A stretch of DNA of 64,000 nt, taken from Epilithonimonas mollis (lineage in GTDB: Bacteria > Bacteroidota > Bacteroidia > Flavobacteriales > Weeksellaceae). Below the pieces are notes generated by a model that worked only from the letters and a program-made list of their open reading frames with translations, was not told the origin of the DNA and ran no database searches. A program made the translations under genes and the position numbers. Shown in pieces: positions 1 through 64,000 of the stretch. The stretch spans positions 124,001-188,000 of the forward strand of contig NZ_FRAM01000001.1 in the NCBI RefSeq assembly GCF_900142325.1, written 5' to 3'. The first letter of the stretch is position 1. Each line of letters starts with the position of its first letter.

Positions 1-297
1 AAAACTGACAATAAGACAACTCCATAAATTTTATAAATCTTTCGGGATTGTTGCAAATCAGAAACGCCATAATTTTCATTCATAGGAATTATGGCGTTTT
101 CCTTTAGTATCAGATTAATCTGCTCACGATTCTCCTGGAGAAAATAATATCTTCGATCATCTGAAATATTCGTATTACTTATTTCTTCCACAAAAAAAGG
201 AATTCTGTTTACCGAAAGAAGATTTTCAAACTGCAAAATAATCTTTGAATTGAATCAAAGTCTTGAAATGTTCTTTTTCGAAAATATTTAAATCCAT
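1..297 (-). pseudogene. Partial, apparently frameshifted gene running off the left edge
   Basis: On the minus strand an ATG at 297 opens a short frame (MDLNIFEKEHFKTLIQFKD) that stops near 240. The neighbouring frame is then open for about 80 codons to the window edge and reads like real protein (ENLLSVNRIPFFVEE, later a hydrophobic stretch IYGVVLLSV close to the edge). The second frame has no ATG of its own before an upstream stop, so the simplest reading is one gene with a frameshift near 240. The text '...LLSVNRIPFFVEE...' recalls the small DUF2007-type 'putative signal transducing' proteins, but I cannot prove that. A sequencing error is equally possible. The gene is divergent from the glycosyltransferase that follows. 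Confidence 0.4.
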
Positions 298-360
298 GGT
301 CACTTTTTTTCAAATTTAAAAGCTTTTTCAATATTTTTGGAAATAATTTCATAATTCACA

Positions 361-1356
361 TTGGCAACCATCTCCATCATCATAGCAATCTTCAACAGGA
401 AAGACGAATTATTCGAGCTTCTTAATTCTCTTTCTCATCAGACAGATAAAAATTTCGAAGTAATCATTGTCGATGACGGTTCCAAAATCGCACTGCTCCC
501 GACGGTACAATTATTTGAAGAACAACTGGACATTCAGTTTTTCAGGAAAGATAATTCAGGACCAGGACTAAGCCGGAATTACGGCGCAAAACGTGCGAAA
601 AATGACTGGCTGGTTTTTGTAGATTCTGACGTGATCGTCGAAAAAGATTACATTGAAAATATCAAAAAAAACCTGACACAAAATCCTTGTGATGCTTTCG
701 GTGGCGCAGATAAAGCACACAAAGGATTTAATCTGATGCAAAAAGCAATCTCCTACTCGATGACTTCGGTTTTCACAACCGGCGGAATCCGCGGAAATAA
801 AAATGCCGTCACCAAATTCCAACCCAGAAGTTTCAATATGGGCGTCAATAAAAAGATTTTTCTGGAAGTCAACGGTTTTTCTGAAATGAGAATCGGTGAA
901 GATCCAGATTTGTCAATGACACTTTGGGAAAATGGCTTTACAACTAGATTTTACGATAATATTGGTGTTTACCACAAACGAAGAACCGACTTTGGAAAAT
1001 TCTCAAAACAAGTGTATCAGTTCGGCTGCGCAAGACCGATTCTGAATCAAAGACATCCTGATTACGTAAAACCGACATTCTGGTTTCCAAGCCTATTTTT
1101 AATCGGATATCTGATGGGAATAATTCATTATTTCGTTTGGGAAAATGGTTTAATTCTAGCGTTATACGGACTTTATACATTTCTCGTTTTCTTCCACGCT
1201 TTGATAGTGACGAAAAATATCAGCATTGCCGGGATGGCCATTATTTCCACTTATATCCAAATGTTTTCTTACGGTTACGGCTTCCTGAAATCCTGGTTTC
1301 TTCTTAATATTATGAAGCAAAGTCCGAAAGAAGCTTTTCCGAAACATTTTCATTGA
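361..1356 (+). CDS. Family 2 glycosyltransferase, membrane-anchored
   Basis: Transfers a sugar from a nucleotide-sugar donor, probably in surface polysaccharide or glycolipid assembly at the cytoplasmic membrane. The GT-A core starts at once (ISIIIAIFNRKDE), with the nucleotide-binding DDGS near residues 38-41, the DSD metal motif at 88-90 and an ED acceptor-side motif (GEDPDLSM) near 180. The last 100 residues contain about three hydrophobic segments (from YLMGIIHYF on), as in membrane-attached GT2 enzymes. The start is a TTG: the in-frame stop at 352 leaves no upstream ATG, and the family's usual N-terminus begins right here. The donor and acceptor cannot be read from the sequence. It stands alone, with poxB downstream after 86 bp. 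Confidence 0.85.
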   Translation: MATISIIIAIFNRKDELFELLNSLSHQTDKNFEVIIVDDGSKIALLPTVQLFEEQLDIQFFRKDNSGPGLSRNYGAKRAKNDWLVFVDSDVIVEKDYIENIKKNLTQNPCDAFGGADKAHKGFNLMQKAISYSMTSVFTTGGIRGNKNAVTKFQPRSFNMGVNKKIFLEVNGFSEMRIGEDPDLSMTLWENGFTTRFYDNIGVYHKRRTDFGKFSKQVYQFGCARPILNQRHPDYVKPTFWFPSLFLIGYLMGIIHYFVWENGLILALYGLYTFLVFFHALIVTKNISIAGMAIISTYIQMFSYGYGFLKSWFLLNIMKQSPKEAFPKHFH

Positions 1357-1442
1357 TTTTATTTAACAAATATTTATAGTTGAAAATTTAATTTTAAAAC
1401 ATTTTTTTACGAATTTTAAGTCAATCTAAAATCGTAAGAACT

Positions 1443-3179
1443 ATGTCAAAAAATATTGCAGACCAATTCGTTGAGATATTGGTACAAGCAGGAGTTAAAC
1501 GTTTGTATGCTGTCACGGGTGACAGTCTTAATTTTCTCAACGATGCCATAAAACGGGAAGGTTCTATTCGGTGGATTCATGTACGGCACGAAGAAGTTGG
1601 TGCCTTTGCTGCGGCTGCCGAAGCTGAGTTGGAAGGTCTGGCCGTTTGTGCAGGAAGTTCCGGTCCTGGTCATGTGCATCTCATCAACGGACTTTACGAA
1701 GCCAATCGCGGCAATGTTCCCGTTTTGGCAATTGCCTCAACTTGTGAAAGCACGGAGTTTGGAACTTCTTATTTTCAGGAAACGAATACGATTAAATTAT
1801 TTGATGACTGCTCTATTTATAACCAAATCGCCACAACGCCAGAACAAGCACCCAGAATGTTGCAAGCCGCTTTACAACACGCAATTTCTGAAAGAGGCGT
1901 TTCGGTATTGGGAATGCCTGGCGATCTTTTCGAGGCTAAAGCTGTAAAAAATATAAGCTCCGACCTTATCTTCAAAACCAATCCAAGAATTATCCCATCA
2001 GACGAGGAATTGAACTGGATGGCGCAACACCTAAATTCTCAAAAGAAAGTTGCCATATACTGTGGAATCGGCGCTTCGGATGCGCACGCTGAAGTGATTG
2101 CCTTAGCAGAAAAACTGAAAGCACCAATCGGATATTCTTTCCGTGGAAAAATGGGAATTCAGTATAATAATCCTTATGAAGTGGGAATGACTGGACTTCT
2201 CGGATTACCTTCTGCCTTCAAAGCGATGCACGAGGCTGACGTTATTTTGTTACTCGGAACAGATTTCCCGTATGTAAAATTTATGCCTGTCGATAAAGTC
2301 ATTATTCAAATCGATGATAAACCGGAGCGTCTTGGAAGACGTGCACAATTAACTAGAGGTTTTGCAGGAAAGATCAAAGACTCACTGATTCACCTTTTGC
2401 CTTTGATCAAAGTCAATGATGACAGCAATTTCCTTAATAAACAATTAGAATTCTATCAAAAAGTAAAAAATAACCTTCGATCTTATATAGAAGATAAAGG
2501 GAAAGAAAATTATATCTCGCCAGAATTTGTCGCAGAAACCATCAACAAAAAAGCTAATAAAGACACTATTTTCACCGTAGATACAGGAATGTGCTGTGTT
2601 TGGGGCGCAAGATATCTGGAAGCAACTGGCGAGAGAAAACTACTAGGCTCATTCAGTCACGGCACGATGGCGAACGCCATGCCAATGGCAATCGGCGCAC
2701 AATTATCATATCCTGACAGACAGGTTATTTCGCTTTGTGGTGACGGTGGAATTTCTATGTTATTGGGAGATATTGCAACTATAAAACAATATGAATTACC
2801 AATAAAAATCATCGTGTTCAACAACCGTTCTTTAGGAATGGTAAAACTGGAAATGGAAGTCAATGGAATTCCTGATAATGAGACTGATATGGTAAATCCG
2901 GACTTCGGATTGTTGGCTCAGGCATTCGGAATCAAAGGCATCAATGTCTCCGACCCTGAAAAAGTTGAAGAAGCCATTGATGATGCTTTACAAACCAAAG
3001 GACCTGTACTGATCAATATTTTCACAGACCCAAATGCGCTGGCAATGCCACCAAAAGTTGGCTGGGATCAAATGAGAGGAATGGGAATTGTGATGACAAG
3101 AATGATGCTGGATGGGAATTTCAAAGAAGTAGCAGATACGATTGCCAGTAATTATAAACACATCAAGGAAGTGCTGTAA
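1443..3179 (+). CDS. poxB: Pyruvate dehydrogenase (quinone) / pyruvate oxidase, PoxB type
   Basis: Thiamine-diphosphate flavoenzyme that decarboxylates pyruvate to acetate plus CO2 and passes electrons to the membrane quinone pool. The three-domain ThDP layout is clear: an N-terminal PYR domain with RHEEVGAFAAAAEA carrying the conserved Glu near residue 50 and GPGHVHLINGLYE; a central FAD/ThDP domain; and a C-terminal PP domain with the ThDP motif running from GDGGISM to FNN near residues 434-462. At 578 residues it is very close in length and text to E. coli PoxB (about 572). The ATG is preceded by a purine-rich stretch. It is monocistronic, closed by a strong terminator a few bases after the stop. 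Acetolactate synthase is the main alternative in the superfamily, but the N-terminal text fits PoxB better. Confidence 0.9.
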   Translation: MSKNIADQFVEILVQAGVKRLYAVTGDSLNFLNDAIKREGSIRWIHVRHEEVGAFAAAAEAELEGLAVCAGSSGPGHVHLINGLYEANRGNVPVLAIASTCESTEFGTSYFQETNTIKLFDDCSIYNQIATTPEQAPRMLQAALQHAISERGVSVLGMPGDLFEAKAVKNISSDLIFKTNPRIIPSDEELNWMAQHLNSQKKVAIYCGIGASDAHAEVIALAEKLKAPIGYSFRGKMGIQYNNPYEVGMTGLLGLPSAFKAMHEADVILLLGTDFPYVKFMPVDKVIIQIDDKPERLGRRAQLTRGFAGKIKDSLIHLLPLIKVNDDSNFLNKQLEFYQKVKNNLRSYIEDKGKENYISPEFVAETINKKANKDTIFTVDTGMCCVWGARYLEATGERKLLGSFSHGTMANAMPMAIGAQLSYPDRQVISLCGDGGISMLLGDIATIKQYELPIKIIVFNNRSLGMVKLEMEVNGIPDNETDMVNPDFGLLAQAFGIKGINVSDPEKVEEAIDDALQTKGPVLINIFTDPNALAMPPKVGWDQMRGMGIVMTRMMLDGNFKEVADTIASNYKHIKEVL

Positions 3180-3183
3180 ACAC

Positions 3184-3213
3184 AAAGCCCAATTGTATAA
3201 ATTGGGCTTTTTT
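3184..3213 (+). terminator. Intrinsic terminator of poxB
   Basis: Perfect 11-bp stem (AAAGCCCAATT / AATTGGGCTTT) with a 5-nt loop, followed by a run of T. It begins four bases after the poxB stop codon. Confidence 0.9.
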
Positions 3214-3221
3214 ATAGGTAT

Positions 3222-3247
3222 AAAAAAAGCTTCAATTACGAAGCCTT
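3222..3247 (-). terminator. Probable terminator of the secreted-protein gene
   Basis: Read on the minus strand: GCTTC, a 6-nt loop, GAAGC, then seven T. The stem is short (5 bp, slightly extendable), but the position just past the stop of the minus-strand gene and back-to-back with the poxB terminator supports it. Confidence 0.6.
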
Positions 3248-3279
3248 TGAAAATAATATATAACCTTGGTCTAGAGAAA

Positions 3280-3876
3280 CTATCTCAAAGTGATCATCCT
3301 GTTGAAGACATCACCATTCTTTTCTACACTGATGATATAAGCAGGAGAATTTTTAGAGTTCAAGTCAAATTTCAAATTGATTTCGCCGTTGTTTGCTTTA
3401 ACCGTTTTATTATAATACTCGTTATTAGAAAGGTCGGAGACTGTAACATTAACACCACTTTCCACATTATCGATATGCAATTTTACGATGTTATTTTCGA
3501 TCGTATATTCTGGTTTGTTGAATGCAATAACAGGCGTTTTCGTGGCTTCAACATTTCCATTCTTATCAATAGTTACTTTATATTTTTCGATTCTGAAATC
3601 AGATTCAGCCACCAAAAAATATTCTCCAGCAGAAAGGCTTGACAGGTCGTAAGATTTTTCTACATTTTCTTTATTGCCAGTGTTTTCAGAATAGATTTCG
3701 TCCTTCCTGTCATTATAGAAATAAAGAGATACATTTTCCGCATTGAAGATTTCAAAACGCAACGTTTTGGAACTGGCTTCTGTCAAAGAGATTGAAAATA
3801 ATCTGTCTTTTGCAGAAACACTCATTGTTACAAACACAAATCCAATAATCAGGCTTAATTTTAATATACTTTTCAT
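3280..3876 (-). CDS. Secreted Ig-like-fold protein, function unknown
   Basis: I do not recognise a named family. A classic signal peptide (KSILKLSLIIGFVFV, ending SVSA before KDRLF) predicts export. The rest (about 175 residues) is beta-rich with alternating hydrophobics and phrases such as SYDLSSLSAGEYFLVAES and GEINLKFDLN, typical of the Ig/FN3-like domains common in exported Bacteroidota proteins, including those attached to T9SS cargo. No sortase or full T9SS C-terminal signal is evident. It is transcribed alone from a TAnnTTTG promoter and is divergent from the AraC regulator. Confidence 0.7.
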   Translation of the reverse strand: MKSILKLSLIIGFVFVTMSVSAKDRLFSISLTEASSKTLRFEIFNAENVSLYFYNDRKDEIYSENTGNKENVEKSYDLSSLSAGEYFLVAESDFRIEKYKVTIDKNGNVEATKTPVIAFNKPEYTIENNIVKLHIDNVESGVNVTVSDLSNNEYYNKTVKANNGEINLKFDLNSKNSPAYIISVEKNGDVFNRMITLR

Positions 3877-3906
3877 AATAATTTCTTTTTAATTGTTTTT
3901 ACTATG

Positions 3907-3914
3907 CAAATGTA
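3907..3914 (-). promoter_or_regulatory. Bacteroidota -7 element for the secreted-protein gene
   Basis: TACATTTG on the minus strand, 30 bp upstream of the ATG at 3876, matches TAnnTTTG. A TTG lies 23 bp further upstream, within the accepted -33/-7 spacing range. Confidence 0.55.
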
Positions 3915-4020
3915 TCATGGATATTTGTTAAATAATACAAGACAATTTTCATTTATATGTTCTATATTAACATTAACTAAATGTTAATTGATAAAATATG
4001 GTAATTTAAAACATATTAAA

Positions 4021-4028
4021 TATCTTTG
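4021..4028 (+). promoter_or_regulatory. Bacteroidota -7 element for the AraC regulator
   Basis: TATCTTTG matches TAnnTTTG exactly, giving a leader of about 85 nt before the ATG at 4119. I see no clean -33 TTG at the ideal distance. Confidence 0.5.
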
Positions 4029-4118
4029 TATCATCAAATCGCAACTCATTTTAAAATGGCAAAAAATCAATCAGAAATTTGCGTCAACATTTGAAATTTA
4101 AAAGAATAGAATGTACAC

Positions 4119-4991
4119 ATGAAACATTACAATCCTGTTTTAGAATCTGTCAGTCCTGATGTAGGCAGTAGTTTTACCTGTTTAAAATATAACAGAAATG
4201 AAAACATCAAATCCAATTTCTGGCATTTCCATCCGGAGATTGAATTGATTTTTGTGCACAAAGGCTCCGGGAAACGGCAGATTGGGAGTAATATTTCTTA
4301 CTTCACAGATGGCGATTTGATTCTTATCGGAAGTAATCTTCCACATTGTGGAATGACGAATGAAAACACGAAAAACGACTATGAGATCGTGATACAGTTT
4401 TCGATGGATTTTCTCGGTTCTCAGTTCTGGAAAGCACCGGAAATGATGCGGATTTTAGCATTACTGGAAAAAGCAAAAAGCGGAATTGTTTACGGAGAAC
4501 AAGTCAAAAAAGCATTAAAACCTAAAATTGATGCGTTGACCCAAGCGTCCTCTTTGTCCAAATTGATGATTTTAGTGGAGATTCTGGACGAACTTTCTCA
4601 GACTCAGGATTATAAAATCCTGAATGCTTCAAAATATTACCTGCAAACACAAAAAGAGGACAATGACCGAATCAGTGTGATTTTCAATTATGTAAAAGAC
4701 CATTTCAAGGAGCAGATCACTTTGGAAACCGTATCTGAATTATCCAATATGACGGTGCCATCTTTTTGTAGATATTTTAAAAAAATCACGAACAAAACCT
4801 TCACACAATTCGTGAATGAATACAGAATCACACATTCTCTAAAACTCCTGGCAGAACAGCCGATGAGCATTACCGAAGTTTGCTTTGACAGTGGATTTAA
4901 CAATTTCAGTTATTTCAACAAAACTTTTAAAGAACATACACAGAAAAGTCCGTCGCAGTATCGGAAGGAGTTTAGTAATATTTTAAATTAA
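4119..4991 (+). CDS. AraC-family transcriptional regulator with cupin sensor domain
   Basis: Two-domain regulator. Residues about 20-110 form the cupin-like AraC ligand-binding domain, with the metal/ligand-type signature FWHFHPEIELIFVHKGSG and LPHCG. Residues about 190-285 are the double helix-turn-helix DNA-binding domain (ITLETVSELSNMTVPSFCRYFKKITNKTFTQF and the second helix pair ending SYFNKTFKEHTQKSPSQYR). Length 290 is normal. Related cupin-AraC proteins often respond to sugars or other carbon compounds, but the ligand cannot be deduced. The divergent neighbour is a secreted protein and the gene beyond (convergent) is a YngK-like lipoprotein; neither is a proven target. Confidence 0.88.
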   Translation: MKHYNPVLESVSPDVGSSFTCLKYNRNENIKSNFWHFHPEIELIFVHKGSGKRQIGSNISYFTDGDLILIGSNLPHCGMTNENTKNDYEIVIQFSMDFLGSQFWKAPEMMRILALLEKAKSGIVYGEQVKKALKPKIDALTQASSLSKLMILVEILDELSQTQDYKILNASKYYLQTQKEDNDRISVIFNYVKDHFKEQITLETVSELSNMTVPSFCRYFKKITNKTFTQFVNEYRITHSLKLLAEQPMSITEVCFDSGFNNFSYFNKTFKEHTQKSPSQYRKEFSNILN

Positions 4992-5099
4992 CTAAATTTC
5001 TTACAATATTTTTAAACCCCATCGATAAATAAAAATAAAAAACATAGAAAGCAGCTCTGATATCATAGAATAGTTTCTATCGGTGTTTTGAGTTTTTTT

Positions 5100-6665
5100 T
5101 TAATTGGCAGAAATTACTTTGTAAGGACTTAATTTTCCTAATTTTCCAACAGATCTTACTACAATTGTCGTCAGTTTTTTTCCATTTGAAAATGAAGGAA
5201 CTGTTTTGTTAATGCCTTGCGGAGACAAGATTTCTGTTTGCCAATTGTCGCCATATTTCAGATAAATAACATAAGACAAAGCTTCTGTTTGTCTGTTCCA
5301 GCTGATCAAAAAGTTACTGGATTCTTTTCTCACATTTACATTAAGTTCTGTTAAAACGTTTGTTGTCAGCCAATTTGACTCAGGAATTAAGACCTTCTCT
5401 TTATAGGATTTTGTTTTTAATTCCTGCTGCATTTCGTAATTTTTACTGATTCCTGCGATACTGTAATGAACTTCTCCTGCATTATTTTTCAGGATTTGTC
5501 TAGTAACGTCTATTTCGCGGGCAATTTCTGTTGCTTTATTTGGAGCTTTTACAGCAACGGTATTCAAGCCAGGCCAAAGATGACGGGCTCTTGTATTCTC
5601 GTCATTCCACCATTTCAAAAGAAGCGGAAAACTCTGTCCCGGCGAATCTACAGGCCAATACAACTGAGGCGTGAAATAATCTACCCAACCTTGGTTCAGC
5701 CATAATTTGGCATCTGCATATAGCTCGTCGTACTGAGAAGAACCTTTGATTCCGGCAGGATAACCAGGTTTCCAAATTCCAAAAGGGCTGATTCCGAATT
5801 TCACATCATTTTTCTGAGCTTTGATTTCGTCATAGATTCTTTTCACAAATTTATTGACATTTCCTCTTCGCCAATCGGCTCTTGAAAGCGTTCCGCCGGA
5901 TTGCTTATAAACCGACCACGTTTTATTATCAGGAAAATCCTTTCCGCCATTATATTCGGCATAAGGATAAAAATAATCATCGAGATGAATCCCGTCGACA
6001 TCGTATCTCGAAATGATATCTTTAATGACTTTCGAAGCCTGATCTTGCGTTCTGTCATCAGCAGGATCAAACCAATACATTCCGTTTTTTAATTTGATTA
6101 CATTTTCGGGCGATTTTCTTACCATTGATTCAGACGAAATCACACCACCATTGGAATGATGCGCTCGGAATGGATTCAACCAAGCGTGAAACTCCAGACC
6201 TCGTTTATGACATTCATCAATCCAAAACTGCATTGGATCATATTCGGGATAAGGCGACAAACCGATTTGTCCGGTCAAGAAATGCGACCAGGGTTCGTGA
6301 GAACTTTTGTACAAAGCATCCGCTGAAGGACGAACCTGCAGAATCACCGCATTGAAATTGAGATCAACCAGCATATCCAACATTTGTATCGCTTCTTGTT
6401 TTTGCTGATCTGCAGAAAGATTATTTCTGGAAGGCCAATTTATATTTGCCACAGATGCAATCCAAACTGAACGGAATTCTCTTTTGATTTCCGGTAATTT
6501 GATATTATTCAATTGAACAACTGGTTTTGGCGGAAGATTGATTTCAGTTTTAACAACTGGCTTTTTAACACCAGATTTAGATGTTGGTTTCTTAGTTTTT
6601 GTTGCACACGAAACCACTAAAAATAAGGGTAAAAGTATGTTTAAGAATGATAATCTAGATTTCAT
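5100..6665 (-). CDS. YngK-type glycosyl-hydrolase-like lipoprotein (GHL10/DUF187)
   Basis: Exported lipoprotein of the glycosyl-hydrolase-like 10 family, thought to act on peptidoglycan-derived or other surface glycans. The start is set at 6665 (MKSRLSFLNILLP): an earlier ATG at 6710 lies inside the typA terminator hairpin and gives no sensible N-terminus. The lipobox is LFLVVSC. The GHL10 TIM barrel begins at EFRSVWIASVANINWP and runs through NFNAVILQVRPSADALY, HAWLNPFRAHH, GIHLDDYFYPY, FGISPFGIWKPGYP and YFTPQLYWP. A C-terminal beta-sandwich of about 90 residues follows. The exact substrate is unknown for this family. It has its own promoter at 6672-6702. Confidence 0.85.
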   Translation of the reverse strand: MKSRLSFLNILLPLFLVVSCATKTKKPTSKSGVKKPVVKTEINLPPKPVVQLNNIKLPEIKREFRSVWIASVANINWPSRNNLSADQQKQEAIQMLDMLVDLNFNAVILQVRPSADALYKSSHEPWSHFLTGQIGLSPYPEYDPMQFWIDECHKRGLEFHAWLNPFRAHHSNGGVISSESMVRKSPENVIKLKNGMYWFDPADDRTQDQASKVIKDIISRYDVDGIHLDDYFYPYAEYNGGKDFPDNKTWSVYKQSGGTLSRADWRRGNVNKFVKRIYDEIKAQKNDVKFGISPFGIWKPGYPAGIKGSSQYDELYADAKLWLNQGWVDYFTPQLYWPVDSPGQSFPLLLKWWNDENTRARHLWPGLNTVAVKAPNKATEIAREIDVTRQILKNNAGEVHYSIAGISKNYEMQQELKTKSYKEKVLIPESNWLTTNVLTELNVNVRKESSNFLISWNRQTEALSYVIYLKYGDNWQTEILSPQGINKTVPSFSNGKKLTTIVVRSVGKLGKLSPYKVISAN

Positions 6666-6671
6666 AGCCTG

Positions 6672-6702
6672 CAAAACTAAACGATAATATTTTAATAACA
6701 AA
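6672..6702 (-). promoter_or_regulatory. Promoter (-33/-7) of the YngK-like gene, overlapping the typA terminator tail
   Basis: On the minus strand TTTG (6702-6699), a 19-bp spacer, then TAGTTTTG (6679-6672): a textbook Bacteroidota promoter with ideal spacing. The -33 TTTG is the end of the T-run of the typA terminator. The predicted transcription start (5-7 nt after the -7 box) falls at about 6667-6665, on the start codon itself, so the mRNA may be leaderless. Confidence 0.6.
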
Positions 6703-6725
6703 AAAAGCATCCAAAAATTGGATGC
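6700..6725 (-). terminator. Intrinsic terminator of typA
   Basis: Perfect 8-bp stem GCATCCAA / TTGGATGC with a 3-nt loop and, on the minus strand, a run of seven T. It lies 22 bp past the typA stop. Confidence 0.88.
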
Positions 6726-6747
6726 TTTTAATATTTGATTGGAATGA

Positions 6748-8562
6748 TTATGCTTTTGCGCCTCTTTCCATTCTTTTTCTTTCCTCTTCAGAAAGGATTT
6801 TCTTTCTCATACGGATGAAGTTCGGAGTTACTTCGATCGCTTCATCAGCCTGGATATATTCCATACATTCTTCAAGAGAGAATAAGATTTTCGGAGCAAC
6901 TCCGGTGTCTTTATCTTTTCCGGAAGCTCTCATGTTATTCAACTGTTTTGCTTCAACAATGTTTACGACAAGATCTCCCGGCTTGTTTTGCTCTCCGATG
7001 ATCATACCTGCGTAGATTTCCTCACCCGGATCAACAAAGAACTTACCTCTGTCTTGTAATTTAGCAATAGAATATTCCGTTGCAGGACCTTGCGTTTTAC
7101 TGATCAGAACACCATTGTTTCTTCCAGGAATTGCACCTTTGAAAGGCTTATATTCTGTGAAACGGTGCGCCATAATAGCTTCACCGGCAGTAGCAGTTAA
7201 CATCTGAGAACGCAATCCGATCAATCCTCTGGACGGAATCTCGAATTCCATATGCTGCATCTCACCTTTAGTTTCCATGATGTGAAGGTCACCTTTTCTC
7301 TGAGTCGCCAAATCAATAACTCTGGAAGCAAATTCTTCAGGAACATCAACAACCAAAGACTCATATGGCTCTAGTTTTTGACCGTTTTCGTCTTCTCTCA
7401 GGATTACTTGAGGCTGACCGATTGTCATCTCATAACCTTCTCTTCTCATGGTTTCAATCAAAACTGACAAGTGAAGAATACCTCTACCAAAAACCAGGAA
7501 AGTATTTGCATCGTCAGTCTGCTGAACTCTCAATGCCAAGTTTTTCTCTAATTCTTTGGTTAATCTTTCTTTAAGGTGATTAGAAGTTACATATTTACCA
7601 TCCTTACCAAAAAAAGGAGAATTGTTGATAGAGAACGTCATATTCAACGTTGGCTCATCGATCGCTGTTCTTGGCAATGGCTCTGGATTTTCTAGATCTA
7701 CGAAAGAATCTCCAATCTGGAAAGCGTCAAAACCTACTACAGCACAGATATCTCCAGCTTTCACTTCGGTTACTTTTTTCTTTCCAAGACCTTCGAAAAC
7801 GTAAAGCTCCTTCACTTTTCCTTTCACAACTTTTCCGTCAGCTTGTGCCAAACCGATCCATTGAGATTCTTTGATTTCGCCTCTGATTACTTTTCCAATC
7901 GCGATTCTTCCTAAGAAAGAAGAGAAATCCAAAGAAACGATCTGCATTTGCAACGTTCCTTTAGAAACTTTCGGCTCCGGAACGTATTGTAAAATCCCGT
8001 CTAATAATGGGAAAATATTGTCAGTTTGTTCTAATGAAGTGTTGAACCAACCTTGTTTAGAAGAACCGTAGAACGTTGGGAAATCCAATTGCTCTTCAGT
8101 TGCATCCAGATTAAAGAACAAGTCAAAAACCTGATCATGAACTTCGTCCGGACGACAGTTCGGCTTATCAACTTTATTGATAACAACCAAAGGTCTAAGA
8201 CCTAATTCCAAAGCCTTCTGAAGTACAAATCGTGTTTGTGGCATTGGTCCTTCGAATGCATCTACCAATAAGATTACACCGTCAGCCATTTTAAGAACTC
8301 TTTCTACTTCACCACCAAAATCTGCGTGACCAGGTGTATCGATTACATTGATTTTTGTGTCTTTGTAATTAACAGAAATGTTTTTTGAAAGAATCGTAAT
8401 TCCTCTTTCTCTCTCTAGATCGTTGTTATCCATAATCAACTCACCACTCTCCTGATTCTCTCTGAAGATGTTTGTTGCATGAATAATCTTATCAACCAAA
8501 GTCGTTTTTCCGTGGTCAACGTGTGCGATAATCGCTATATTTCTAATGTTTTGCATATCCAT
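6748..8562 (-). CDS. typA: Ribosome-associated GTPase TypA/BipA
   Basis: Translational GTPase of the EF-G/LepA class that binds the ribosome and assists large-subunit assembly and stress or cold adaptation. The G-domain motifs are intact: AHVDHGKT (G1, residues 13-20), the RGITI switch, DTPGHADF (G3) and NKVDKPNC (G4). EF-G-like domains II, III and V follow, then the TypA-specific C-terminal domain (from about residue 480). The length is normal (about 600). The second ATG (8556, MQNIRNIAI) is an equally good start. It is transcribed alone, with promoter and terminator visible. Confidence 0.95.
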   Translation of the reverse strand: MDMQNIRNIAIIAHVDHGKTTLVDKIIHATNIFRENQESGELIMDNNDLERERGITILSKNISVNYKDTKINVIDTPGHADFGGEVERVLKMADGVILLVDAFEGPMPQTRFVLQKALELGLRPLVVINKVDKPNCRPDEVHDQVFDLFFNLDATEEQLDFPTFYGSSKQGWFNTSLEQTDNIFPLLDGILQYVPEPKVSKGTLQMQIVSLDFSSFLGRIAIGKVIRGEIKESQWIGLAQADGKVVKGKVKELYVFEGLGKKKVTEVKAGDICAVVGFDAFQIGDSFVDLENPEPLPRTAIDEPTLNMTFSINNSPFFGKDGKYVTSNHLKERLTKELEKNLALRVQQTDDANTFLVFGRGILHLSVLIETMRREGYEMTIGQPQVILREDENGQKLEPYESLVVDVPEEFASRVIDLATQRKGDLHIMETKGEMQHMEFEIPSRGLIGLRSQMLTATAGEAIMAHRFTEYKPFKGAIPGRNNGVLISKTQGPATEYSIAKLQDRGKFFVDPGEEIYAGMIIGEQNKPGDLVVNIVEAKQLNNMRASGKDKDTGVAPKILFSLEECMEYIQADEAIEVTPNFIRMRKKILSEEERKRMERGAKA

Positions 8563-8574
8563 TTTTTACGCGTG

Positions 8575-8582
8575 CAAATGTA
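8575..8582 (-). promoter_or_regulatory. -7 element of typA
   Basis: TACATTTG on the minus strand, 12-18 bp before the two possible start codons; exact TAnnTTTG match, with no ideal -33 TTG. Confidence 0.5.
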
Positions 8583-8696
8583 GTGATTTTTTACTGTTAT
8601 TAATTATATGAATTAAATTATTTTTAAAAATATCACAGATTTTCATCAAAATTAATATTTGGTTCAATCTAAGAAAGATCGATTTAGAAACCTGGA

Positions 8697-9878
8697 TCAA
8701 AAACTTTTAAGAATTTCTTTCCCTTTAATAGATTGCGTGAAAATCAAATATTGATTTCCACCATCAGTCAGTTTATATTTTTTCCTGATTTCTTCAGGTT
8801 TTAAAGGATAATTCTTACAAACAATATTATACTTCTCTCCTTTATTCAAATCTTTAGCCTCAATTTTTTCGATTTGTAAAATGCGTCCTGTAAAATTTTC
8901 GATTTTATGCTCTGAAGTATAAAAATGGCTGTTCGGGTGCAGTTTTTTCAGTCCGAATTTATCTGAAATAATATTAAATGCACCAGCTTTCAAAATGGAA
9001 TTATTAGGAATATAAAGGAAATTCAAACTTTCTGAAAATTCTGACTTTGCTGATTTTTCGTCATTAAAATTGAAAGAAAATTCTTGTTCGCCAGATTCTA
9101 AATTTGTACAACGAATTTTGACATCTTTGTTCTTTTCTCTTTTTTCTTGATTGTCAATAATTAATAAAAGTTCTTTCACTTCATTTCTAACCGCAATAAT
9201 CTGAATTTCAGTTATATTTTTCAATTCTGAAATCAAATAAGAAATATCAATTAACGGCGATAATTTCACAATGATTTTATCAGAGATTGAACTTAAGCTA
9301 TTCTCTATCTCTAAAAGATTTGGTGATAAATCTTCAAGCAGAAATTTTTTTTTATTTTGCAAGTCTCGTCTTGCCGGATCGAGATAAATGACATCAAATC
9401 TTTGCTGATTATTTTCTAAGAATCTTTCTAAACTTTCATTGATAAAACTCGCCTTTCTGTCCAATATTTTCCAATTATTCTCAACGATGGAAATCAGTTC
9501 TGGATTTTGTTCGATTAATGTTACTTCAGCAAAATTTTGAGACATAAAATAAGCATCAATCCCAAATCCGCAGGTTAAATCGAGGAAAGATTTTCCACTA
9601 AGATTTTGAGCTTTATATTCTGCTGTTGATTGTGAGGAAGCTTGTTCCAGATTGAGATTTGGTGGGAATACAATTGCTTCTTTTAATAAAAATGGAAACT
9701 TTTTTTCTGCTGTTTTTTTACCCTTGATTTGTTGAACAATTTGCTGCATCGAAACTTCCGGAAACGGCGATTTTTTCAATAATAATCTATTTAAATCAGA
9801 ATTGATATTTTGACCGATATAGTATTGAATATCAGAAGAAATTAGTTTAGAATAATTCATTAATTTAGCAGAAGTCAA
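8697..9878 (-). CDS. Class I SAM methyltransferase with THUMP-like C-terminus (PG_1098 type)
   Basis: Probable RNA methyltransferase. An N-terminal region of about 90 residues precedes a Rossmann-fold SAM domain with motif I DLTCGFGIDAYF (residues 100-111), an acidic E at the end of beta-2 (VTLIEQNPE) and a motif IV-like DPARRD (167-172). The last about 100 residues (from AGAFNIISDKFGLKKLHPNSHFYTS) match what I know as the ferredoxin-like/THUMP-like tail of the Bacteroidota PG_1098 family. Its substrate is not established. The start at 9878 or the internal ATG (residue 7) is possible. It stands alone behind a TATCTTTG box. Confidence 0.82.
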   Translation of the reverse strand: MTSAKLMNYSKLISSDIQYYIGQNINSDLNRLLLKKSPFPEVSMQQIVQQIKGKKTAEKKFPFLLKEAIVFPPNLNLEQASSQSTAEYKAQNLSGKSFLDLTCGFGIDAYFMSQNFAEVTLIEQNPELISIVENNWKILDRKASFINESLERFLENNQQRFDVIYLDPARRDLQNKKKFLLEDLSPNLLEIENSLSSISDKIIVKLSPLIDISYLISELKNITEIQIIAVRNEVKELLLIIDNQEKREKNKDVKIRCTNLESGEQEFSFNFNDEKSAKSEFSESLNFLYIPNNSILKAGAFNIISDKFGLKKLHPNSHFYTSEHKIENFTGRILQIEKIEAKDLNKGEKYNIVCKNYPLKPEEIRKKYKLTDGGNQYLIFTQSIKGKEILKSF

Positions 9879-9915
9879 TCCTTAGAATTTAAAAATATTG
9901 AATTCCAAGATTTAC

Positions 9916-9923
9916 AAAGATAA
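9916..9923 (-). promoter_or_regulatory. -7 element of the SAM methyltransferase gene
   Basis: TATCTTTG on the minus strand, 37 bp upstream of the ATG; exact TAnnTTTG match. Confidence 0.5.
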
Positions 9924-9944
9924 TCGATTAAAAATAATTTGTAC

Positions 9945-11342
9945 CTAAACGGATTTCATATTCTCACCATCACGGAAATTAAGCCGACGGAAAACAAGAC
10001 CGGAAAGTATCGTGAGAAATCCTACAACCAAAAAAGTATACCGGAAAGCTGTGTGTACTTGATTCTTCACAAAAGTCGTATCGCCTTCGAACAATTTCAA
10101 AACAATCAAACCGAACGCAATTCCAAATCCAACCGCAAATTGCTGATTCACAGAAACCAAAGAATTCCCGCTGCTGTTTTGATGGGGTCTTAAATCGGCA
10201 ATGGAAATAGTATTCATCGATGTAAACTGGATCGAGTTGAAAAATCCAAGAATCAACAATATTGGAACAAACCAATAAATCGAACTTTGAACACTGGGAA
10301 TCGCCAAACAACAAATCAAAATCCCGATAATAAATGTATTGACCATCAAAGTTTTGCGGTAACCAAATCTATCCAGAATTCCGATCACAAAAGATTTCCC
10401 AAACATTGCCGTAAGTGCCATTGGCGCAACAATCCAACCAGAAGTCAACGCCGATTTTCCATAAGCGATCTGAATCATCAACGGGACCAACAACGGAATG
10501 GAACTGATTCCCAATCTCGTTGCCAGATTTCCCAAAATCCCAACTCTGAACGTTCTGACTTTAAAAAGATTCAGGGGGAAAATAGGATTATTGTCTGTTT
10601 TGGCGTGTTTGTAATACAAATAGAGCATTAGAAATCCTAATGCAAATATCAACAAAACAGGCGTTAGATTCTGAGCATTTCCTAATATTTCCAGCGCACT
10701 CGAAAGTAATAATGAAGCCAATGCAAAAATCAGAAACCCCTTCAAATCAAAGTCTATGACAGGGGATTTGTAGTTGGGCATATATTTTAAACTAAGAACA
10801 ATTCCTAAAATTCCGATGGGAATATTAATCAAAAAAATCCAGTGCCAGCTGAGATAATCTACCATATATCCGCCGACGACAGGTCCCATAACCGGACCGA
10901 TTAAAGCCGGAATGATGGCGAAATTCATAGCTTTCAGAAGTTCATTTTTGCTGAAAGCCCGGATCAATGCTAATTTACCTACAGGTGTCATTAAACTACC
11001 ACCAACCCCTTGAATCACTCTTGAAATTACCAATTCGGTAAGATTTTGTGATAGTGAGCAAAACAATGAACCTAACGAAAAAACTATCAGCGAAAGAATA
11101 AAAATTTTTTTTGTTCCAAATTTATCTGCCAAAAATCCGCTGACCGGCATAAATAGAGCCAAAGTCAAGACGTAACTGATGATGGCATTCTGCATATCCA
11201 AAGGCGATTCCTGCAAATCTCTGGCGATGGAAGGCAAAGACGTATTCAGAATCGTGGAATCCAGCATCTGCATAAAAATCGCTGTCCCCAAAATCAAAGG
11301 AAGAAATTTTTTGACAGAATCGTTAGTTATGTTCTCAATCAT
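9945..11342 (-). CDS. DHA2-family MFS multidrug exporter, MdtD-like
   Basis: Proton-coupled drug:H+ antiporter of the inner membrane. About 14 hydrophobic segments; motif A GFLADKFGTKK between TM2 and TM3; the DHA2 N-terminal signature LDSTILNTSLPSIARDLQ; RVIQGVGGSLMTPVGKLALIR; and motif C-like GPVMGPVVGGYMVDYLSWHWIFLIN (shown in parts). The text closely follows E. coli MdtD (ESPLDMQNAIISYVLTLALF). The start is placed at ATG 11342; a TTG three codons earlier sits in the T-tail of the aguA terminator. Transcribed in the same direction as aguA but separated by that terminator. Confidence 0.88.
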   Translation of the reverse strand: MIENITNDSVKKFLPLILGTAIFMQMLDSTILNTSLPSIARDLQESPLDMQNAIISYVLTLALFMPVSGFLADKFGTKKIFILSLIVFSLGSLFCSLSQNLTELVISRVIQGVGGSLMTPVGKLALIRAFSKNELLKAMNFAIIPALIGPVMGPVVGGYMVDYLSWHWIFLINIPIGILGIVLSLKYMPNYKSPVIDFDLKGFLIFALASLLLSSALEILGNAQNLTPVLLIFALGFLMLYLYYKHAKTDNNPIFPLNLFKVRTFRVGILGNLATRLGISSIPLLVPLMIQIAYGKSALTSGWIVAPMALTAMFGKSFVIGILDRFGYRKTLMVNTFIIGILICCLAIPSVQSSIYWFVPILLILGFFNSIQFTSMNTISIADLRPHQNSSGNSLVSVNQQFAVGFGIAFGLIVLKLFEGDTTFVKNQVHTAFRYTFLVVGFLTILSGLVFRRLNFRDGENMKSV

Positions 11343-11353
11343 ATTTATCAAAT

Positions 11354-11376
11354 AAAAAAACCTGCAATTCTGCAGG
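11354..11376 (-). terminator. Intrinsic terminator of the aguB-aguA operon
   Basis: Minus strand CCTGCA, loop GAAT, TGCAGG, then seven T, 7 bp past the aguA stop. Confidence 0.85.
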
Positions 11377-11382
11377 CTAAAT

Positions 11383-12441
11383 CTATACCAAAGGTTCTTG
11401 CTGGCTCAAACAGTGGAAACTTCCCAATCCCCAGATAATATCAGTAGAATCTATTCCAACCACTTCTCTGTCAGGAAAACAATTTTTAATGATTTCTAAA
11501 GCTACTGCATCTTTGTCACATCGATAAGTCGGCACAATCACTGACTTATTGGCGATGTAAAAATTAGCATAAGATGCTGGCAATCTTTGCCCGTCACAAT
11601 AAACCGGGTCTGGCATCGGCAATTCAATAATGTTCAGTTTTTCGCCATTCTGCAAAGTCATTTCCTGTAGTTGACGAAGGTTGGTCTGAAGAATTTCGTA
11701 ATTGTCATCTTCAGGATTATCTTCGATAACTGTCAAAACTGTATTTTCATTTACAAAACGAATAGTATCATCCACGTGACCGTCTGTATCATCACCAACA
11801 ATTCCGTCATCAACCCAAAGAACCTGTTTTTGTCCGTAATATTTTTTCAAAAACTCTTCCACTTCTTCCTGAGACAAATGTGGATTCCTGTTTTCATTAA
11901 GCAAACAAGATTTGGAAGTCAGAACTGTTCCGGCACCGTTGAATTCGACTGAACCGCCTTCCATAATAATTCCTGGATACAAAACCGGCAATCCTTTTTC
12001 TTCCGCAATTTTAGTAGGAATGACATCATCCAGTTCGAATGGCGGATACTTTCCTCCCCAAGCATTGAAACCCCAATCTACGATGATTTTTTGAGGTTCT
12101 TCTCCGTTTTTGTTCACTAAAAATGCGGGTCCGTGGTCTCTGCACCAGGCGTCATTGGTTTCATTAAAATAAAACTCAACTTTTGAAATATCTGCTCCGG
12201 CTTTTGAAATATGTTCCATTGCGAAAGCCTGCATTTCTTGGTCTTTGACATTGATGCAAACAAATTCGCCTTTTGTCAATTCCGCGATAAATTTGGCATA
12301 AGCAGGATAAATCAAATCGATTCTTTCCGGCCAGGATTCTTCCTTGTGAGGCCAGGAAAGCCAGGTTGCTTCGTGTTCTTCCCATTCTGCGGGGAAGGTA
12401 TATCCATTTTCTAAAGGATTAAAATCTTTATCTATAACCAT
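11383..12441 (-). CDS. aguA: Agmatine deiminase
   Basis: Hydrolyses agmatine to N-carbamoylputrescine plus ammonia, step one of the arginine-decarboxylase route to putrescine. It is a guanidino-group modifying (PAD-like) enzyme: N-terminal PAEWEEHEATWLSWPH, then EGGSVEFNG, GHVDDTIRF with the catalytic His/Asp, and the nucleophile Cys344 in GSFHCLSQQEP at the C-terminus. Length 352 is close to the usual 345-370. Its ATG overlaps the aguB stop (TAATG), so the two are translationally coupled and act on consecutive substrates. Confidence 0.95.
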   Translation of the reverse strand: MVIDKDFNPLENGYTFPAEWEEHEATWLSWPHKEESWPERIDLIYPAYAKFIAELTKGEFVCINVKDQEMQAFAMEHISKAGADISKVEFYFNETNDAWCRDHGPAFLVNKNGEEPQKIIVDWGFNAWGGKYPPFELDDVIPTKIAEEKGLPVLYPGIIMEGGSVEFNGAGTVLTSKSCLLNENRNPHLSQEEVEEFLKKYYGQKQVLWVDDGIVGDDTDGHVDDTIRFVNENTVLTVIEDNPEDDNYEILQTNLRQLQEMTLQNGEKLNIIELPMPDPVYCDGQRLPASYANFYIANKSVIVPTYRCDKDAVALEIIKNCFPDREVVGIDSTDIIWGLGSFHCLSQQEPLV

Positions 12442-13316
12442 TAATCCTCATCAATAAAACGTTTCGTAATCGGCGAATAAGTCTCGATTCTTCTGTCTCT
12501 CAGGAAAGGCCAGTGTTTTCTCATATAGTCTGTTTGGGCAAGGTCAACTTCGGTTACTGCCACTTCTTCTTTATCATGAGAACCAAGATATAAAAGCTTT
12601 CCCTGAGCATTGGTCACAAAACTTCCGCCCCAGAATTTCATGGCACCATCTTGTTCGAAGCCTACTCTATTCACAGAAACTACTGGAACGCCATTCGCAA
12701 CCGAGTGCGAACGCTGAATGGTTTGCCAGGCATTGTATTGATCCTGATTGGTTTCCTCATCCTGGTCTGTTGCCCAGCCGATTGCTGTTGGGTAGAACAT
12801 AATATCCGCACCCATCAAAGCCGTGATTCTGGATGCTTCCGGATACCATTGATCCCAGCAAATCAACACGCCGACTTTCCCAAATCTGGTTGGGAAAATT
12901 TTATAACCCAAATCTCCCGGCGTGAAATAGAATTTTTCATAAAAAGCCGGATCATCAGGGATGTGCATTTTACGGTATTTACCGAGATATGTCCCGTCTG
13001 CATCTATAACTGCAGTGGTATTATGGTAAAGCCCCTGTGCTCTTTTCTCGAATAATGAAGCGATAATCACAACGCCCAATTCTTTAGCAACCGGAGACAA
13101 TGCATCGGTCGAAGGACCAGGAATTGGTTCTGCTAATTCGAAGTTGTCGTAATCTTCTACATCACAGAAATATAAGGATGTGAAAAGCTCCTGTAAACAA
13201 ACGATCTGTGCGCCTTTTGCAGCGGCTTCTTTTATTTTTTCAATGGCTTTGTCCAGATTGGCCTGCTTGTCTGCAACACAAGACATCTGAACTGTACCTA
13301 TTTTTACTTTTGACAT
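12441..13316 (-). CDS. aguB: N-carbamoylputrescine amidase
   Basis: Nitrilase-superfamily enzyme that cleaves N-carbamoylputrescine to putrescine, CO2 and ammonia. The catalytic triad is visible: Glu43 (LQELF), Lys116 (KYRKMHIPDD) and Cys153 (VLICWDQWYPE). The family phrase AFYEKFYFTPGD is present. Length 291 is typical. It is the first gene of the aguB-aguA pair, overlapping the next start by one base, and has a TATTTTTG promoter box 19 bp upstream. Confidence 0.95.
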   Translation of the reverse strand: MSKVKIGTVQMSCVADKQANLDKAIEKIKEAAAKGAQIVCLQELFTSLYFCDVEDYDNFELAEPIPGPSTDALSPVAKELGVVIIASLFEKRAQGLYHNTTAVIDADGTYLGKYRKMHIPDDPAFYEKFYFTPGDLGYKIFPTRFGKVGVLICWDQWYPEASRITALMGADIMFYPTAIGWATDQDEETNQDQYNAWQTIQRSHSVANGVPVVSVNRVGFEQDGAMKFWGGSFVTNAQGKLLYLGSHDKEEVAVTEVDLAQTDYMRKHWPFLRDRRIETYSPITKRFIDED

Positions 13317-13334
13317 TTTTTAAAATAATTTTTA

Positions 13335-13342
13335 CAAAAATA
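13335..13342 (-). promoter_or_regulatory. -7 element of the aguB-aguA operon
   Basis: TATTTTTG on the minus strand, 19 bp before the aguB ATG; exact TAnnTTTG match. Confidence 0.5.
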
Positions 13343-13458
13343 CTAAGAATCTAGGGAATCAAAAATTCAACCAAAAAAAATGTCTCAACATTTTAGAAAA
13401 TTAATGTGACCATCTATAATTTCTATTTTCCGAAACTGTTAAATCGACGGGGAAACTT

Positions 13459-13466
13459 TAACTTTG
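13459..13466 (+). promoter_or_regulatory. -7 element of the thioesterase gene
   Basis: TAACTTTG, 25 bp upstream of the ATG at 13492; exact TAnnTTTG match, without a clear -33 TTG at the ideal distance. Confidence 0.5.
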
Positions 13467-13491
13467 CAACAAATTAAAATGGTACAGAATT

Positions 13492-13899
13492 ATGATGAAT
13501 TATCACACCAGAAAGTGGATCAAACCAGAAGACCTGAATCCCAATCATTCTCTTTTCGGGGGACGATTGCTGCAATGGATCGATGAGGAAGCAGCCTTGT
13601 ATGCGATCATTCAATTAGAAAACTCCAGGACGGTAACCAAGTATATTTCAGAAATCAACTTTGTGAGTTCTGCCAAACAGGGCGACATTATCGAAATAGG
13701 CATCGAAGTTGTGGAATTCGGGAAAACATCATTGACCCTGCGTTGCGAAGTAAGGAATAAAATGACCCACCAGAAAATCATTACCATTGACAAATTGGTT
13801 TTTGTGGCACTTGGTGAAGATGGCAACCCAAAACCACATGGCAAAACGACAATTGAATATGTCGAAGACCGGCTGAGTGTCAAGAATCTTTCCGAATAA
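13492..13899 (+). CDS. Acyl-CoA thioesterase, hotdog fold (YciA-like)
   Basis: Hydrolyses acyl-CoA to free acid and CoA. A single hotdog domain fills the protein: the N-terminal HSLFGGRLLQWIDEEAALYA holds the conserved Gly-Gly and the helix with the catalytic acidic residue, followed by the beta strands VTKYISEINFVSSAKQGDIIEIGIEV and TSLTLRCEV (shown in parts elsewhere in the family). Length 135 is typical. There are two adjacent ATG codons (13492, 13495). It is monocistronic, and the 21-bp repeat array begins 115 bp downstream. Confidence 0.85.
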   Translation: MMNYHTRKWIKPEDLNPNHSLFGGRLLQWIDEEAALYAIIQLENSRTVTKYISEINFVSSAKQGDIIEIGIEVVEFGKTSLTLRCEVRNKMTHQKIITIDKLVFVALGEDGNPKPHGKTTIEYVEDRLSVKNLSE

Positions 13900-14013
13900 A
13901 ATCAATAAATCAGCTTCGGTAATCTGATATTATATTCTACATGAAAATAAATAGGTTTAGCTTATATTTTAATAAGCATAATTATAAAATCTATATCTGC
14001 GAACGTTAAAAAA

Positions 14014-14265
14014 GGCAAGATCACCTATCTAAAGGTTAGCCTTGCCTATCGAAAAGGTAGGCTCACCTATCAAAAAGGTAGGCTCACCTATCAAAAAGGT
14101 AGGCTCGCCTATCGGAAAGGTAGGCTCGCCTATCGGAAAGGTAGGCTTGCCTATCAAAAAGATAGCCTTGCCTATCGGAAAGGTAGGCTCACATATCGAA
14201 AAGGTAGGCTCACCTGTAAAATCCCAGGGCAATCCATCAAATCCGGAGGAGATCCTATTCTTAGC
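14014..14265 (+). repeat. Tandem array of about twelve 21-bp hairpin units (array 1)
   Basis: Units of the form GGTAGGCTCRCCTATCRRAAA repeat head to tail with a 21-bp period (two early units are 20 and 22 bp); the central six or seven are nearly identical and the flanking ones more diverged (the last, 14245-14265, contains AGGAGATCCTAT). Across each unit boundary GCCTATC, an A-rich loop of 5, and GGTAGGC make a 7-bp stem with one G-T wobble on the plus strand. Within the unit GGTAGGC-TC-GCCTATC is a near-palindrome. Because 21 is a multiple of 3 and of two DNA helical turns, both strands stay open as short frames, which I do not take as genes. The array lies between the thioesterase and the dipeptidyl-peptidase genes; 13900-14013 and 14266-14400 hold nothing else I recognise. 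Confidence 0.95.
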
Positions 14266-14400
14266 ATCCCATCGTTCAGAAAATTTTCTTTAAATTCGTC
14301 AAGTTTAATTGGTATAATGAAAATCGCCACTGTTTATCAATCCAAACCGATGATACCGGGCGATCAAATAAGACCTTTGAAAAAATAATAGAATCTGTTT

Positions 14401-16536
14401 ATGAAAAGAAAAATTCTTCTATCAGCCTTGCTTCTTCCGGCTGTCATGGCATTTGGCCAGCAATATGGCGGGATGTGGATCCCGACGGAGCTCAATGAAA
14501 AGGAAATGAAAGATCTGGGAATGAAGATCACTGCAAAAGATATCTTCGACCCGTCAAAAGCCAGCATCAAAGATGCCGTGGTACAGTTCGACGGCGGATG
14601 TACTGCCGAAATCATTTCGCCAAAAGGACTTCTGCTTACCAACCACCACTGTGGCTACGACAACATCCAGTCCCATTCCAGTGTGGAAAACGACCTTCTG
14701 ACCAATGGATTCTGGGCAAAAGATATGACTGGCGAACTGCCAAATCCTGGTGTCACCGTAGATTTCATCACGGATATCAAAGAAGTGACAAAAGATATCC
14801 TGGCAGGAACAGAAGGACTCACAGGAGCTGATCTTTCTAAAAAAATAGCAGACAATACGGAAGCTTATAAAAAAGCTCAGAAAACCGAATCTTACCAAAC
14901 CATCTCTGTGAAGCCGATGTATTACGGCAACAAGTATTATGCGTACGTTATAGAAACCTACAAGGACATCCGCCTGGTTGGCGCACCGCCTTCCTCGATC
15001 GGGAAATACGGCTCTGACACGGACAACTGGGTTTGGCCTAGGCATACAGGCGATTTTTCCATGTTCAGAATCTATGCAGACAGGAACAATAAGCCCGCAG
15101 AGTATTCTAAAGATAATATCCCATACGTTCCGAAACATTTCCTGCCAATATCTATCAAGGATAAAAAAGAGGACGATTTCACTTTTGTTTTCGGATTTCC
15201 GGGCCGGACTACGGAATATCTTCCTGCAGTTGCTGTAGAAAAAATAATGAACGAGATAGATCCTGCGATGATAGCCGTGCGCAATATCGCTCTGAAAACC
15301 CTGGATGAGAAAATGCGTACTGATAACGCCACAAGGATAAAATACGCATCAAAATATGCCAGAATATCCAATGCCTGGAAAAAATGGCAGGGCGAGATCG
15401 AAGGTCTGAAAAAATCCAATGCTGTCGGCAAAAAACAACAATATGAGCAGACACTGATCTCCAAAAACCCGGCTATCAAAACAACGATAGACCAGCTCAA
15501 TCTGAAGTATAATGAACAGGCACCTTATGCATTGCACAGAGCGTATTATTCTGAAATCGTGCGGAATTCCGAAACCTATACCCTGGCGGGCATCTTCAAT
15601 AACTATATCCAAAGCTATGAAGCCGGTAAAATGGACGATAAAAACGTAGAAGCTCTGAAAGAAAGACTGACAGAGATCTACAAAGACTATGATGCGGAAC
15701 TCGATGCGAAAGTAACGGCGAAAGTGCTGGCTTTATATGCCAACAAAACGCCGTCCAATTTTCTTCCGAGAGATTTTAACCTTCTGAAAGACGAAGGTAA
15801 AAACCTGGGCATGATGGACAATGTTTCCAAAATGTCCATGATCACCGGGAGAACAAAAGATGATAAGAATGTAGCTAAAAACATGGATAAGCTTTTTGCC
15901 GACCAAAAAACATTAGTGGAAAACCTGAAGAAAGATCCGCTGGTGCAGATGTTCGGCACGTTTAAAACGTCTTACCTGGAAACTACGGATAAGCAGGTTA
16001 CCGCTCTGCAGGCAGACATTGATGTTTTGCAGAAAAAATTCATGGCACAACAGATGGAAACCGATAAGGACAGAAAATTCTTCCCAGATGCCAACTCTAC
16101 CCTGCGTGTGACTTACGGAAAAGTAAAAGGCTCAAATCCAAGAGATGCCGTGACCTATGGTTACCAGACACATCTGGCAGGTGTGCTGGAAAAATATATC
16201 CCCGGAGATTATGAATTTGATCTTCCTAAAAAGCTGATCAATCTTTACAACACCAAAGATTATGGTATCTATAAGGATAAGACCGGAGACGTTCCTGTGA
16301 ACTTCACAGCGACCAATCATACGACAGGCGGCAACTCCGGAAGCCCGGCTCTGGATGCTTACGGGAATCTGATCGGTCTCAACTTCGACAGACAATGGGA
16401 AGGAACAATGAGCGACATCAATTATGACCCTAGGCTTTGCAGAAATATTATGGTTGACACCAAATATATCCTTTTTGTAATCGATAAATATGCGGATGCG
16501 AAATGGCTCATCAATGAAATGAAGATTGTAAAGTAA
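14401..16536 (+). CDS. dpp11: Dipeptidyl-peptidase 11 (S46 family, Asp/Glu-specific)
   Basis: Exported serine peptidase that removes dipeptides from peptide N-termini, part of peptide feeding in asaccharolytic Bacteroidota; periplasmic or surface-located. Signal peptide of about 20 residues (LLSALLLPAVMAFGQ). Catalytic elements: His in LLLTNHHCGYD (about 82-83), Asp in SDTDNWVWPRHTGDF (about 205-215), Ser646 in TGGNSGSP. Eighteen residues after the Ser is Arg664 (GLNFDRQW); in the Porphyromonas enzymes Arg at this place marks DPP11 (acidic P1) and Gly marks DPP7. Length 711 is typical. A good terminator follows. The 21-bp array sits 135 bp upstream. G+C appears slightly above its neighbours, perhaps from high expression. 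Confidence 0.92.
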   Translation: MKRKILLSALLLPAVMAFGQQYGGMWIPTELNEKEMKDLGMKITAKDIFDPSKASIKDAVVQFDGGCTAEIISPKGLLLTNHHCGYDNIQSHSSVENDLLTNGFWAKDMTGELPNPGVTVDFITDIKEVTKDILAGTEGLTGADLSKKIADNTEAYKKAQKTESYQTISVKPMYYGNKYYAYVIETYKDIRLVGAPPSSIGKYGSDTDNWVWPRHTGDFSMFRIYADRNNKPAEYSKDNIPYVPKHFLPISIKDKKEDDFTFVFGFPGRTTEYLPAVAVEKIMNEIDPAMIAVRNIALKTLDEKMRTDNATRIKYASKYARISNAWKKWQGEIEGLKKSNAVGKKQQYEQTLISKNPAIKTTIDQLNLKYNEQAPYALHRAYYSEIVRNSETYTLAGIFNNYIQSYEAGKMDDKNVEALKERLTEIYKDYDAELDAKVTAKVLALYANKTPSNFLPRDFNLLKDEGKNLGMMDNVSKMSMITGRTKDDKNVAKNMDKLFADQKTLVENLKKDPLVQMFGTFKTSYLETTDKQVTALQADIDVLQKKFMAQQMETDKDRKFFPDANSTLRVTYGKVKGSNPRDAVTYGYQTHLAGVLEKYIPGDYEFDLPKKLINLYNTKDYGIYKDKTGDVPVNFTATNHTTGGNSGSPALDAYGNLIGLNFDRQWEGTMSDINYDPRLCRNIMVDTKYILFVIDKYADAKWLINEMKIVK

Positions 16537-16562
16537 AATTTTTAATTCTAAACTGAATACAG

Positions 16563-16600
16563 CTTTGCCAGAGATCATTATCTTTGGCAAAGTTTTTTTT
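16563..16600 (+). terminator. Intrinsic terminator of dpp11
   Basis: CTTTGCCA ... TGGCAAAG (8 bp, extendable) with a long loop and a run of eight T. It precedes the ATG of the next gene by only a few bases. Confidence 0.8.
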
Positions 16601-16603
16601 CTG

Positions 16604-17611
16604 ATGAGTTTCAAAACCAGATTTTTCCGGATTATCAATCCTATATCAAAGTGTTTTTCTTTTGGTGGTTTTTCCGGCTTTTTGCCAGCCGGCCAGCTGG
16701 TTTTGGTTTATCACCTAGTTTCTGATGAAGATGTAAAACATGCAAAGCACCTTTTTCCTTATCGTTCAGCTGCACAGTTTGAGAAGGATCTGGATTTTCT
16801 TTCGAAAAATTTTGAATTCATTAACTGGGAAGATTATCTCAGCAGAAAGAAAACTTCCAGACCTGGCATCTTATTGACTTTTGATGATGGCTACAGTGAG
16901 TTTTCTGATGTCATCGCACCAATTCTTCTACGAAAAGGAATTTTCGCCATCCATTATATCAATCCGAAATTCATTGATAACAAAGACATGATGTGGCGGA
17001 ATAAAGCGAGCCTGATTGTTTCAGAAATTATTGAAAATGAAAGTCTGCAGAGAAAGTTAATTCAATATACTGATTTCGGAAATGATCTGAATCATGATAC
17101 CAATTCAATTCTTAAAATCAATTATCAGAACCGTAAAAAACTTGATGACATTGCGATTCACCTTGAAATAGATTTTGATAATTACCTTTTAAAGAATCCT
17201 GTTTATCTGACGACTTCGCAATTAAACCGGTTAAAGACCGACGGATTCGGCTTTGCCTCGCATGGCTGGGATCATCCGCTCTATAATCAGTTATCGCTTG
17301 CCGGTCAATTGGAAAACACTCAAAAATCTTTTGATTACATGCAAGAGCATCAGTTTCTGAAAGACTCTTTTGCATTCCCTTTCACAGATCATCTGATTAA
17401 AAATGATTTTTTCGATTCTGTTTTCAGGCAGAATCCTGACCTTAAGGTCACATTTGGTGCCGCAGGACTCAAGCAGGATTCTTATCCAAAGAATATACAG
17501 AGAATCCCCATTGAGATCGGAACTTATTCTGCAGAGGCCATTCTTAAAAATGAGATCATCTATTATTATCTTTTGAAATCAGTCAATAAAAATACCATTA
17601 ACAGAAGCTGA
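16604..17611 (+). CDS. Polysaccharide deacetylase family protein (NodB/CE4)
   Basis: Carbohydrate esterase 4 domain, removing N- or O-acetyl groups from a surface glycan. The NodB core shows GILLTFDDGYSEF (metal Asp pair, about residue 85-97) and a later SHGWDHPLYNQLS corresponding to the His-containing motif. The start is put at ATG 16604 (MSFKTRFF); an upstream in-frame TTG at 16565 lies inside the dpp11 terminator. It is followed after 51 bp by a GNAT protein on the same strand, a pairing seen in glycan-modifying loci. The exact substrate is unknown. Confidence 0.82.
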   Translation: MSFKTRFFRIINPISKCFSFGGFSGFLPAGQLVLVYHLVSDEDVKHAKHLFPYRSAAQFEKDLDFLSKNFEFINWEDYLSRKKTSRPGILLTFDDGYSEFSDVIAPILLRKGIFAIHYINPKFIDNKDMMWRNKASLIVSEIIENESLQRKLIQYTDFGNDLNHDTNSILKINYQNRKKLDDIAIHLEIDFDNYLLKNPVYLTTSQLNRLKTDGFGFASHGWDHPLYNQLSLAGQLENTQKSFDYMQEHQFLKDSFAFPFTDHLIKNDFFDSVFRQNPDLKVTFGAAGLKQDSYPKNIQRIPIEIGTYSAEAILKNEIIYYYLLKSVNKNTINRS

Positions 17612-17662
17612 AATTATGCTTTAAATAATGTGTTTATTATATTTGTTTAAAATTAATGACAG

Positions 17663-18733
17663 GTGATTAAGATCGTTGGATTAAATAAAGCACAATTAAA
17701 AGGATTTACAAAAACGGAGCAATTCAAGCAGTTGGATTTTGCACCTATTTCCGAACTTCGGGAGATTTCCCATATTCATAATCCACGGGCCGCCAACAAT
17801 GATGTCCTTTTATTTTTAGCTTATGAAGATGAGCAGCTCGCAGGTTATCTGGGAATGCTCCCCGATGATGTGACCGACAGCTCGGGCAATAAAATTCATT
17901 TTGGCTGGCTGTCGACCTTATTGGTGAGCGAGAAGTTTCGTGGGAAACAAATTGCCCAAAAGCTCCTTTATGCTGCGGAAGAATCTTATGATAAAAACCT
18001 ATTGATTACAGAATTCACACCAAGTGCAGAAAGGTTATACCGTAAAATCGGCTTATTTGAAGACCTGACATCAAAAAAAGCTATCCGTTATTATTTCAAA
18101 TCAAACCTTTCCGAACTATTACCAGCTAAGAAAGTTTTTTTTGAAAAGAACAGACGATGGCTAAAACGTTTGGATAATTTTCTGAATAGCTTTATCCCTT
18201 ATCTCGGTAATGATAAGAATGATCTCTATAAAATCTCAAAATCCGCCGATAAGAATCTGGAAAAGTTCATTTCCAGTCAAAGAAAAAATCCGATTGCAAG
18301 AAACACGGAAGAATTCCGGTGGATATTAGATTATCCGTGGTTGTCCAATGAAAAAGAACAGCCTGATTATCTTTTCTCTTCCTTCGCCAGAAATTATGAG
18401 ATGTTCTGGGTTTCGGTTTTTGAAAATCGGGAAATCATTTCGTCGATGCTTTGCTCTGTTCGGAACGGTCATCTGAAGATTTTATATTATTTTGGAAAAG
18501 CAGATAGAATTTCTAATATTCTTCCAAAAATCATTAAAAAATATAAGGTAAAAATGATGACTGTCTATGATGAAAAGCTAAATAGCGAGATCCGGAAAAC
18601 AAACACGCCAAAATCTATTTACAAACGTCCACTGCAAAGAGAATATCTGATCCACAGAGATTTTAAAAGCAAGCTTGGAAAAGATTTCAGTTTTGACTTT
18701 ACTGATGGCGACGGTGATTTTGCTTTTACATAA
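17663..18733 (+). CDS. GNAT-family acetyltransferase, two-part protein
   Basis: Acyl-CoA-dependent N-acyltransferase. The N-terminal half is a GNAT domain with the acetyl-CoA loop FRGKQIAQKLL (about residues 92-102) after the strand GWLSTLLVSEK. The C-terminal half (from about residue 150) is unrecognised, basic and possibly a second acyltransferase-like lobe. The start is a GTG at 17663; the nearby ATG at 17655 is out of frame and closes at once. It probably acts with the deacetylase upstream on a surface glycan or its lipid carrier, but this is inferred from position only. Confidence 0.75.
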   Translation: MIKIVGLNKAQLKGFTKTEQFKQLDFAPISELREISHIHNPRAANNDVLLFLAYEDEQLAGYLGMLPDDVTDSSGNKIHFGWLSTLLVSEKFRGKQIAQKLLYAAEESYDKNLLITEFTPSAERLYRKIGLFEDLTSKKAIRYYFKSNLSELLPAKKVFFEKNRRWLKRLDNFLNSFIPYLGNDKNDLYKISKSADKNLEKFISSQRKNPIARNTEEFRWILDYPWLSNEKEQPDYLFSSFARNYEMFWVSVFENREIISSMLCSVRNGHLKILYYFGKADRISNILPKIIKKYKVKMMTVYDEKLNSEIRKTNTPKSIYKRPLQREYLIHRDFKSKLGKDFSFDFTDGDGDFAFT

Positions 18734-18748
18734 GCATCCTCACAAAAC

Positions 18749-18777
18749 AAAAAATGCTATCCCAAAAGAGACAGCAT
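18749..18777 (-). terminator. Intrinsic terminator of the ppa operon
   Basis: As minus-strand RNA: AUGCUGUCUC, loop UUUU, GGGAUAGCAU, U6. Ten base pairs including two G-U; the wobble pairs only work in this direction. Confidence 0.85.
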
Positions 18778-18800
18778 CTTATTAATTATTTTTTAATAAA

Positions 18801-19412
18801 TTATTTAGCAAAATTATCTGTATAATCTTTTTGAGAAGCCACAATCACCTTTCTGGCATGATCTGCACCATACACCAAATCGATCTTCACTTTTGCAGGC
18901 TCAGTCGGAAGGTTTTTGTAACTTAAGAAATAGTGCAACAGACGGTTGACTTCCGCTTTTGGCAATTCAGATATATCTCTGATATGACCGTACACCTGAT
19001 CTTCCACCAATACTGCGATAATCTTGTCATCCGCCTCTCCTTTATCAATCATCTGGAAACCACCGATCGGAATAGCTTCCATCAGAATATTACCGGATGT
19101 AATGTTGTGCGAACTGAGAACACAGATATCCAAAGGATCATGATCACCTTCTGTCACTTCTTTTGCACCGGTTTCTACGGCAAGATTCTTCACTTCATCT
19201 TCGCAATATGTTCTTGGGATAAAGCCGTATAAAGCCGGGATGATGTTGGAAAACTTCTGTGGACGGTCCACTTTCAGATATCCTGTTTCCTTATCTACTT
19301 CATATTTTATAGTGTCTGTAGGAACGATCTCTACAAAAACGTTGACTACTTCCGGAGCTTTTTCTCCGGCAGAAATCCCGTGCCAAGGATGTGCTTTAAA
19401 ATTAGGAATCAT
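18801..19412 (-). CDS. ppa: Inorganic diphosphatase (family I)
   Basis: Hydrolyses pyrophosphate to phosphate in the cytoplasm, pulling biosynthetic reactions forward. The Mg-binding signature is complete: GDHDPLDICV with Asp90, Asp92 and Asp95, plus the upstream KYEVDKETG and YGFIPRTY. Length 203 is slightly above the classic 175-180, due to a longer N-terminus and loop. It is the last gene of a minus-strand run and starts 8 bp after the small membrane protein gene. Confidence 0.95.
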   Translation of the reverse strand: MIPNFKAHPWHGISAGEKAPEVVNVFVEIVPTDTIKYEVDKETGYLKVDRPQKFSNIIPALYGFIPRTYCEDEVKNLAVETGAKEVTEGDHDPLDICVLSSHNITSGNILMEAIPIGGFQMIDKGEADDKIIAVLVEDQVYGHIRDISELPKAEVNRLLHYFLSYKNLPTEPAKVKIDLVYGADHARKVIVASQKDYTDNFAK

Positions 19413-19420
19413 GTTTATTT

Positions 19421-19930
19421 TTATATTATTTTGTTTAATTCTTTTCTCAGGTTCTCGATCGTGTCCGAGATATAATCTTCTGAGTTGACGTAACTCATCA
19501 GAAAAATGGTTTTAAAATCTTCCAGCCCCGAATTTTCATTCATTTCCTCATAAGTTTTCCTCATAAGTATTAGAACATTGTTTTTACTCGTAAGGATGTC
19601 TTGCCAGGAGGATTTGGAAATGTATAACTGTTGGGAAGAATTGTACTCGAATTCTTCGTTAATATTCTTTTCTGTCAGAAAAACAAACTCGTGCGGCTGA
19701 AGATCTTTATCAAATTTCATGACCAGATTAGAAGGTTTCAGCCGTTCCAGAAACAATGTCATTCTTTCCAGAGCCTGAAACTTGATTTCGTTATTGGATT
19801 TGGTTGCAATGAAATTTATTTCCTGCTTTTTAAGTCTTACAAAAGCATTAACGAATTGTTTCGCAAATACCAAAAAAGGCAATGCGATGATAACTGCAAC
19901 AGCGTAAGGCAAATAATCTGAGTCAAACAT
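19421..19930 (-). CDS. Membrane-anchored protein of unknown function
   Basis: No family recognised. One N-terminal transmembrane segment (YAVAVIIALPFLVFA, residues 8-22) is followed by about 145 soluble residues with a predominantly helical beginning (RLKKQEINFIATKSNNEIKFQALERM) and several phrases rich in charged residues. No catalytic motif is evident. It lies between the FemAB-like gene (21 bp upstream) and ppa (8 bp downstream) and has its own TAATTTTG box, so it and ppa can be expressed separately from the radC genes. Confidence 0.75.
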   Translation of the reverse strand: MFDSDYLPYAVAVIIALPFLVFAKQFVNAFVRLKKQEINFIATKSNNEIKFQALERMTLFLERLKPSNLVMKFDKDLQPHEFVFLTEKNINEEFEYNSSQQLYISKSSWQDILTSKNNVLILMRKTYEEMNENSGLEDFKTIFLMSYVNSEDYISDTIENLRKELNKII

Positions 19931-19946
19931 ATCTGAAATCGGATTG

Positions 19947-19954
19947 CAAAATTA
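19947..19954 (-). promoter_or_regulatory. Internal -7 element for the unknown-ppa pair
   Basis: TAATTTTG on the minus strand overlaps the stop codon of the FemAB-like gene, 17 bp before the next ATG. Exact TAnnTTTG match. Confidence 0.45.
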
Positions 19955-20836
19955 AGAAATTTTTAACCAATTCCTGACGATATCTTTTTTTGAATTCTGA
20001 ATCACCTGATATTCCTGCAAATCCGAGCCAAAACTTTTGAAAAAAACTTCAATACCGCGTATACTGCCACCCATAAAATTAAAAGCTTTAGTTTCAATAT
20101 TGGTTTTTAAGATCCTGTCTATCAGAAACGAAGCACCATTATGACTCTTAAATTCTTCGTTGTTCAGTAAACCTAAAAGCGAGTAACAATCACCATCATC
20201 TATCAGAATTGCCAGATTTGTTAAATTTTCTTCATAATAACTCCCGAACATTCTAAGTTTTCCGGATTTTTCTAAAAAGAAAAGATATTGTATAAAAAGA
20301 TCCATATCCTTTTCTTTTTGAAGACCTTTAAAATTATTTTTAATAAAATCCAGAATATATGTGTCCTTAAAAACCTCCCGGAAATCAAGGTATTGTGCAG
20401 TTTTCACTGTAGATTTTCTTCCTTTGAAATATTTTTTTCGTCTCAGAAATGCATATTCCTGAACCGGTATGATGTAATTTTTCTTCGTTGTTAAGGTTGT
20501 TTCAAAATGATTATTAAAATTAAACTGATAATTGACGATCAAATAATTTTTTTTGAAGAAATCTAAAAATTTCTGATTGACAAAAATATCATCTTCTTTA
20601 CTGAAAATGCCGAGCTGTTGACAGAACAAAGGCATATTAGCCAATCTGAGCATAATTCTTTTGGTAAAAGGAACAGGCATCACTGCCTGATAATCACCAT
20701 AAACCAAAAGTTCCCAATTTTTACATAGAAAATCCAGCATTTCTTTTTTGCAGTAGAAATTTTTCTGGACAGAGTTTTCTATGCAATGGTTATATTTTTC
20801 AAAATCAATGTCTTTGTATTCAACTTTGTTTATCAT
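19952..20836 (-). CDS. FemAB/GNAT-fold acyltransferase-like protein
   Basis: Unnamed family. The C-terminal part (FNFMGGSIRGIEVFFKSFGS, then LQEYQVIQNS) has the pattern of the Bacteroidota FemAB-like/GNAT-fold proteins, in which the segment 'F.GS.I.G...FF..FG' follows the acyl-CoA fold core. The N-terminal half is tryptophan- and aromatic-rich (KNWELLVYGDYQAVMPVPF) as in these proteins. Such proteins transfer amino acids or acyl groups to peptidoglycan, lipids or glycans; no substrate can be claimed here. The start overlaps the end of radC by 4 bp (ATGA), so it is translated with it. Confidence 0.6.
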   Translation of the reverse strand: MINKVEYKDIDFEKYNHCIENSVQKNFYCKKEMLDFLCKNWELLVYGDYQAVMPVPFTKRIMLRLANMPLFCQQLGIFSKEDDIFVNQKFLDFFKKNYLIVNYQFNFNNHFETTLTTKKNYIIPVQEYAFLRRKKYFKGRKSTVKTAQYLDFREVFKDTYILDFIKNNFKGLQKEKDMDLFIQYLFFLEKSGKLRMFGSYYEENLTNLAILIDDGDCYSLLGLLNNEEFKSHNGASFLIDRILKTNIETKAFNFMGGSIRGIEVFFKSFGSDLQEYQVIQNSKKDIVRNWLKIS

Positions 20837-21510
20837 AAAATCCCTTCTTCTTTGAAACTGTAAAATTTATTTTGAGCAATTATAAGGTGATCCAGCAGTT
20901 CTATGTCAAGTAATTTTCCAGCTTCATTTATTCTTTTGGTTATGTTGATATCTTCCTGGCTTGGTTTAAGACTTCCGGCCGGATGATTATGCGAGATAAT
21001 TATTCTGGTCGAAAAGTGCTCCAGTGCCATTTTAAAAATCACTCTGACATCCGCAACAGAACCAGCAATACCACCACGAAAAAGACAGTTTTTATAAAGG
21101 ATTTTGTTCTGATGATTCAGAAAGATAACCCAGAACTCCTCTGTTGGCAGATCAGAAAGATGTGGCTGCAGAATCTCGAAAGCATCTTTGCTGTCATTTA
21201 TTTTTTGTCTCTCCAGAACTTCCTGCTGGGATTTTCTGTTGCCGATTTCTAAGGCGGTTGCTATGGAAATGGCTTTTGCTTCACCAACACCTTTGAATTT
21301 CATCAAATCTTTGATTGATAACTGACTTAATCTGTGCCAATTATTCTCTACCGAATTCAATATTCTTCTAGCCAATTCGACAGCGGATTCTTCTCTGCTA
21401 CCGCTTCCCATAATGATTGCCAGCAGTTCCGAATCTGAAACCGAAGCTTTCCCCTTCAAAAGGAATTTTTCTCTTGGGCGGTCATCTTCCGCAAGCGATT
21501 TGATGCTCAT
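20833..21510 (-). CDS. radC: RadC-family JAB/MPN metalloprotein
   Basis: Conserved bacterial protein historically linked to DNA repair, with unproven biochemistry. The N-terminal helix-hairpin-helix half (LMKFKGVGEAKAISIATALEIG, residues about 70-91, in parts) is followed by the JAB1/MPN+ domain with the zinc signature HNHPAGSLKPSQED and an upstream FRGGI. Length 225 is full. Its ATG overlaps the stop of the upstream transpeptidase-like gene by one base (TAATG). Confidence 0.93.
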   Translation of the reverse strand: MSIKSLAEDDRPREKFLLKGKASVSDSELLAIIMGSGSREESAVELARRILNSVENNWHRLSQLSIKDLMKFKGVGEAKAISIATALEIGNRKSQQEVLERQKINDSKDAFEILQPHLSDLPTEEFWVIFLNHQNKILYKNCLFRGGIAGSVADVRVIFKMALEHFSTRIIISHNHPAGSLKPSQEDINITKRINEAGKLLDIELLDHLIIAQNKFYSFKEEGIL

Positions 21511-22109
21511 TACTGATAAGCGTAAAGAATTATTTTTTTATCTGATCTGTCAATATGCTGTTCCAAAATTCTGAAAAAATCATCAGAAACCATTGGACAA
21601 CCCCAGCTGAGACAGATGTCCTCTGCTTGTTCCGTATCAGGCACACAATCCAGGCTGTGAAGAACAATTGCCCTCTTTCTGGCATTGCTGTTGGTTTCAT
21701 CCAATCCGTCCAGCCTGTATGATAAGCCGAATTGACCTTTATATTTCTCCGAAATTACATATCTTCCCAATGATGAGCATCGGGAGTTGTTCTGATTGCT
21801 AAATGTAAGCCGTCCCTTCTGTTTTCCTGATTCTGAGCCAGAACCATGCGCAACCAAAGCCTTTTGAATTACCTTTCCGGATCTCAGATCAATGACAAAA
21901 AACCTGAACTTTGATGATGGAATTGAGAAGTCTATTAAGAATGCTTTGTCAGGATTATAATCTGAATTTTTAATAAACGATGTTAAATCTTCAATTTTCT
22001 GAGAAAGTTCATTTTGTGATGTAACCGACCTTAAAGAATCACTTCCCTGAGATTTTACTTCGCAGGAAATCAATAAACATAATAAAATTATCAGTAAAAG
22101 TTTTCTCAA
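21510..22109 (-). CDS. Murein L,D-transpeptidase-like lipoprotein (YkuD_2 type)
   Basis: Lipoprotein with lipobox LLISC near residue 16. The domain shows VLHS followed 22 residues on by SWGCPMVS, the His and catalytic-Cys motifs of the L,D-transpeptidase (YkuD-related) fold, with preceding beta strands FRFFVIDLRSGKVI and LGRYVISE. Members are expected to form or trim 3-3 cross-links or attach proteins in peptidoglycan. Length about 200. First gene of the overlapping run with radC, FemAB-like, unknown and ppa. Confidence 0.85.
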   Translation of the reverse strand: MRKLLLIILLCLLISCEVKSQGSDSLRSVTSQNELSQKIEDLTSFIKNSDYNPDKAFLIDFSIPSSKFRFFVIDLRSGKVIQKALVAHGSGSESGKQKGRLTFSNQNNSRCSSLGRYVISEKYKGQFGLSYRLDGLDETNSNARKRAIVLHSLDCVPDTEQAEDICLSWGCPMVSDDFFRILEQHIDRSDKKIILYAYQ

Positions 22110-22167
22110 TGGATATGTTTTATTACAAAACGATTAATCTAGAAAAATAATATGATCTTTATATTAT

Positions 22168-22836
22168 CTATAAAACGATCTGCCCATCCTTCATCACCAG
22201 TTTTCTGTCCGTGCTCTCAGCCAAAACAGGATTGTGTGTCACAATCACGAAGGTCTGCTGATATTTGTCTCTCAGGTCAAAAAATAACTGATGCAAAGCA
22301 TCTGCGTTTTTGGAATCGAGATTTCCCGTCGGTTCATCCGCAAAGATAATTTTCGGAGAATTAATAAGCGCTCTTGCTACTGCAACTCTCTGAGCCTCAC
22401 CCCCTGACAGCTCTGATGGTTTGTGATGTAACCTGCTGGCAATATTAAGATCTTCAAAAAGAGAATGCGCTTTTTCTATAACCTCTCTTTCTGCAATTCC
22501 GGCAATTTTTGTCGGCAACAAAACATTTTCAAGCGCTGTAAACTCGGGCAAAAGCTGATGATTCTGGAAAACAAAACCAATATTCCTGTTTCTGAATTTT
22601 GACAGTTCTTTGTCTTTCATTTGCAGATAAGAATTACCATCCAGAGCAATTTCGGTTCCGAATTTATCTATATCAGAAGGCTTATCCAGCGTTCCGAGGA
22701 TCTGAAGCAATGTTGATTTTCCTGCGCCCGATTCCCCGACAATCGAAACCACTTCACTTGCTTTTATGTGGATGTCAACGCCCTTCAGAACTTCCAGCGT
22801 TCCGTAAAATTTATGTATATTTTTGGCTCTAATCAT
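22168..22836 (-). CDS. lolD: ABC transporter ATP-binding protein, LolD-like
   Basis: ATPase subunit energising lipoprotein release from the inner membrane (LolCDE) or a related MacB-class system. Walker A GESGAGKS (about 35-42), Q-loop FQNHQLLPEFTALENV, signature LSGGEAQR, Walker B FADEPTGNLD, switch HN. Length 222 and the Q-loop text match LolD. No LolC/E permease is adjacent, as is common in Bacteroidota. Flanked by pcrA upstream (38 bp) and the transpeptidase-like gene downstream (58 bp). Confidence 0.85.
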   Translation of the reverse strand: MIRAKNIHKFYGTLEVLKGVDIHIKASEVVSIVGESGAGKSTLLQILGTLDKPSDIDKFGTEIALDGNSYLQMKDKELSKFRNRNIGFVFQNHQLLPEFTALENVLLPTKIAGIAEREVIEKAHSLFEDLNIASRLHHKPSELSGGEAQRVAVARALINSPKIIFADEPTGNLDSKNADALHQLFFDLRDKYQQTFVIVTHNPVLAESTDRKLVMKDGQIVL

Positions 22837-22874
22837 ATTTTGATTTTTGAATCTTTTGCCTGATTATGGTCTTT

Positions 22875-25202
22875 TTAAATCTTTGTCAATTTAGCAAATT
22901 TCAAGATAAGGTTTTTCTCACCTTCATTTGCAAAAATCACTTTGGCTTTTATATTTTGAGGATCGGTTCCGTCCAAAAAGGTCACTTCGCCGACACCGAA
23001 ACGGTCGTGTCTCACTCTGTCTCCCACCTCAATATCTTCTGAAGATGAACCACTCGGGTTGATAATTTTTGCTGTTGCAATAGGCTTGAGTTTCTTTGCA
23101 GGAGGTGTATTGAAATTACGTTCAAGTGTTTTTTTCTCATCTTTCTTTTTGAAAAATCTTGGTTCAGAAGGTCTTTCGTCAAAAATATTTGAGTTAACAC
23201 CTGAATTATTCACAAATCTGGCTTCCATCATTGGATTGATGAATTCTATATATTTGGAATCTACCTCGCTCAAAAAACGGGACGGTTCAGAATCCGTAAT
23301 TTTTCCCCATTGAAATCTGGAAACTGCATAGGTGAAAAAAGCCTGCTTCTCTGCTCTGGTAAGGGCGACATAAAAGAGACGTCTCTCCTCCTCCAGTTCT
23401 TCTCTTGTCGATGAGCTCATAAAACTCGGAAAAAGATTTTCTTCCAGTCCTACGAGATGAACAACCGGGAATTCCAATCCTTTTGAAAGGTGGATTGTCA
23501 TCAGAGAAACCTTATCCGTATCATCATCTTTATTACTTTGCGTATCTGCAGACAGTGCAATATTTTCCATAAAGTTGGACAAACTGGGATCGCCACCTTC
23601 AACCTGAATCTGTTCTTCAATGAAACCCTGCATAGAGTTCAGTAATTCCTGGATATTTTCTACTCTGGAAATGCCTTCCGGCGTCTGATCTTCTTTCAGG
23701 AATCTGATTAAGCCGCTTCGTTTCGCAACTTCCATCGCCACATCATAAACATTTTCGGTTTTCAGCATGACCTGGAAAGCCTTGATCATCGCCCAGAAAT
23801 CACCCAATTTAGTAATGATTCCATTATTCAGCCCCAATTGTGGTGCATAAAAACCGAGATTGTCCAAAACCTGGGTTACCGGAACATTCTGCGAATCTGC
23901 AAAAACGATCAGCTTATTCTGTGTTGTTTCGCCAATTCCTCTCGCCGGATAATTGATAATTCTGGATAAAGCTTCAGAATCATTTTCATTGACGAGAATC
24001 CTTAAGTAAGCGAGCAGATCCTTTACTTCTTTCCTTTGATAGAAAGATAATCCGCCATATACTCTGTAAGGAATATTCTTTTTTCTTAGTGCATCTTCGA
24101 ATGCTCTTGTCTGCGAATTGGTTCTGTAAAGAATCGCAAAGTCAGAGAATTTTCGTTGTTGTGTGTTATGCAATTCAAAAATATTGGCGGAGACAAAATT
24201 CGCTTCATCCGCATCAGAGAGACTGCGATAAACTTTTATTTTTTCCCCGACTTCATTCTCACTAAAAACATTTTTCTTGAATTGCTGTAAGTTTTTAGAA
24301 ATCACTACATTGGCAGCGTCTACAATATTCTGTGTCGAACGGTAATTCTGCTCCAGCGAGACAGTCATCGCATCAGGATAATCTTTTTTGAAATTGAGAA
24401 TATTATAAATATTAGCGCCCCGAAATGAATAAATCGATTGTGCATCATCACCCACAACACAAATATTTTCAAACTTGGAAGCCAATGCTTTGACAATGAG
24501 ATACTGGGAATGATTCGTATCCTGATACTCATCTACCAATATATATCTGAATCTGTCCTGATACTTGGCCAATACTTCCGGAAAACGGGTTAATAATTCA
24601 TTCGTTTTCAGCAACAGATCATCAAAATCCATTGCTCCATTCCGGAAACACATATCCACATACTTTCTGTAGATTTCGCCAATCATTTTCATATTGGCTC
24701 TTTCATCAGCTTCCAGCAATTCCGGATTATTGAAATATGCATTGACTGTGATGAGATTATTTTTGTATTGAGAAATTCTGGCCAGAACTTTTTTTGGCTT
24801 ATAAACTTCCGCATCGATGCTCAGATCTTTGATGACTTTTTTCATCACATTCAGCGCATCCTGGGCATCATAAATTGTAAAATTGGAAGAAAAACCCAGA
24901 TAATGGGCTTCGCTCCTCAGGATTCTTGCAAATACAGAGTGGAAAGTCCCCATCCAGAGAGAACGCGCATCGCTGTCGCCTACAACTTTTGCAATACGTT
25001 CTTTCATTTCTTTTGCCGCTTTGTTGGTAAATGTCAGAGCCAGAATATTGAAAGGGTCGACACCATTGGTGATAAGATGGGCAATCCGCATCGTAAGAAC
25101 TCTGGTTTTGCCGGAGCCTGCGCCTGCCAAAACCATCAAGGGTCCTTGTAGTGTGGTAACTGCCTCAAACTGTGCTTCATTCAATCCTTTCAGATAATCC
25201 AT
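22875..25202 (-). CDS. pcrA: ATP-dependent DNA helicase of the UvrD/PcrA type (SF1A)
   Basis: 3'-5' helicase in repair, replication restart and removal of RecA filaments. Full motif set: Q motif LNEAQFEAV, I AGAGSGKT, Ia LTFTNKAAKEM, II VDEYQDTN, III GDDAQSIYSFRGA, IV LEQNYRST, V MTIHLSKGLEFPVV, VI YVALTRAEK. The C-terminus ends in a Tudor-like IEVGDRVRHDRFGVGEV tail that in PcrA contacts RNA polymerase. Length 775 is typical. It has its own promoter box and may lead into lolD. Confidence 0.95.
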   Translation of the reverse strand: MDYLKGLNEAQFEAVTTLQGPLMVLAGAGSGKTRVLTMRIAHLITNGVDPFNILALTFTNKAAKEMKERIAKVVGDSDARSLWMGTFHSVFARILRSEAHYLGFSSNFTIYDAQDALNVMKKVIKDLSIDAEVYKPKKVLARISQYKNNLITVNAYFNNPELLEADERANMKMIGEIYRKYVDMCFRNGAMDFDDLLLKTNELLTRFPEVLAKYQDRFRYILVDEYQDTNHSQYLIVKALASKFENICVVGDDAQSIYSFRGANIYNILNFKKDYPDAMTVSLEQNYRSTQNIVDAANVVISKNLQQFKKNVFSENEVGEKIKVYRSLSDADEANFVSANIFELHNTQQRKFSDFAILYRTNSQTRAFEDALRKKNIPYRVYGGLSFYQRKEVKDLLAYLRILVNENDSEALSRIINYPARGIGETTQNKLIVFADSQNVPVTQVLDNLGFYAPQLGLNNGIITKLGDFWAMIKAFQVMLKTENVYDVAMEVAKRSGLIRFLKEDQTPEGISRVENIQELLNSMQGFIEEQIQVEGGDPSLSNFMENIALSADTQSNKDDDTDKVSLMTIHLSKGLEFPVVHLVGLEENLFPSFMSSSTREELEEERRLFYVALTRAEKQAFFTYAVSRFQWGKITDSEPSRFLSEVDSKYIEFINPMMEARFVNNSGVNSNIFDERPSEPRFFKKKDEKKTLERNFNTPPAKKLKPIATAKIINPSGSSSEDIEVGDRVRHDRFGVGEVTFLDGTDPQNIKAKVIFANEGEKNLILKFAKLTKI

Positions 25203-25226
25203 TATTTTCTCAAAATTTTAAGATAA

Positions 25227-25234
25227 CAAAAATA
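25227..25234 (-). promoter_or_regulatory. -7 element of pcrA
   Basis: TATTTTTG on the minus strand, 25 bp before the ATG; exact TAnnTTTG match. Confidence 0.5.
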
Positions 25235-25359
25235 GCTTTTTTTATGCAATTTCTCAGCTGCATAAAATTTGAATTTCGGTCATTAATGGGTAATTTTGTA
25301 CTGTGAATAATCTCTGCATTATTTTTTTTTGATATAATCATAAAAATAAAATCAATCTG

Positions 25360-26445
25360 TTGAATATCAATTTTATAAAAAAAGAAATTTCCTCTTTTTT
25401 TAAACTGAAACCTTCGCCAAGAAGTTGGCATATTCCGTTTCTCGCCGGACTATCTGTAGGGATACCGTTAATATTCGGGTACTGTTCCGGAAATGTAAAA
25501 TCTTCACTCACAGCCAGCCTGGCCGGCTTGGTTATTCTTTATATTCCCAATACAAAAGATATTTTTGAAACCATGACAAAAATGTTTGTATGCTCATTCG
25601 GGATAATTATTTCTTATATCTTCGGATTGGTTTTCAGTTTTAATATGTGGATTGCACCTTTAGCTTTCGGGATTTTTTCGGGGATAGCTTATTACATCGT
25701 GAAATATTTTAACCTGAAACCTCCGGGAAGTTTTTTCTTTATAATGATTGCATCCATGGCCGTTGGAATTCCGCATGACCCGGAAAGCATACCGCAAAAA
25801 GTCGGTATCTTTACAATCGGAACATTGAATGCCTGCACAATCTGTCTGATATATTGTGTTTTAAAATCGAAAAAAGAATCCATAAAAACCTCAACTGCAT
25901 TAAGGATCAATCCTTATGTTGATCTTGTAGAATCTCATATCATCGGGATTTGCATGTTTGCTTCGGTTTTGGTCGGGCAGATTTTCAAGCTGGATTATCC
26001 CTATTGGATTCCGATTTCCAGTCTTGCGGTTTTGCAGGGTGTGAATCAGTATCATATATGGAAACGCGGATTGCACAGGATTATCGGAACTATAATCGGG
26101 TTAGGGATTGCCTGGATAATTTTTTCTTATGTGCATGATATTTTGTGGATTTGTGTCGCTATTATTTGTCTTCAGATTATTGTAGAAATGCTGATAACCA
26201 GACATTATGCATTGGCCGTAATGTTTCTTACACCAATGGGAATTCTGCTCGCCGAAACGGGAAGTTCCACATCACTTAATCCAGATTATCTTTTAAAAAT
26301 GAGACTATTGGAAATCCTGATAGGAAGTACGATCGGCTGTATCGGCGGATGGTTCCTGTATAATGAACGGGTCAGATTCAATTCTGTAAAACATCTTAGA
26401 AAGTCAAAAATCGCATTAAGGAAAAGCTTGAAACAAAATACATGA
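25360..26445 (+). CDS. FUSC-family inner membrane protein (aromatic-acid/efflux type)
   Basis: Two blocks of hydrophobic segments (residues about 25-160 and 195-340), the duplicated half-repeat of the FUSC/YccS family, with the family text WIPISSLAVLQGVNQYHIWKR then GTIIGLGIAWIIF in the second block. Members export aromatic acids or other small toxic molecules. The protein is shorter (361) than full FUSC exporters and lacks a large cytoplasmic domain. The start is a TTG at 25360; the upstream region to pcrA is short. Substrate unknown. Confidence 0.8.
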   Translation: MNINFIKKEISSFFKLKPSPRSWHIPFLAGLSVGIPLIFGYCSGNVKSSLTASLAGLVILYIPNTKDIFETMTKMFVCSFGIIISYIFGLVFSFNMWIAPLAFGIFSGIAYYIVKYFNLKPPGSFFFIMIASMAVGIPHDPESIPQKVGIFTIGTLNACTICLIYCVLKSKKESIKTSTALRINPYVDLVESHIIGICMFASVLVGQIFKLDYPYWIPISSLAVLQGVNQYHIWKRGLHRIIGTIIGLGIAWIIFSYVHDILWICVAIICLQIIVEMLITRHYALAVMFLTPMGILLAETGSSTSLNPDYLLKMRLLEILIGSTIGCIGGWFLYNERVRFNSVKHLRKSKIALRKSLKQNT

Positions 26446-26496
26446 TTATTTAAAAATAAAAATTAAATTTTGCCAAAGTATTTAAATAACCTATTT

Positions 26497-27360
26497 TCAA
26501 AACAGAGCATGGCTCTTCCGTTTTTCGGCTTCCAAAACATCTCTTTGTTTATAAAGCCTGATAAATTCCTGAACAAAATGCAGGAATGCAGACGCAGAAT
26601 AGTATTTTTTCATAAAATACTTACCCATTCCGAAAACATTGACCAGAGCGGTCATGATGCTTTTATTTTTAGAAAAATTAGGATTCAGGAAAATGGTAAG
26701 GAGCTTGATTTTGGATAGTTTTATTGCTTTTTCCAGGGACATTTTCTGCAATCTGTCGTGCATGACATGGGTGTCTTTCTTAATTAAAATATAAAAACCA
26801 TGATATTTCACACGATTACAAAAATCCCTGTCCTCGCCATAATGAGGAAACATAGAGCTAAAACCACCTGTAGTCTGTAAGCACTGACGTGATATCAGCC
26901 AGGCTGCCGCATTAACAAAAGACGTTTCATAATCATCTTTTTTTTCCTGAGAAAGCGTAATGTATTGCTTGAAATTAGCATCAACCTCCCTGCCGTCACC
27001 ATCATACTGAACCGGAGCAATAATCCCTGCTTCCGGATGAATATCAGAAAACTCAATTAGTTTTTCTATGGTGTCTTTTTGTATATAAAGATCCTGATTG
27101 ATCAGAAAAAAATAGTCATAATTCAACTTCAATGCTTTTTTCAATGCCACATTATTAGCAGCACCAAAACCCAGATTAGACCGGGAAACTTCCAGGTCAA
27201 AAATATCATAAGCCTTCAGCAAGGACAGTGTACTATCCGTGGAACAATTATCAACAACAAAAACATCAGCAGGATAAGTTGATGCGAGGAGACAGTCCAT
27301 ACATTTTGTGATCCACTTTTCCCCGTTATATGTTACAATAATTACCGCTATTTTTTTCAT
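26497..27360 (-). CDS. Family 2 glycosyltransferase, rhamnosyltransferase-like
   Basis: GT-A enzyme: VIIVTYNGEKWITKCMDCLL, VVDNCSTDST, NLGFGAANN, the metal-binding INQDLYI near residue 89 and GEDRDFCNR near 180. The N-terminal pattern (IVTYNGE..I..C...L) is that of WbbL-like rhamnosyltransferases, which build O-antigen or other heteropolysaccharides. No membrane segment. Convergent with the FUSC gene; upstream neighbour is a methyltransferase on the other strand. Confidence 0.85.
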   Translation of the reverse strand: MKKIAVIIVTYNGEKWITKCMDCLLASTYPADVFVVDNCSTDSTLSLLKAYDIFDLEVSRSNLGFGAANNVALKKALKLNYDYFFLINQDLYIQKDTIEKLIEFSDIHPEAGIIAPVQYDGDGREVDANFKQYITLSQEKKDDYETSFVNAAAWLISRQCLQTTGGFSSMFPHYGEDRDFCNRVKYHGFYILIKKDTHVMHDRLQKMSLEKAIKLSKIKLLTIFLNPNFSKNKSIMTALVNVFGMGKYFMKKYYSASAFLHFVQEFIRLYKQRDVLEAEKRKSHALF

Positions 27361-27418
27361 CTAATCCTTATTATCTGCAAAAATAAAGTAATTTTGGAAA
27401 ATCAATAGCAGCTATCCG

Positions 27419-28339
27419 ATGATATGTAGAATTTGTGGACATCAGAACAATAATCAGAAATTATATTATGTCAATGATAAAATGTTCCAAGAAAATGAAA
27501 GTTTTGAATATTTTGAATGTACCCACTGTGACGCTTTGCAAATATCTTCTGTACCTGGGGATATGTCCCGGTTTTATCCTGAAAATTATTACAGCTTAAA
27601 ATCGAAATTAAGCTTCGGTCAGAAATTACTTTTCCGATTGAGAGATCTTATTTTTTACTATAATTTTCCCGTTTTTCTCGTCCGGAAGCTAAAAATAAAA
27701 ATGTCTAATCTTTCCCTGGAAGCCTTCTTAAAACTGAAGCCTGAAAAAAATGTAAAAGTACTGGACGTGGGATGTGGAGAAGGCAAATTCCTCACAAGCA
27801 TCTACAACCTGGGATTTAAAAATATAATCGGCATCGAGCCTTTTGCGTTGAAGGAGCAGATAAAACCTTTCCCTATCCGGAAAAAGCAATTGTATGACAT
27901 CACGGAAAAATTTGACATCATCACATTTAACCATGTTTTTGAACATGTAGAAAATGTCAATGAGACTTTGAGATCATGCTATGATCTTCTGAAAAAAAAT
28001 GGCAAGATCATCATTAGAGTTCCTGTAAAAGATTCCTACGCTTATGAATTTTATAAAGAAAACTGGGTTCAATGGGATGCGCCCAGACATTTTCAGTTAT
28101 TAACCAAAAAGTCATTTGAGATCATAACAGCAAAAAACAATTTTCAATTATCCGATTATTATTATGACAGCTATAAATTCCAGTTTACAGGTAGTGAAAA
28201 GTACAGGAGAAAACTTTCCTATCAGACCTCAAATGCTGTCTTTACAAAAGAAGAGCTGAAAAAATTCACAGAGAAATCCATCGAACTGAATAATCAGAAA
28301 AAAGGAGATCAGATTGTTGCTGTACTAAGTAAAATCTAA
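27419..28339 (+). CDS. SAM methyltransferase with N-terminal zinc-ribbon
   Basis: N-terminal CRICG and a later CTHCDA form a CxxC...CxxC zinc site (residues 3-40), followed by a Rossmann SAM domain with VLDVGCGEGKFL (about 115-126) and FNHVFEHVENV. The combination is typical of sugar-nucleotide or surface-glycan C- or O-methyltransferases. Length 306. Its stop codon overlaps that of the convergent glycosyltransferase, leaving no room for a separate terminator. Confidence 0.82.
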   Translation: MICRICGHQNNNQKLYYVNDKMFQENESFEYFECTHCDALQISSVPGDMSRFYPENYYSLKSKLSFGQKLLFRLRDLIFYYNFPVFLVRKLKIKMSNLSLEAFLKLKPEKNVKVLDVGCGEGKFLTSIYNLGFKNIIGIEPFALKEQIKPFPIRKKQLYDITEKFDIITFNHVFEHVENVNETLRSCYDLLKKNGKIIIRVPVKDSYAYEFYKENWVQWDAPRHFQLLTKKSFEIITAKNNFQLSDYYYDSYKFQFTGSEKYRRKLSYQTSNAVFTKEELKKFTEKSIELNNQKKGDQIVAVLSKI

Positions 28340-29244
28340 AAAATATTCTTCAAAGCTTCTTTCCAACGCAGATTCCGGATGAAGCTGATTTCTTCATCAC
28401 TAAGATCCCTTTGTTCTTTCTGCTTGAGAAAACTACTGATTGTCATGAAAAATTCCTTCGGAGAACGGTTTTTAAAACTTGACTTTGCTGAAGAAATCAT
28501 CGCTAAAGGAAGATTCAATCCGATATTATAAAAATATTGCCCGAGTTTTTCTGCCTTTTGATCTGCATATTTGTAGGCAGTCGGGCGCAGATGTTTGACC
28601 CAAAGTTCCTTTATTGTCACAACTTCCCAATCATTTTTCTTAGCCAATAAAACATCTAGATTGTCCCATCCCAAAACAGCACGTAAACCGTTCATATCCT
28701 GGAAACATTCCTTTCTGTAGGCTTTTACCGGACCGCGAACGTGATTTTTGGAAGACAGATTTTCGAAGACCCAATCTTGGTTTTTATTGCTGAAGTCCAG
28801 CCAATTTTCATTCGGATTTCTGAGATTCCTGATTTCAGGGTTTTGCCTATAATTTCTGATATAAACCAAACCGGAAACCATGCCCGCCTTTTGATTTAAT
28901 TCAAAAACCTTATTGACTTTTTCCAGATAATTTTTAGGAAAAACAATATCTGCATCGTATTTACAAATTACATCAAATTCTTTTAGATCCACAGAATACA
29001 GCCCTTTATTAAAGGTTCTCACGACTTTTGCGCCTGGCTGATGTTCTGATGTCTCCAGATTTAAAACATGAAACCTCGAATCCTGAATTGCAGATTCATT
29101 AATAATTTCAGATGTTCTATCCGTAGAACCATCATTCACAATTACACATACAAAATCCCTGAAAGTCTGATTTCTAAGAGAATCCAGACATTGGGAAATA
29201 TTTTTTTCCTCGTTGTGCGTAGGAATGATGATGAGAAATTTCAA
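28336..29244 (-). CDS. Family 2 glycosyltransferase
   Basis: GT-A fold: IIIPTHNEEKNISQCLDSL, VNDGSTDRT (about 36-44), CKYDADIVFP with the metal DAD near 96 and a later GWDNLDVLL in the acceptor region. Start is a TTG directly after the upstream gene's stop (TAATTG); the N-terminus matches the family there. It forms a pair with the methyltransferase upstream. Donor and acceptor unknown; a role in surface glycan or glycopeptide synthesis is likely from the neighbours. Confidence 0.84.
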   Translation of the reverse strand: MKFLIIIPTHNEEKNISQCLDSLRNQTFRDFVCVIVNDGSTDRTSEIINESAIQDSRFHVLNLETSEHQPGAKVVRTFNKGLYSVDLKEFDVICKYDADIVFPKNYLEKVNKVFELNQKAGMVSGLVYIRNYRQNPEIRNLRNPNENWLDFSNKNQDWVFENLSSKNHVRGPVKAYRKECFQDMNGLRAVLGWDNLDVLLAKKNDWEVVTIKELWVKHLRPTAYKYADQKAEKLGQYFYNIGLNLPLAMISSAKSSFKNRSPKEFFMTISSFLKQKEQRDLSDEEISFIRNLRWKEALKNIF

Positions 29245-30045
29245 TTAGAACTGATTTGATTTTAAATTAACTTCAAACAAAAATCCCGGTGTTTTCGGAC
29301 TTTCAAAAACTGATGTTTTGTAATTTTCTTTTGTAAAGACCGCACACATCGTATTTTGCGGATGATAAAGATTTTTATGAAATTCCTTCGGTGTTCCATC
29401 CAGAATGGCCTGGAAAACTTCGTAACGGATTTTCTCGGGATTATAAGCATAATCATGCCAGACCACAACGGAATTATCATGAACAAGATGTTTGAAAACC
29501 AACTCTGTATCGTGTTTTACCATCTGGTAGGAATGATCTCCGTCTATGAAAATCAAATCGTATTTCTTATCAAGTCCTGCAAAATCATAGGTTTTCGTAT
29601 TGCCTTCCAGATGCAGGATTTTTTTATTTTTCTTAGACAAAATCCCATGCAGTTCTGCATATTTTTTATTCCATCCCATTGCTTCCATTTCGGCTCTGGA
29701 AAGATTGAGCGTTGTGCAATCATCAATTTCTTTGGCGATGTTCCACACACTTTCGCCACGCCAGGTTCCAATCTCAAAATAGGATTTTTTTCCTTTTGCC
29801 AAGGTTTTCAGAAGAGCTAGATCCGTAGGAAGAGAACCGCCATCAAGGATGAACAGATCTACATCCGCTTCAAATTTCCCACCAGATATATCGTCAAGAG
29901 AAATCTCAGGGAGACTCAAAAAATCCGGATATTTTTTTTTGAAATCCTGTTTCCTGATGTCATTCTGATCCAGAATCAGATTGATCAGACTCGGTTCTTT
30001 TAAAATATGTTGAATGGTCTTTTTTATCTTCTGAAGTTTCGTCAT
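29245..30045 (-). CDS. Class I SAM methyltransferase (Methyltransf_24 type)
   Basis: SAM-binding motif YFEIGTWRGESVWNIA (about residue 86), acidic beta-2 end LNLSRAEME, and FIDGDHSYQMVKHD, the motif of the cephalosporin-hydroxylase/Methyltransf_24 group, usually sugar O-methyltransferases. The last part VVVWHDYAYNPE fits. Length 266. Directly abuts the glycosyltransferase gene (downstream TTG start), so the two are probably co-transcribed. Confidence 0.78.
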   Translation of the reverse strand: MTKLQKIKKTIQHILKEPSLINLILDQNDIRKQDFKKKYPDFLSLPEISLDDISGGKFEADVDLFILDGGSLPTDLALLKTLAKGKKSYFEIGTWRGESVWNIAKEIDDCTTLNLSRAEMEAMGWNKKYAELHGILSKKNKKILHLEGNTKTYDFAGLDKKYDLIFIDGDHSYQMVKHDTELVFKHLVHDNSVVVWHDYAYNPEKIRYEVFQAILDGTPKEFHKNLYHPQNTMCAVFTKENYKTSVFESPKTPGFLFEVNLKSNQF

Positions 30046-30181
30046 CGATGGTAGAAATTATTATAAATCAGAAGCCGAAGTTACAGTTTTTTTACCATAT
30101 TTCCTGATGGTTATTGATATTGTCTATAAAAAATTACAGTTTAATTAACCATCAAATTTTTACTGGTAAATATATCTGAAG

Positions 30182-30189
30182 TACTTTTG
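30182..30189 (+). promoter_or_regulatory. -7 element of the MFS exporter gene
   Basis: TACTTTTG, 18 bp before the ATG at 30208; exact TAnnTTTG match. Confidence 0.5.
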
Positions 30190-30207
30190 CATATTATTTT
30201 TTAAGCT

Positions 30208-31398
30208 ATGGATGCAACGATTGACAACTCAAAAAGCCGTTCCACTTCTCTTATTTCATATGTAATTTTTACTTTTATCGGCTATCTGATCATCGGGCTG
30301 TCGCTTTCTGTTTTACCGGTTTTCATTCATCAGGATTTGGGATTCAGTATGCTGATTGCCGGGATGGTCATCAGTTTACAATATGTGATGACTTTTCTGA
30401 TGAGAGCCTACTCAGGAAAAATCGTTGATAACCATGGTCCCAAACCTGCAGTTCTTGCAAGCATGTTTGGTTTTTCCATGACCGGAATTGTTTTAATCGC
30501 TGCTTATTATTTCAAATTTTCTCCTATCGTGAGTCTGGGACTTCTGATTATCACAAGATTATTCACTGGCTCTGCAGAAGGAATGATTGGTGCAAGTCCC
30601 ATCAACTGGGCCATTATGAGCCTTGGAAAACAACATATGGCCAAGATTATTTCTTATAATGGTGTGGCCTGTTACAGTGCACTGGCACTTGGCGCATCGC
30701 TCGGTGTGACCATTGTGAAGCATTTTGATTTTTATGGATTGGGGGCCTTGATTTTCATTTTAGGGATCCTGGGTTATCTTTTTGCACGAGGCAAAGACAA
30801 TATATCCTGTCAAAAAACTGAAGGTGAAGATGAACGAAAATCTTTTTGGAAAGTACTTGCGAAGGTTGCACCTTACGGTTTCGGATTGGCTTTGGGAGGA
30901 CTTGGATTTGCTACGATATCTACATTTATCACCCTTTATTACGATTATCATCACTGGCAAAACGGCGCACTATGCCTTTCGGTTTTCGGGATTCTATTTG
31001 TCGTATCCAGATTGATGTTCAGCCATGCTATCAATAAATATGGCGGACTGAATGTGGCGATAGTAAGCCTGGCTGTAGAAACTCTGGGGCTAACGATCAT
31101 TTGTCTTGCTACACATCCATATCTGGCTTTGATCGGGGCCGGCATCACCGGCTTAGGATTCTCACTGATATTTCCAGCTCTTGGTGTGATGGCAATGAAA
31201 ACAGTACCATCTTCCAACCAAGGTTCTGCTCTTGCAGGTTACGGGTTGTTCATCGATATTTCTTTGGGAATTACCGGCCCACTTATTGGCGGCGTTGCAG
31301 ATTCTTTCGGATTAAATTATATTTTTCCTTTCAGCATTGGGATTGTAATGCTGGGGTTAGTTTTGGCTTGTTACCTAAAAGTGAATCAATCTAAATAA
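30208..31398 (+). CDS. MFS transporter of the YhhS/arabinose-efflux type
   Basis: Twelve hydrophobic segments in two halves; motif A-like YSGKIVDNHGPKP between TM2 and TM3, and the TM5 region RLFTGSAEGMIGASPINW. N-terminus LISYVIFTFIGYLIIGLSLSVLPVF. The family exports sugars, glyphosate or drugs in other bacteria, so the substrate is not predicted. Length 396 is normal. The 42-bp array starts 22 bp after the stop. Confidence 0.82.
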   Translation: MDATIDNSKSRSTSLISYVIFTFIGYLIIGLSLSVLPVFIHQDLGFSMLIAGMVISLQYVMTFLMRAYSGKIVDNHGPKPAVLASMFGFSMTGIVLIAAYYFKFSPIVSLGLLIITRLFTGSAEGMIGASPINWAIMSLGKQHMAKIISYNGVACYSALALGASLGVTIVKHFDFYGLGALIFILGILGYLFARGKDNISCQKTEGEDERKSFWKVLAKVAPYGFGLALGGLGFATISTFITLYYDYHHWQNGALCLSVFGILFVVSRLMFSHAINKYGGLNVAIVSLAVETLGLTIICLATHPYLALIGAGITGLGFSLIFPALGVMAMKTVPSSNQGSALAGYGLFIDISLGITGPLIGGVADSFGLNYIFPFSIGIVMLGLVLACYLKVNQSK

Positions 31399-31419
31399 TT
31401 TGGAAGGATTTTAATTTTA

Positions 31420-31605
31420 GATCGTTTGTAACTTTTGGAAAAGTTATTTGGTTCCAAAACGGTAGTTTTGTAACCTCCGTCAAAGTTATTTGGTTTCCCA
31501 CGATTGTTTTGTAACCTCCGCCAAAGTTATTTGGTTTCGCAATGGTAGTTTTGTAACCTCCGCCAAAGTTATTTGGTTTCGCAACGGTAGTTTTGTAACC
31601 AAGGC
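31420..31605 (+). repeat. Tandem array of 42-bp units (4 full, 1 partial)
   Basis: Units at 31420-31460, 31461-31501, 31502-31543, 31544-31585 and a 20-bp partial to 31605. Consensus contains GGTAGTTTTGTAACC and CCAAAGTTATTTGG. The second part is a perfect 5-bp hairpin (CCAAA, loop GTTA, TTTGG); a second dyad spans unit boundaries (GGTT-4-AAC-4-GTT-4-AACC). Units three and four differ at three positions, unit one is most diverged. 42 bp is close to four helical turns, twice the period of the other two arrays, but I see no sequence relation to them. The short minus-strand frame crossing it is not taken as a gene. Confidence 0.9.
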
Positions 31606-31642
31606 TTTTTAATAAATACTTATGTTGATTGGAAGACAAAAT

Positions 31643-31731
31643 CCTTAGCCCCGATTGCAACGGTTACCCCGCAGCAGGCAATGGAAAAGCTTTGGCGCGA
31701 GGAGTATGAGTGGAAAGCGGGAAACAGCTCC
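31643..31731 (+). repeat. GC-rich dispersed element with conserved ends
   Basis: An 89-bp GC-rich block in an otherwise AT-rich gap: it opens with TAGCCCCGATTGCAACGG and closes with AAAGCGGGAAACAGCTCC. From memory, elements with these ends ('TAGCCCCGAT...GCGGGAAA.AGCTCC') are scattered through flavobacterial genomes. The ends can pair (AGC-CCCG with CGGG-AAACA-GCT, the AAACA bulged). No transposase, and no gene on either strand that I trust. The rest of the gap to 31847 holds the prfC leader. Confidence 0.6.
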
Positions 31732-31847
31732 AAATAATAAGTAAATAACAACTGTTCGACTAAGTCAATAAGCTCCTAAATCTTTTATACAAACCCGATT
31801 TTCAGAATCCGATAAAAATCACGATTTTTGCAATCTCAAATTTTATT

Positions 31848-33440
31848 ATGTCTTTAGAACAAGAAATCAGCAAAAGAAAAACCTTCGGAATCATCTCTCA
31901 CCCCGATGCGGGAAAAACCACTTTGACAGAAAAACTCCTGCTTTTTGGAGGGGCGATTCAGGAAGCCGGTGCTGTAAAATCTAACAAAATCAAGAAAGGA
32001 GCAACCTCCGACTTTATGGAAATCGAGCGTCAGAGAGGGATTTCTGTGGCAACTTCGGTGTTGGCTTTTGAATACAGAGACCACAAAATCAATATTCTCG
32101 ATACGCCCGGTCACAAGGATTTTGCGGAAGATACTTACCGAACACTGACTGCGGTTGATTCCGTAATTGTGGTAATTGATGTTGCAAAAGGGGTTGAGGA
32201 ACAGACGGAAAAGCTGGTTCAGGTTTGTAGAATGCGAAACATTCCGATGATTGTTTTCATCAACAAATTGGATCGTGAAGGAAAAGATGCTTTCGATTTG
32301 CTGGATGAAGTGGAACAGAAATTAGGTTTGACGGTTTGCCCGCTTTCTCTGCCAATTGGTATGGGAAGCGACTTCCAGGGGATCTATAATATTTGGGAAA
32401 ATAACATCCAATTATTTTTGGAAGAGAAGAAACAGAAAGTTGGAGAATCTCTGAAAATTGATGACATCAATGATCCTCAAATTGATGAATTGGTTGGCGA
32501 AAAAGCGGCGACCACGCTGCGTGAAGAATTGGATCTGATTCAGTCGGTTTATCCGGAGTTTAACCGAGAAGATTATATGAATGGCGATTTACAGCCGGTT
32601 TTCTTTGGTTCTGCTCTTAATAATTTTGGTGTTCGTGAGTTACTGAATGCTTTTATCGACATTGCGCCAATGCCGCAACCGAAGGAAAGTGAAACGAGAT
32701 TGGTAAAGCCTGAAGAACAGAATTTCACCGGATTCGTTTTTAAAATCCACGCCAATATGGATCCGAAACACAGAGACCGTCTGGCATTTGTGAAAATCGT
32801 GTCCGGAACATTCAAAAGGAATGAAAACTACCTGCTTGTAAGAGAAGGTAAAAAAATGAAATTCTCCTCTCCTAACGCTTTCTTTGCAGATAAAAAAGAA
32901 GTGGTAGACGAGAGTTTCCCAGGCGATATCGTAGGACTTCACGATACAGGAAGTTTCCGGATTGGTGATACTTTGACAGCCGGCGAAAAATTGAGTTTCA
33001 AAGGAATCCCAAGTTTTTCCCCGGAACATTTCCGTTATATCAATAACAATGACCCGTTGAAGGCAAAACAGTTGGCGAAAGGTGTTGACCAGCTAATGGA
33101 TGAAGGTGTTGCTCAGCTCTTTACGCTGGAGATGAATAACAGAAAAATCATCGGAACAGTTGGTGCACTTCAGTACGAGGTTATCCAATACCGTCTGGAG
33201 CATGAATATGGCGCAAAATGTTCTTACGAACCTATCAGCATCCATAAAGCGTGTTGGGTGGAAGCAGATGAAAAGTCTGAGGAGTTCAAAGAATTTGCGA
33301 GATTGAAACAACGTTTCTTAGCGAGAGACAAATATGACCAACTGGTTTTCCTCGCCGATTCTTCTTTCACGATCCATATGACTCAGGAAAAGTTCCCGAA
33401 TGTGAAACTGCATTTTATTAGTGAATTTAAGCATCATTAG
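31848..33440 (+). CDS. prfC: Peptide chain release factor 3
   Basis: Translational GTPase that recycles RF1/RF2 after termination. G motifs: SHPDAGKTTLTEKLL, RQRGISVATSV, LDTPGHKDFAEDTYR, INKLDREGKD. EF-Tu-like domain II and the RF3 C-terminal domain (ALQYEVIQYRLEHEYG) follow. Length 530 is standard. Closed by a clear terminator. Confidence 0.96.
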   Translation: MSLEQEISKRKTFGIISHPDAGKTTLTEKLLLFGGAIQEAGAVKSNKIKKGATSDFMEIERQRGISVATSVLAFEYRDHKINILDTPGHKDFAEDTYRTLTAVDSVIVVIDVAKGVEEQTEKLVQVCRMRNIPMIVFINKLDREGKDAFDLLDEVEQKLGLTVCPLSLPIGMGSDFQGIYNIWENNIQLFLEEKKQKVGESLKIDDINDPQIDELVGEKAATTLREELDLIQSVYPEFNREDYMNGDLQPVFFGSALNNFGVRELLNAFIDIAPMPQPKESETRLVKPEEQNFTGFVFKIHANMDPKHRDRLAFVKIVSGTFKRNENYLLVREGKKMKFSSPNAFFADKKEVVDESFPGDIVGLHDTGSFRIGDTLTAGEKLSFKGIPSFSPEHFRYINNNDPLKAKQLAKGVDQLMDEGVAQLFTLEMNNRKIIGTVGALQYEVIQYRLEHEYGAKCSYEPISIHKACWVEADEKSEEFKEFARLKQRFLARDKYDQLVFLADSSFTIHMTQEKFPNVKLHFISEFKHH

Positions 33441-33448
33441 AATATTGA

Positions 33449-33476
33449 ATCCGCAGAGTTTTCTGCGGATTTTTTT
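33449..33476 (+). terminator. Intrinsic terminator of prfC
   Basis: ATCCGCAG / CTGCGGAT (8 bp, 6-nt loop) followed by a run of seven T. Confidence 0.9.
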
Positions 33477-33533
33477 ATAGTTATTATGTTCTAAGAAGAA
33501 TAATTTATATTTGAATATTAATATTTTTAACTA

Positions 33534-34574
33534 ATGAATTTCAAAATTTCAAAATATTATCAAGTATTTAAAGAAAGTAACTTCTATAAAAATATTTGGA
33601 CTGACGCAGTTTGGAGTAAAGTTATATCTGCGGGAATCATTACAGTTTTAGGAAGCTTTTGTGCAACTATATTCTTACTATGTAAAAGTTTAATTCTAAA
33701 TATTCCATTTAGGGATTTGTATTCAAATTCACTTTTATTTTTTACTGAAAGTACGAAAGTTAATAATACACTAATTAGCTTATGCATATTAATAATTCTA
33801 GTTGCATTATTCTTTTTTTCAAAGTCAATATACTTAAAATCTACCCTTTATAAAAATAAAGATAATAGAAATTTTGAAGAAGATCTACCTTTAATTACGG
33901 AACATTCTACATCATTTTTTTCCTATAGAATAGCTAAAGCATTTCCTGGACAAAGAGGTTTAAGATGGTATGATGCTGAAGAAGCAAATAAAAGATTAAA
34001 AATTCTTTTAAAAGAACCTATAAGATTCAGAGCCAAAGGGAATTATGCAACTGGAGACCCAATTTGGTGGTTTAGAGGCCAAAGAGCAATGTTTATTGAT
34101 ATATTTAAGCCATTAAGTAAAACTAAAATCTTATTGGGAATTGAACAAATTGAAATTGAAAAAATGGCTGTTTATGTTAGTGATTCATACTATAAATCCT
34201 TTATTTATATTCAAGCAAAGGCAGAAGAACCCGTAGGAATATATGATTTAAAAAAAGATGATATTGAATTATATAAAGAAATGTGGGGATACTATACTGA
34301 GGAATATGGGTTGTTGGGAAAAAGGATAATTACTAGACAAGAGTATGATGATGGTGCAGCAATAATCAATGGAAAAATTATTGACGCATCAAATTCTGAA
34401 CTTAGAGTAAGACATCTTACGCCGTATAATTTCATAATTGCTGCAAAGCAATCACCTTATAATAGTCGAAATTTTATGCGAGAAACTGGTGTTATGTTTG
34501 ATGATTTATTAAAGAATAAATTTGAATTTGAAAGCTTTTTAATTTATTTGGATTCTTTAGAAAAGAAAGAATAA
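33534..34574 (+). CDS. Orphan two-TM protein, function unknown
   Basis: No family recognised. Two membrane segments near the N-terminus (VISAGIITVLGSFCATIFLL, about 32-52, and ISLCILIILVALFFFS, about 80-95) precede a soluble domain of about 245 residues. Its best landmarks are FPGQRGLRWYDAEEANKRL, then DPIWWFRGQRAMFIDIF, and DDGAAIINGKIIDAS. Codon use is notably AT-rich compared with prfC upstream, which together with its orphan position suggests horizontal gain. 'FRGQ' recalls the FRG domain, but the flanking text does not support it. The 2-TM-plus-effector layout is also seen in several defence effectors; that is only an analogy. Confidence 0.65.
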   Translation: MNFKISKYYQVFKESNFYKNIWTDAVWSKVISAGIITVLGSFCATIFLLCKSLILNIPFRDLYSNSLLFFTESTKVNNTLISLCILIILVALFFFSKSIYLKSTLYKNKDNRNFEEDLPLITEHSTSFFSYRIAKAFPGQRGLRWYDAEEANKRLKILLKEPIRFRAKGNYATGDPIWWFRGQRAMFIDIFKPLSKTKILLGIEQIEIEKMAVYVSDSYYKSFIYIQAKAEEPVGIYDLKKDDIELYKEMWGYYTEEYGLLGKRIITRQEYDDGAAIINGKIIDASNSELRVRHLTPYNFIIAAKQSPYNSRNFMRETGVMFDDLLKNKFEFESFLIYLDSLEKKE

Positions 34575-34795
34575 TATCCTTAGCCTCATCCAAATTATTA
34601 TTTCCAAAAATCAAAGAAACAATAATCGGCATTTTACCTTTTACAAATTAACATTCAAAACTCTTGTAAATCACTTGTAAAATCAATTCAAAACCCTGAT
34701 TTTCATTTGATTAAAATATTACAAAAACTATCATATTCTTTTACAATTGATTCTTTTCATTGTTGGATAGCTTTACATCAATAAAATTATTCACA
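34575..34795. other. AT-rich gap without a recognisable gene
   Basis: Holds short A/T-rich text with several near-repeats of TTGTAAA/TTTACAA. A 46-codon minus-strand frame (from about 34634) overlaps the orphan gene and is probably a shadow. It probably contains the promoter of the lost gene whose start survives at 34796. Confidence 0.4.
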
Positions 34796-34837
34796 ATGAA
34801 AAAGTTACTATTGACCGCAGTTATTTTAAACCCATAA
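34796..34837 (+). pseudogene. Remnant of an exported-protein gene (signal-peptide start only)
   Basis: ATG-AAA-AAG then LLLTAVIL followed by NP and a stop: the first dozen codons look like the start of a signal peptide (MKKLLLTAVIL), then the frame runs directly into the terminator of the opposite gene. This looks like the 5' end of a gene whose remainder was deleted. Coincidence is possible at this length. Confidence 0.4.
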
Positions 34838-34866
34838 AAAAACGGAAAGCTCACACTTCCCGTTTT
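34836..34866 (-). terminator. Intrinsic terminator of the small membrane protein gene
   Basis: Minus strand AACGGGAAG ... CTTTCCGTT (one G-U) followed by T; the loop is six bases. It lies 28 bp past the stop. Confidence 0.75.
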
Positions 34867-34894
34867 CAACAATTAAATTTAATTTTTTCTAAAA

Positions 34895-35134
34895 TTATTC
34901 CGCAGTTCTTGGCTTGCAGCATCCACGTCCAAAGTGTGATCTTACTTTGCCTTTCAGGGAATTGTAATCTTCATCACTCATCGTTCTAATCCTGTCTGCA
35001 AACCCGAACGGTGTTCTTTCCTTCACATCATACTCATCAAAAATCCCTCTTACGAATGCTTTTCTTTTTTGTGCTTTTTTTGCGATAATTGCAATGGCGG
35101 CTAAACCTGCGATTGCTAAAATTCCTTTTTTCAT
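34895..35134 (-). CDS. Small membrane-associated protein, unknown
   Basis: 79 residues. One hydrophobic N-terminal segment (ILAIAGLAAIAIIA, 4-17), then a basic stretch KKAQKRKAFVRG and a polar tail with DEDYNSLKGKVRSHF and the end GRGCCKPRTAE. The start ATG, terminator and non-random protein text support a gene. I recognise no family. Confidence 0.65.
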   Translation of the reverse strand: MKKGILAIAGLAAIAIIAKKAQKRKAFVRGIFDEYDVKERTPFGFADRIRTMSDEDYNSLKGKVRSHFGRGCCKPRTAE

Positions 35135-35231
35135 TTTTTAAAAATTTTACGTTTTACATTTAGGAAGACGCCATTAAAGTTTTATTACTTTAAATAATCA
35201 TCTTATAAACCGTAAAATTTTGAATCCTTCT

Positions 35232-35885
35232 CTAAAAAAGCATTTCCGGAATCTCTCCTTCAATAATCAATTCCGCTTCGGTGGCTTTGATAATATCTTC
35301 AACCGAAATTCCCGGCGCTCTTTCCAGCAGTTTGAAACCTTTATCCGTGATTTCCATAACGGCTAACTCTGTTACGACTTTTTTCACACAGTTTACACCT
35401 GTTAGCGGAAGCGTACATTGTTTAAGAATTTTGGATTCTCCGGCTTTGTTCACGTGCATCATTGCAACGATGATATTTTCAGCCGATGCTACCAAATCCA
35501 TAGCACCACCCATTCCTTTTACCATTTTCCCCGGGATTTTCCAGTTGGCAATATCGCCGTTTTCGGAAACTTCCATTGCACCTAAAATTGTCAAATCCAC
35601 TTTTTGACTTCTGATCATCCCGAAACTGAAGGCTGAGTCAAAAAAAGAACCGCCGGGAAGAATCGTTATCGTCTGCTTTCCTGCGTTAATCAAGTCTGCA
35701 TCTTCTTCACCTTCGAAAGGAAACGGTCCCATTCCCAAAACGCCATTTTCACTCTGGAATTCTACCAAAATATCCTCCGGAACATAATTGGCCACCAAAG
35801 TCGGAATCCCGATTCCAAGGTTTACATACATCCCGTCTTTCACTTCTCTTGATATGCGCTGTGCGATTTGTTCTTTTGTTAGCAT
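35232..35885 (-). CDS. scoB: 3-oxoacid CoA-transferase subunit B
   Basis: Beta subunit of the succinyl-CoA:3-ketoacid CoA-transferase; moves CoA between succinate/acetate-type acids and acetoacetate. The catalytic Glu lies in QSENGVLGMGPFP; NLGIGIPTLVANYVP and the Gly-rich GMGGAMDLVAS are family landmarks. Start at ATG 35885 (MLTKEQIAQRI); an in-frame start 7 codons upstream is less likely. In most bacteria it directly follows scoA. Here scoA is 2.9 kb upstream on the same strand, with two plus-strand genes in between. Confidence 0.93.
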   Translation of the reverse strand: MLTKEQIAQRISREVKDGMYVNLGIGIPTLVANYVPEDILVEFQSENGVLGMGPFPFEGEEDADLINAGKQTITILPGGSFFDSAFSFGMIRSQKVDLTILGAMEVSENGDIANWKIPGKMVKGMGGAMDLVASAENIIVAMMHVNKAGESKILKQCTLPLTGVNCVKKVVTELAVMEITDKGFKLLERAPGISVEDIIKATEAELIIEGEIPEMLF

Positions 35886-35984
35886 CGTAAAAAATTGTTG
35901 TTGCAATATATCATTATTTCATCTTATAGAAAAATGCTTTTTTACTGATACAAATTATTATTCAGACTATCGGATATATATCAG

Positions 35985-35992
35985 TATTTTTG
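35985..35992 (+). promoter_or_regulatory. -7 element of the ABC exporter gene
   Basis: TATTTTTG, 11 bp before the ATG at 36004; exact TAnnTTTG match. The short leader allows little room for a Shine-Dalgarno sequence. Confidence 0.5.
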
Positions 35993-36003
35993 TACTCACA
36001 ATT

Positions 36004-37806
36004 ATGAAAACATTATTAAATTATCTCAAGCCTCACAAATGGCTGATTATCACTTCGCTCATTTTAGCCGCTGTCAATCAGGTGTTTTCACTTTTTGCGC
36101 CTGCAATCACCGGAAATATTCTGGATCAATTGGTAACGCATCCGCATTTTTTTGATAAAGAAAAAACATTGCCCAGAGATCTTAATCAATTTCTCTACGG
36201 AACCGATATTTATCACGGTGCTTTTTACTTTTTAGGCTTACTGATCGGAACTGCGATGGTCAGTAGAATTGCAAAAGCTTTTCAGGATTACGCGGTGAAT
36301 GTCATTACACAAAAATTCGGGGCAAATATTTTCACGGATGGTCTGAAACATTCTATGGCGTTGCCTTATCAGGAATTTGAAGATCAGAGAAGTGGCGAAA
36401 CCTTATCAATTCTAACCAAAGTAAGAGAAGATTCGGTGAAGTTTATTACGAATTTTATCAATGTCTTTTTTGGGATTTTGGTAAGCATTATTTTCGTTTC
36501 AGTTTATGCGATAAGACTGCATTGGTCAATAATGCCGGTTTATATCGTCGGGATTTTCCTGATTGCATTTGTGACGAATTTATTAAGCAAGAAAATTAAA
36601 AACATTCAGAAAACGATTGTTAGAGAAACCACCAGTTTGGCCGGAAGCACTACCGAAAGTTTGAGAAATATCGAAATTGTAAAAAGTTTAGGCCTAACGA
36701 ATCAGGAAATCAAACGTCTGAATAACAATACTTACAAAATTCTTGGTCTGGAATTGAAAAAGGTAAAAAGTATCCGTTCACTGAGTTTTATTCAGGGAAC
36801 GATGGTCAATTTTCTTCAGCAATTGATTACTTTAACCCTTTTATATTTGATTTTCAGAGATGTTGTGACACCGGGACAATATCTGTCACTGATGTTTTAC
36901 GGATTCTTCATTTTTGGTCCGATGCAGGAAATCGGGAATATCATTATTTCTTATCGTGAAGCCGAAGCATCTTTGAAAAATTTTGACAATCTGATGAAAA
37001 AACCTGTGGAAGAAAAACCACAAACACCTAAACAAATCGGGGCTATTGAAAAATTAGAATTCAAGCACGTTTCTTTCAAACATCAGTCGGCGCAATATAA
37101 GGCGTTGAATAATATTTCATTTGATGTCAAAAATGGTGAAACGATTGCCTTTGTTGGCCCGAGTGGTTCCGGGAAAAGTACTTTGGTTAAGTTACTTGTC
37201 GGATTATACAGACCTCAGGAAGGTGATATTTTCTATAATCAAATCAACGGAAAAGAATTTGACTTTGATGAGCTGAGAAACCAAATCGGATTTGTGACTC
37301 AGGACACACAGCTTTTTGCAGGAACCATCAAAGAAAATCTACTTTTCGTCAATCCTAACGCCAGTGAAGAAGATATCGAACTCGCCCTGAAAAAATCCAG
37401 CACTAAAAATTTATTGGAACGTGCGGAAAAAGGTATTGAAACAGTTATTGGCGAAGGCGGACTGAAATTAAGTGGTGGCGAAAAGCAGAGAATTGCCATT
37501 GCCAGAGCTTTACTCAGAAAACCACATCTTTTGATTTTTGACGAAGCCACTTCTGCTTTGGACAGTATAACCGAAGAAGAAATCACTTCAACCATCAAGG
37601 AAATTTCTCAGGAAAAAGAACAAATCACCGTTCTCATTGCTCACAGATTAAGCACCATAATGCACGCCGACAGAATTTATGTTCTGGAACGCGGACAAGT
37701 CATAGAAACCGGCTCTCACGAAAACCTGATTGCTGAAAAAGGTTTGTATTATGCGATGTGGAGACAGCAGATTGGGGAAAGAAAGTCAGTGGAAAATAAT
37801 ATTTGA
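36004..37806 (+). CDS. ABC exporter, fused permease/ATPase (MsbA-like)
   Basis: Half-transporter of the type-IV exporter class: TM domain residues about 1-330 with six hydrophobic segments, then the nucleotide-binding domain with Walker A GPSGSGKST, signature LSGGEKQRIAIARALLRKP, Walker B LLIFDEATSALD and H-loop AHRLSTI. Length 600 is usual for lipid, drug or peptide exporters (MsbA, LmrA type). Start at ATG 36004 (MKTLLNYLKPHKW); an upstream open frame overlaps scoB and carries no membrane signal. Lies between scoB and scoA on the other strand. Confidence 0.9.
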   Translation: MKTLLNYLKPHKWLIITSLILAAVNQVFSLFAPAITGNILDQLVTHPHFFDKEKTLPRDLNQFLYGTDIYHGAFYFLGLLIGTAMVSRIAKAFQDYAVNVITQKFGANIFTDGLKHSMALPYQEFEDQRSGETLSILTKVREDSVKFITNFINVFFGILVSIIFVSVYAIRLHWSIMPVYIVGIFLIAFVTNLLSKKIKNIQKTIVRETTSLAGSTTESLRNIEIVKSLGLTNQEIKRLNNNTYKILGLELKKVKSIRSLSFIQGTMVNFLQQLITLTLLYLIFRDVVTPGQYLSLMFYGFFIFGPMQEIGNIIISYREAEASLKNFDNLMKKPVEEKPQTPKQIGAIEKLEFKHVSFKHQSAQYKALNNISFDVKNGETIAFVGPSGSGKSTLVKLLVGLYRPQEGDIFYNQINGKEFDFDELRNQIGFVTQDTQLFAGTIKENLLFVNPNASEEDIELALKKSSTKNLLERAEKGIETVIGEGGLKLSGGEKQRIAIARALLRKPHLLIFDEATSALDSITEEEITSTIKEISQEKEQITVLIAHRLSTIMHADRIYVLERGQVIETGSHENLIAEKGLYYAMWRQQIGERKSVENNI

Positions 37807-37861
37807 TTTTGATTGTAATTGATTAAATTTGATATTAATACAATATTTTGAAACAATTCTT

Positions 37862-38704
37862 ATGAAAAATATTAATGCTATAGATTTCTTACAATATTTA
37901 AAAAACAATCATAATTTATTGTACAATGATTACAAAGATTATGAATATAGTGGTGAATTTGATGGAACTTGTGATTATTGCAAAAAAGATGTATTCTTTA
38001 AAATAATATCAAAAAGATATGTGAATGGAATTTTTGACGATTCTTACGAATTTCCTATTTTTCATACATTACAGTTAAAGTGTCCAAAATGCTTAAGAAT
38101 TATAATCAAACAAACTGTTAAAATAAAATTAGAAGAAATATATAATTCGAAAGATGAATTGATGGAATCAACTATCAATTTTGACGATGAAGAATATGAA
38201 AATGAAGAATTTATTAGAAAATATAAATATTTGATTTTCGAAATATTATCAATCCCAACTTCTGAAATAGAAGAATCATTGGAAAACATTCCTCAGAAAT
38301 ACATATCACTTAGAGATAGCGTTTCTGAAGCTATATTTGCAATGAATCATAATAAAAATATTTCAGCTACAATAATGTTCAGAAGGGCTATTCAAATTAT
38401 TGCAAAAGAAATTCTTGGTGCTCAAGGAAAAAGTTTATATGGTCAACTAGAATGGTTAAAAATTAATGAAAATAAATTAAAAATTGATTTATCTGAAATC
38501 TTTCACGAACACACTAAACTCATCAAAGATATTGGAAATCAAGGCGCTCATCCAGAAGAAGATATAGAATTACAAAACTTTTCTAGCAATGATGTCAACT
38601 CTCTACACGATTTATTCTTAATTATTATTTTTGAAATTTTTGTCAAACCAGAAAAGCTTAAACAGATAAAAGAAGAATTAAAAAACAGTAGAAAAATTCA
38701 GTGA
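37862..38704 (+). CDS. DUF4145 domain protein with zinc-binding N-terminus
   Basis: The N-terminal part has CDYCKKD and CPKC, a CxxC...CxxC zinc site. The C-terminal half has the DUF4145 pattern: a helix with MFRRAIQIIAKEILGAQGKSLYGQL, then HTKLIKDIGNQGAHPEED (the 'N.GAH' motif). DUF4145 also occurs next to restriction or helicase genes, but this gene has no such partners here. Start at ATG 37862 (MKNINAIDF). It is strongly AT-rich compared with the exporter gene, suggesting acquisition. Confidence 0.78.
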   Translation: MKNINAIDFLQYLKNNHNLLYNDYKDYEYSGEFDGTCDYCKKDVFFKIISKRYVNGIFDDSYEFPIFHTLQLKCPKCLRIIIKQTVKIKLEEIYNSKDELMESTINFDDEEYENEEFIRKYKYLIFEILSIPTSEIEESLENIPQKYISLRDSVSEAIFAMNHNKNISATIMFRRAIQIIAKEILGAQGKSLYGQLEWLKINENKLKIDLSEIFHEHTKLIKDIGNQGAHPEEDIELQNFSSNDVNSLHDLFLIIIFEIFVKPEKLKQIKEELKNSRKIQ

Positions 38705-38760
38705 TTATATTTTTTCCCAATTTTAATTTAAAAAATTCAAATTGAACTGAAAACTATTTC

Positions 38761-39459
38761 TTATTTTTTTCTCACAGTCCTCTGCTCTATCCTTTTCTCA
38801 TAATTCTCGCCTTGGAAAATCCTTTGAACCATAATTCCGGGAATGTGGATTTCGTTCGGGTCTAGTTGTCCTGGTTCTACCAATTCTTCCACTTCTGCAA
38901 TCGTGATTTTTCCGGCTCCGGCCATTGGAAAATTAAAGTTACGAGCAGAACCTTTGAAAATCAAATTTCCGGCGTGATCGCCCTTCCAGGCTTTTACGAT
39001 GGAGAATTCTGCGTTGTAAGCGTGTTCTAAGATATGAGGTTTTCCGTTGAATTCCTTCACTTCTTTACCTTCCGCCACTTCTGTTCCATAGCCAGCTGGC
39101 GTGTAAAATGCCGGAATCCCGGCTTGTGCGGCTCTGCATTTTTCGGCCAATGTTCCTTGCGGCGTGAGTTCAACTTCCAGTTCTCCGGACAACATTTGCC
39201 TTTCGAATTCTGCGTTTTCTCCAACGTAAGAAGAAACCATTTTCTTGATTTGTTTTTTCTGGAGCAATAATCCCAAACCAAAATCGTCAACTCCGGCATT
39301 ATTGGAAATGCAGGTCAGATTGTTGACATTTTTCTTTACCAATTCTGAAATACAATTCTCAGGAATCCCGCAAAGCCCGAATCCGCCAAGCATTATTGTC
39401 ATTCCATTTTCTATATCTTTTACCGCTTCCTGAGCATTTTTCACTCTTTTATCAATCAT
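38761..39459 (-). CDS. scoA: 3-oxoacid CoA-transferase subunit A
   Basis: Alpha subunit of the same CoA-transferase as scoB. Family landmarks: [19 protein letters not shown] (about 19-36), [14 protein letters not shown], and [26 protein letters not shown] (in parts). Length 232 is full. Its stop is 2.85 kb upstream of the scoB start on the same strand. A plus-strand exporter and a DUF4145 gene occupy the space, so the subunits cannot be simply co-transcribed. 39460-39945 holds repeats and no gene. Confidence 0.93.
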
Positions 39460-39630
39460 AAAACTGGGTTTTCTTTTGTTCCAATTGTTGGTTGATAAAT
39501 ATAAAAAAATCCGTCTATTGGACGAAAGAAAATAGAGAAAAGATGAGAGACTCTATATTATTGGAAATAAAAACCACAAAAGCCACAGAAGAATTGATTA
39601 CTTAATTAACAAATCTCTTTTATAAAAAGG

Positions 39631-39714
39631 CTTCGACTCCGCTCAGCCTGACAATCCGTTCAAGCAATGTCTGCCTCGTTAGTATTAGAAATGTCACACT
39701 GAGCGGAGTCGAAG
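39631..39714. repeat. Inverted repeat, dispersed flavobacterial type
   Basis: CTTCGACTCCGCTCAG (39631-39646) and its perfect complement CTGAGCGGAGTCGAAG (39699-39714), with CCTGAC / GTCACA flanks, around a 52-bp centre. A related degenerate piece (CACTTCGAGAGCCTCAGTATGACA-like) follows at about 39820-39855. From memory these phrases recur in flavobacterial intergenic regions. It sits between scoA and the next gene, both on the minus strand; no gene in the gap. Confidence 0.85.
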
Positions 39715-39892
39715 TGTTTAAGAATAGAATTTATAACGGAGAATTGCACGCAGCCCAACTTATCTCTAATTTTTCATTTATTTTTATGTGAATCGATGAA
39801 CCGCTTCGCTAGGTTTGAGCGGACACTTCGAGAGCCTCAGTATGACAAATAAGGAGCGGAAGGCGGATTAAGCTGCCCCAAATTATTAGTCA

Positions 39893-39923
39893 CAAAAAAA
39901 GCCATACACCAAAAATGTATGAC
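39893..39923 (-). terminator. Intrinsic terminator of the secreted-protein gene
   Basis: Minus strand GTCATACA ... TGTATGGC (8 bp, one G-U) with a run of seven or eight T, 23 bp past the stop codon. Confidence 0.82.
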
Positions 39924-39945
39924 TTTTTCCTAACAATTTAAACTT

Positions 39946-40341
39946 TTATCGGTTGGCTATTGTAACGCTCACGGGCATTACGTAAGATGTTGCTACCATT
40001 TTTTGGCTCAGTTTGTCCATATCCACTTTATAGATAAGGTGTGACAAAACGTTTTCGATTTCTTTGCTCACGTTTTTGCAGTCGCCTTTTGCGTGCACAT
40101 TCGTGATTTTTCCGTTTTCAGAAAGACTGAATCTTACGTCGGAATTCACGATGCCTTCCTTGTAATCCTGATTAGTAAAGTCGAAATTATCTTTCAATAG
40201 TTTTCTTAATTCTCCAAAACCATCTCCTGAATTAAGGAAGACTTCCTGTATCTTGTTGTCTGTCGTTTGGGCTTTTGCTAAGTTTAGCGTTCCTAAAATT
40301 CCAAATAAAAATATTGATAACGCTAGCATTTTCTTGTTCAT
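39946..40341 (-). CDS. Small secreted protein, unknown
   Basis: 131 residues with a signal peptide (LALSIFLFGILGTLNLAKAQ; cleavage likely after AKA). The mature part has a helical beginning and ends in a beta-like region with SDVRFSLSENGKITNVHAKGDCKNVSKEIE, reminiscent of the TonB C-terminal or energy-transducer-like fold of small Bacteroidota periplasmic proteins, but no motif proves it. Start at ATG 40341; a TTG two codons upstream is the alternative. Promoter box at 40382. Confidence 0.7.
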   Translation of the reverse strand: MNKKMLALSIFLFGILGTLNLAKAQTTDNKIQEVFLNSGDGFGELRKLLKDNFDFTNQDYKEGIVNSDVRFSLSENGKITNVHAKGDCKNVSKEIENVLSHLIYKVDMDKLSQKMVATSYVMPVSVTIANR

Positions 40342-40381
40342 AATCAATTGATTTTAAGTTATTACTTATTTAATGTTACGA

Positions 40382-40389
40382 CAAAGTTA
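40382..40389 (-). promoter_or_regulatory. -7 element of the small secreted-protein gene
   Basis: TAACTTTG on the minus strand, 40 bp before the ATG; exact TAnnTTTG match. Confidence 0.5.
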
Positions 40390-40453
40390 CATAATATTTA
40401 CATTTGGTTAATATTAAATTAACATTAGTGGTGGAAATTTAATATTGGAAAAG

Positions 40454-40480
40454 AAAAAGGATTTTGAAATTTCAAAATCC
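40454..40480 (-). terminator. Terminator of the micro-lipoprotein gene
   Basis: Perfect 22-bp palindrome (GGATTTTGAAA and its complement) followed on the minus strand by five T; effective stem GGATTTTG / CAAAATCC. It is 13 bp past the stop of the small gene. Confidence 0.75.
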
Positions 40481-40492
40481 CCTGATATCTAT

Positions 40493-40672
40493 TCATTTAT
40501 TTTGTCCTGGAGCAAAAGGCTTTGCTGATTTCGTTCCGTAATTTTTTTTGGCTTGTCCTGGCGGTATTGATTTAGAACCGACACCTCTTGCATTATTCGT
40601 TGTTCTGACTTCGCAGGACATAAAACTCATCGAAAAAACAAGCATTGACAGATAGATTTTAAACGACTTCAT
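40493..40672 (-). CDS. Micro-lipoprotein with PPGQAKK motif
   Basis: 59 residues: a signal peptide (KIYLSMLVFSMSFMSC, lipobox FMSC at Cys20), then a short polar tail with IPPGQAKKNYG and AKPFAPGQNK. Proteins of this pattern are common in flavobacteria and are often annotated 'quinol oxidase subunit 4', a name I do not think is proven. It starts 37 bp after the uvrA stop on the same strand and has its own terminator, so it may be the last gene of that unit. Confidence 0.75.
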   Translation of the reverse strand: MKSFKIYLSMLVFSMSFMSCEVRTTNNARGVGSKSIPPGQAKKNYGTKSAKPFAPGQNK

Positions 40673-40709
40673 AAAATTTTTCTTTACTCAATCACAAATC
40701 TGATACCAA

Positions 40710-43538
40710 TTACATTTCCTTTTTTAAGAACTTTGCGGTCAAACTCTTTTTAGATTTGATAATCTCTTCTGGCGTACCTTCTGCTATGATTTGTCCGCCG
40801 TGTTTTCCACCTTCTGGTCCAACATCAATAATATGGTCAGCAAGTTTTATCACATCCATATTATGTTCGATGATGATGAATGAATTTCCTAATTCCACCA
40901 ATTGTGTAATCGCTTCCATCAAAATTTTTACATCTTCGAAATGAAGCCCTGTCGTTGGTTCGTCTAAAATATAAAGTGTATTTCCGGTTTGTTTTTTTGA
41001 TAGTTCAGTTGCCAATTTTACACGTTGTGCTTCTCCTCCACTCAAAGTTGTCGATTGTTGTCCAATCGTGATATAACCCAAACCAACATCTTTCAGAGTC
41101 TTGACTTTATTAAAGATTTTCGGAATCGGCTGGAAAAATTCTACAGCTTCATTAATGGTCATATCGAGAACATCAGAAATCGATTTTCCTTTGTAACGGA
41201 CTTCCAGAGTTTCGCGGTTAAAACGTTTACCGTGGCAGGTTTCGCAATGAACGTAAACATCCGGAAGGAAATTCATTTCAATAACTTTTAAACCGCCACC
41301 CTGGCAGGTTTCACACCTTCCGCCTTTCACATTGAAAGAAAACCGTCCGGCTTTATAACCACGGATTTTACTTTCCGGTAATTCGGCGAAGAGATTTCTG
41401 ATATCGGTGAACATTCCTGTGTAAGTCGCAGGATTGGAACGTGGCGTTCTTCCGATCGGACTTTGGTCAACATCTACAATTTTGTCGATATTATCAATGC
41501 CTTCGATACTTTTGTATGGCAAAGGTTCCTGGATGGCTCTGTAAAAATGACGGTTCAGAATCGGGTACAAAGTTCCGTTAATCAAAGATGATTTTCCACT
41601 TCCGGAAATCCCGGAGACAACTACCAGTTTTCCTAAAGGAATCGTCAGATTAACATTCTTCAAGTTATTCCCAGTTGCACCTTTCAGAACAATTGATTTT
41701 CCGTTTCCGGCTCTTCTTTCAGCAGGGATTTCGATTTTCCGTTTTCCGGTGATGTAATCTGCCGTAATTGTTTTGGCACTTTTGATGTCTTTCGGATGAC
41801 CTTGCCAAAGAATTTCTCCACCGAATTTTCCTGCTCTCGGACCGATATCCAAAACGTGGTCGGCTTCCAGAATCATATCTTTATCGTGTTCCACCACCAA
41901 AACCGAATTCCCAATGTCACGAAGGTGTTTCAAAGAAGTGATCAATCTTTCGTTATCACGCTGGTGAAGTCCGATGGAAGGTTCATCCAGAATATAAAGT
42001 ACATTAACCAGCTGAGAACCAATCTGGGTTGCCAAACGTATTCTCTGAGATTCGCCACCGGAAAGCGTTTTTGAGCTTCTGCTGAGACTCAGATAATCCA
42101 AACCGACATCCAGAAGGAATTGCAATCTGGTTTCGATTTCTTTCAGAATTTCGTGTGCAATGATTTTATTTTTATCACTGAATTTATCTTTCACATCCGC
42201 CAACCAATCTTTAAAATCCAGCAAAGACAAAGCGTTGACTTCCGCAATATTTTTTCCGTCGATTTTGAAACTCAGACTTTCCTGACGAAGACGTGCACCC
42301 CTACAAGTCGGGCAAGTTTCTTCGGTTGTGAAATTTCTTTCTACAATGACAGCATCGTAATTTTCTCTTTCGTCAACAATTTCTTCAAGGATCTTTACGA
42401 GTCCCTCAAAATTGATTTTGATCTTTTTCGAGATTCCGGCATGTTTCAATTCCTTAGTAACATCGCTGCTGTAACCATAATAGATATATTCCAACGCTTC
42501 TTTCGGAATATCTTTGAATGGTGTGGTCAGACTTAATTCAAAAACTTCAAGAATCGATTTGATTTGAGACAAAATCCATTTATTGGATTTTATTTGTTCC
42601 AAAGGCAAAAGTGCACCTTGATTGATGGATAATTTATCATTCTCAACAAAATAATCAGTGTTCACTTTTTTGACTGTTCCCAGACCTTTGCATGTTTCGC
42701 AACTTCCTTTCGGCGAGTTGAAGGAAAATGTGTTCGGCTCCGGCAAAGCCAAAGAATCTCCCGTGGAATCGTCCATCAGATTTTTACTGAAAAAATCGAT
42801 ATCGTCGCTTCCCATCTCCTGAATCGCAATTACACCCTCTCCCATTTCCAAAGCAGTTTTCAGAGATTGTGGCATTCTGGCTTCAGAAGCATTCTCGCCA
42901 ATAATCCAACGGTCAATTACGACCTCGATATCGTGGGTTTTGTATCGGTCTAATTTCAAATCATATTCGATATCCTGCAAAACACTATCGATTCTGGCTT
43001 GTGAATAGCCTTTCTTGGAAAGATGGATGAACAACTCGTGGTAATGTCCTTTTCTGGAACGTACAACCGGTGCCAGCAAATAAACTTTTTTGCCTTTGAA
43101 ATTTTCTTTGATCGTTTCCAGAATCTGGTCTTCGGTATAACTTACCAAACGTTTTCCTGAGCTCAATGAATAAGCATCAGAAACTCTTGCAAATAAAAGC
43201 CTTAAGAAATCGTATAATTCCGTAATTGTTCCCACGGTTGAACGTGGATTTTTGTTTGTTGTTTTTTGCTCAATGGCAATAACGGGAGACAAACCTTCAA
43301 TTTTATCGACATCCGGACGTTCTAATCCACCCAAAAATTGTCTTGCGTAAGCCGAGAACGTTTCGATATAACGGCGTTGTCCTTCAGCAAAAATCGTATC
43401 AAAAGCCAAAGAGGATTTTCCACTTCCTGAAAGTCCTGTGATAACGACCAATTCGTTTCTTGGGATTTTGACGTTGATGTTCTTGAGATTATGTTCTCTG
43501 GCGCCATATATTTCGATAAAATCCTGATTATTCTTCAT
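40710..43538 (-). CDS. uvrA: Excinuclease ABC subunit A
   Basis: Damage-recognition ATPase of nucleotide excision repair. Two ABC modules: Walker [10 protein letters not shown] (residues about 34-42) and GISGSGKSS (about 650), signatures LSGGESQR and LSGGEAQR, Walker [11 protein letters not shown] and [10 protein letters not shown]. Zinc modules at [15 protein letters not shown] and [10 protein letters not shown] / CETCHGKRF. Length 942 is standard. Promoter box 27 bp upstream. Confidence 0.97.
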
Positions 43539-43564
43539 TTAAAAAGTCTCATTCTGGGAAAACG

Positions 43565-43572
43565 CAAATTTA
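43565..43572 (-). promoter_or_regulatory. -7 element of uvrA
   Basis: TAAATTTG on the minus strand, 27 bp before the ATG; exact TAnnTTTG match. I see no LexA-type operator. Confidence 0.45.
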
Positions 43573-43596
43573 CGTAAATTAACTTGGTTTTTAATC

Positions 43597-43642
43597 ATCG
43601 CAAAGGCGCAAGTTTTTTGATTTAATATTGCGCCTTTGCGAT
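43597..43642. repeat. Perfect 15-bp inverted repeat
   Basis: ATCGCAAAGGCGCAA (43597-43611) and its exact complement (43628-43642), separated by 16 A/T-rich bases. The word CGCAAAGGCGCAA is, from memory, a frequent intergenic repeat in flavobacteria. No T-run follows either arm, so it is unlikely to be a terminator. It lies between the divergent uvrA and nuclease promoters. Confidence 0.85.
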
Positions 43643-43708
43643 AAGAACATTATTCAAGTTTAATAATAATTAACATTGTTTTTTAAGGGATAAAACTTAA
43701 GCGAAAAC

Positions 43709-43716
43709 TATCTTTG
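43709..43716 (+). promoter_or_regulatory. -7 element of the S1/P1 nuclease gene
   Basis: TATCTTTG, 20 bp before the ATG at 43737; exact TAnnTTTG match. Confidence 0.5.
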
Positions 43717-43736
43717 TAGTCTGAATAAATTAAAAA

Positions 43737-44531
43737 ATGAAAAATATTTTATCAAGATTTGTGTTCACAGTTTGTATTTTGTCATCATTCTACTCTTTTG
43801 CCTGGGGATTGACAGGACACAGGATTGTAGCAGAAATTGCTCAACATCACTTGAGTTCCAAAGCTCAAAGAAATATAAAAAAATTGTTTGGAGAACAGAA
43901 AATGGCTTATTATGCCAACTGGCCAGATTTCATCAAATCTGATACGACCGGCGTGTGGAAAGAAACTTCTGCCTGGCACTATGTGAATGTGAATCCACAA
44001 AAGAATTTTCAGCAGTTCAAAGATTCATTATCCATTCAGAAAGCGCCGAATCTTTATACTCAAATCAAAATTCTTTCTGCCAAAATCAAGGATAAAAATG
44101 TTGCTGAGAAAGATAAAAAAGAAGCTTTGATGTTCTTGATTCATTTGGTTGGAGACCTTCATCAGCCTTTGCACGTGGGAAGAGCTGAGGATTTGGGTGG
44201 AAATAAAATTGACCTTACTTATTTTGGACAGAAAACAAATCTACATTCGCTTTGGGATTCTAAATTGGTGGATGACCAAAAATATACTTACACCGAATTT
44301 GCAAATCTTCTCGATATCAAATCCAAAGATGAAGTGAAGCAAATCCAGAGCGGAACATTGGAAGATTGGTTGTATGACAGCCATAAAATTGCGAATTCAA
44401 TCTATTATCAAACGCCGAAAGATTCTAAATTGAGCTATGCATACAATTATCGTTTTGAATCTACACTGGAAAGACAGTTGCTTTACGGTGGACTAAGATT
44501 AGCAAAGGTTTTGAATGAGATTTTTGGATAA
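43737..44531 (+). CDS. S1/P1-type zinc nuclease, secreted
   Basis: Three-zinc nuclease for single-stranded DNA/RNA. The signal peptide ends FA before Trp23, whose free amino group is a zinc ligand in the family (WGLTGHR). Further ligands: ANWPDFIKSD (Asp), SAWHYVNV (His), FLIHLVGDLHQPLHVG (His/Asp cluster) and NLHSLWD. Length 264 is typical of bacterial members. It probably serves nucleotide scavenging or defence outside the cell. Monocistronic, with a good terminator. Confidence 0.9.
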   Translation: MKNILSRFVFTVCILSSFYSFAWGLTGHRIVAEIAQHHLSSKAQRNIKKLFGEQKMAYYANWPDFIKSDTTGVWKETSAWHYVNVNPQKNFQQFKDSLSIQKAPNLYTQIKILSAKIKDKNVAEKDKKEALMFLIHLVGDLHQPLHVGRAEDLGGNKIDLTYFGQKTNLHSLWDSKLVDDQKYTYTEFANLLDIKSKDEVKQIQSGTLEDWLYDSHKIANSIYYQTPKDSKLSYAYNYRFESTLERQLLYGGLRLAKVLNEIFG

Positions 44532-44566
44532 GAAAACCAGAAAATAAATTAGAATTTTAATTCTTT

Positions 44567-44601
44567 AAAAAGTCCAATTTCAGAAGGTTATTGGACTTTT
44601 T
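44567..44601. terminator. Bidirectional intrinsic terminator
   Basis: 12-bp perfect stem AAAAAGTCCAAT / ATTGGACTTTTT, with T-runs in both directions. It serves the nuclease and the convergent acetyltransferase gene. Confidence 0.88.
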
Positions 44602-44634
44602 ATTTTAATGATTTATTAATAAGAATGTGAAATG

Positions 44635-45123
44635 CTACTCCAATATTTTAATCATCCACAGGTTGCAACCAGAATGTCCGGAATTCCCCAATGGTTTTTC
44701 TAAATATTGAAATCCTTGCTTTTCATAAATGGAAACCGCTTTGCTAAACTCCGGAATGCTCTCGAGATAAACTTTTTTATATCCCATCTCTTCAGCTTTT
44801 TCCAGACAATTCTCGAGTAACAACCTTCCGATTCCTTTTCCTCTCGCTTCTTTTGAGAGATAGAATTTCACAAGTTCTGTTGTATCTTCCGGTAAATTGT
44901 CGGTTGGGAAAATCCCGCAACAGCCTAGAATTAAACCGTCTTCTTCGGCTACAAACAAAGCTGATTTTTCAGTCTGAAATAAGTTATACAAGTCATCGGT
45001 TGTCGGATCAGAATATACCGTTCCATCTGTACATTTTACATTGAAATCATTAAAAGAAGCTCTGACAATTTTTGCAAGAATCCCGTTATCTTCTAATTTA
45101 TTTTGTCTGATAATTACTGACAT
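44635..45123 (-). CDS. GNAT-family N-acetyltransferase
   Basis: Single GNAT domain: motif D/B region VAEEDGLILGCCGIFP, acetyl-CoA loop SKEARGKGIGRLLLENCL (about 90-107), and the C-terminal YEKQGFQYLEKP. Length 162 is typical. Substrate unknown. It starts the minus-strand neighbourhood with the UbiA-like gene (13 bp gap); the two could be one transcript. Confidence 0.85.
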   Translation of the reverse strand: MSVIIRQNKLEDNGILAKIVRASFNDFNVKCTDGTVYSDPTTDDLYNLFQTEKSALFVAEEDGLILGCCGIFPTDNLPEDTTELVKFYLSKEARGKGIGRLLLENCLEKAEEMGYKKVYLESIPEFSKAVSIYEKQGFQYLEKPLGNSGHSGCNLWMIKILE

Positions 45124-45136
45124 TTCTTAAATTTCA

Positions 45137-46060
45137 TTAAATCAACCAAGGATATTTATGATAAATCCCATCCAACAACATTGCTAAAATCCCGAAGAAA
45201 ATCCAAAGTCTCAAAAGATTAAGCGATTTGAATTTATCATTTTTCTGGTTTCGGAAAAGCATAAAAACAGTTGTTATAATAACAATTATCGTTATCAAAA
45301 AATACCATGACATAATATTCCGGAATCCAATCCCGACACTCAGAATCACAGAAATTGTCAAAGTAATCATCAAAAGGATTAAAAGAATTGATCTTGTATT
45401 CCGGAATCCGATTCGGTTTGCGATCGTGTCATAACCGAACATTCTATCTGCATTTTTCGTCAATGTATCTTTTATAACATCTATAATGAACAACATCAGA
45501 AAAAGGAAAATTGCCAGGAACAATATCTTAAGAGAAAAAGTCTGGTAATAAATCAACATGCCAAAGAACGGATAGAGTGTTAATGCCACAAAAGTGACGT
45601 TATTAATTACAATAATTTTACTCAGTTTATGACTGTAAAACCACATGAGAAACTGATAAATCAGGAAAAAAACGAATACCCGGTGAGACACGAAGAACGC
45701 CATTCCCAGTGACAAAGTGTTAAGAAGTACATAAGCTATAAGAAAGTACTTCTCTTTGAGGAAACTTTGAAGTCTGGAACGGAAAGGCTGTGTCAGCTGA
45801 TCTTTTTCTTTATCATAAAACCTATTGATAATACCGCCAGCCAAGATGCTGAAAACGGAACAGACAATGATAAAATGCACTTTGTAATCAAAGACAAAAT
45901 TTCTGAAACTTTCTTCTCTGTTAAACAGGAAAAAAGTGGAAACATACAGTGCAAAAGTCAGCAAAACTGCAACGAAAAAGCGTGCACCCAAAAGAAAACC
46001 CATCAACTGAGAAATACGGTAAAGAGCATTTCGGGAAGTCGGTTTTGCTTCATTGTTCAT
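45137..46060 (-). CDS. UbiA-superfamily prenyltransferase
   Basis: Integral membrane enzyme joining a prenyl diphosphate to an acceptor. About eight hydrophobic segments. First Asp-rich site in GGIINRFYDKEKDQL (N...D...D, about 75-89); the second in FIIDVIKDTLTKNADRMFGYDT (D.xxD...D pattern, about 190-211). The acceptor (glycerol-phosphate, quinone precursor or other) cannot be fixed; some flavobacterial members are annotated geranylgeranylglycerol-phosphate geranylgeranyltransferase. Lies next to mevalonate kinase, whose pathway makes the prenyl donor. Confidence 0.82.
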   Translation of the reverse strand: MNNEAKPTSRNALYRISQLMGFLLGARFFVAVLLTFALYVSTFFLFNREESFRNFVFDYKVHFIIVCSVFSILAGGIINRFYDKEKDQLTQPFRSRLQSFLKEKYFLIAYVLLNTLSLGMAFFVSHRVFVFFLIYQFLMWFYSHKLSKIIVINNVTFVALTLYPFFGMLIYYQTFSLKILFLAIFLFLMLFIIDVIKDTLTKNADRMFGYDTIANRIGFRNTRSILLILLMITLTISVILSVGIGFRNIMSWYFLITIIVIITTVFMLFRNQKNDKFKSLNLLRLWIFFGILAMLLDGIYHKYPWLI

Positions 46061-46078
46061 TTTTCCGATTTATTTATA

Positions 46079-46108
46079 AAAAACCTTTCAAAGTCAGACG
46101 ATGAAAGG
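46079..46108 (-). terminator. Intrinsic terminator of the mevalonate kinase gene
   Basis: Minus strand CCTTTC, 13-nt loop, GAAAGG, five T. The stem is short (6 bp). Confidence 0.6.
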
Positions 46109-46133
46109 CTTATTTTACTTTAAATATTTATTT

Positions 46134-47060
46134 TTAAAATCTGTAGATCACTTCTTTATGAAATCCCTCAAGCATTTTATCGGCTTTTTCATAATCCTTC
46201 GTGAAACCCAGGATATAACCGCCACCGCCGCTGCCACATAGTTTCAGATAGTACGCATTGGAATCGATTCCTTTTTTCCAGACATTGAAGAGATTTTCCG
46301 GAATCATCGGACGGAAATGTTCGTAGGCCCAGACTGATAATTTTTTCAGATTACGAAAAAACGGATTCATATCTTTTTTCAGAAAAGTATCGATGCATGC
46401 ATTGTTGTAACGGATAAACTCTTCTTTCAGAGTTTTTCTAAAACCTTCATTCTTCAGTTTTTCAAAGAAAATCTGGATCATCGGCCCGGTTTCACCGGTC
46501 ATTCCTGAATCAATCAGAAAAATAGCACCTTTGCCCAGTTCTTCTTTTGGTATAGCAACTTTGTCCACACTTTCCTTGCTTTCTATCAGGATCGGAAGAT
46601 TCATAAAACAGATCAGCGGGTCGATACCGGAACTTTTTCCGTGGAAGTAACTTTCCAGCAGTCCGAAAATCATTTTAAGATCTTTGAGTTCGTTTTTTGA
46701 AATCGTTTCAGGTTCTCTTTTTGTAAACGAATATTTTTCGAAAATCGCTGCAACCAAAGCTCCTGAACTGCCAACACCATAACCTTGCGGAATATTGGAA
46801 TCGAAAAACAAACCTTTAGCAATATCAATTTTGAAAGATTCTACATCCAGCTGATATTCTTTTGGTAATTCCAAATCAAGAAGATAATCAGAATATTTTT
46901 CCAGAGATTGGTTTGATTTTTTTTCAAAATCATTGTCAAGCTCCGAAAATTTCAGTGTGCCTTTATAAAAACTGTAAGGCAATGTAAGACCTTGGGAATC
47001 CTCAATAATGCCATACTCACCGAACAAAAGAATCTTTGCGTAGAATAAAGGGTTATTCAT
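46134..47060 (-). CDS. mvk: Mevalonate kinase (GHMP family)
   Basis: Phosphorylates mevalonate in the mevalonate route to isopentenyl diphosphate, which many Flavobacteriia use instead of the MEP route. GHMP motifs: N-terminal AKILLFGEYGII, the ATP-binding QGYGVGSSGALVAAI (about residues 90-105) and the C-terminal LCGSGGGGYILGF (about 273). SGIDPLIC carries the catalytic Asp. Length 308. Phosphomevalonate kinase is an alternative, but the N-terminal motif and length fit MVK. Confidence 0.86.
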   Translation of the reverse strand: MNNPLFYAKILLFGEYGIIEDSQGLTLPYSFYKGTLKFSELDNDFEKKSNQSLEKYSDYLLDLELPKEYQLDVESFKIDIAKGLFFDSNIPQGYGVGSSGALVAAIFEKYSFTKREPETISKNELKDLKMIFGLLESYFHGKSSGIDPLICFMNLPILIESKESVDKVAIPKEELGKGAIFLIDSGMTGETGPMIQIFFEKLKNEGFRKTLKEEFIRYNNACIDTFLKKDMNPFFRNLKKLSVWAYEHFRPMIPENLFNVWKKGIDSNAYYLKLCGSGGGGYILGFTKDYEKADKMLEGFHKEVIYRF

Positions 47061-47077
47061 ATAGTGTTTTAATGTTG

Positions 47078-47085
47078 CAAATTTA
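47078..47085 (-). promoter_or_regulatory. -7 element of mevalonate kinase
   Basis: TAAATTTG on the minus strand, 18 bp before the ATG; exact TAnnTTTG match. Confidence 0.5.
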
Positions 47086-47144
47086 CAAAAAAATAAACTA
47101 CTCTGATATGATCAATAAACGAACCGAAATTTATTTTTTAATAA

Positions 47145-48626
47145 TTATCTTGTATTATTTTTCACTTTCATAAAACGGATCAGTACTAATCCGATTGCAA
47201 AGAAAATAGTCATAGACAAAGCTGCGTAACGCATATTGTTGTAATGCTCGATCAATGTGGCAAATATGAAAGTTCCCAAAATAATTGCTATTTTTTCCAA
47301 AACATCATAAAAACTGAAATACGTTGTATTATCCATAGAATCAGTCGGAAGCAGCTTGGAATAAGTTGATCTGGACATCGCCTGCAAACCTCCCATTACT
47401 AAACCAATGACACCTGCTATTCCATAAAACTGGTATTCTACGTTCGGATTTTCTTTGTTAAGGTAATATGCCGACAGACATGCACCAATCCAAAGGGCAA
47501 CCGTAATGCTGATGACATTCTTATTCCCTATTTTTTTTGATAACCATGAGAAGAATAATGCTCCGATAATCGCTTCGATCTGGATCAGTAATAGAGTCAT
47601 TATCAGTTTTTCCTGAGCCATATTGATCTCTCTCTTTCCGAATAGTGTTGCCATCAGGAAAATCGTCTGCATCCCAACGCTGTAAAAGAAAAAACTGGAA
47701 AGGAAATATTTCAGATTCCTGTCTCCGAAAAGGTGATTCCCAACTTTGAATAATTCTTTGAAACTTTGTTTTACGATATCTTTATAGAAGCTGATGTTAT
47801 CTTTAAAAACCTCAAGAAAACCGCCTTGCTGAGAGTGGCTTTTGAAGATGTTTTTGTAATTGAGCAAAACCAGATCTTTGGGCAGTTGCTCTTTAATCTG
47901 GCCAAATTGCGGCAAATGTTTGAAGGTATACTGAGAAAACCCAAACCACCACGCTCCTGTCAAAAGAAAAGACACACGTGTATAAATCTTTGCCTGATCA
48001 GGGTTTTTTGCACAAACCTGGATCAATACCAGGCAGACCACAACCAAAATCACAGAACCGATATAGCCGTAAACATAACCTTTCGCAGACAACGCATCCT
48101 GTTTGTCAGGCGTTGCAATATCGGGTAAAAAGGAATTATAGAAAACCAGACTTCCCCAGAAACCAACACTCGCCGTCACACTGAACAATAATCCGAGCCA
48201 GACTGTCCCCATTCCGGTAAACATTGCCAATCCCATACACGATGTTGCACCGAGATAACAGAAAAACTGAAGGAACGATTTCTTATTCCCAATCGTGTCT
48301 GCCAAAGAAGACAAAATCGGAGAAAGCAGAACGACTATGATGAAAGAAAGCGTGAGAGAGTAACCATACACTGTATCAGGATGATATTCCTTTCCAAAAA
48401 TCGTTATCATGTGAGGTATGGCAACATCAATCCATCTGTTGGTTTCTGCTACAAATTCTTTTTTCTCGCTTGCCGTTGTAAGGATGGCATAATAAATCGG
48501 AAAAATGGTGGAGGTGATTACCAGTGAATAAACCGAGTTTGCCCAATCATATAATGCCCAGGCCCTCATTATTTTCGGACTATTTTTGATTGAATTTTCT
48601 GTGGTCGTTTTTTCTATTTCTGACAT
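47145..48626 (-). CDS. MFS transporter, UMF1/Atg22 type
   Basis: Twelve-segment MFS protein of the family named after yeast Atg22 (vacuolar amino-acid effluxer; YxiO in bacteria). N-terminal RAWALYDWANSVYSLVITSTIFP is the family signature; SPILSSLADTIGNKK is motif A. Length 493. Probably exports amino acids or other small solutes; no direct evidence. Its start is 105 bp from array 2. Confidence 0.88.
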   Translation of the reverse strand: MSEIEKTTTENSIKNSPKIMRAWALYDWANSVYSLVITSTIFPIYYAILTTASEKKEFVAETNRWIDVAIPHMITIFGKEYHPDTVYGYSLTLSFIIVVLLSPILSSLADTIGNKKSFLQFFCYLGATSCMGLAMFTGMGTVWLGLLFSVTASVGFWGSLVFYNSFLPDIATPDKQDALSAKGYVYGYIGSVILVVVCLVLIQVCAKNPDQAKIYTRVSFLLTGAWWFGFSQYTFKHLPQFGQIKEQLPKDLVLLNYKNIFKSHSQQGGFLEVFKDNISFYKDIVKQSFKELFKVGNHLFGDRNLKYFLSSFFFYSVGMQTIFLMATLFGKREINMAQEKLIMTLLLIQIEAIIGALFFSWLSKKIGNKNVISITVALWIGACLSAYYLNKENPNVEYQFYGIAGVIGLVMGGLQAMSRSTYSKLLPTDSMDNTTYFSFYDVLEKIAIILGTFIFATLIEHYNNMRYAALSMTIFFAIGLVLIRFMKVKNNTR

Positions 48627-48645
48627 TGGAAATATATTATTTAGA

Positions 48646-48653
48646 CAAAAATA
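48646..48653 (-). promoter_or_regulatory. -7 element of the UMF1-type transporter gene
   Basis: TATTTTTG on the minus strand, 20 bp before the ATG; exact TAnnTTTG match. Any minus-strand transcript from this promoter leads away from array 2. Confidence 0.5.
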
Positions 48654-48730
48654 AAAAAACCATTAAATAAAACGATTAATTAATGGTTTTATTTATTTCA
48701 AGTTTAATCTTTAATGTTATTTAAACAGAA

Positions 48731-48982
48731 GTCCGGCTTTCAAATCTTTAGGAGATCCTATCAAGTTAACAGGTCAGCCTGCGGTTATCTCAGCCCGGCC
48801 TACTGAAAATGTAGCCTGGCCTATGAAAAGTATAGGCGGGCTTACTAAAAAATATAGGTTCGCCTACAAAACAGGTAGGCGGACCTTCAAAAATAATAGG
48901 CTCGCCTATCAAAAACAAAGGCCCGCTTGCAAAATTGGTAGGCGGACCTAGTAAATTGCAAGGTCGGAATACAATATGTACA
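48731..48982 (+). repeat. Second, diverged array of 21-bp hairpin units (array 2)
   Basis: About twelve units of 20-22 bp (mostly exactly 21) with consensus GGNNNGCCTAYNAAAANNNNA. Units differ much more than in array 1, yet the hairpin is kept by matched changes: GCCTAT-7-ATAGGC (48821-48839), GCCTAC-7-GTAGGC (48863-48881) and GCTTGC-7-GTAGGC (two G-T wobbles). The second unit (48751-48771) shares the 12-mer AGGAGATCCTAT with the end of array 1. It fills most of the 448-bp gap between the transporter and thiolase genes; 48627-48730 and 48983-49074 show nothing else beyond the transporter promoter. Confidence 0.9.
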
Positions 48983-49074
48983 AGTTTAAAATAATTAAAA
49001 CCTATTATTATTACTAAATTAATAATTTTCGTCCTGCATATTAACCACTAAGATTAAGTTTAAAAAATTAAAAT

Positions 49075-50256
49075 CTATTGCAGATTCTCTATAACAATTG
49101 CAGTTGCACCGCCGCCACCGTTACAGATTGTAGCTGCGCCATATTTTCCGTTATTCTGCTTCAGAACATTAATCAGTGTCACAATGATTCTGGAGCCGGA
49201 ACTTCCCAGCGGATGCCCCAGCGATACTGCACCACCATTGACATTTACTTTTGAAGGGTCTAAACCCAGGATTTTGTTATTCGCCAAACCAACGACAGAA
49301 AACGCTTCATTAAATTCAAAGAAATCGATATCGTCTGTTGTCAGATTAGCCTTTTTCAGGGCAATAGGTAAAGCTTTGGAAGGCGCAGTTGTGAATCTTT
49401 CCGGCTCAATCGCTGCATCAGCGTAAGAAATAATCCTGGCTAAAGGTTTCAAACCTGACTCTTCCATTTTTTCTTTTGACATCAGGATCAAAGCAGAAGC
49501 ACCGTCATTCAAGGTTGAAGCATTCGCAGCTGTAACTGTTCCGTTTTCTTTCTGGAAAACCGTTGGCAAAGTTGGGATTTTATCGAATTTTACCGCTTTA
49601 TATTCTTCATCTTCTGAGAAAATAACAGGGTCTCCTTTTCTTTGTGGAATAGTAACCGGAACAACCTCATCGGCAAATTTCCCTGCTTCCCAAGCTGCAG
49701 CTGATCTTTTATAAGATTGGATGGCGAAAGCATCCTGCTCTTCTCGTGTAATATTGTTTTCCTTTGCGCATAATTCTGCGCAAACGCCCATATGCTGTTT
49801 ATTATAAACATCGGTCAAACCATCTTTCAGAAGCCCGTCCTGCATTTTGATCTCGCCCAGTTTCACACCGTTTCTTCCGTCAAGATAATGTGGAACGCTG
49901 GACATATTTTCCATGCCGCCGGCAACGATAACATTTACATCTCCAGCTTTGATCGCCTGTGCTGCCATTGTAACCGCTTTCATTCCGGAAGCACAAACTT
50001 TATTGATAGTTGTAGAAGGTGTATGATTGGACAAACCTGCTCCTAAAGCGACTTGTCTTGCCGGCGCTTGTCCAAGATTGGCCTGCAAAACATTACCCAT
50101 ATAAATTTCCTCAACCAAACCCGGGTCAAGACTGATTTTTTCTAAAGCTCCTTTTACAGCAGCAACGCCCAATTGTGTAGCAGGAACGCCCGAAAGGCTT
50201 CCCATAAAACTTCCCATGGGTGTTCTGACCGCTGATACAATGAATACTTCTTTCAT
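49075..50256 (-). CDS. atoB: Acetyl-CoA C-acetyltransferase (thiolase II)
   Basis: Condenses two acetyl-CoA to acetoacetyl-CoA, or the reverse. Active-site residues: Cys in INKVCASGMKAV (about 88), His in SLGHPLGSSGSR (about 348) and Cys in CNGGGGATA (about 378). Length 393. It can serve HMG-CoA/mevalonate synthesis and the acetoacetate route of ScoA/ScoB; both partners are in the window but far apart. Confidence 0.93.
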   Translation of the reverse strand: MKEVFIVSAVRTPMGSFMGSLSGVPATQLGVAAVKGALEKISLDPGLVEEIYMGNVLQANLGQAPARQVALGAGLSNHTPSTTINKVCASGMKAVTMAAQAIKAGDVNVIVAGGMENMSSVPHYLDGRNGVKLGEIKMQDGLLKDGLTDVYNKQHMGVCAELCAKENNITREEQDAFAIQSYKRSAAAWEAGKFADEVVPVTIPQRKGDPVIFSEDEEYKAVKFDKIPTLPTVFQKENGTVTAANASTLNDGASALILMSKEKMEESGLKPLARIISYADAAIEPERFTTAPSKALPIALKKANLTTDDIDFFEFNEAFSVVGLANNKILGLDPSKVNVNGGAVSLGHPLGSSGSRIIVTLINVLKQNNGKYGAATICNGGGGATAIVIENLQ

Positions 50257-50263
50257 GCTATTT

Positions 50264-50662
50264 TTAATTTTTTATTGTATTGATATTTTTTCTTGATGTG
50301 ATTAAAATAATGACTGCACCTAAAAATTCGATGAACCATCCCCAGGATAATTTGACAATTCCGGCAAATGTGGACTGCCAGGATCTGAACGGTAAAAAAC
50401 TGAAATAATCCAAAGATTTCAGCTTAATGGCAATAATTGTGAAAACAAAAAGCAATATCATTAAAAATGCCATTATTCTCACGAATTTAGTTTTGTCGAT
50501 TAGAATGAAAACCAGTGTGAGTAAAGAAAATCCCCAAACTGCCATCGCAAGGGTGTTATCGACTTTCCAATAGTTCCAGTTTCCGGCAATGGGGATATGA
50601 ACCAATGGCAAAAAACTGCCTGCCACAACCAAAAACAAACCGATTAACTGTAAATTTTTCAT
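50264..50662 (-). CDS. Four-TM membrane protein, unknown
   Basis: About 132 residues, four hydrophobic segments (IGLFLVVAGSFLPLVHIP, LAMAVWGFSLLTLVFILI, IMAFLMILLFVFTIIAI, FIEFLGAVIILI). No functional motif; the text between is short and tryptophan-containing (GNWNYWKVDN, RSWQSTFAGI). Start at ATG 50662 (MKNLQLIG); an open frame 21 codons upstream has no support. Its stop is 8 bp before the thiolase start, so both probably share a transcript. Confidence 0.7.
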   Translation of the reverse strand: MKNLQLIGLFLVVAGSFLPLVHIPIAGNWNYWKVDNTLAMAVWGFSLLTLVFILIDKTKFVRIMAFLMILLFVFTIIAIKLKSLDYFSFLPFRSWQSTFAGIVKLSWGWFIEFLGAVIILITSRKNINTIKN

Positions 50663-50735
50663 TTTTAATTCTTGTTTGCCAATGTAATAAAAATTCCTGT
50701 CCTGCAAAAAATGTATTACAATCATTCTTAGTCAA

Positions 50736-50770
50736 AATAAAAATCACATCTCTTCCGAAATGTGATTTTA
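50736..50770 (-). terminator. Intrinsic terminator of the 2OG oxygenase gene
   Basis: AAAATCACAT / ATGTGATTTT, 10-bp stem, 10-nt loop, A/T-rich tail on the minus strand. 18 bp past the stop. Confidence 0.75.
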
Positions 50771-50787
50771 ATCTTAGCTGATACAAA

Positions 50788-51738
50788 TTAAATTTTAATC
50801 AATCCCAATTCTATCAGTCGTTCTCTGAGGAATTCTCCTGCGGTTGTATCCTGATAGAGTTTTAGATTATTTTCATCAATGCAGTTTTCTAAAGCATTGA
50901 GCGACATCTCGCTGATCGGATGCATAAAAAACGGAATGGAATATCTGGAAGTTCCCCAAAGTTCTCTTGGCGGATTCACCACTCTGTGGATGGTAGATTT
51001 CAGTTTATTGTTTGTATGTCTTGACAACATATCACCAACGTTGATCATCAGTTCATCCTGTTCTGCTATTGCATCGATCCAGTCGCCATTATGATTCTGA
51101 ACCTGAAGACCTTTTCCCTGAGAACCCATCAGAAGTGTAATCAAATTGATGTCTCCGTGCGCAGCAGATCTCACCGCATCATCAGGTTCTTCAGTAATTG
51201 GCGGATAATGAATCGGTCTCAGGATCGAGTTTCCTTCCGCAATTTTATCATCAAAATAAAACTCATCCAGACCAAGATATAAAGCCAAAGCTCTCAAAAC
51301 ATATTTCCCTGTTTTCTCCAGCATCTGGTACGTTTCCTTTCCCACCGTATTGAATTTCGGAAGTTCGTCCACGATCACATTATCAGGATAGACTTCTTTG
51401 TACTTCGAGCCTTCAGAAAGATATTGTCCAAAATGCCAGAACTCTTTCAAATCTCCTTTTTTGAAGCCTTTTGCGGTTTCTTTCCCGAATCCCACATAAC
51501 CGCGCTGGCCACCGATTCCGGGAATTTCGTACTTGAGCTTGGTTTCTTCCGGCAATTCGAAGAAATTCTTCACTTCTCCATACAGCTCATCGACTAACTG
51601 GTCATCAAGAAAATGGCCTTTGAGTGCTACAAATCCAATTTCTTCGTAAGCTTTTCCGATTTCATTTACAAATTTCTGTTTGCGTTCCGGGTTGTCCGAA
51701 AGGAAATCACGCAGATCTACACTAGGTATTTTGTCCAT
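50788..51738 (-). CDS. 2-oxoglutarate/Fe(II) oxygenase (isopenicillin N synthase family)
   Basis: Iron-dependent oxygenase of the IPNS/2OG superfamily. N-terminal DIOX_N region (IPSVDLRDF, EIGFVALKGH), then the C-terminal jellyroll with the Fe triad HGDINLITLL (HxD, about 194) and STIHRVVNP (His), and the 2OG-binding RYSIPFF (Arg-x-Ser). Length 316 is typical. Bacterial members oxidise diverse small molecules; the substrate cannot be given. It is monocistronic. Confidence 0.88.
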   Translation of the reverse strand: MDKIPSVDLRDFLSDNPERKQKFVNEIGKAYEEIGFVALKGHFLDDQLVDELYGEVKNFFELPEETKLKYEIPGIGGQRGYVGFGKETAKGFKKGDLKEFWHFGQYLSEGSKYKEVYPDNVIVDELPKFNTVGKETYQMLEKTGKYVLRALALYLGLDEFYFDDKIAEGNSILRPIHYPPITEEPDDAVRSAAHGDINLITLLMGSQGKGLQVQNHNGDWIDAIAEQDELMINVGDMLSRHTNNKLKSTIHRVVNPPRELWGTSRYSIPFFMHPISEMSLNALENCIDENNLKLYQDTTAGEFLRERLIELGLIKI

Positions 51739-51828
51739 TGATAAATAGAAATTTTTGTGCTGTAAAAATACAGATTTTTATCTTGTAACAAAGTTGACCC
51801 TGATAATTTAATATCGGCAAAAAACCAT

Positions 51829-51836
51829 TAGATTTG
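51829..51836 (+). promoter_or_regulatory. -7 element close to the esterase start
   Basis: TAGATTTG ends only 6 bp before the ATG at 51843, so a transcript from it would have almost no leader. No clean -33 TTG at the right distance. Confidence 0.35.
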
Positions 51837-51842
51837 CAGTCT

Positions 51843-52481
51843 ATGGAATTACAATATCTCGTACGGGAACCTCAGCATATCAATCCGGAAACGCCAATTT
51901 TATTTATGCTTCACGGCTACGGAAGTAATGAAGAAGACCTTTTCAGCTTTGTGCCTACTCTGCCGGAAGACTGGCTGGTTATAAGTTTCCGGGCACCTAA
52001 AAATTCAAACTATGGCGGTTTTGCCTGGTTTGATATTGACTTCAATAGTGCAGAAAATTTCATTGATGAAATGGATGGGAATGAAGCCGTGAAAACCGTA
52101 ATGGAAAATATAATGTCTGTTACTAACCGATATGGGCTAACGAATAATCCTACACATCTCTGCGGATTCAGTCAGGGTGGAATAATTGTTTATTCGCTGG
52201 CTTTACAATATCCTGATTTGTTTTCAAAAGTTGCCTGCCTCAGCTCTTATCCCGAAGAAAAAATGCTGAAAAATTTGGTAAAGGACAAAAAGAAATATGA
52301 AAATCTGCGTTTCTTTATCTCTCACGGGATGGATGATGCTGTGATTCCTATTGATTGGGGAAGGAAAGCGGCTGAAATTTTGTATGATCTGAGTGCTTAT
52401 TTTTCTTTCCGAGAATATATGAGCGGCCATGGTGTGAATCAGAAAAATTATCTGGATCTGATGGAGTTTTTCAAGAAATAA
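51843..52481 (+). CDS. Alpha/beta-hydrolase, carboxylesterase type (Abhydrolase_2)
   Basis: Serine esterase of the YpfH/acyl-protein-thioesterase-like family. Oxyanion strand FMLHGYGSNEEDLF, nucleophile elbow LCGFSQGG (about residue 105), acid in HGMDDAVIP and His in SGHGVNQ. Length about 212 is usual. Start at ATG 51843; the TTG three codons before lies inside the -7 box. A good bidirectional terminator separates it from pepP. Confidence 0.87.
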   Translation: MELQYLVREPQHINPETPILFMLHGYGSNEEDLFSFVPTLPEDWLVISFRAPKNSNYGGFAWFDIDFNSAENFIDEMDGNEAVKTVMENIMSVTNRYGLTNNPTHLCGFSQGGIIVYSLALQYPDLFSKVACLSSYPEEKMLKNLVKDKKKYENLRFFISHGMDDAVIPIDWGRKAAEILYDLSAYFSFREYMSGHGVNQKNYLDLMEFFKK

Positions 52482-52500
52482 CAACATACAATTCAAAATA

Positions 52501-52536
52501 AAAAATCCCAAACATCAATTGATATTTGGGATTTTT
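52501..52536. terminator. Bidirectional intrinsic terminator
   Basis: 12-bp stem AAAAATCCCAAA / TTTGGGATTTTT with a partly self-complementary loop; T-runs both ways. It serves the esterase and the convergent aminopeptidase gene. Confidence 0.9.
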
Positions 52537-52566
52537 ATAATAATTATTAAAATAACATAATTTTTT

Positions 52567-53865
52567 TTAATAATTCATCACATCTTCAATTTCTTCCACA
52601 GTAATCGGAATGTTTGACATCATATTGAAAGGTTTCCCAGAAGCCTGAATCACATAGTCATCTTCAATCCTCACACCCAATCCTTCTGCCGGGATATAAA
52701 AACCGGGCTCATTGGTAAAAACCATGTTCTCTACAAAATCATCGGTCAGGATTCCATAATCGTGCGTATCCAATCCCATATGGTGGGAAGTTCCGTGCAT
52801 CATATATTTTTTATAAGCCGGCCATTTCGGATCTTCATTCTGGACATCAGCTTTATCAATCAAGCCCAGTTGTAAAAGTTCCGCTGTGTAAACCTCGCCC
52901 ATTTCCTTGTGGAATCTGTACCAGTTATTCCCTGCAACCAAACGGTCTTCCGCTTCCATCTTACATCTTAAAACAGCATTGTAGATTTCCTTTTGTCTTG
53001 CAGAATATCTTCCGTTTACAGGAATAGTTCTTGTTAAATCACTCGAATAATTTGCATACTCAGCACCAACATCCAGAAGAATCACATCACCGTCTTTGCA
53101 TTGCTGATTATTGGCGATATAATGAAGGACATTGGCATTATTCCCGCTTGCAATGATTGGAGTATAAGCAAATCCTTTGCTTCTGTTCTTTATAAATTCG
53201 TGGATAAGTTCTGCTTCGATTTCGTATTCCCAAACGTTTGTTTTGATGAAGCTCAGCAATCTTCTGATTCCTTTTTCCGTGATATTACAAGCATTTTGAA
53301 TCAAAGCTAACTCCTCAGGTTCTTTGATACTTCTCAGACGCTGGAGAATCGGATTGCTTCTTTTATAATTATGCATTGGAAAATCTGCCTGTACTTTTCT
53401 GATGAACCGGTCTTCTCTCAGCTCGGTTTCCACAGCGTTTCTGTAATGCTCGTTCCTATTAAGGTATACATTTTCTGCTTCATACATCAACGATTTGAAA
53501 ACTTTTTCAAAATCGCTTAGCCAATAAACCGTTTTGATTCCCGATACTTCATAAGCCTGATCTTTGGACAGTTTTTCGCCTTCCCAGACTGCAATATGCT
53601 CATTGGTTTCTCTCAGGAACAAAATTTCCCTGTTTTCCTCCAGATATGCATCCGGAAAAATCACCAAAATGCTTTCTTCCTGATCCACGCCACTGAGATA
53701 AAAAATATCACGATGTTGCTGAAAAGGCATTGTAGAGTCTGCACTGATAGGATAGATATCATTAGAATTAAAAACTGCAAGAGATTTCGGAAGTAATTTT
53801 TCCGCGAACTTTTTTCTGTTTTTAATAAAAAGAGAGCCCGGAATTTGTTCGTATTTTGTTGTCAT
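52567..53865 (-). CDS. pepP: Xaa-Pro aminopeptidase (M24B)
   Basis: Cytosolic metalloprotease releasing N-terminal residues before proline. N-terminal AMP_N domain (HRDIFYLSGVDQEES), C-terminal pita-bread domain with the five metal ligands: LLDVGAEYANYSSDLTRT (two Asp), GTSHHMGLDTHD (His), TNEPGFYIP (Glu), GVRIEDDYVI (Glu). Length 432 is typical. Confidence 0.94.
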   Translation of the reverse strand: MTTKYEQIPGSLFIKNRKKFAEKLLPKSLAVFNSNDIYPISADSTMPFQQHRDIFYLSGVDQEESILVIFPDAYLEENREILFLRETNEHIAVWEGEKLSKDQAYEVSGIKTVYWLSDFEKVFKSLMYEAENVYLNRNEHYRNAVETELREDRFIRKVQADFPMHNYKRSNPILQRLRSIKEPEELALIQNACNITEKGIRRLLSFIKTNVWEYEIEAELIHEFIKNRSKGFAYTPIIASGNNANVLHYIANNQQCKDGDVILLDVGAEYANYSSDLTRTIPVNGRYSARQKEIYNAVLRCKMEAEDRLVAGNNWYRFHKEMGEVYTAELLQLGLIDKADVQNEDPKWPAYKKYMMHGTSHHMGLDTHDYGILTDDFVENMVFTNEPGFYIPAEGLGVRIEDDYVIQASGKPFNMMSNIPITVEEIEDVMNY

Positions 53866-54359
53866 TTAAAATAGATGTTGGATTAAACCTTAGATGTCGG
53901 ATTGAAAAAAATGATGACATCCAAAGTGTCCCCAAATTTACAAAACCTGTAAAGATTAAATGGAATTAAATCCTAAAATTTCACAAAGAAAATATTAAAT
54001 AATTTTGGTACGAAATTTACTCAACTTTTCTAAAGATAAGGAATGATCATGACTTGAAGCGTAAAGCATGTTGCAAAAACTTTTAAATAATTATCTGATT
54101 TAATCTAAAGTTTTTGATTTTTCAAATAATAATTACCTTATATTTAAACGATGGTTTAATTTTTATATTTAACTGTTTATCTAGTATTTACAAAAATTAG
54201 TAAAAAACGCTAGTTTATCACTAATATCAATGAAATACAAAAATGAAAGATACTGCAATATAGTCTGAATTGAGGCAATAGGAATGAGCCATTTTCATTA
54301 TTAAATTGATTCATACCTATGAAAACGAGTGTATATATGGTATCTAAACTTTATTATGT
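53866..54359. other. Gene-free A/T-rich stretch
   Basis: About 500 bp with no frame or repeat that I trust. It holds the pepP upstream region and the leader of the TPR-AraC regulator. A long leader upstream of a regulator gene is common in this group. Confidence 0.4.
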
Positions 54360-54367
54360 TAAATTTG
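54360..54367 (+). promoter_or_regulatory. -7 element of the TPR-AraC regulator
   Basis: TAAATTTG, 19 bp before the ATG at 54387; exact TAnnTTTG match. Confidence 0.5.
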
Positions 54368-54386
54368 AATACTGAATAGCCTATTT

Positions 54387-55982
54387 ATGTCGAAGAACTC
54401 ATATCACAGAAGAAAAATTTATTTTAAGTTTATTTTTTTATTAACAGCTTTTCTTGTTACTAATCTTACTGCTCAGGATCAAAAAGCCTATAACGATATC
54501 TATACTAAAACCTATCTTGATATTTCACAAAAGGATTTTCCCAGAGCTCTGAAAATAGCAGACTCGCTTTACAGCATTTCTGAAACGCCACGTTTCAAGG
54601 CAAAAAGCCTGATGCTTTCCGCTTCCCTTTTACAACAGTCTGGAGACATCAAAAAAGCGGTGGGTTTTGCTGTCAAAGCCGGAGAAATTTTAAAAAACAC
54701 AGACGAGTTTGTCTGGAAAGCCAAAGTATCAGGGTTTCTTGCATCGCAATACCGGCATCTGAAACTTTTTGACCAGTCAAAAAAGTATATTGATGAAACT
54801 ACGGAAACCATTAAAAAAATCGATGATCAGCGGTTGGTAAACCAGACAATGGGCTTTGTGATGCAAGAGAAGGCTTACTATGAAATGGAGCATAAAAACT
54901 ACCAACAATCTATAAAAATGGTTAATGACGCCATAAAATATTTTGAGCTCAGTGGACAGAGCAACCCTTTTATTACTGCTAGTAACGAGCAACTTTTAGG
55001 TCTGGGGTATTTTAATCTTGGTAATTACAAAAAGTCTCTGGACTATTATGAAAAATCTCTGGAAAAACTCGAAAAGATGCCGGACAACTTCCTGAAAGCC
55101 TTAGTCTTGAATGGAATGGCTAATATATATTTGGCAAAAAAAGATCCCGTATCAGCAAAACCTTTAATCGATAAAGCGCAAATACTGGCAGAAGAATCCC
55201 CTTTTCTCAGCCTGAAAAATGAAATCTATCAAAGTTCCCAGCAATATTATTCTTTGACAAAAGATATTGAAAAACTCGAAGAGAGCAAAAAAAAACAGGA
55301 AGCTGTTGCGGAGAAAATCACGAATAATTCATCTGCATTTATAAACGACTCTTATACAGACCTCAAAAAAAGTAATGAGAACATCGCAAAGACTTCGGAG
55401 CATAAAAACACAACTATTATTATTGCTTTTCTTATAATGCTTTGCGGAGCTATTTATTTTGTTATTTACAGAAAACGCCAACAAAGGAAATTTGATAAGA
55501 TCCAGCGGATTATTGAAGAAATGGAGCCGTCACCCTCTGTTGAAAATTATAAAGAAGACAATGAAGAACAGCACAGTACTGATATTCCATTAGTAGCGCA
55601 GATTGATACACAACCTATGATGACTCCTGAAACTGAGAAAAAAATCTTGTTGAAACTGGAAAAATTTGAACAGTCGGAATTATTTAACAGAAATAATGTT
55701 TCATTATCTTATGTTGCATCATATTGTAATACTAATACAAAATATCTTTCCTATATAGTGAATCATTACAAAAAAAAAGATTTTAAAAATTACATCAATG
55801 AACTTCGGGTGAAGAATGTGATCTATAAACTCAAAAATGATAGTCAATATCAAAAATATAAGATATCTACCCTAGCCGAGGAAACCGGTTTTTCTTCTCA
55901 GAGTAAATTTGCCGCAGCATTTCGAAAAGTTACGGGAATTTCACCTTCAGAATTTCTTGAACACCTCAAATCACAACCGTAA
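54387..55982 (+). CDS. Membrane-bound TPR regulator with AraC DNA-binding domain
   Basis: Transmembrane transcription factor typical of Chryseobacterium relatives. N-terminal signal/anchor (FIFLLTAFLVTNLTAQ), a periplasmic set of TPR repeats (residues about 30-320: ALKIADSLY, LKNTDEFVW, GYFNLGNYKKSLDYYEKSLEK), a second TM segment (TTIIIAFLIMLCGAIYFVIY, about 341-360), a charged coiled linker, then an AraC HTH domain (about 430-525; ISTLAEETGFSSQSKFAAAF, GISPSEF). TPR domains sense a partner protein or ligand in the envelope. The signal and targets are unknown. Confidence 0.86.
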   Translation: MSKNSYHRRKIYFKFIFLLTAFLVTNLTAQDQKAYNDIYTKTYLDISQKDFPRALKIADSLYSISETPRFKAKSLMLSASLLQQSGDIKKAVGFAVKAGEILKNTDEFVWKAKVSGFLASQYRHLKLFDQSKKYIDETTETIKKIDDQRLVNQTMGFVMQEKAYYEMEHKNYQQSIKMVNDAIKYFELSGQSNPFITASNEQLLGLGYFNLGNYKKSLDYYEKSLEKLEKMPDNFLKALVLNGMANIYLAKKDPVSAKPLIDKAQILAEESPFLSLKNEIYQSSQQYYSLTKDIEKLEESKKKQEAVAEKITNNSSAFINDSYTDLKKSNENIAKTSEHKNTTIIIAFLIMLCGAIYFVIYRKRQQRKFDKIQRIIEEMEPSPSVENYKEDNEEQHSTDIPLVAQIDTQPMMTPETEKKILLKLEKFEQSELFNRNNVSLSYVASYCNTNTKYLSYIVNHYKKKDFKNYINELRVKNVIYKLKNDSQYQKYKISTLAEETGFSSQSKFAAAFRKVTGISPSEFLEHLKSQP

Positions 55983-56421
55983 ATCACTGAAAATAAGACA
56001 AATAAATTTTACACAGAGTTAAATCTTTCATTTTTATAAATTAATGATTTAATATTAAAATGATTGATTAAAAGTAATAGTCATCATTCATTTTCCTGAT
56101 TATGGACGTTCTTTTACTTGCCAGACAAATTTAAGAGCCTGTATTTTGCAGCAGATTTTTTCAACTCCTGAAAAACAGGATACAAATGATGAAAGATCTA
56201 AATTGCTTTTCCCGATACTTATCGGGAAGAGTATTTTTAAGGCATAAACGAGTTTTTTCGGGGTGAAAGGCAATCTATACTTTCTTATATATTCTAATCT
56301 CCTTCATAGAAAATCCAAGCATGTCCGATTTGGGGATAATTCTCATCCGACTTAAAATGTATGTAGCTTTAGTCAATAATAAAAATCTTAACAGAAGTTT
56401 TTTCTGACATTTTTTATATAA
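55983..56421. other. Gene-free stretch with one palindrome
   Basis: About 440 bp, A/T-rich, containing the CCCGATA palindrome at 56209-56228 and several short imperfect dyads (for example around 56320-56350). No frame over 60 codons and no RNA motif that I recognise. Confidence 0.4.
56209..56228. repeat. Palindrome TTCCCGATA-CT-TATCGGGAA
   Basis: Perfect 9-bp arms around two bases. The CCCGATA...TATCGGG word is, from memory, frequent in flavobacterial intergenic DNA. No T-run follows, so a terminator is unlikely; it may be a protein site or REP-like element. Confidence 0.75.
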
Positions 56422-56865
56422 ATGAAAATCAGCAATCAAAAGAACATTGAGAAATTAGGAGTAATATTATTGTTTCTGGCAGTAATTGACTTACTGATCA
56501 TAGCCTCGATTTGGCTGATATTTCAAAAGTATGACTGGTTTATTATTGTTTTCCTTGTAGCATTTGTTATTTTACTAATCAAGATATGCAATCTTCATTT
56601 TGTGGAATTCGAGAATTCAGGGCTTGTTGTATCTATCAGGAAAAGACATCTCCTCAAAGTAAATGATTTTGTTTTTCCGATCTTGGAATTTCCGCTGGAA
56701 TTACTGAAGGATTCCAATGTAAAATCAGATATTCTCTATCTAAGCATTATCAATAACGAATCAGAATCTAATAAAACCAATCTCTTTAAAGTTAATCTTT
56801 CGGGCTTTAAAAAAGATATGAAAACACTTATAGTGTCTTCATTGCAAGGCGATCAAAGTAATTAG
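56422..56865 (+). CDS. Two-TM membrane protein, unknown
   Basis: 147 residues with two hydrophobic segments (LGVILLFLAVIDLLIIASIWLIF, about 11-33, in parts; FIIVFLVAFVILLI, about 40-53) and a beta-like cytoplasmic part (FVEFENSGLVVSIRKRHLLKV). I recognise no family. It ends 19 bp before the convergent XRE gene stop. Confidence 0.65.
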   Translation: MKISNQKNIEKLGVILLFLAVIDLLIIASIWLIFQKYDWFIIVFLVAFVILLIKICNLHFVEFENSGLVVSIRKRHLLKVNDFVFPILEFPLELLKDSNVKSDILYLSIINNESESNKTNLFKVNLSGFKKDMKTLIVSSLQGDQSN

Positions 56866-56884
56866 ATTTTTCTGGACTTTATTC

Positions 56885-57178
56885 TCATAAAAGATCTTCC
56901 GGCACAGAAATATCATTCTTTTTCATGAACTCAACCAGATCATTATATTTTCTTTCATAATGACCTCCTCCACATTGATCAGAAATACTGCAAATTTCCG
57001 AAGGCTTAATATTCAATATTGCAGATATTTTAGTTAAAATCTCAAGATTGATCCTGACCTTGGAATTCTCGATATCCGAATACGATTTTTGAGAAATTCC
57101 CATTTCAAAAGCCATATATTCTTGAGTATAGTCGTTGTTTCTTCTTATTTTCCTGATGTTTTCACCGCAAAATTTCAT
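56885..57178 (-). CDS. XRE-family transcriptional regulator
   Basis: 97 residues with one cro/C1-type helix-turn-helix (residues 7-60: IRKIRRNNDYTQEYMAFEMGISQKSYSDIENSK in pieces, LEILTKISAILNIKPSEI) and a 35-residue tail with CGGGHYERKYNDLVEF. It is divergent from the cbb3 oxidase operon, 176 bp apart, so regulating that operon is plausible but unproven. Confidence 0.85.
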   Translation of the reverse strand: MKFCGENIRKIRRNNDYTQEYMAFEMGISQKSYSDIENSKVRINLEILTKISAILNIKPSEICSISDQCGGGHYERKYNDLVEFMKKNDISVPEDLL

Positions 57179-57247
57179 CGTCTGTATTTTAGTAGTTTTT
57201 AGTATAATTTAGAAGTAAATCTATTAGTAAGACACAAAGCTACAAAA

Positions 57248-57255
57248 TACCTTTG
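57248..57255 (+). promoter_or_regulatory. -7 element of the cbb3 oxidase operon
   Basis: TACCTTTG, giving a leader of about 95 nt before the ATG at 57355; exact TAnnTTTG match. I see no clear FNR-type palindrome (TTGAT-N4-ATCAA) in the leader. Confidence 0.45.
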
Positions 57256-57354
57256 TGAAAATATAAAAACTGGGCTATGATATTTATTCTATAAAAATCC
57301 AGCATTGAAAAGGCTTTTTATGAATAATATTATTCTTGACCTCAAAACGTAAAT

Positions 57355-59634
57355 ATGGAGACACAAAAATTTCATTATGACAATAGTATTGTCAGAGCAT
57401 TTCTCTATGCTACAGTTACATTTGGAATTATCGGTTTTATTTTAGGACTTACAGCAGCACTGATGCTATTTTATCCGGAATTGCCCGAATTCTTATTCGG
57501 GACGGATGATACAACTATCCAGAGTTTAAGAAGCGGCAATATTCAGGGATTGATTAATTCGCAGGGGGCTTTGGGATTCGGAAGGATCAGGATGCTTCAT
57601 ACGAGTGCTGTTATCTTTGCCTTTGTATGCAACTCTTTTTTCTGTGGTTCCTATTACAGCATGCAGAGACTGCTAAAAACCCGGATGTTCAGTGATACAT
57701 TATCATGGATTCATTTTTGGACATGGCAGCTGATGATCATTGCTGTGGTTATTACTTTTTTAATGGGAATAAATACCTCGAAAGAATACGCCGAACACGA
57801 GTGGCCTATTGATATCTTGATAACAATATCATGGGTGATTTTCGGAATTAATATGTTCGGAACGATTATAAAAAGAAGAGTAAGACATCTTTATGTTGCG
57901 ATTTGGTTTTATATTGGAACCTGGATTGCAGTTGCAATGCTTCACATTTTCAATAACCTGGAAGTTCCTTTATCTTTCACAAGCTGGAAATCATATTCTG
58001 CTTATGCAGGTGTAAAAGATGCCCTGGTACAATGGTGGTACGGACATAATGCAGTTGCCTTTGTATTAACTACGCCGGTTTTGGGATTGATGTATTATTT
58101 CCTTCCCAAAGCTGCTAACCGACCTGTATTTTCTTATAAACTATCAATAATTCACTTCTGGTCACTGATTTTTGTTTATCTATGGGCAGGCCCTCATCAT
58201 TTACAGTATACAGCTTTGCCAGCTTGGGCACAGGCTGTAGGTACAGGTTTTTCGGTGATGCTGATTGCGCCATCGTGGGGCGGGATGCTGAATGGCCTTT
58301 TAACATTGAGAGGTGCATGGGATAAGGTAAGAGAAAACCCTATACTCAAATTCTTTGTAGTCGCTGTCACCTGTTATGGTATGGCTACGTTTGAGGGACC
58401 TCTTCTGGCAACCAAATCTTTAAATAAGATAGGACATTATACAGATTGGGTAATCGGACACGTTCACTTAGGTGCACTTGGATGGAACGGATTCATGGCT
58501 TTTGGTGTAGTATATTATCTGGTTCCTGTTATGTGGAGGACAGAACTCTGGTCCAAAAAAATGGCAAACTGGCACTTCTGGCTGGGTACTCTGGGAATTA
58601 TTTTCTACGCAGTGCCATTATACATCTCCGGATTTACGCAGGGATTGATGTGGAAACAGTTTAATCCGGACGGAACATTGGTCTATAAAAACTGGCTGGA
58701 TACAGTTACAGCGATATTGCCATATTTCAAAATGAGATTTTTAGGTGGCATACTTTATCTCGGCGGGGCGATTCTTATGATAGTTAATGTTTATAAGACA
58801 ATCCGAGCCGGTTCGTTTCAAAAGAATGTTCCTGCGGAAGCACCAGCTTTGGCAAACGTCAACGGAGCAAGAAAACAGGGCGAAGGCTTCCACCTCTGGC
58901 TGGAGAGAACACCGCTTTTATTATCCATTTTAGCATTCGTAGCCATAGCAATCGGCGGAATAGTTGAAATTATACCAACGCTTACCATGAGCAGTAATGT
59001 TCCACAGATATCGGCCGTAAAACCATATTCGCCACTCGAGCTGGAAGGCAGAGATCTTTACATTCGGGAAGGTTGTAACTCCTGTCACTCACAGATGATC
59101 AGACCCTTCCGGGATGAAGTGATGAGATTCGATGGAAAAAACGGACAGTATTCGAAAGCTGGAGAATTCGTTTATGACAGGCCATTCCTTTGGGGCTCCA
59201 AAAGAACTGGTCCCGATCTTCAGCGAGAGGGTCAAAGAAACCCGGACTCATGGCATTTCAAGCATATGTATAATCCAAGGATTACTTCTGCCGGATCTAT
59301 CATGCCTCGTTTTCCTTGGCTCATAACCAATAAGCTGGATCGTTCCCAGATGACAGATAAGCTAAAATTAATGAAGAACAGCTTCGATATTCCTTATACA
59401 AAAGCAGAAATTGATTCTGCAGACCAATGGGCTGACAACCAGTCAAAAGCCATCGTAAAAAGGATATTCTCCGAATCTGCAGATTTGAAAGTCCAGATAG
59501 AAAAAGAAAGAATGGCAAAAGGATCAGAATTCATTCCACTCGAAAAAAGAGAAATCATCGCAATGATCGCTTATTTGCAAAGACTGGGAACTGATATCAA
59601 AACTGCTGATATCAAAACTGCAAGTATCAAATAA
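57355..59634 (+). CDS. ccoN: cbb3-type cytochrome c oxidase, fused subunits I and II (CcoN-CcoO)
   Basis: High-affinity oxygen reductase of the inner membrane. Residues about 1-480 are CcoN with twelve or so TM segments and all haem/copper ligands: RMLHTSAVIF (low-spin haem His), YGHNAVAF (CuB His), GPHHLQYT (CuB His pair), and YTDWVIGHVHLGALGW with Tyr and two His. Residues about 500-750 are CcoO with the mono-haem EGCNSCHSQ and axial Met in SIMPRFPWL. The fusion is the normal Bacteroidota form. The end is a 15-bp micro-tandem (DIKTADIKTASIK). CcoP follows after 21 bp. CcoS, CcoG and the CcoI copper ATPase are not adjacent. Confidence 0.95.
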   Translation: METQKFHYDNSIVRAFLYATVTFGIIGFILGLTAALMLFYPELPEFLFGTDDTTIQSLRSGNIQGLINSQGALGFGRIRMLHTSAVIFAFVCNSFFCGSYYSMQRLLKTRMFSDTLSWIHFWTWQLMIIAVVITFLMGINTSKEYAEHEWPIDILITISWVIFGINMFGTIIKRRVRHLYVAIWFYIGTWIAVAMLHIFNNLEVPLSFTSWKSYSAYAGVKDALVQWWYGHNAVAFVLTTPVLGLMYYFLPKAANRPVFSYKLSIIHFWSLIFVYLWAGPHHLQYTALPAWAQAVGTGFSVMLIAPSWGGMLNGLLTLRGAWDKVRENPILKFFVVAVTCYGMATFEGPLLATKSLNKIGHYTDWVIGHVHLGALGWNGFMAFGVVYYLVPVMWRTELWSKKMANWHFWLGTLGIIFYAVPLYISGFTQGLMWKQFNPDGTLVYKNWLDTVTAILPYFKMRFLGGILYLGGAILMIVNVYKTIRAGSFQKNVPAEAPALANVNGARKQGEGFHLWLERTPLLLSILAFVAIAIGGIVEIIPTLTMSSNVPQISAVKPYSPLELEGRDLYIREGCNSCHSQMIRPFRDEVMRFDGKNGQYSKAGEFVYDRPFLWGSKRTGPDLQREGQRNPDSWHFKHMYNPRITSAGSIMPRFPWLITNKLDRSQMTDKLKLMKNSFDIPYTKAEIDSADQWADNQSKAIVKRIFSESADLKVQIEKERMAKGSEFIPLEKREIIAMIAYLQRLGTDIKTADIKTASIK

Positions 59635-59655
59635 TAACCCTGAAATTTTAATATA

Positions 59656-60531
59656 ATGAAAACTAGAACTCCGATTTCAGTTGGCATTGCTGTCACAATT
59701 TGCATCAACTTTTTGATATTTGAATTATCTGACAGCAAAGGTTACATGACTACTTCATCTTTCTGGGGACTTCTTGTAATTCTTATTTTCCTTTTCTTAA
59801 TTGCTAATTCTATCGGAGATCTGGTTGAAAATGCAAATTTCAAACTCTTGTCTGATGAGGAAAAGCAGCAGTATTTAAAAGAAAAAGCAATGCCTTATTA
59901 TCAGAAGATATGGAATTCATTTACTAAAAAACAGTCCAAGGTCGATGAAAATAAGATCCTTATCGATCACGGTTTCGATGGCATCACGGAGCTTGACAAT
60001 GCATTGCCAAAATGGTGGACAGGATTATTTTATGTAACCATTATTTATTGTGTCGTCTACCTTGTAGCTTTTTCCTTTACTGATTATGCCCATCCCGACG
60101 TAGAATACCTGGATGAAGCCAAAACGCAGCTGGCCTCTATTAAAGAGTATGAAAAAACAGCACCTTCTGTCAATATGGAAAATGCCGTTTACAGTGCCGA
60201 TAATATTGCAGAAGGTGAACAGATTTTCAAGACCAACTGTATCTCCTGCCATTCGGATGGTGGAAAGGGCGGTATCGGTCCGAATCTTACTGATAACAAA
60301 TGGATCAACATCAAACAGAAAAGTCTTTTCAAAAATGTTTTCTGGATGCTGGAAAACGGATCGCCAAATAATCCTGCAATGCGCGCTTTTATAAAAGAAG
60401 GTATCATCACAGGAAGAGATGCTGAAAAAGTTGCGGCCTATATCTATCACATCAATCAGGAAAAAACACCAATTACTGAAGCACAGGGCGGTGCTGCTCC
60501 GCAAGGAGATGAGGCGCACTGGCAGGAATAA
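59656..60531 (+). CDS. ccoP: cbb3-type oxidase, CcoP-like di-domain cytochrome c subunit
   Basis: Electron-entry subunit of the oxidase. Two hydrophobic segments (SVGIAVTICINFLIF and ITELDNALPKWWTGLFYVTIIYCVVYL, in parts), then a class I cytochrome c domain with a single haem site CISCHSDGG (Cys195-Cys198-His199) and GIGPNLTDNKW; axial Met expected in NPAMRAFI. Classic proteobacterial CcoP has two haems; one is usual in Flavobacteriia. ATG 21 bp after ccoNO; presumably one operon. Confidence 0.93.
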   Translation: MKTRTPISVGIAVTICINFLIFELSDSKGYMTTSSFWGLLVILIFLFLIANSIGDLVENANFKLLSDEEKQQYLKEKAMPYYQKIWNSFTKKQSKVDENKILIDHGFDGITELDNALPKWWTGLFYVTIIYCVVYLVAFSFTDYAHPDVEYLDEAKTQLASIKEYEKTAPSVNMENAVYSADNIAEGEQIFKTNCISCHSDGGKGGIGPNLTDNKWINIKQKSLFKNVFWMLENGSPNNPAMRAFIKEGIITGRDAEKVAAYIYHINQEKTPITEAQGGAAPQGDEAHWQE

Positions 60532-60615
60532 TATATCCATTACATACAACATTGCTAATTTTTGGATCCGGCGGTTTGTTATACAGATCGTTGGTTCCAA
60601 TTTTATTTATAAATA

Positions 60616-62385
60616 ATGATTAAAAAACCTTTACACAGCTTTCACATTCCTGTAATGGGACTTGCCTACACTATAGATTCGCCGATACGTGTAGCACAAT
60701 TTGGAATATCATCCGTGATTTCAATAATTGATGATGAGATCACGGAAAAAATGCGAAACTTCTACAGTCAGAAATTTAATCTGGATTATTCGGCTATTAC
60801 AATAAAAGCGGAAGATTATCGCTCAAAAAGAATTACAGCCTACCTGAACATGGTGGATCATATAGTGGAAGAAAAATTCCGGGCTTTCAAAGACGATCTG
60901 ATTCATAAAAAAGAAGTTTTGAAAGATTTTGTCGATATGCTTCCCAACACTTCAGGCATTAAAAAAAATCTGCAGACTTTCCTGAATCAGAAAAACATAT
61001 ATTCTACTCTGAAAAATTTCGTGGACACTCATCTGTCGCCAGGCAGTATCGATGTCAACATCATGACAAAAGTAGATAAGGACAATTTTAAGAAAAATGA
61101 ACAGCTGCCCTTGATCTACAATGATGCACATGCATCTTTGAGGGGATTTGCAAAGAGTAAACTGTCTGCATCCATGGTTCTTTCTGCAGGGATGAATCCA
61201 AGATTATACAGTTACATAGAACAGTTTGAAGATTTTTACCCGGACACGAATAATCAAATCAGAAAAAAAATCATCCTGAAAGTCAGCGATTTTCGTTCCG
61301 CAATGATACAGGGAAACTTTTTGGCAAAAAAAGGCCTGTGGGTTTCAGAATACAGAATCGAATCAGGGCTGAACTGTGGCGGACATGCGTTTGCAACGGA
61401 TGGTTTGCTTTTAGGACCGATTCTGGAAGAATTCAAACAACGAAAAGATGAATTGACAGAAACAGCACATTCCCTGATGATCAATGCATTACAAACCAAA
61501 TCAAGACATTTTCCGTCTACACCGCTTGAAACCAAAATAACAGTCCAGGGCGGCGTCGGGACAGCTGATGAGCACCAATTTCTTCTGTCCAATTATAGTG
61601 TAGACAGTGTTGGCTGGGGATCGCCATTCTTACTCGTTCCGGAAGCGACATCTGTCGATCACGAAACCAGAAAACTTCTTGCCAATGCTAAAGAAGATGA
61701 CTTTTATCTCAGCAACCTGTCTCCATTGGGCGTACTCTTCAATACTGTAAAAGGAACTACAAATGATTATGTAAGACAATCAAAAGCAATCAAAAACAAA
61801 TACGGCAGTTCTTGTCCGAAAAAACTTTTGGCGCTCAGCAAAGAATATTCGCCGGAAGGAATCTGTACAGCGTCGAGAAAATACCAGACTCTGAAACTGG
61901 AAGAATTAGAAAAACAGAAATCAGAGATGAATTCTGAACAGATTGCTAACAGGAAAAAGAAGATCACAGAAAAAGCTTGTCTTTGTGTTGGTCTTGTGAA
62001 TGCCGCTTATATAGAAAATGATATTGAAATGAAAGGTGAAAATCAAGGTGTGGTAGTTTGTCCAGGTCCTAATCTGGCCTACTTTGATAAAGAAATTTCC
62101 TTATCGAAAATGATACAGCATATCTATGGGAACACCAATGTTCTTCGAGATTCTTACCGCCCGAATATGTTTATCAACGAATTGAAAATGTATGTTGACT
62201 TTCTGAAAAAAGGAATGCAGGAATCTTTTTCTGAAAACGAAAAAAAGTGGAATACATTCAGAAAAAATCTTTTGGAAGGTATCGATTATTATCAGAATCT
62301 ATTTAAAAATACGTCTTTTTTCCAAAAAGAAATTAAAGATATTGAACAGGAGCTTCAAAAATATAAACTCTTACTGGTGCAATAA
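60616..62385 (+). CDS. Large TIM-barrel-like protein (nitronate monooxygenase/PfaD-related), unknown
   Basis: 589 residues. The text recalls FMN-dependent TIM-barrel enzymes of the nitronate monooxygenase/FabK/PfaD group: N-terminal HIPVMGLAYTIDSPIRVAQF, glycine site NCGGHAFATDG (about 252-262), VQGGVGTADEHQFLL (about 310-324) and WGSPFLLVPEATS, equivalent to 'GTRFL.. PEA'. About 150 extra residues and four Cys near the C-terminus (SCPKKLL, GICTAS, KACLCVG) could hold an Fe-S cluster. It lies 84 bp behind ccoP on the same strand, where maturation genes usually stand, suggesting a redox role linked to respiration. The family is inferred; FMN binding is not proven. Confidence 0.5.
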   Translation: MIKKPLHSFHIPVMGLAYTIDSPIRVAQFGISSVISIIDDEITEKMRNFYSQKFNLDYSAITIKAEDYRSKRITAYLNMVDHIVEEKFRAFKDDLIHKKEVLKDFVDMLPNTSGIKKNLQTFLNQKNIYSTLKNFVDTHLSPGSIDVNIMTKVDKDNFKKNEQLPLIYNDAHASLRGFAKSKLSASMVLSAGMNPRLYSYIEQFEDFYPDTNNQIRKKIILKVSDFRSAMIQGNFLAKKGLWVSEYRIESGLNCGGHAFATDGLLLGPILEEFKQRKDELTETAHSLMINALQTKSRHFPSTPLETKITVQGGVGTADEHQFLLSNYSVDSVGWGSPFLLVPEATSVDHETRKLLANAKEDDFYLSNLSPLGVLFNTVKGTTNDYVRQSKAIKNKYGSSCPKKLLALSKEYSPEGICTASRKYQTLKLEELEKQKSEMNSEQIANRKKKITEKACLCVGLVNAAYIENDIEMKGENQGVVVCPGPNLAYFDKEISLSKMIQHIYGNTNVLRDSYRPNMFINELKMYVDFLKKGMQESFSENEKKWNTFRKNLLEGIDYYQNLFKNTSFFQKEIKDIEQELQKYKLLLVQ

Positions 62386-62397
62386 AACCGGATTAAA

Positions 62398-63204
62398 TTA
62401 TCGGATGACAGGATTAAGATATTCTTCAATTACTTCCAAAACACCAAATTCATCATTATTAGCGGCTAGAAAATTAGCCGCTTTTTTTACGGACGGATGG
62501 GCATTTTCCATCGCGTATGAGAATTTGGAATTTTTAAGCATTTCGATATCATTCATATAATCGCCGAAAGCCATTGTTTGTGAAGGAAGGATATTCAGCT
62601 TTTTTTGAATAATTTCCAGAGCTTTTCCTTTATTGATATTCCTGTTCATAACATCAACCCAATATTTTCCGGAAACGACAACCTCAAGATTCTCATCTTC
62701 AAAATGTTTAAGATAGGGATAGATATTTTTTTCCGAACCTTCCGGATGGTAAACAGCAATCTTAAAAGCGTCATCATCAACTTCCAAAGTCAGGTCATCA
62801 ACTTTCTGATTTTCTGTGTAATATCTGGTGAAATAATTGACAAATGTTTCATCGTCACTTTCATAATAAGCTTTTTTCTTGGCAGAAAGCACTGCTCTTG
62901 CCCCGGGAATTCTCCGAATTGTTTTAATAATATCGATAACAAACTGATGCTCTAATTTGTCTGCAAACAATTCCTCATTTTTATAAACCACATAACCACC
63001 GTTTTCCGCAATAAAACCGATCTCGCTTTCAATTTCCGTAAAATATTGGGTAATTCCGGGCATTTGTCTTCCGCTTGCAGGCACAAAAAGTATATTTCTT
63101 TTTTTTAATTCTTCGTAGATGGCTGGAAAATCCGGACTCATTTCATATTCAGAATTAAGAAAAGTCCCATCCATATCAGTGACAATCAGTTTAATGTCGT
63201 TCAT
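62398..63204 (-). CDS. Cof-type HAD-IIB sugar-phosphate phosphatase
   Basis: Haloacid-dehalogenase-like phosphatase acting on sugar phosphates or similar. Motif I VTDMDGTFLNS (about 8-18), motif II PASGRQ, motif III region NKGKALEIIQKKL with Lys, motif IV MAFGDYMNDIEML. IIB cap between. Length 268 is standard. Its 3' coding end contains the terminator of the convergent gene at 62461-62488. Confidence 0.9.
   Translation of the reverse strand: MNDIKLIVTDMDGTFLNSEYEMSPDFPAIYEELKKRNILFVPASGRQMPGITQYFTEIESEIGFIAENGGYVVYKNEELFADKLEHQFVIDIIKTIRRIPGARAVLSAKKKAYYESDDETFVNYFTRYYTENQKVDDLTLEVDDDAFKIAVYHPEGSEKNIYPYLKHFEDENLEVVVSGKYWVDVMNRNINKGKALEIIQKKLNILPSQTMAFGDYMNDIEMLKNSKFSYAMENAHPSVKKAANFLAANNDEFGVLEVIEEYLNPVIR
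62461..62488 (+). terminator. Intrinsic terminator of the TIM-barrel gene, inside the HAD coding sequence
   Basis: AGCGGCTA, loop of 6, TAGCCGCT, T7 on the plus strand: an 8-bp GC-rich stem 76 bp after the stop of the plus-strand gene and within codons of the convergent HAD gene. Confidence 0.82.
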
Positions 63205-63267
63205 AAATTTAATTTTATAAAAAAATCGGGAGATTTCTTTATTGTTAAATGTTTTGCAAAGATAAAA

Positions 63268-64000
63268 CTATCTTTTTATTTGTTTTTTATAATGAATATT
63301 TGAAAGATTTTTCAAGATTTCCGCACTTTGTTCCGGTGTTATATCACGTTGCGGTTCAGCGAGCATTTCGTATCCAACCATAAATTTTTTCACTTCTGCG
63401 CTTCGCAGTAATGGTGGATAAAAATGCATATGAAAATGCCATTCAGTATGAGAATTGCCGTCTGTTGGCGATTGATGAATTCCTGCTGAATATGGGAAAG
63501 ACATTTCGAAAAGATTGTCATATTTTGTAGTTAAATCTTTAAGAATTGAGGCTAAAGAAAGTTTTTCCCGATCATAAAAATCAAGAACATTTTCAATTTT
63601 TCTTTTGCTGACAATCATTGTTTCATAAGGCCAAACTGCCCAGAACGGAACTATTGCAATGAAATCTTCATTTTCTAAAATGATTCTCTCATCTGCTTCA
63701 AGTTCTTTTTTGACGTAATCTTCCAGAAGCGAATTTCCGCTTTTATCAAAATATCTTTTCAGATTATCCTGAGTTTTCAAAACAATAGACGGAATTGATG
63801 ACTGCGCCCAGATTTGTCCGTGAGGATGCGGATTGCTGCAACCCATTATCTGACCTTTGTTTTCAAAAATCTGCACATGATTGATGTAATCCAGATTACC
63901 CAGTTCCCTGTATTGATTTTGCCAAACGTCAACCACTTTTTTGATGTCATCCACTTCCATTTCAGGCAAAGTCAAACTGTGATTTTCAGAAAAACAGATG
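63268..64000 (-). CDS. galT: Galactose-1-phosphate uridylyltransferase, C-terminal part
   Basis: Transfers UMP between UDP-glucose and galactose-1-phosphate (Leloir pathway). The catalytic NPHPHGQIWA and the second conserved His region HTEWHFHMHFYPPLLR are present. The frame is open to the window edge (ICFSENHSLTLPEM in front of MEVDD), so the N-terminal about 110 residues and the start lie outside. Stop is 63 bp before the HAD gene start. Confidence 0.93.
   Translation of the reverse strand, partial: ICFSENHSLTLPEMEVDDIKKVVDVWQNQYRELGNLDYINHVQIFENKGQIMGCSNPHPHGQIWAQSSIPSIVLKTQDNLKRYFDKSGNSLLEDYVKKELEADERIILENEDFIAIVPFWAVWPYETMIVSKRKIENVLDFYDREKLSLASILKDLTTKYDNLFEMSFPYSAGIHQSPTDGNSHTEWHFHMHFYPPLLRSAEVKKFMVGYEMLAEPQRDITPEQSAEILKNLSNIHYKKQIKR

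Follow-up and report, generated by a model that had tools for sequence, protein, structure and literature searches.

A FabX-like TIM-barrel protein encoded behind a cbb3 oxidase operon of Epilithonimonas mollis, a candidate enzyme of oxygen-independent unsaturated fatty acid synthesis

In the 64,000-nucleotide stretch of Epilithonimonas mollis DNA analysed here (the window), the cytochrome oxidase genes ccoNO and ccoP are followed on the same strand by an ORF of 589 codons with an ATG start, whose product is hereafter named P0001 (Table 1). The first-pass annotation had placed this ORF 84 bp behind ccoP, and the distance was confirmed by the end of ccoP at 60531 and the start codon at 60616. 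A terminator-like stem and an inverted repeat were looked for in this gap and neither was reported, so that, judging from the sequence, transcription of the P0001 gene by read-through from ccoNO-ccoP is possible. The gene on the 3' side is convergent (62398-63204, minus strand). Two ccoN-type matches, both above the cbb3 cut-off, were detected in the genome (G000), the other one lying on a different contig (G000:C5:393977-395431, locus L222), and the window is thus the site of a second cbb3 oxidase. Assembly-type genes and a gene for a Crp-type regulator adjoin the L222 cluster; no assembly genes were seen beside ccoNO-ccoP of the window. A small Xre-type regulator gene (56885-57178, minus strand) is divergent from ccoNO and is kept in two loci of P0001 homologues (L006 and L038); its product is a possible regulator of the oxidase operon in this group.

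Table 1. Features of the P0001 gene and its upstream neighbours (positions in the window)
Feature	Position	Strand	Evidence
ccoNO fusion (COX1 + FixO) of the second cbb3 oxidase, upstream neighbour	57355..59634	+	Pfam
ccoP (FixP_N, cytochrome c), direct upstream neighbour	59656..60531	+	Pfam
Gap between ccoP and the P0001 gene, 84 bp	60532..60615	+	
Gene of the 589-aa FabX-like TIM-barrel protein P0001	60616..62385	+	ORF list, homologues, structure
N148 = FabX N99 (FMN contact)	61057..61059	+	invariant; paired via L143
C254-G255-G256-H257 = FabX S179..H182 (catalytic His)	61375..61386	+	invariant 83/83
QGGVGT, FMN-binding strand = FabX G220-G221 region	61546..61563	+	alignment
GWGSPF, last barrel strand	61612..61629	+	paired by motif
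C400, candidate Fe-S ligand	61813..61815	+	invariant; aligns with C319 of the 420-aa family
C417, candidate Fe-S ligand	61864..61866	+	invariant; aligns with C332 of the 420-aa family
C455-L-C457, candidate Fe-S ligands	61978..61986	+	invariant; align with C358/C360 of the 420-aa family
C482 of CPGPN	62059..62061	+	invariant; by eye at FabX F339 (FMN contact)

Searches with P0001 returned no Pfam family at E ≤ 10, including no match to the nitronate monooxygenase family NMO (PF03060), and no NCBIfam family, neither FabK (TIGR03151) nor PfaD (TIGR02814). When 45 members of the P0001 family were compared with Pfam, NMO was absent from the best 25 of the 61 families listed, and neither a sequence search nor a family-profile search found a relative of P0001 in the PDB. 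No paper on the family was found by literature search; on the basis of this and of the Pfam and NCBIfam searches, the family is considered undescribed. A weak PHROG match (E 0.0046) was set aside, and plasmid records yielded no match to the family. A scan of genome contigs confirmed 95 homologues, from which 80 loci were kept, with best segments 47-84% identical. Among the sources of these loci are Chryseobacterium, Epilithonimonas, Flavobacterium and other members of the Bacteroidota, together with metagenome-assembled genomes (MAGs) labelled Chlorobi, Chlorobiota and Ignavibacteria. The family is present in 112 of 296 genomes of the phylum, counting the window genome itself and G346 with a C-terminal piece only, and in 21 of 59 relatives, counting the window genome and G016, which holds fragments only (L101, L105, L107). 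The 80 loci and 112 genomes place the P0001 ORF far beyond chance.

The closest homologue, at 84%, was found in Epilithonimonas hispanica (L038, 10001-11781), where it is divided between two overlapping ORFs with the split near codon 463. The same identities and the same split gene recur in G017 (L104, L106), and in both cases either the gene is broken or the record is in error. Two full-length copies are carried by each of G014 and G021, and an intact copy is accompanied by a decayed second copy in G151. It seems that the gene is often gained and lost.

Conservation was read from an alignment of 45 rows, made of 44 dereplicated full-length proteins from the loci L001-L080 and the window protein, and from a wider set of 83 representatives of 118 collected sequences. 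The motifs GGHAF, QGGVGTADE and WGSPFLLVPEA, to which the first-pass annotation had drawn attention, are all present and fall mostly in invariant or near-invariant columns of the 45-row alignment. N148, E249, G255/G256, H257 and G312/G313 are invariant in 83/83 representatives, as are all six cysteines of P0001, namely C254 near the catalytic His and five in the C-terminal part (C400, C417, C455, C457 and C482), which had initially been described as having four.

The AlphaFold2 model of P0001 built with the 45 rows (pLDDT 88.2, pTM 0.89) is a TIM barrel. Foldseek ranked FabX of Helicobacter pylori first (E 2.2e-9), followed by PfaD, trans-acting enoyl reductases, FabK and NMO. With VIA-align 2, FabX (PDB 7e1q, 9lt5) was again the best match, with Z 22.9 and an rmsd of 3.2 Å over 330 aligned residues at 18% identity; the best FabK reached Z 20.9, entries named nitroalkane/nitropropane dioxygenase 19.7 and 19.5, and PfaD 18.4, and the NMO-type fold encountered was 2gjl (Z 19.5, 4.9 Å over 310). 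These results support the early proposal of a flavoprotein fold of the NMO/PfaD group, and the TIM barrel on which that proposal had been staked is indeed predicted. FabK, nitronate monooxygenase and PfaD share the TIM-barrel FMN fold and the GGH motif with P0001, but their structural match is weaker than that of FabX, and P0001 lacks a Pfam NMO match; to our knowledge they have no invariant cysteine cluster.

The Z scores of FabK and PfaD would also suit an enoyl-ACP reductase of the FabK kind or a PfaD-like trans-acting reductase working with NAD(P)H, and the FabK alignments reach further toward the C-terminus of P0001 (rows ending at 572-579) than that of FabX (506). Since only range ends are given, coverage of the cysteine part by itself does not choose between FabX and FabK. 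Such a reductase is nevertheless quite improbable, considering that FabX lies 2 Z units above, that a separate FabK-like protein is encoded in the window genome (TIGR03151, 308.9 bits, below the curated cut-off of 453.1), and that the cluster domain of FabX is suggested, in a passage of PMC8626469, to take the place of the NAD(P)H motif.

According to the same passages, FabX is an acyl-ACP dehydrogenase/isomerase with FMN and a [4Fe-4S] cluster, in which C300, C304, C308 and C320 are the cluster ligands, H182 is the catalytic base, and N99, E175, S179, G180, G220, G221, Q240, T243 and F339-G341 are among the FMN contacts (PMC8626469). A flavoprotein with an Fe-S site, regarded as new in the first-pass annotation, thus already exists within the same fold. 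P0001 has in common with FabX the catalytic His and a cysteine-rich part after the barrel, and by sequence mapping most FMN-contact positions appear to be kept as well. It differs in length (589 versus 363 aa), in an added helical insert between predicted strands 2 and 3, in its longer C-terminus, and in a cysteine pattern of C..C..CLC..C instead of CX3CX3CX11C. Based on sequence alignments and motifs rather than superposed coordinates, the counterparts of the FabX sites in P0001 are N148, E249, C254, G255, H257, G312, G313, G333 and S336. Q240 of FabX is replaced by G333, and position 336 (FabX T243) is occupied by S in 58 of the 83 representatives and by T in the other 25. The FabX stretch from F339 can be laid by eye without gaps on P0001 from C482, and the same offset of 143 follows from the VIA-align 2 range ends of 506 and 363; this placement is taken as a lead.

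A direct sequence link from the P0001 family to FabX, FabK or NMO was not obtained, with profile scores of 21-27 that were reached by 2-22 of 182 decoys (unrelated ORFs). Ten genomes were searched with Pfam NMO. The search yielded a close FabX homologue, L143 of G294 (E 3e-71 to FabX, pattern CX3CX3CX7C), and a 420-aa protein in G205, G084 and G063. FabX is the best PDB match of the 420-aa protein L147 (E 9e-27), and an alignment of 18 dereplicated members of this 420-aa family matched L143 with 99.95% probability (E 1.5e-37). In the comparison with the P0001-family profile, six 420-aa-family members scored 37-51, which none of the 182 decoys reached (best decoy 34.6), and L143 itself was beaten by two decoys. 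As the direct link fails, only the 420-aa family bridges the P0001 family to FabX. The profile alignment of the two families is collinear and pairs H257 with H204, C400 with C319, C417 with C332, C455 with C358 and C457 with C360. Its probability was 18%, rising to 61% (E 8e-5) with wider alignments and ranging from 28 to 85% for the P0001-family profile against single 420-aa-family members; no usable global profile alignment was obtained between the P0001 family and either L143 or the 420-aa family.

The 420-aa family (L146-L148, L171-L200) is shorter than P0001 and has an extra CWTC pair, its C-terminal cysteines following the order C..C..CLC..CWTC, each in 18/18 members. Aligned with L143, its C332 falls on the first FabX ligand and its CLC (C360) on the last, in a gappy stretch of low confidence. 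By this indirect route, C417 may weakly be paired with the FabX ligand C300 and C457 with C320; the ligand pattern CX3CX3CX11C is absent from P0001, and C304 and C308 lack a clear counterpart. An assignment of the CLC motif to the FabX flavin contact was withdrawn, as the profile alignment of the 420-aa family with L143 does not bear it out. As far as these sequence comparisons go, the P0001 family is nearest to a FabX-like branch, and its set of cysteines differs from that of FabX.

An Fe-S site in the C-terminal part, as had been proposed, is plausible, this part being cysteine-rich and its cysteines, the candidate ligands, invariant. The cysteines might instead bind zinc or act as structural or redox thiols, in keeping with a spacing unlike that of FabX, with the lack of a match to any known Fe-S motif, and with the poor model obtained when the C-terminal part was folded alone (pLDDT 72, pTM 0.44). 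This is considered unlikely, since four have aligned counterparts among the cysteines of the 420-aa family, which is related to FabX, and the FabX cluster sits in the same part of the fold.

The neighbourhood of the gene was examined in 119 loci with markers that were picked after the loci had been read and were named by eye. Loci with a marker at most three genes away, versus those with one at least five genes away, numbered 9 and 1 for ccoNO, 8 and 3 for norB-like genes, 7 and 3 each for nadA and nadB, 6 and 2 for fixI, 6 and 4 for RIC, 5 and 1 for hemN, 5 and 3 for Rrf2, 4 and 2 for nrdD, 4 and 5 for Crp/Fnr, 4 and 6 for nosY, and 1 and 4 for trHb, out of gene totals of 676 near and 763 far; no enrichment close to the gene is seen for nosY, Crp/Fnr or trHb. 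At least one marker lies within three genes in 32/119 loci, counts that are lowered by 38 Flavobacterium-type loci with another common context. Pfam agreed with 7 of the 8 markers checked (COX1, FixP, ScdA/hemerythrin, radical SAM, FAD-binding, Rrf2, Crp), and the hemN neighbours in L203, L204 and L207 coincide with matches above the HemN cut-off. The name of an "NnrS-like" marker (L204), for which no Pfam match was found, was dropped. In a Pfam count over 48 dereplicated loci, COX1-family proteins made up 10/179 genes within two places versus 2/141 at five to six places. The common theme of the neighbours is a broader oxygen-limited gene set, not respiration alone.

These counts bear on two further readings. 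If P0001 served the cbb3 oxidase specifically, as its partner or assembly factor, this would explain why the gene directly follows ccoP in the window, L005, L006 and L038 and why ccoNO is enriched nearby, and the fear that the gene might never neighbour ccoNOP elsewhere proved unfounded. Yet ccoNO was not found within three genes in 110/119 loci, and the other cco cluster of the window genome (L222) has no P0001-family copy, which makes such a role highly improbable. The specifically respiratory function first envisaged for P0001 is not supported, given these 110 loci and FabX as the closest fold; a protein not dedicated to respiration is the best reading. A redox enzyme against nitric oxide or nitrosative stress, NMO-like and acting beside Nor and RIC proteins, would fit the NMO fold and the nearby norB-like, RIC, nosY and Rrf2 genes. 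Four of the eight norB-like loci are however ccoNO loci, so that the two markers overlap, both of the only two ccoN-type matches in the window genome exceed the cbb3 cut-off, many loci have cbb3, NadAB or HemN genes only, and the NMO match is weaker than that of FabX; this reading is therefore improbable. P0001 is regarded as a FabX-type variant and not as a respiratory flavoprotein.

A single link to fatty acids was seen among the neighbours: an acyl-CoA dehydrogenase gene lies directly 3' of the P0001-family gene in L065 (7889-9028), L075 and L076 (11911-13050) and three genes off in L073, with Pfam run on L065 and L075. L065, L075 and L076 come from MAGs labelled Chlorobi or Chlorobiota. 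The genes of quinolinate synthesis, nadA and nadB, recur as neighbours in 7/119 loci (L039, L073, L215, L236-L239).

Across the 296 genomes, matches above the cut-off were found in 203 for anaerobic HemN, in 172 for the PF00487 desaturase and in 19 for NrdD; the 62 genomes with the 420-aa family were left out of the comparisons of these three proteins with the P0001 family. HemN is present in 93/112 carriers of the P0001 family versus 50/122 non-carriers (p 2e-11), and the odds ratio pooled within 11 taxonomic families is 34; by family, carriers and non-carriers have it in 20/26 versus 0/9 genomes in f37, and carriers in 0/4 in f36. NrdD genomes carry the P0001 family in 9 of 12 cases, an association that is not significant (p 0.07), and none was detected between the P0001 family and absence of PF00487 (p 0.14), which is present in 87/112 carriers. 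The window genome has no PF00487 match. Moreover, among the 23 genomes of the genus, 11 lack both an intact P0001-family copy and a PF00487 match better than 1e-27, so that unsaturated fatty acids there, if made, need another source; four of these 11 have a weaker 250-263-aa PF00487 match above the cut-off.

The strong co-occurrence with HemN, the nadA, nadB and hemN neighbours and the absence of an association with desaturase loss are what would be expected of an O2-independent flavin dehydrogenase that replaces some other oxygen-dependent oxidase, in haem, NAD or vitamin B6 synthesis, and not desaturation. The best fold matches are all acyl-ACP enzymes (FabX, FabK and PfaD), and we know of no haem or NAD enzyme with a FabX-type fold, so that this replacement, too, appears rather unlikely. 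The fold, the family, the invariant residues and the low-oxygen gene company of P0001 are supported by computation.

Regulation by oxygen was approached by scanning for every 4-base palindromic half-site at spacers of 2-10, which gave the relaxed motif TGAYN4RTCA. This motif forms the core of the FNR/DNR box, given as TTGATnnnnATCAA in a passage of PMC1274295. It precedes 26 of 65 dereplicated P0001-family members (from 103 with an intergenic start) versus 59 of 736 neighbouring genes, which were not dereplicated (p 5e-11, with the motif found and tested on overlapping sets). Spacers of 3, 5 and 6 gave 0-1/65 and five permuted half-sites 0-3/65; many of the 59 box-bearing control genes resemble, by eye, RIC, HemN, FixI, Crp/Fnr, ccoN or universal-stress genes. 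The FNR consensus TTGA-N6-TCAA was found in 0/118 upstream regions. The FNR-type box is absent upstream of the P0001 gene in the window and in L001-L006 and L038, and likewise upstream of ccoNO where this is present in these loci; in the window, L006 and L038, ccoNO is preceded by the divergent Xre-type gene.

Considering the FabX fold, the company of HemN and the frequent FNR-type box, the simplest explanation is that P0001 stands in, under oxygen shortage, for a step of lipid synthesis that otherwise depends on oxygen, in the way that the FabX homologue NGO1024 does in Neisseria. With about even confidence, it is proposed to be a FabX/UfaA-like enzyme that makes unsaturated fatty acids independently of O2; we infer its occupancy by FMN and Fe-S, the acyl-ACP substrate, the product and the electron acceptor. 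P0001 would be an FMN enzyme in which a FabX-type TIM barrel is extended by a helical C-terminal part, where invariant cysteines from among C400, C417, C455, C457 and C482 would hold an iron-sulfur cluster near the flavin. His257 and FMN would remove two hydrogens from a medium-chain acyl-ACP, the double bond would then move to cis-3, and elongation of the chain would lead to an unsaturated fatty acid. The Fe-S cluster would pass the electrons on to an acceptor, probably one other than O2. Cells would draw on the enzyme at oxygen levels that no longer sustain desaturases, alongside HemN, the cbb3 oxidase and denitrification genes. The proposal is weakest in three respects: the cysteines are spaced differently from those of FabX, the family is not correlated with the loss of desaturase, and both an intact copy and a PF00487 match better than 1e-27 are missing from 11 of the 23 genus genomes.

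UfaA (NGO1024) of Neisseria gonorrhoeae is described as an anaerobically induced FabX relative. The Neisseria gene is reported as induced without air, with values of 9.6 and 7.9 in the anaerobic table of PMC3032703, and is stated to be essential for anaerobic unsaturated fatty acid synthesis in PMC11300592. The latter also says that FabX uses O2 and describes the Neisseria homologue's acceptor as unknown. The P0001 family, with its 112/296 genomes, six invariant cysteines and no Pfam or NCBIfam match, offers a concrete protein for the question of electron disposal in FabX relatives. In a more far-reaching and more tentative version, which falls somewhat short of even confidence, this large unnamed flavo-iron-sulfur family would be the oxygen-independent unsaturated fatty acid enzyme of facultatively anaerobic Bacteroidota; its ligand set unlike that of FabX and the invariant C482 at the position of the flavin-contacting Phe would direct electrons to an acceptor other than O2, and the family, HemN and NrdD together would make up a single switch set replacing oxygen-dependent syntheses. 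If true, the fluid membranes of Bacteroidota in oxygen-poor niches could be explained.

The 420-aa family is itself present in 62/296 genomes, and none of these also carries the P0001 family. As it is confined to two taxonomic families, this non-overlap is an exclusion by lineage. No NCBIfam cut-off was reached by the three members scanned, and two further matches near 1e-30 were found among the 296 genomes, of which the one checked (G294) is FabX-like. The two taxonomic families that hold the 420-aa family are almost without desaturase, PF00487 exceeding the cut-off in 1/62 of the genomes with this protein.
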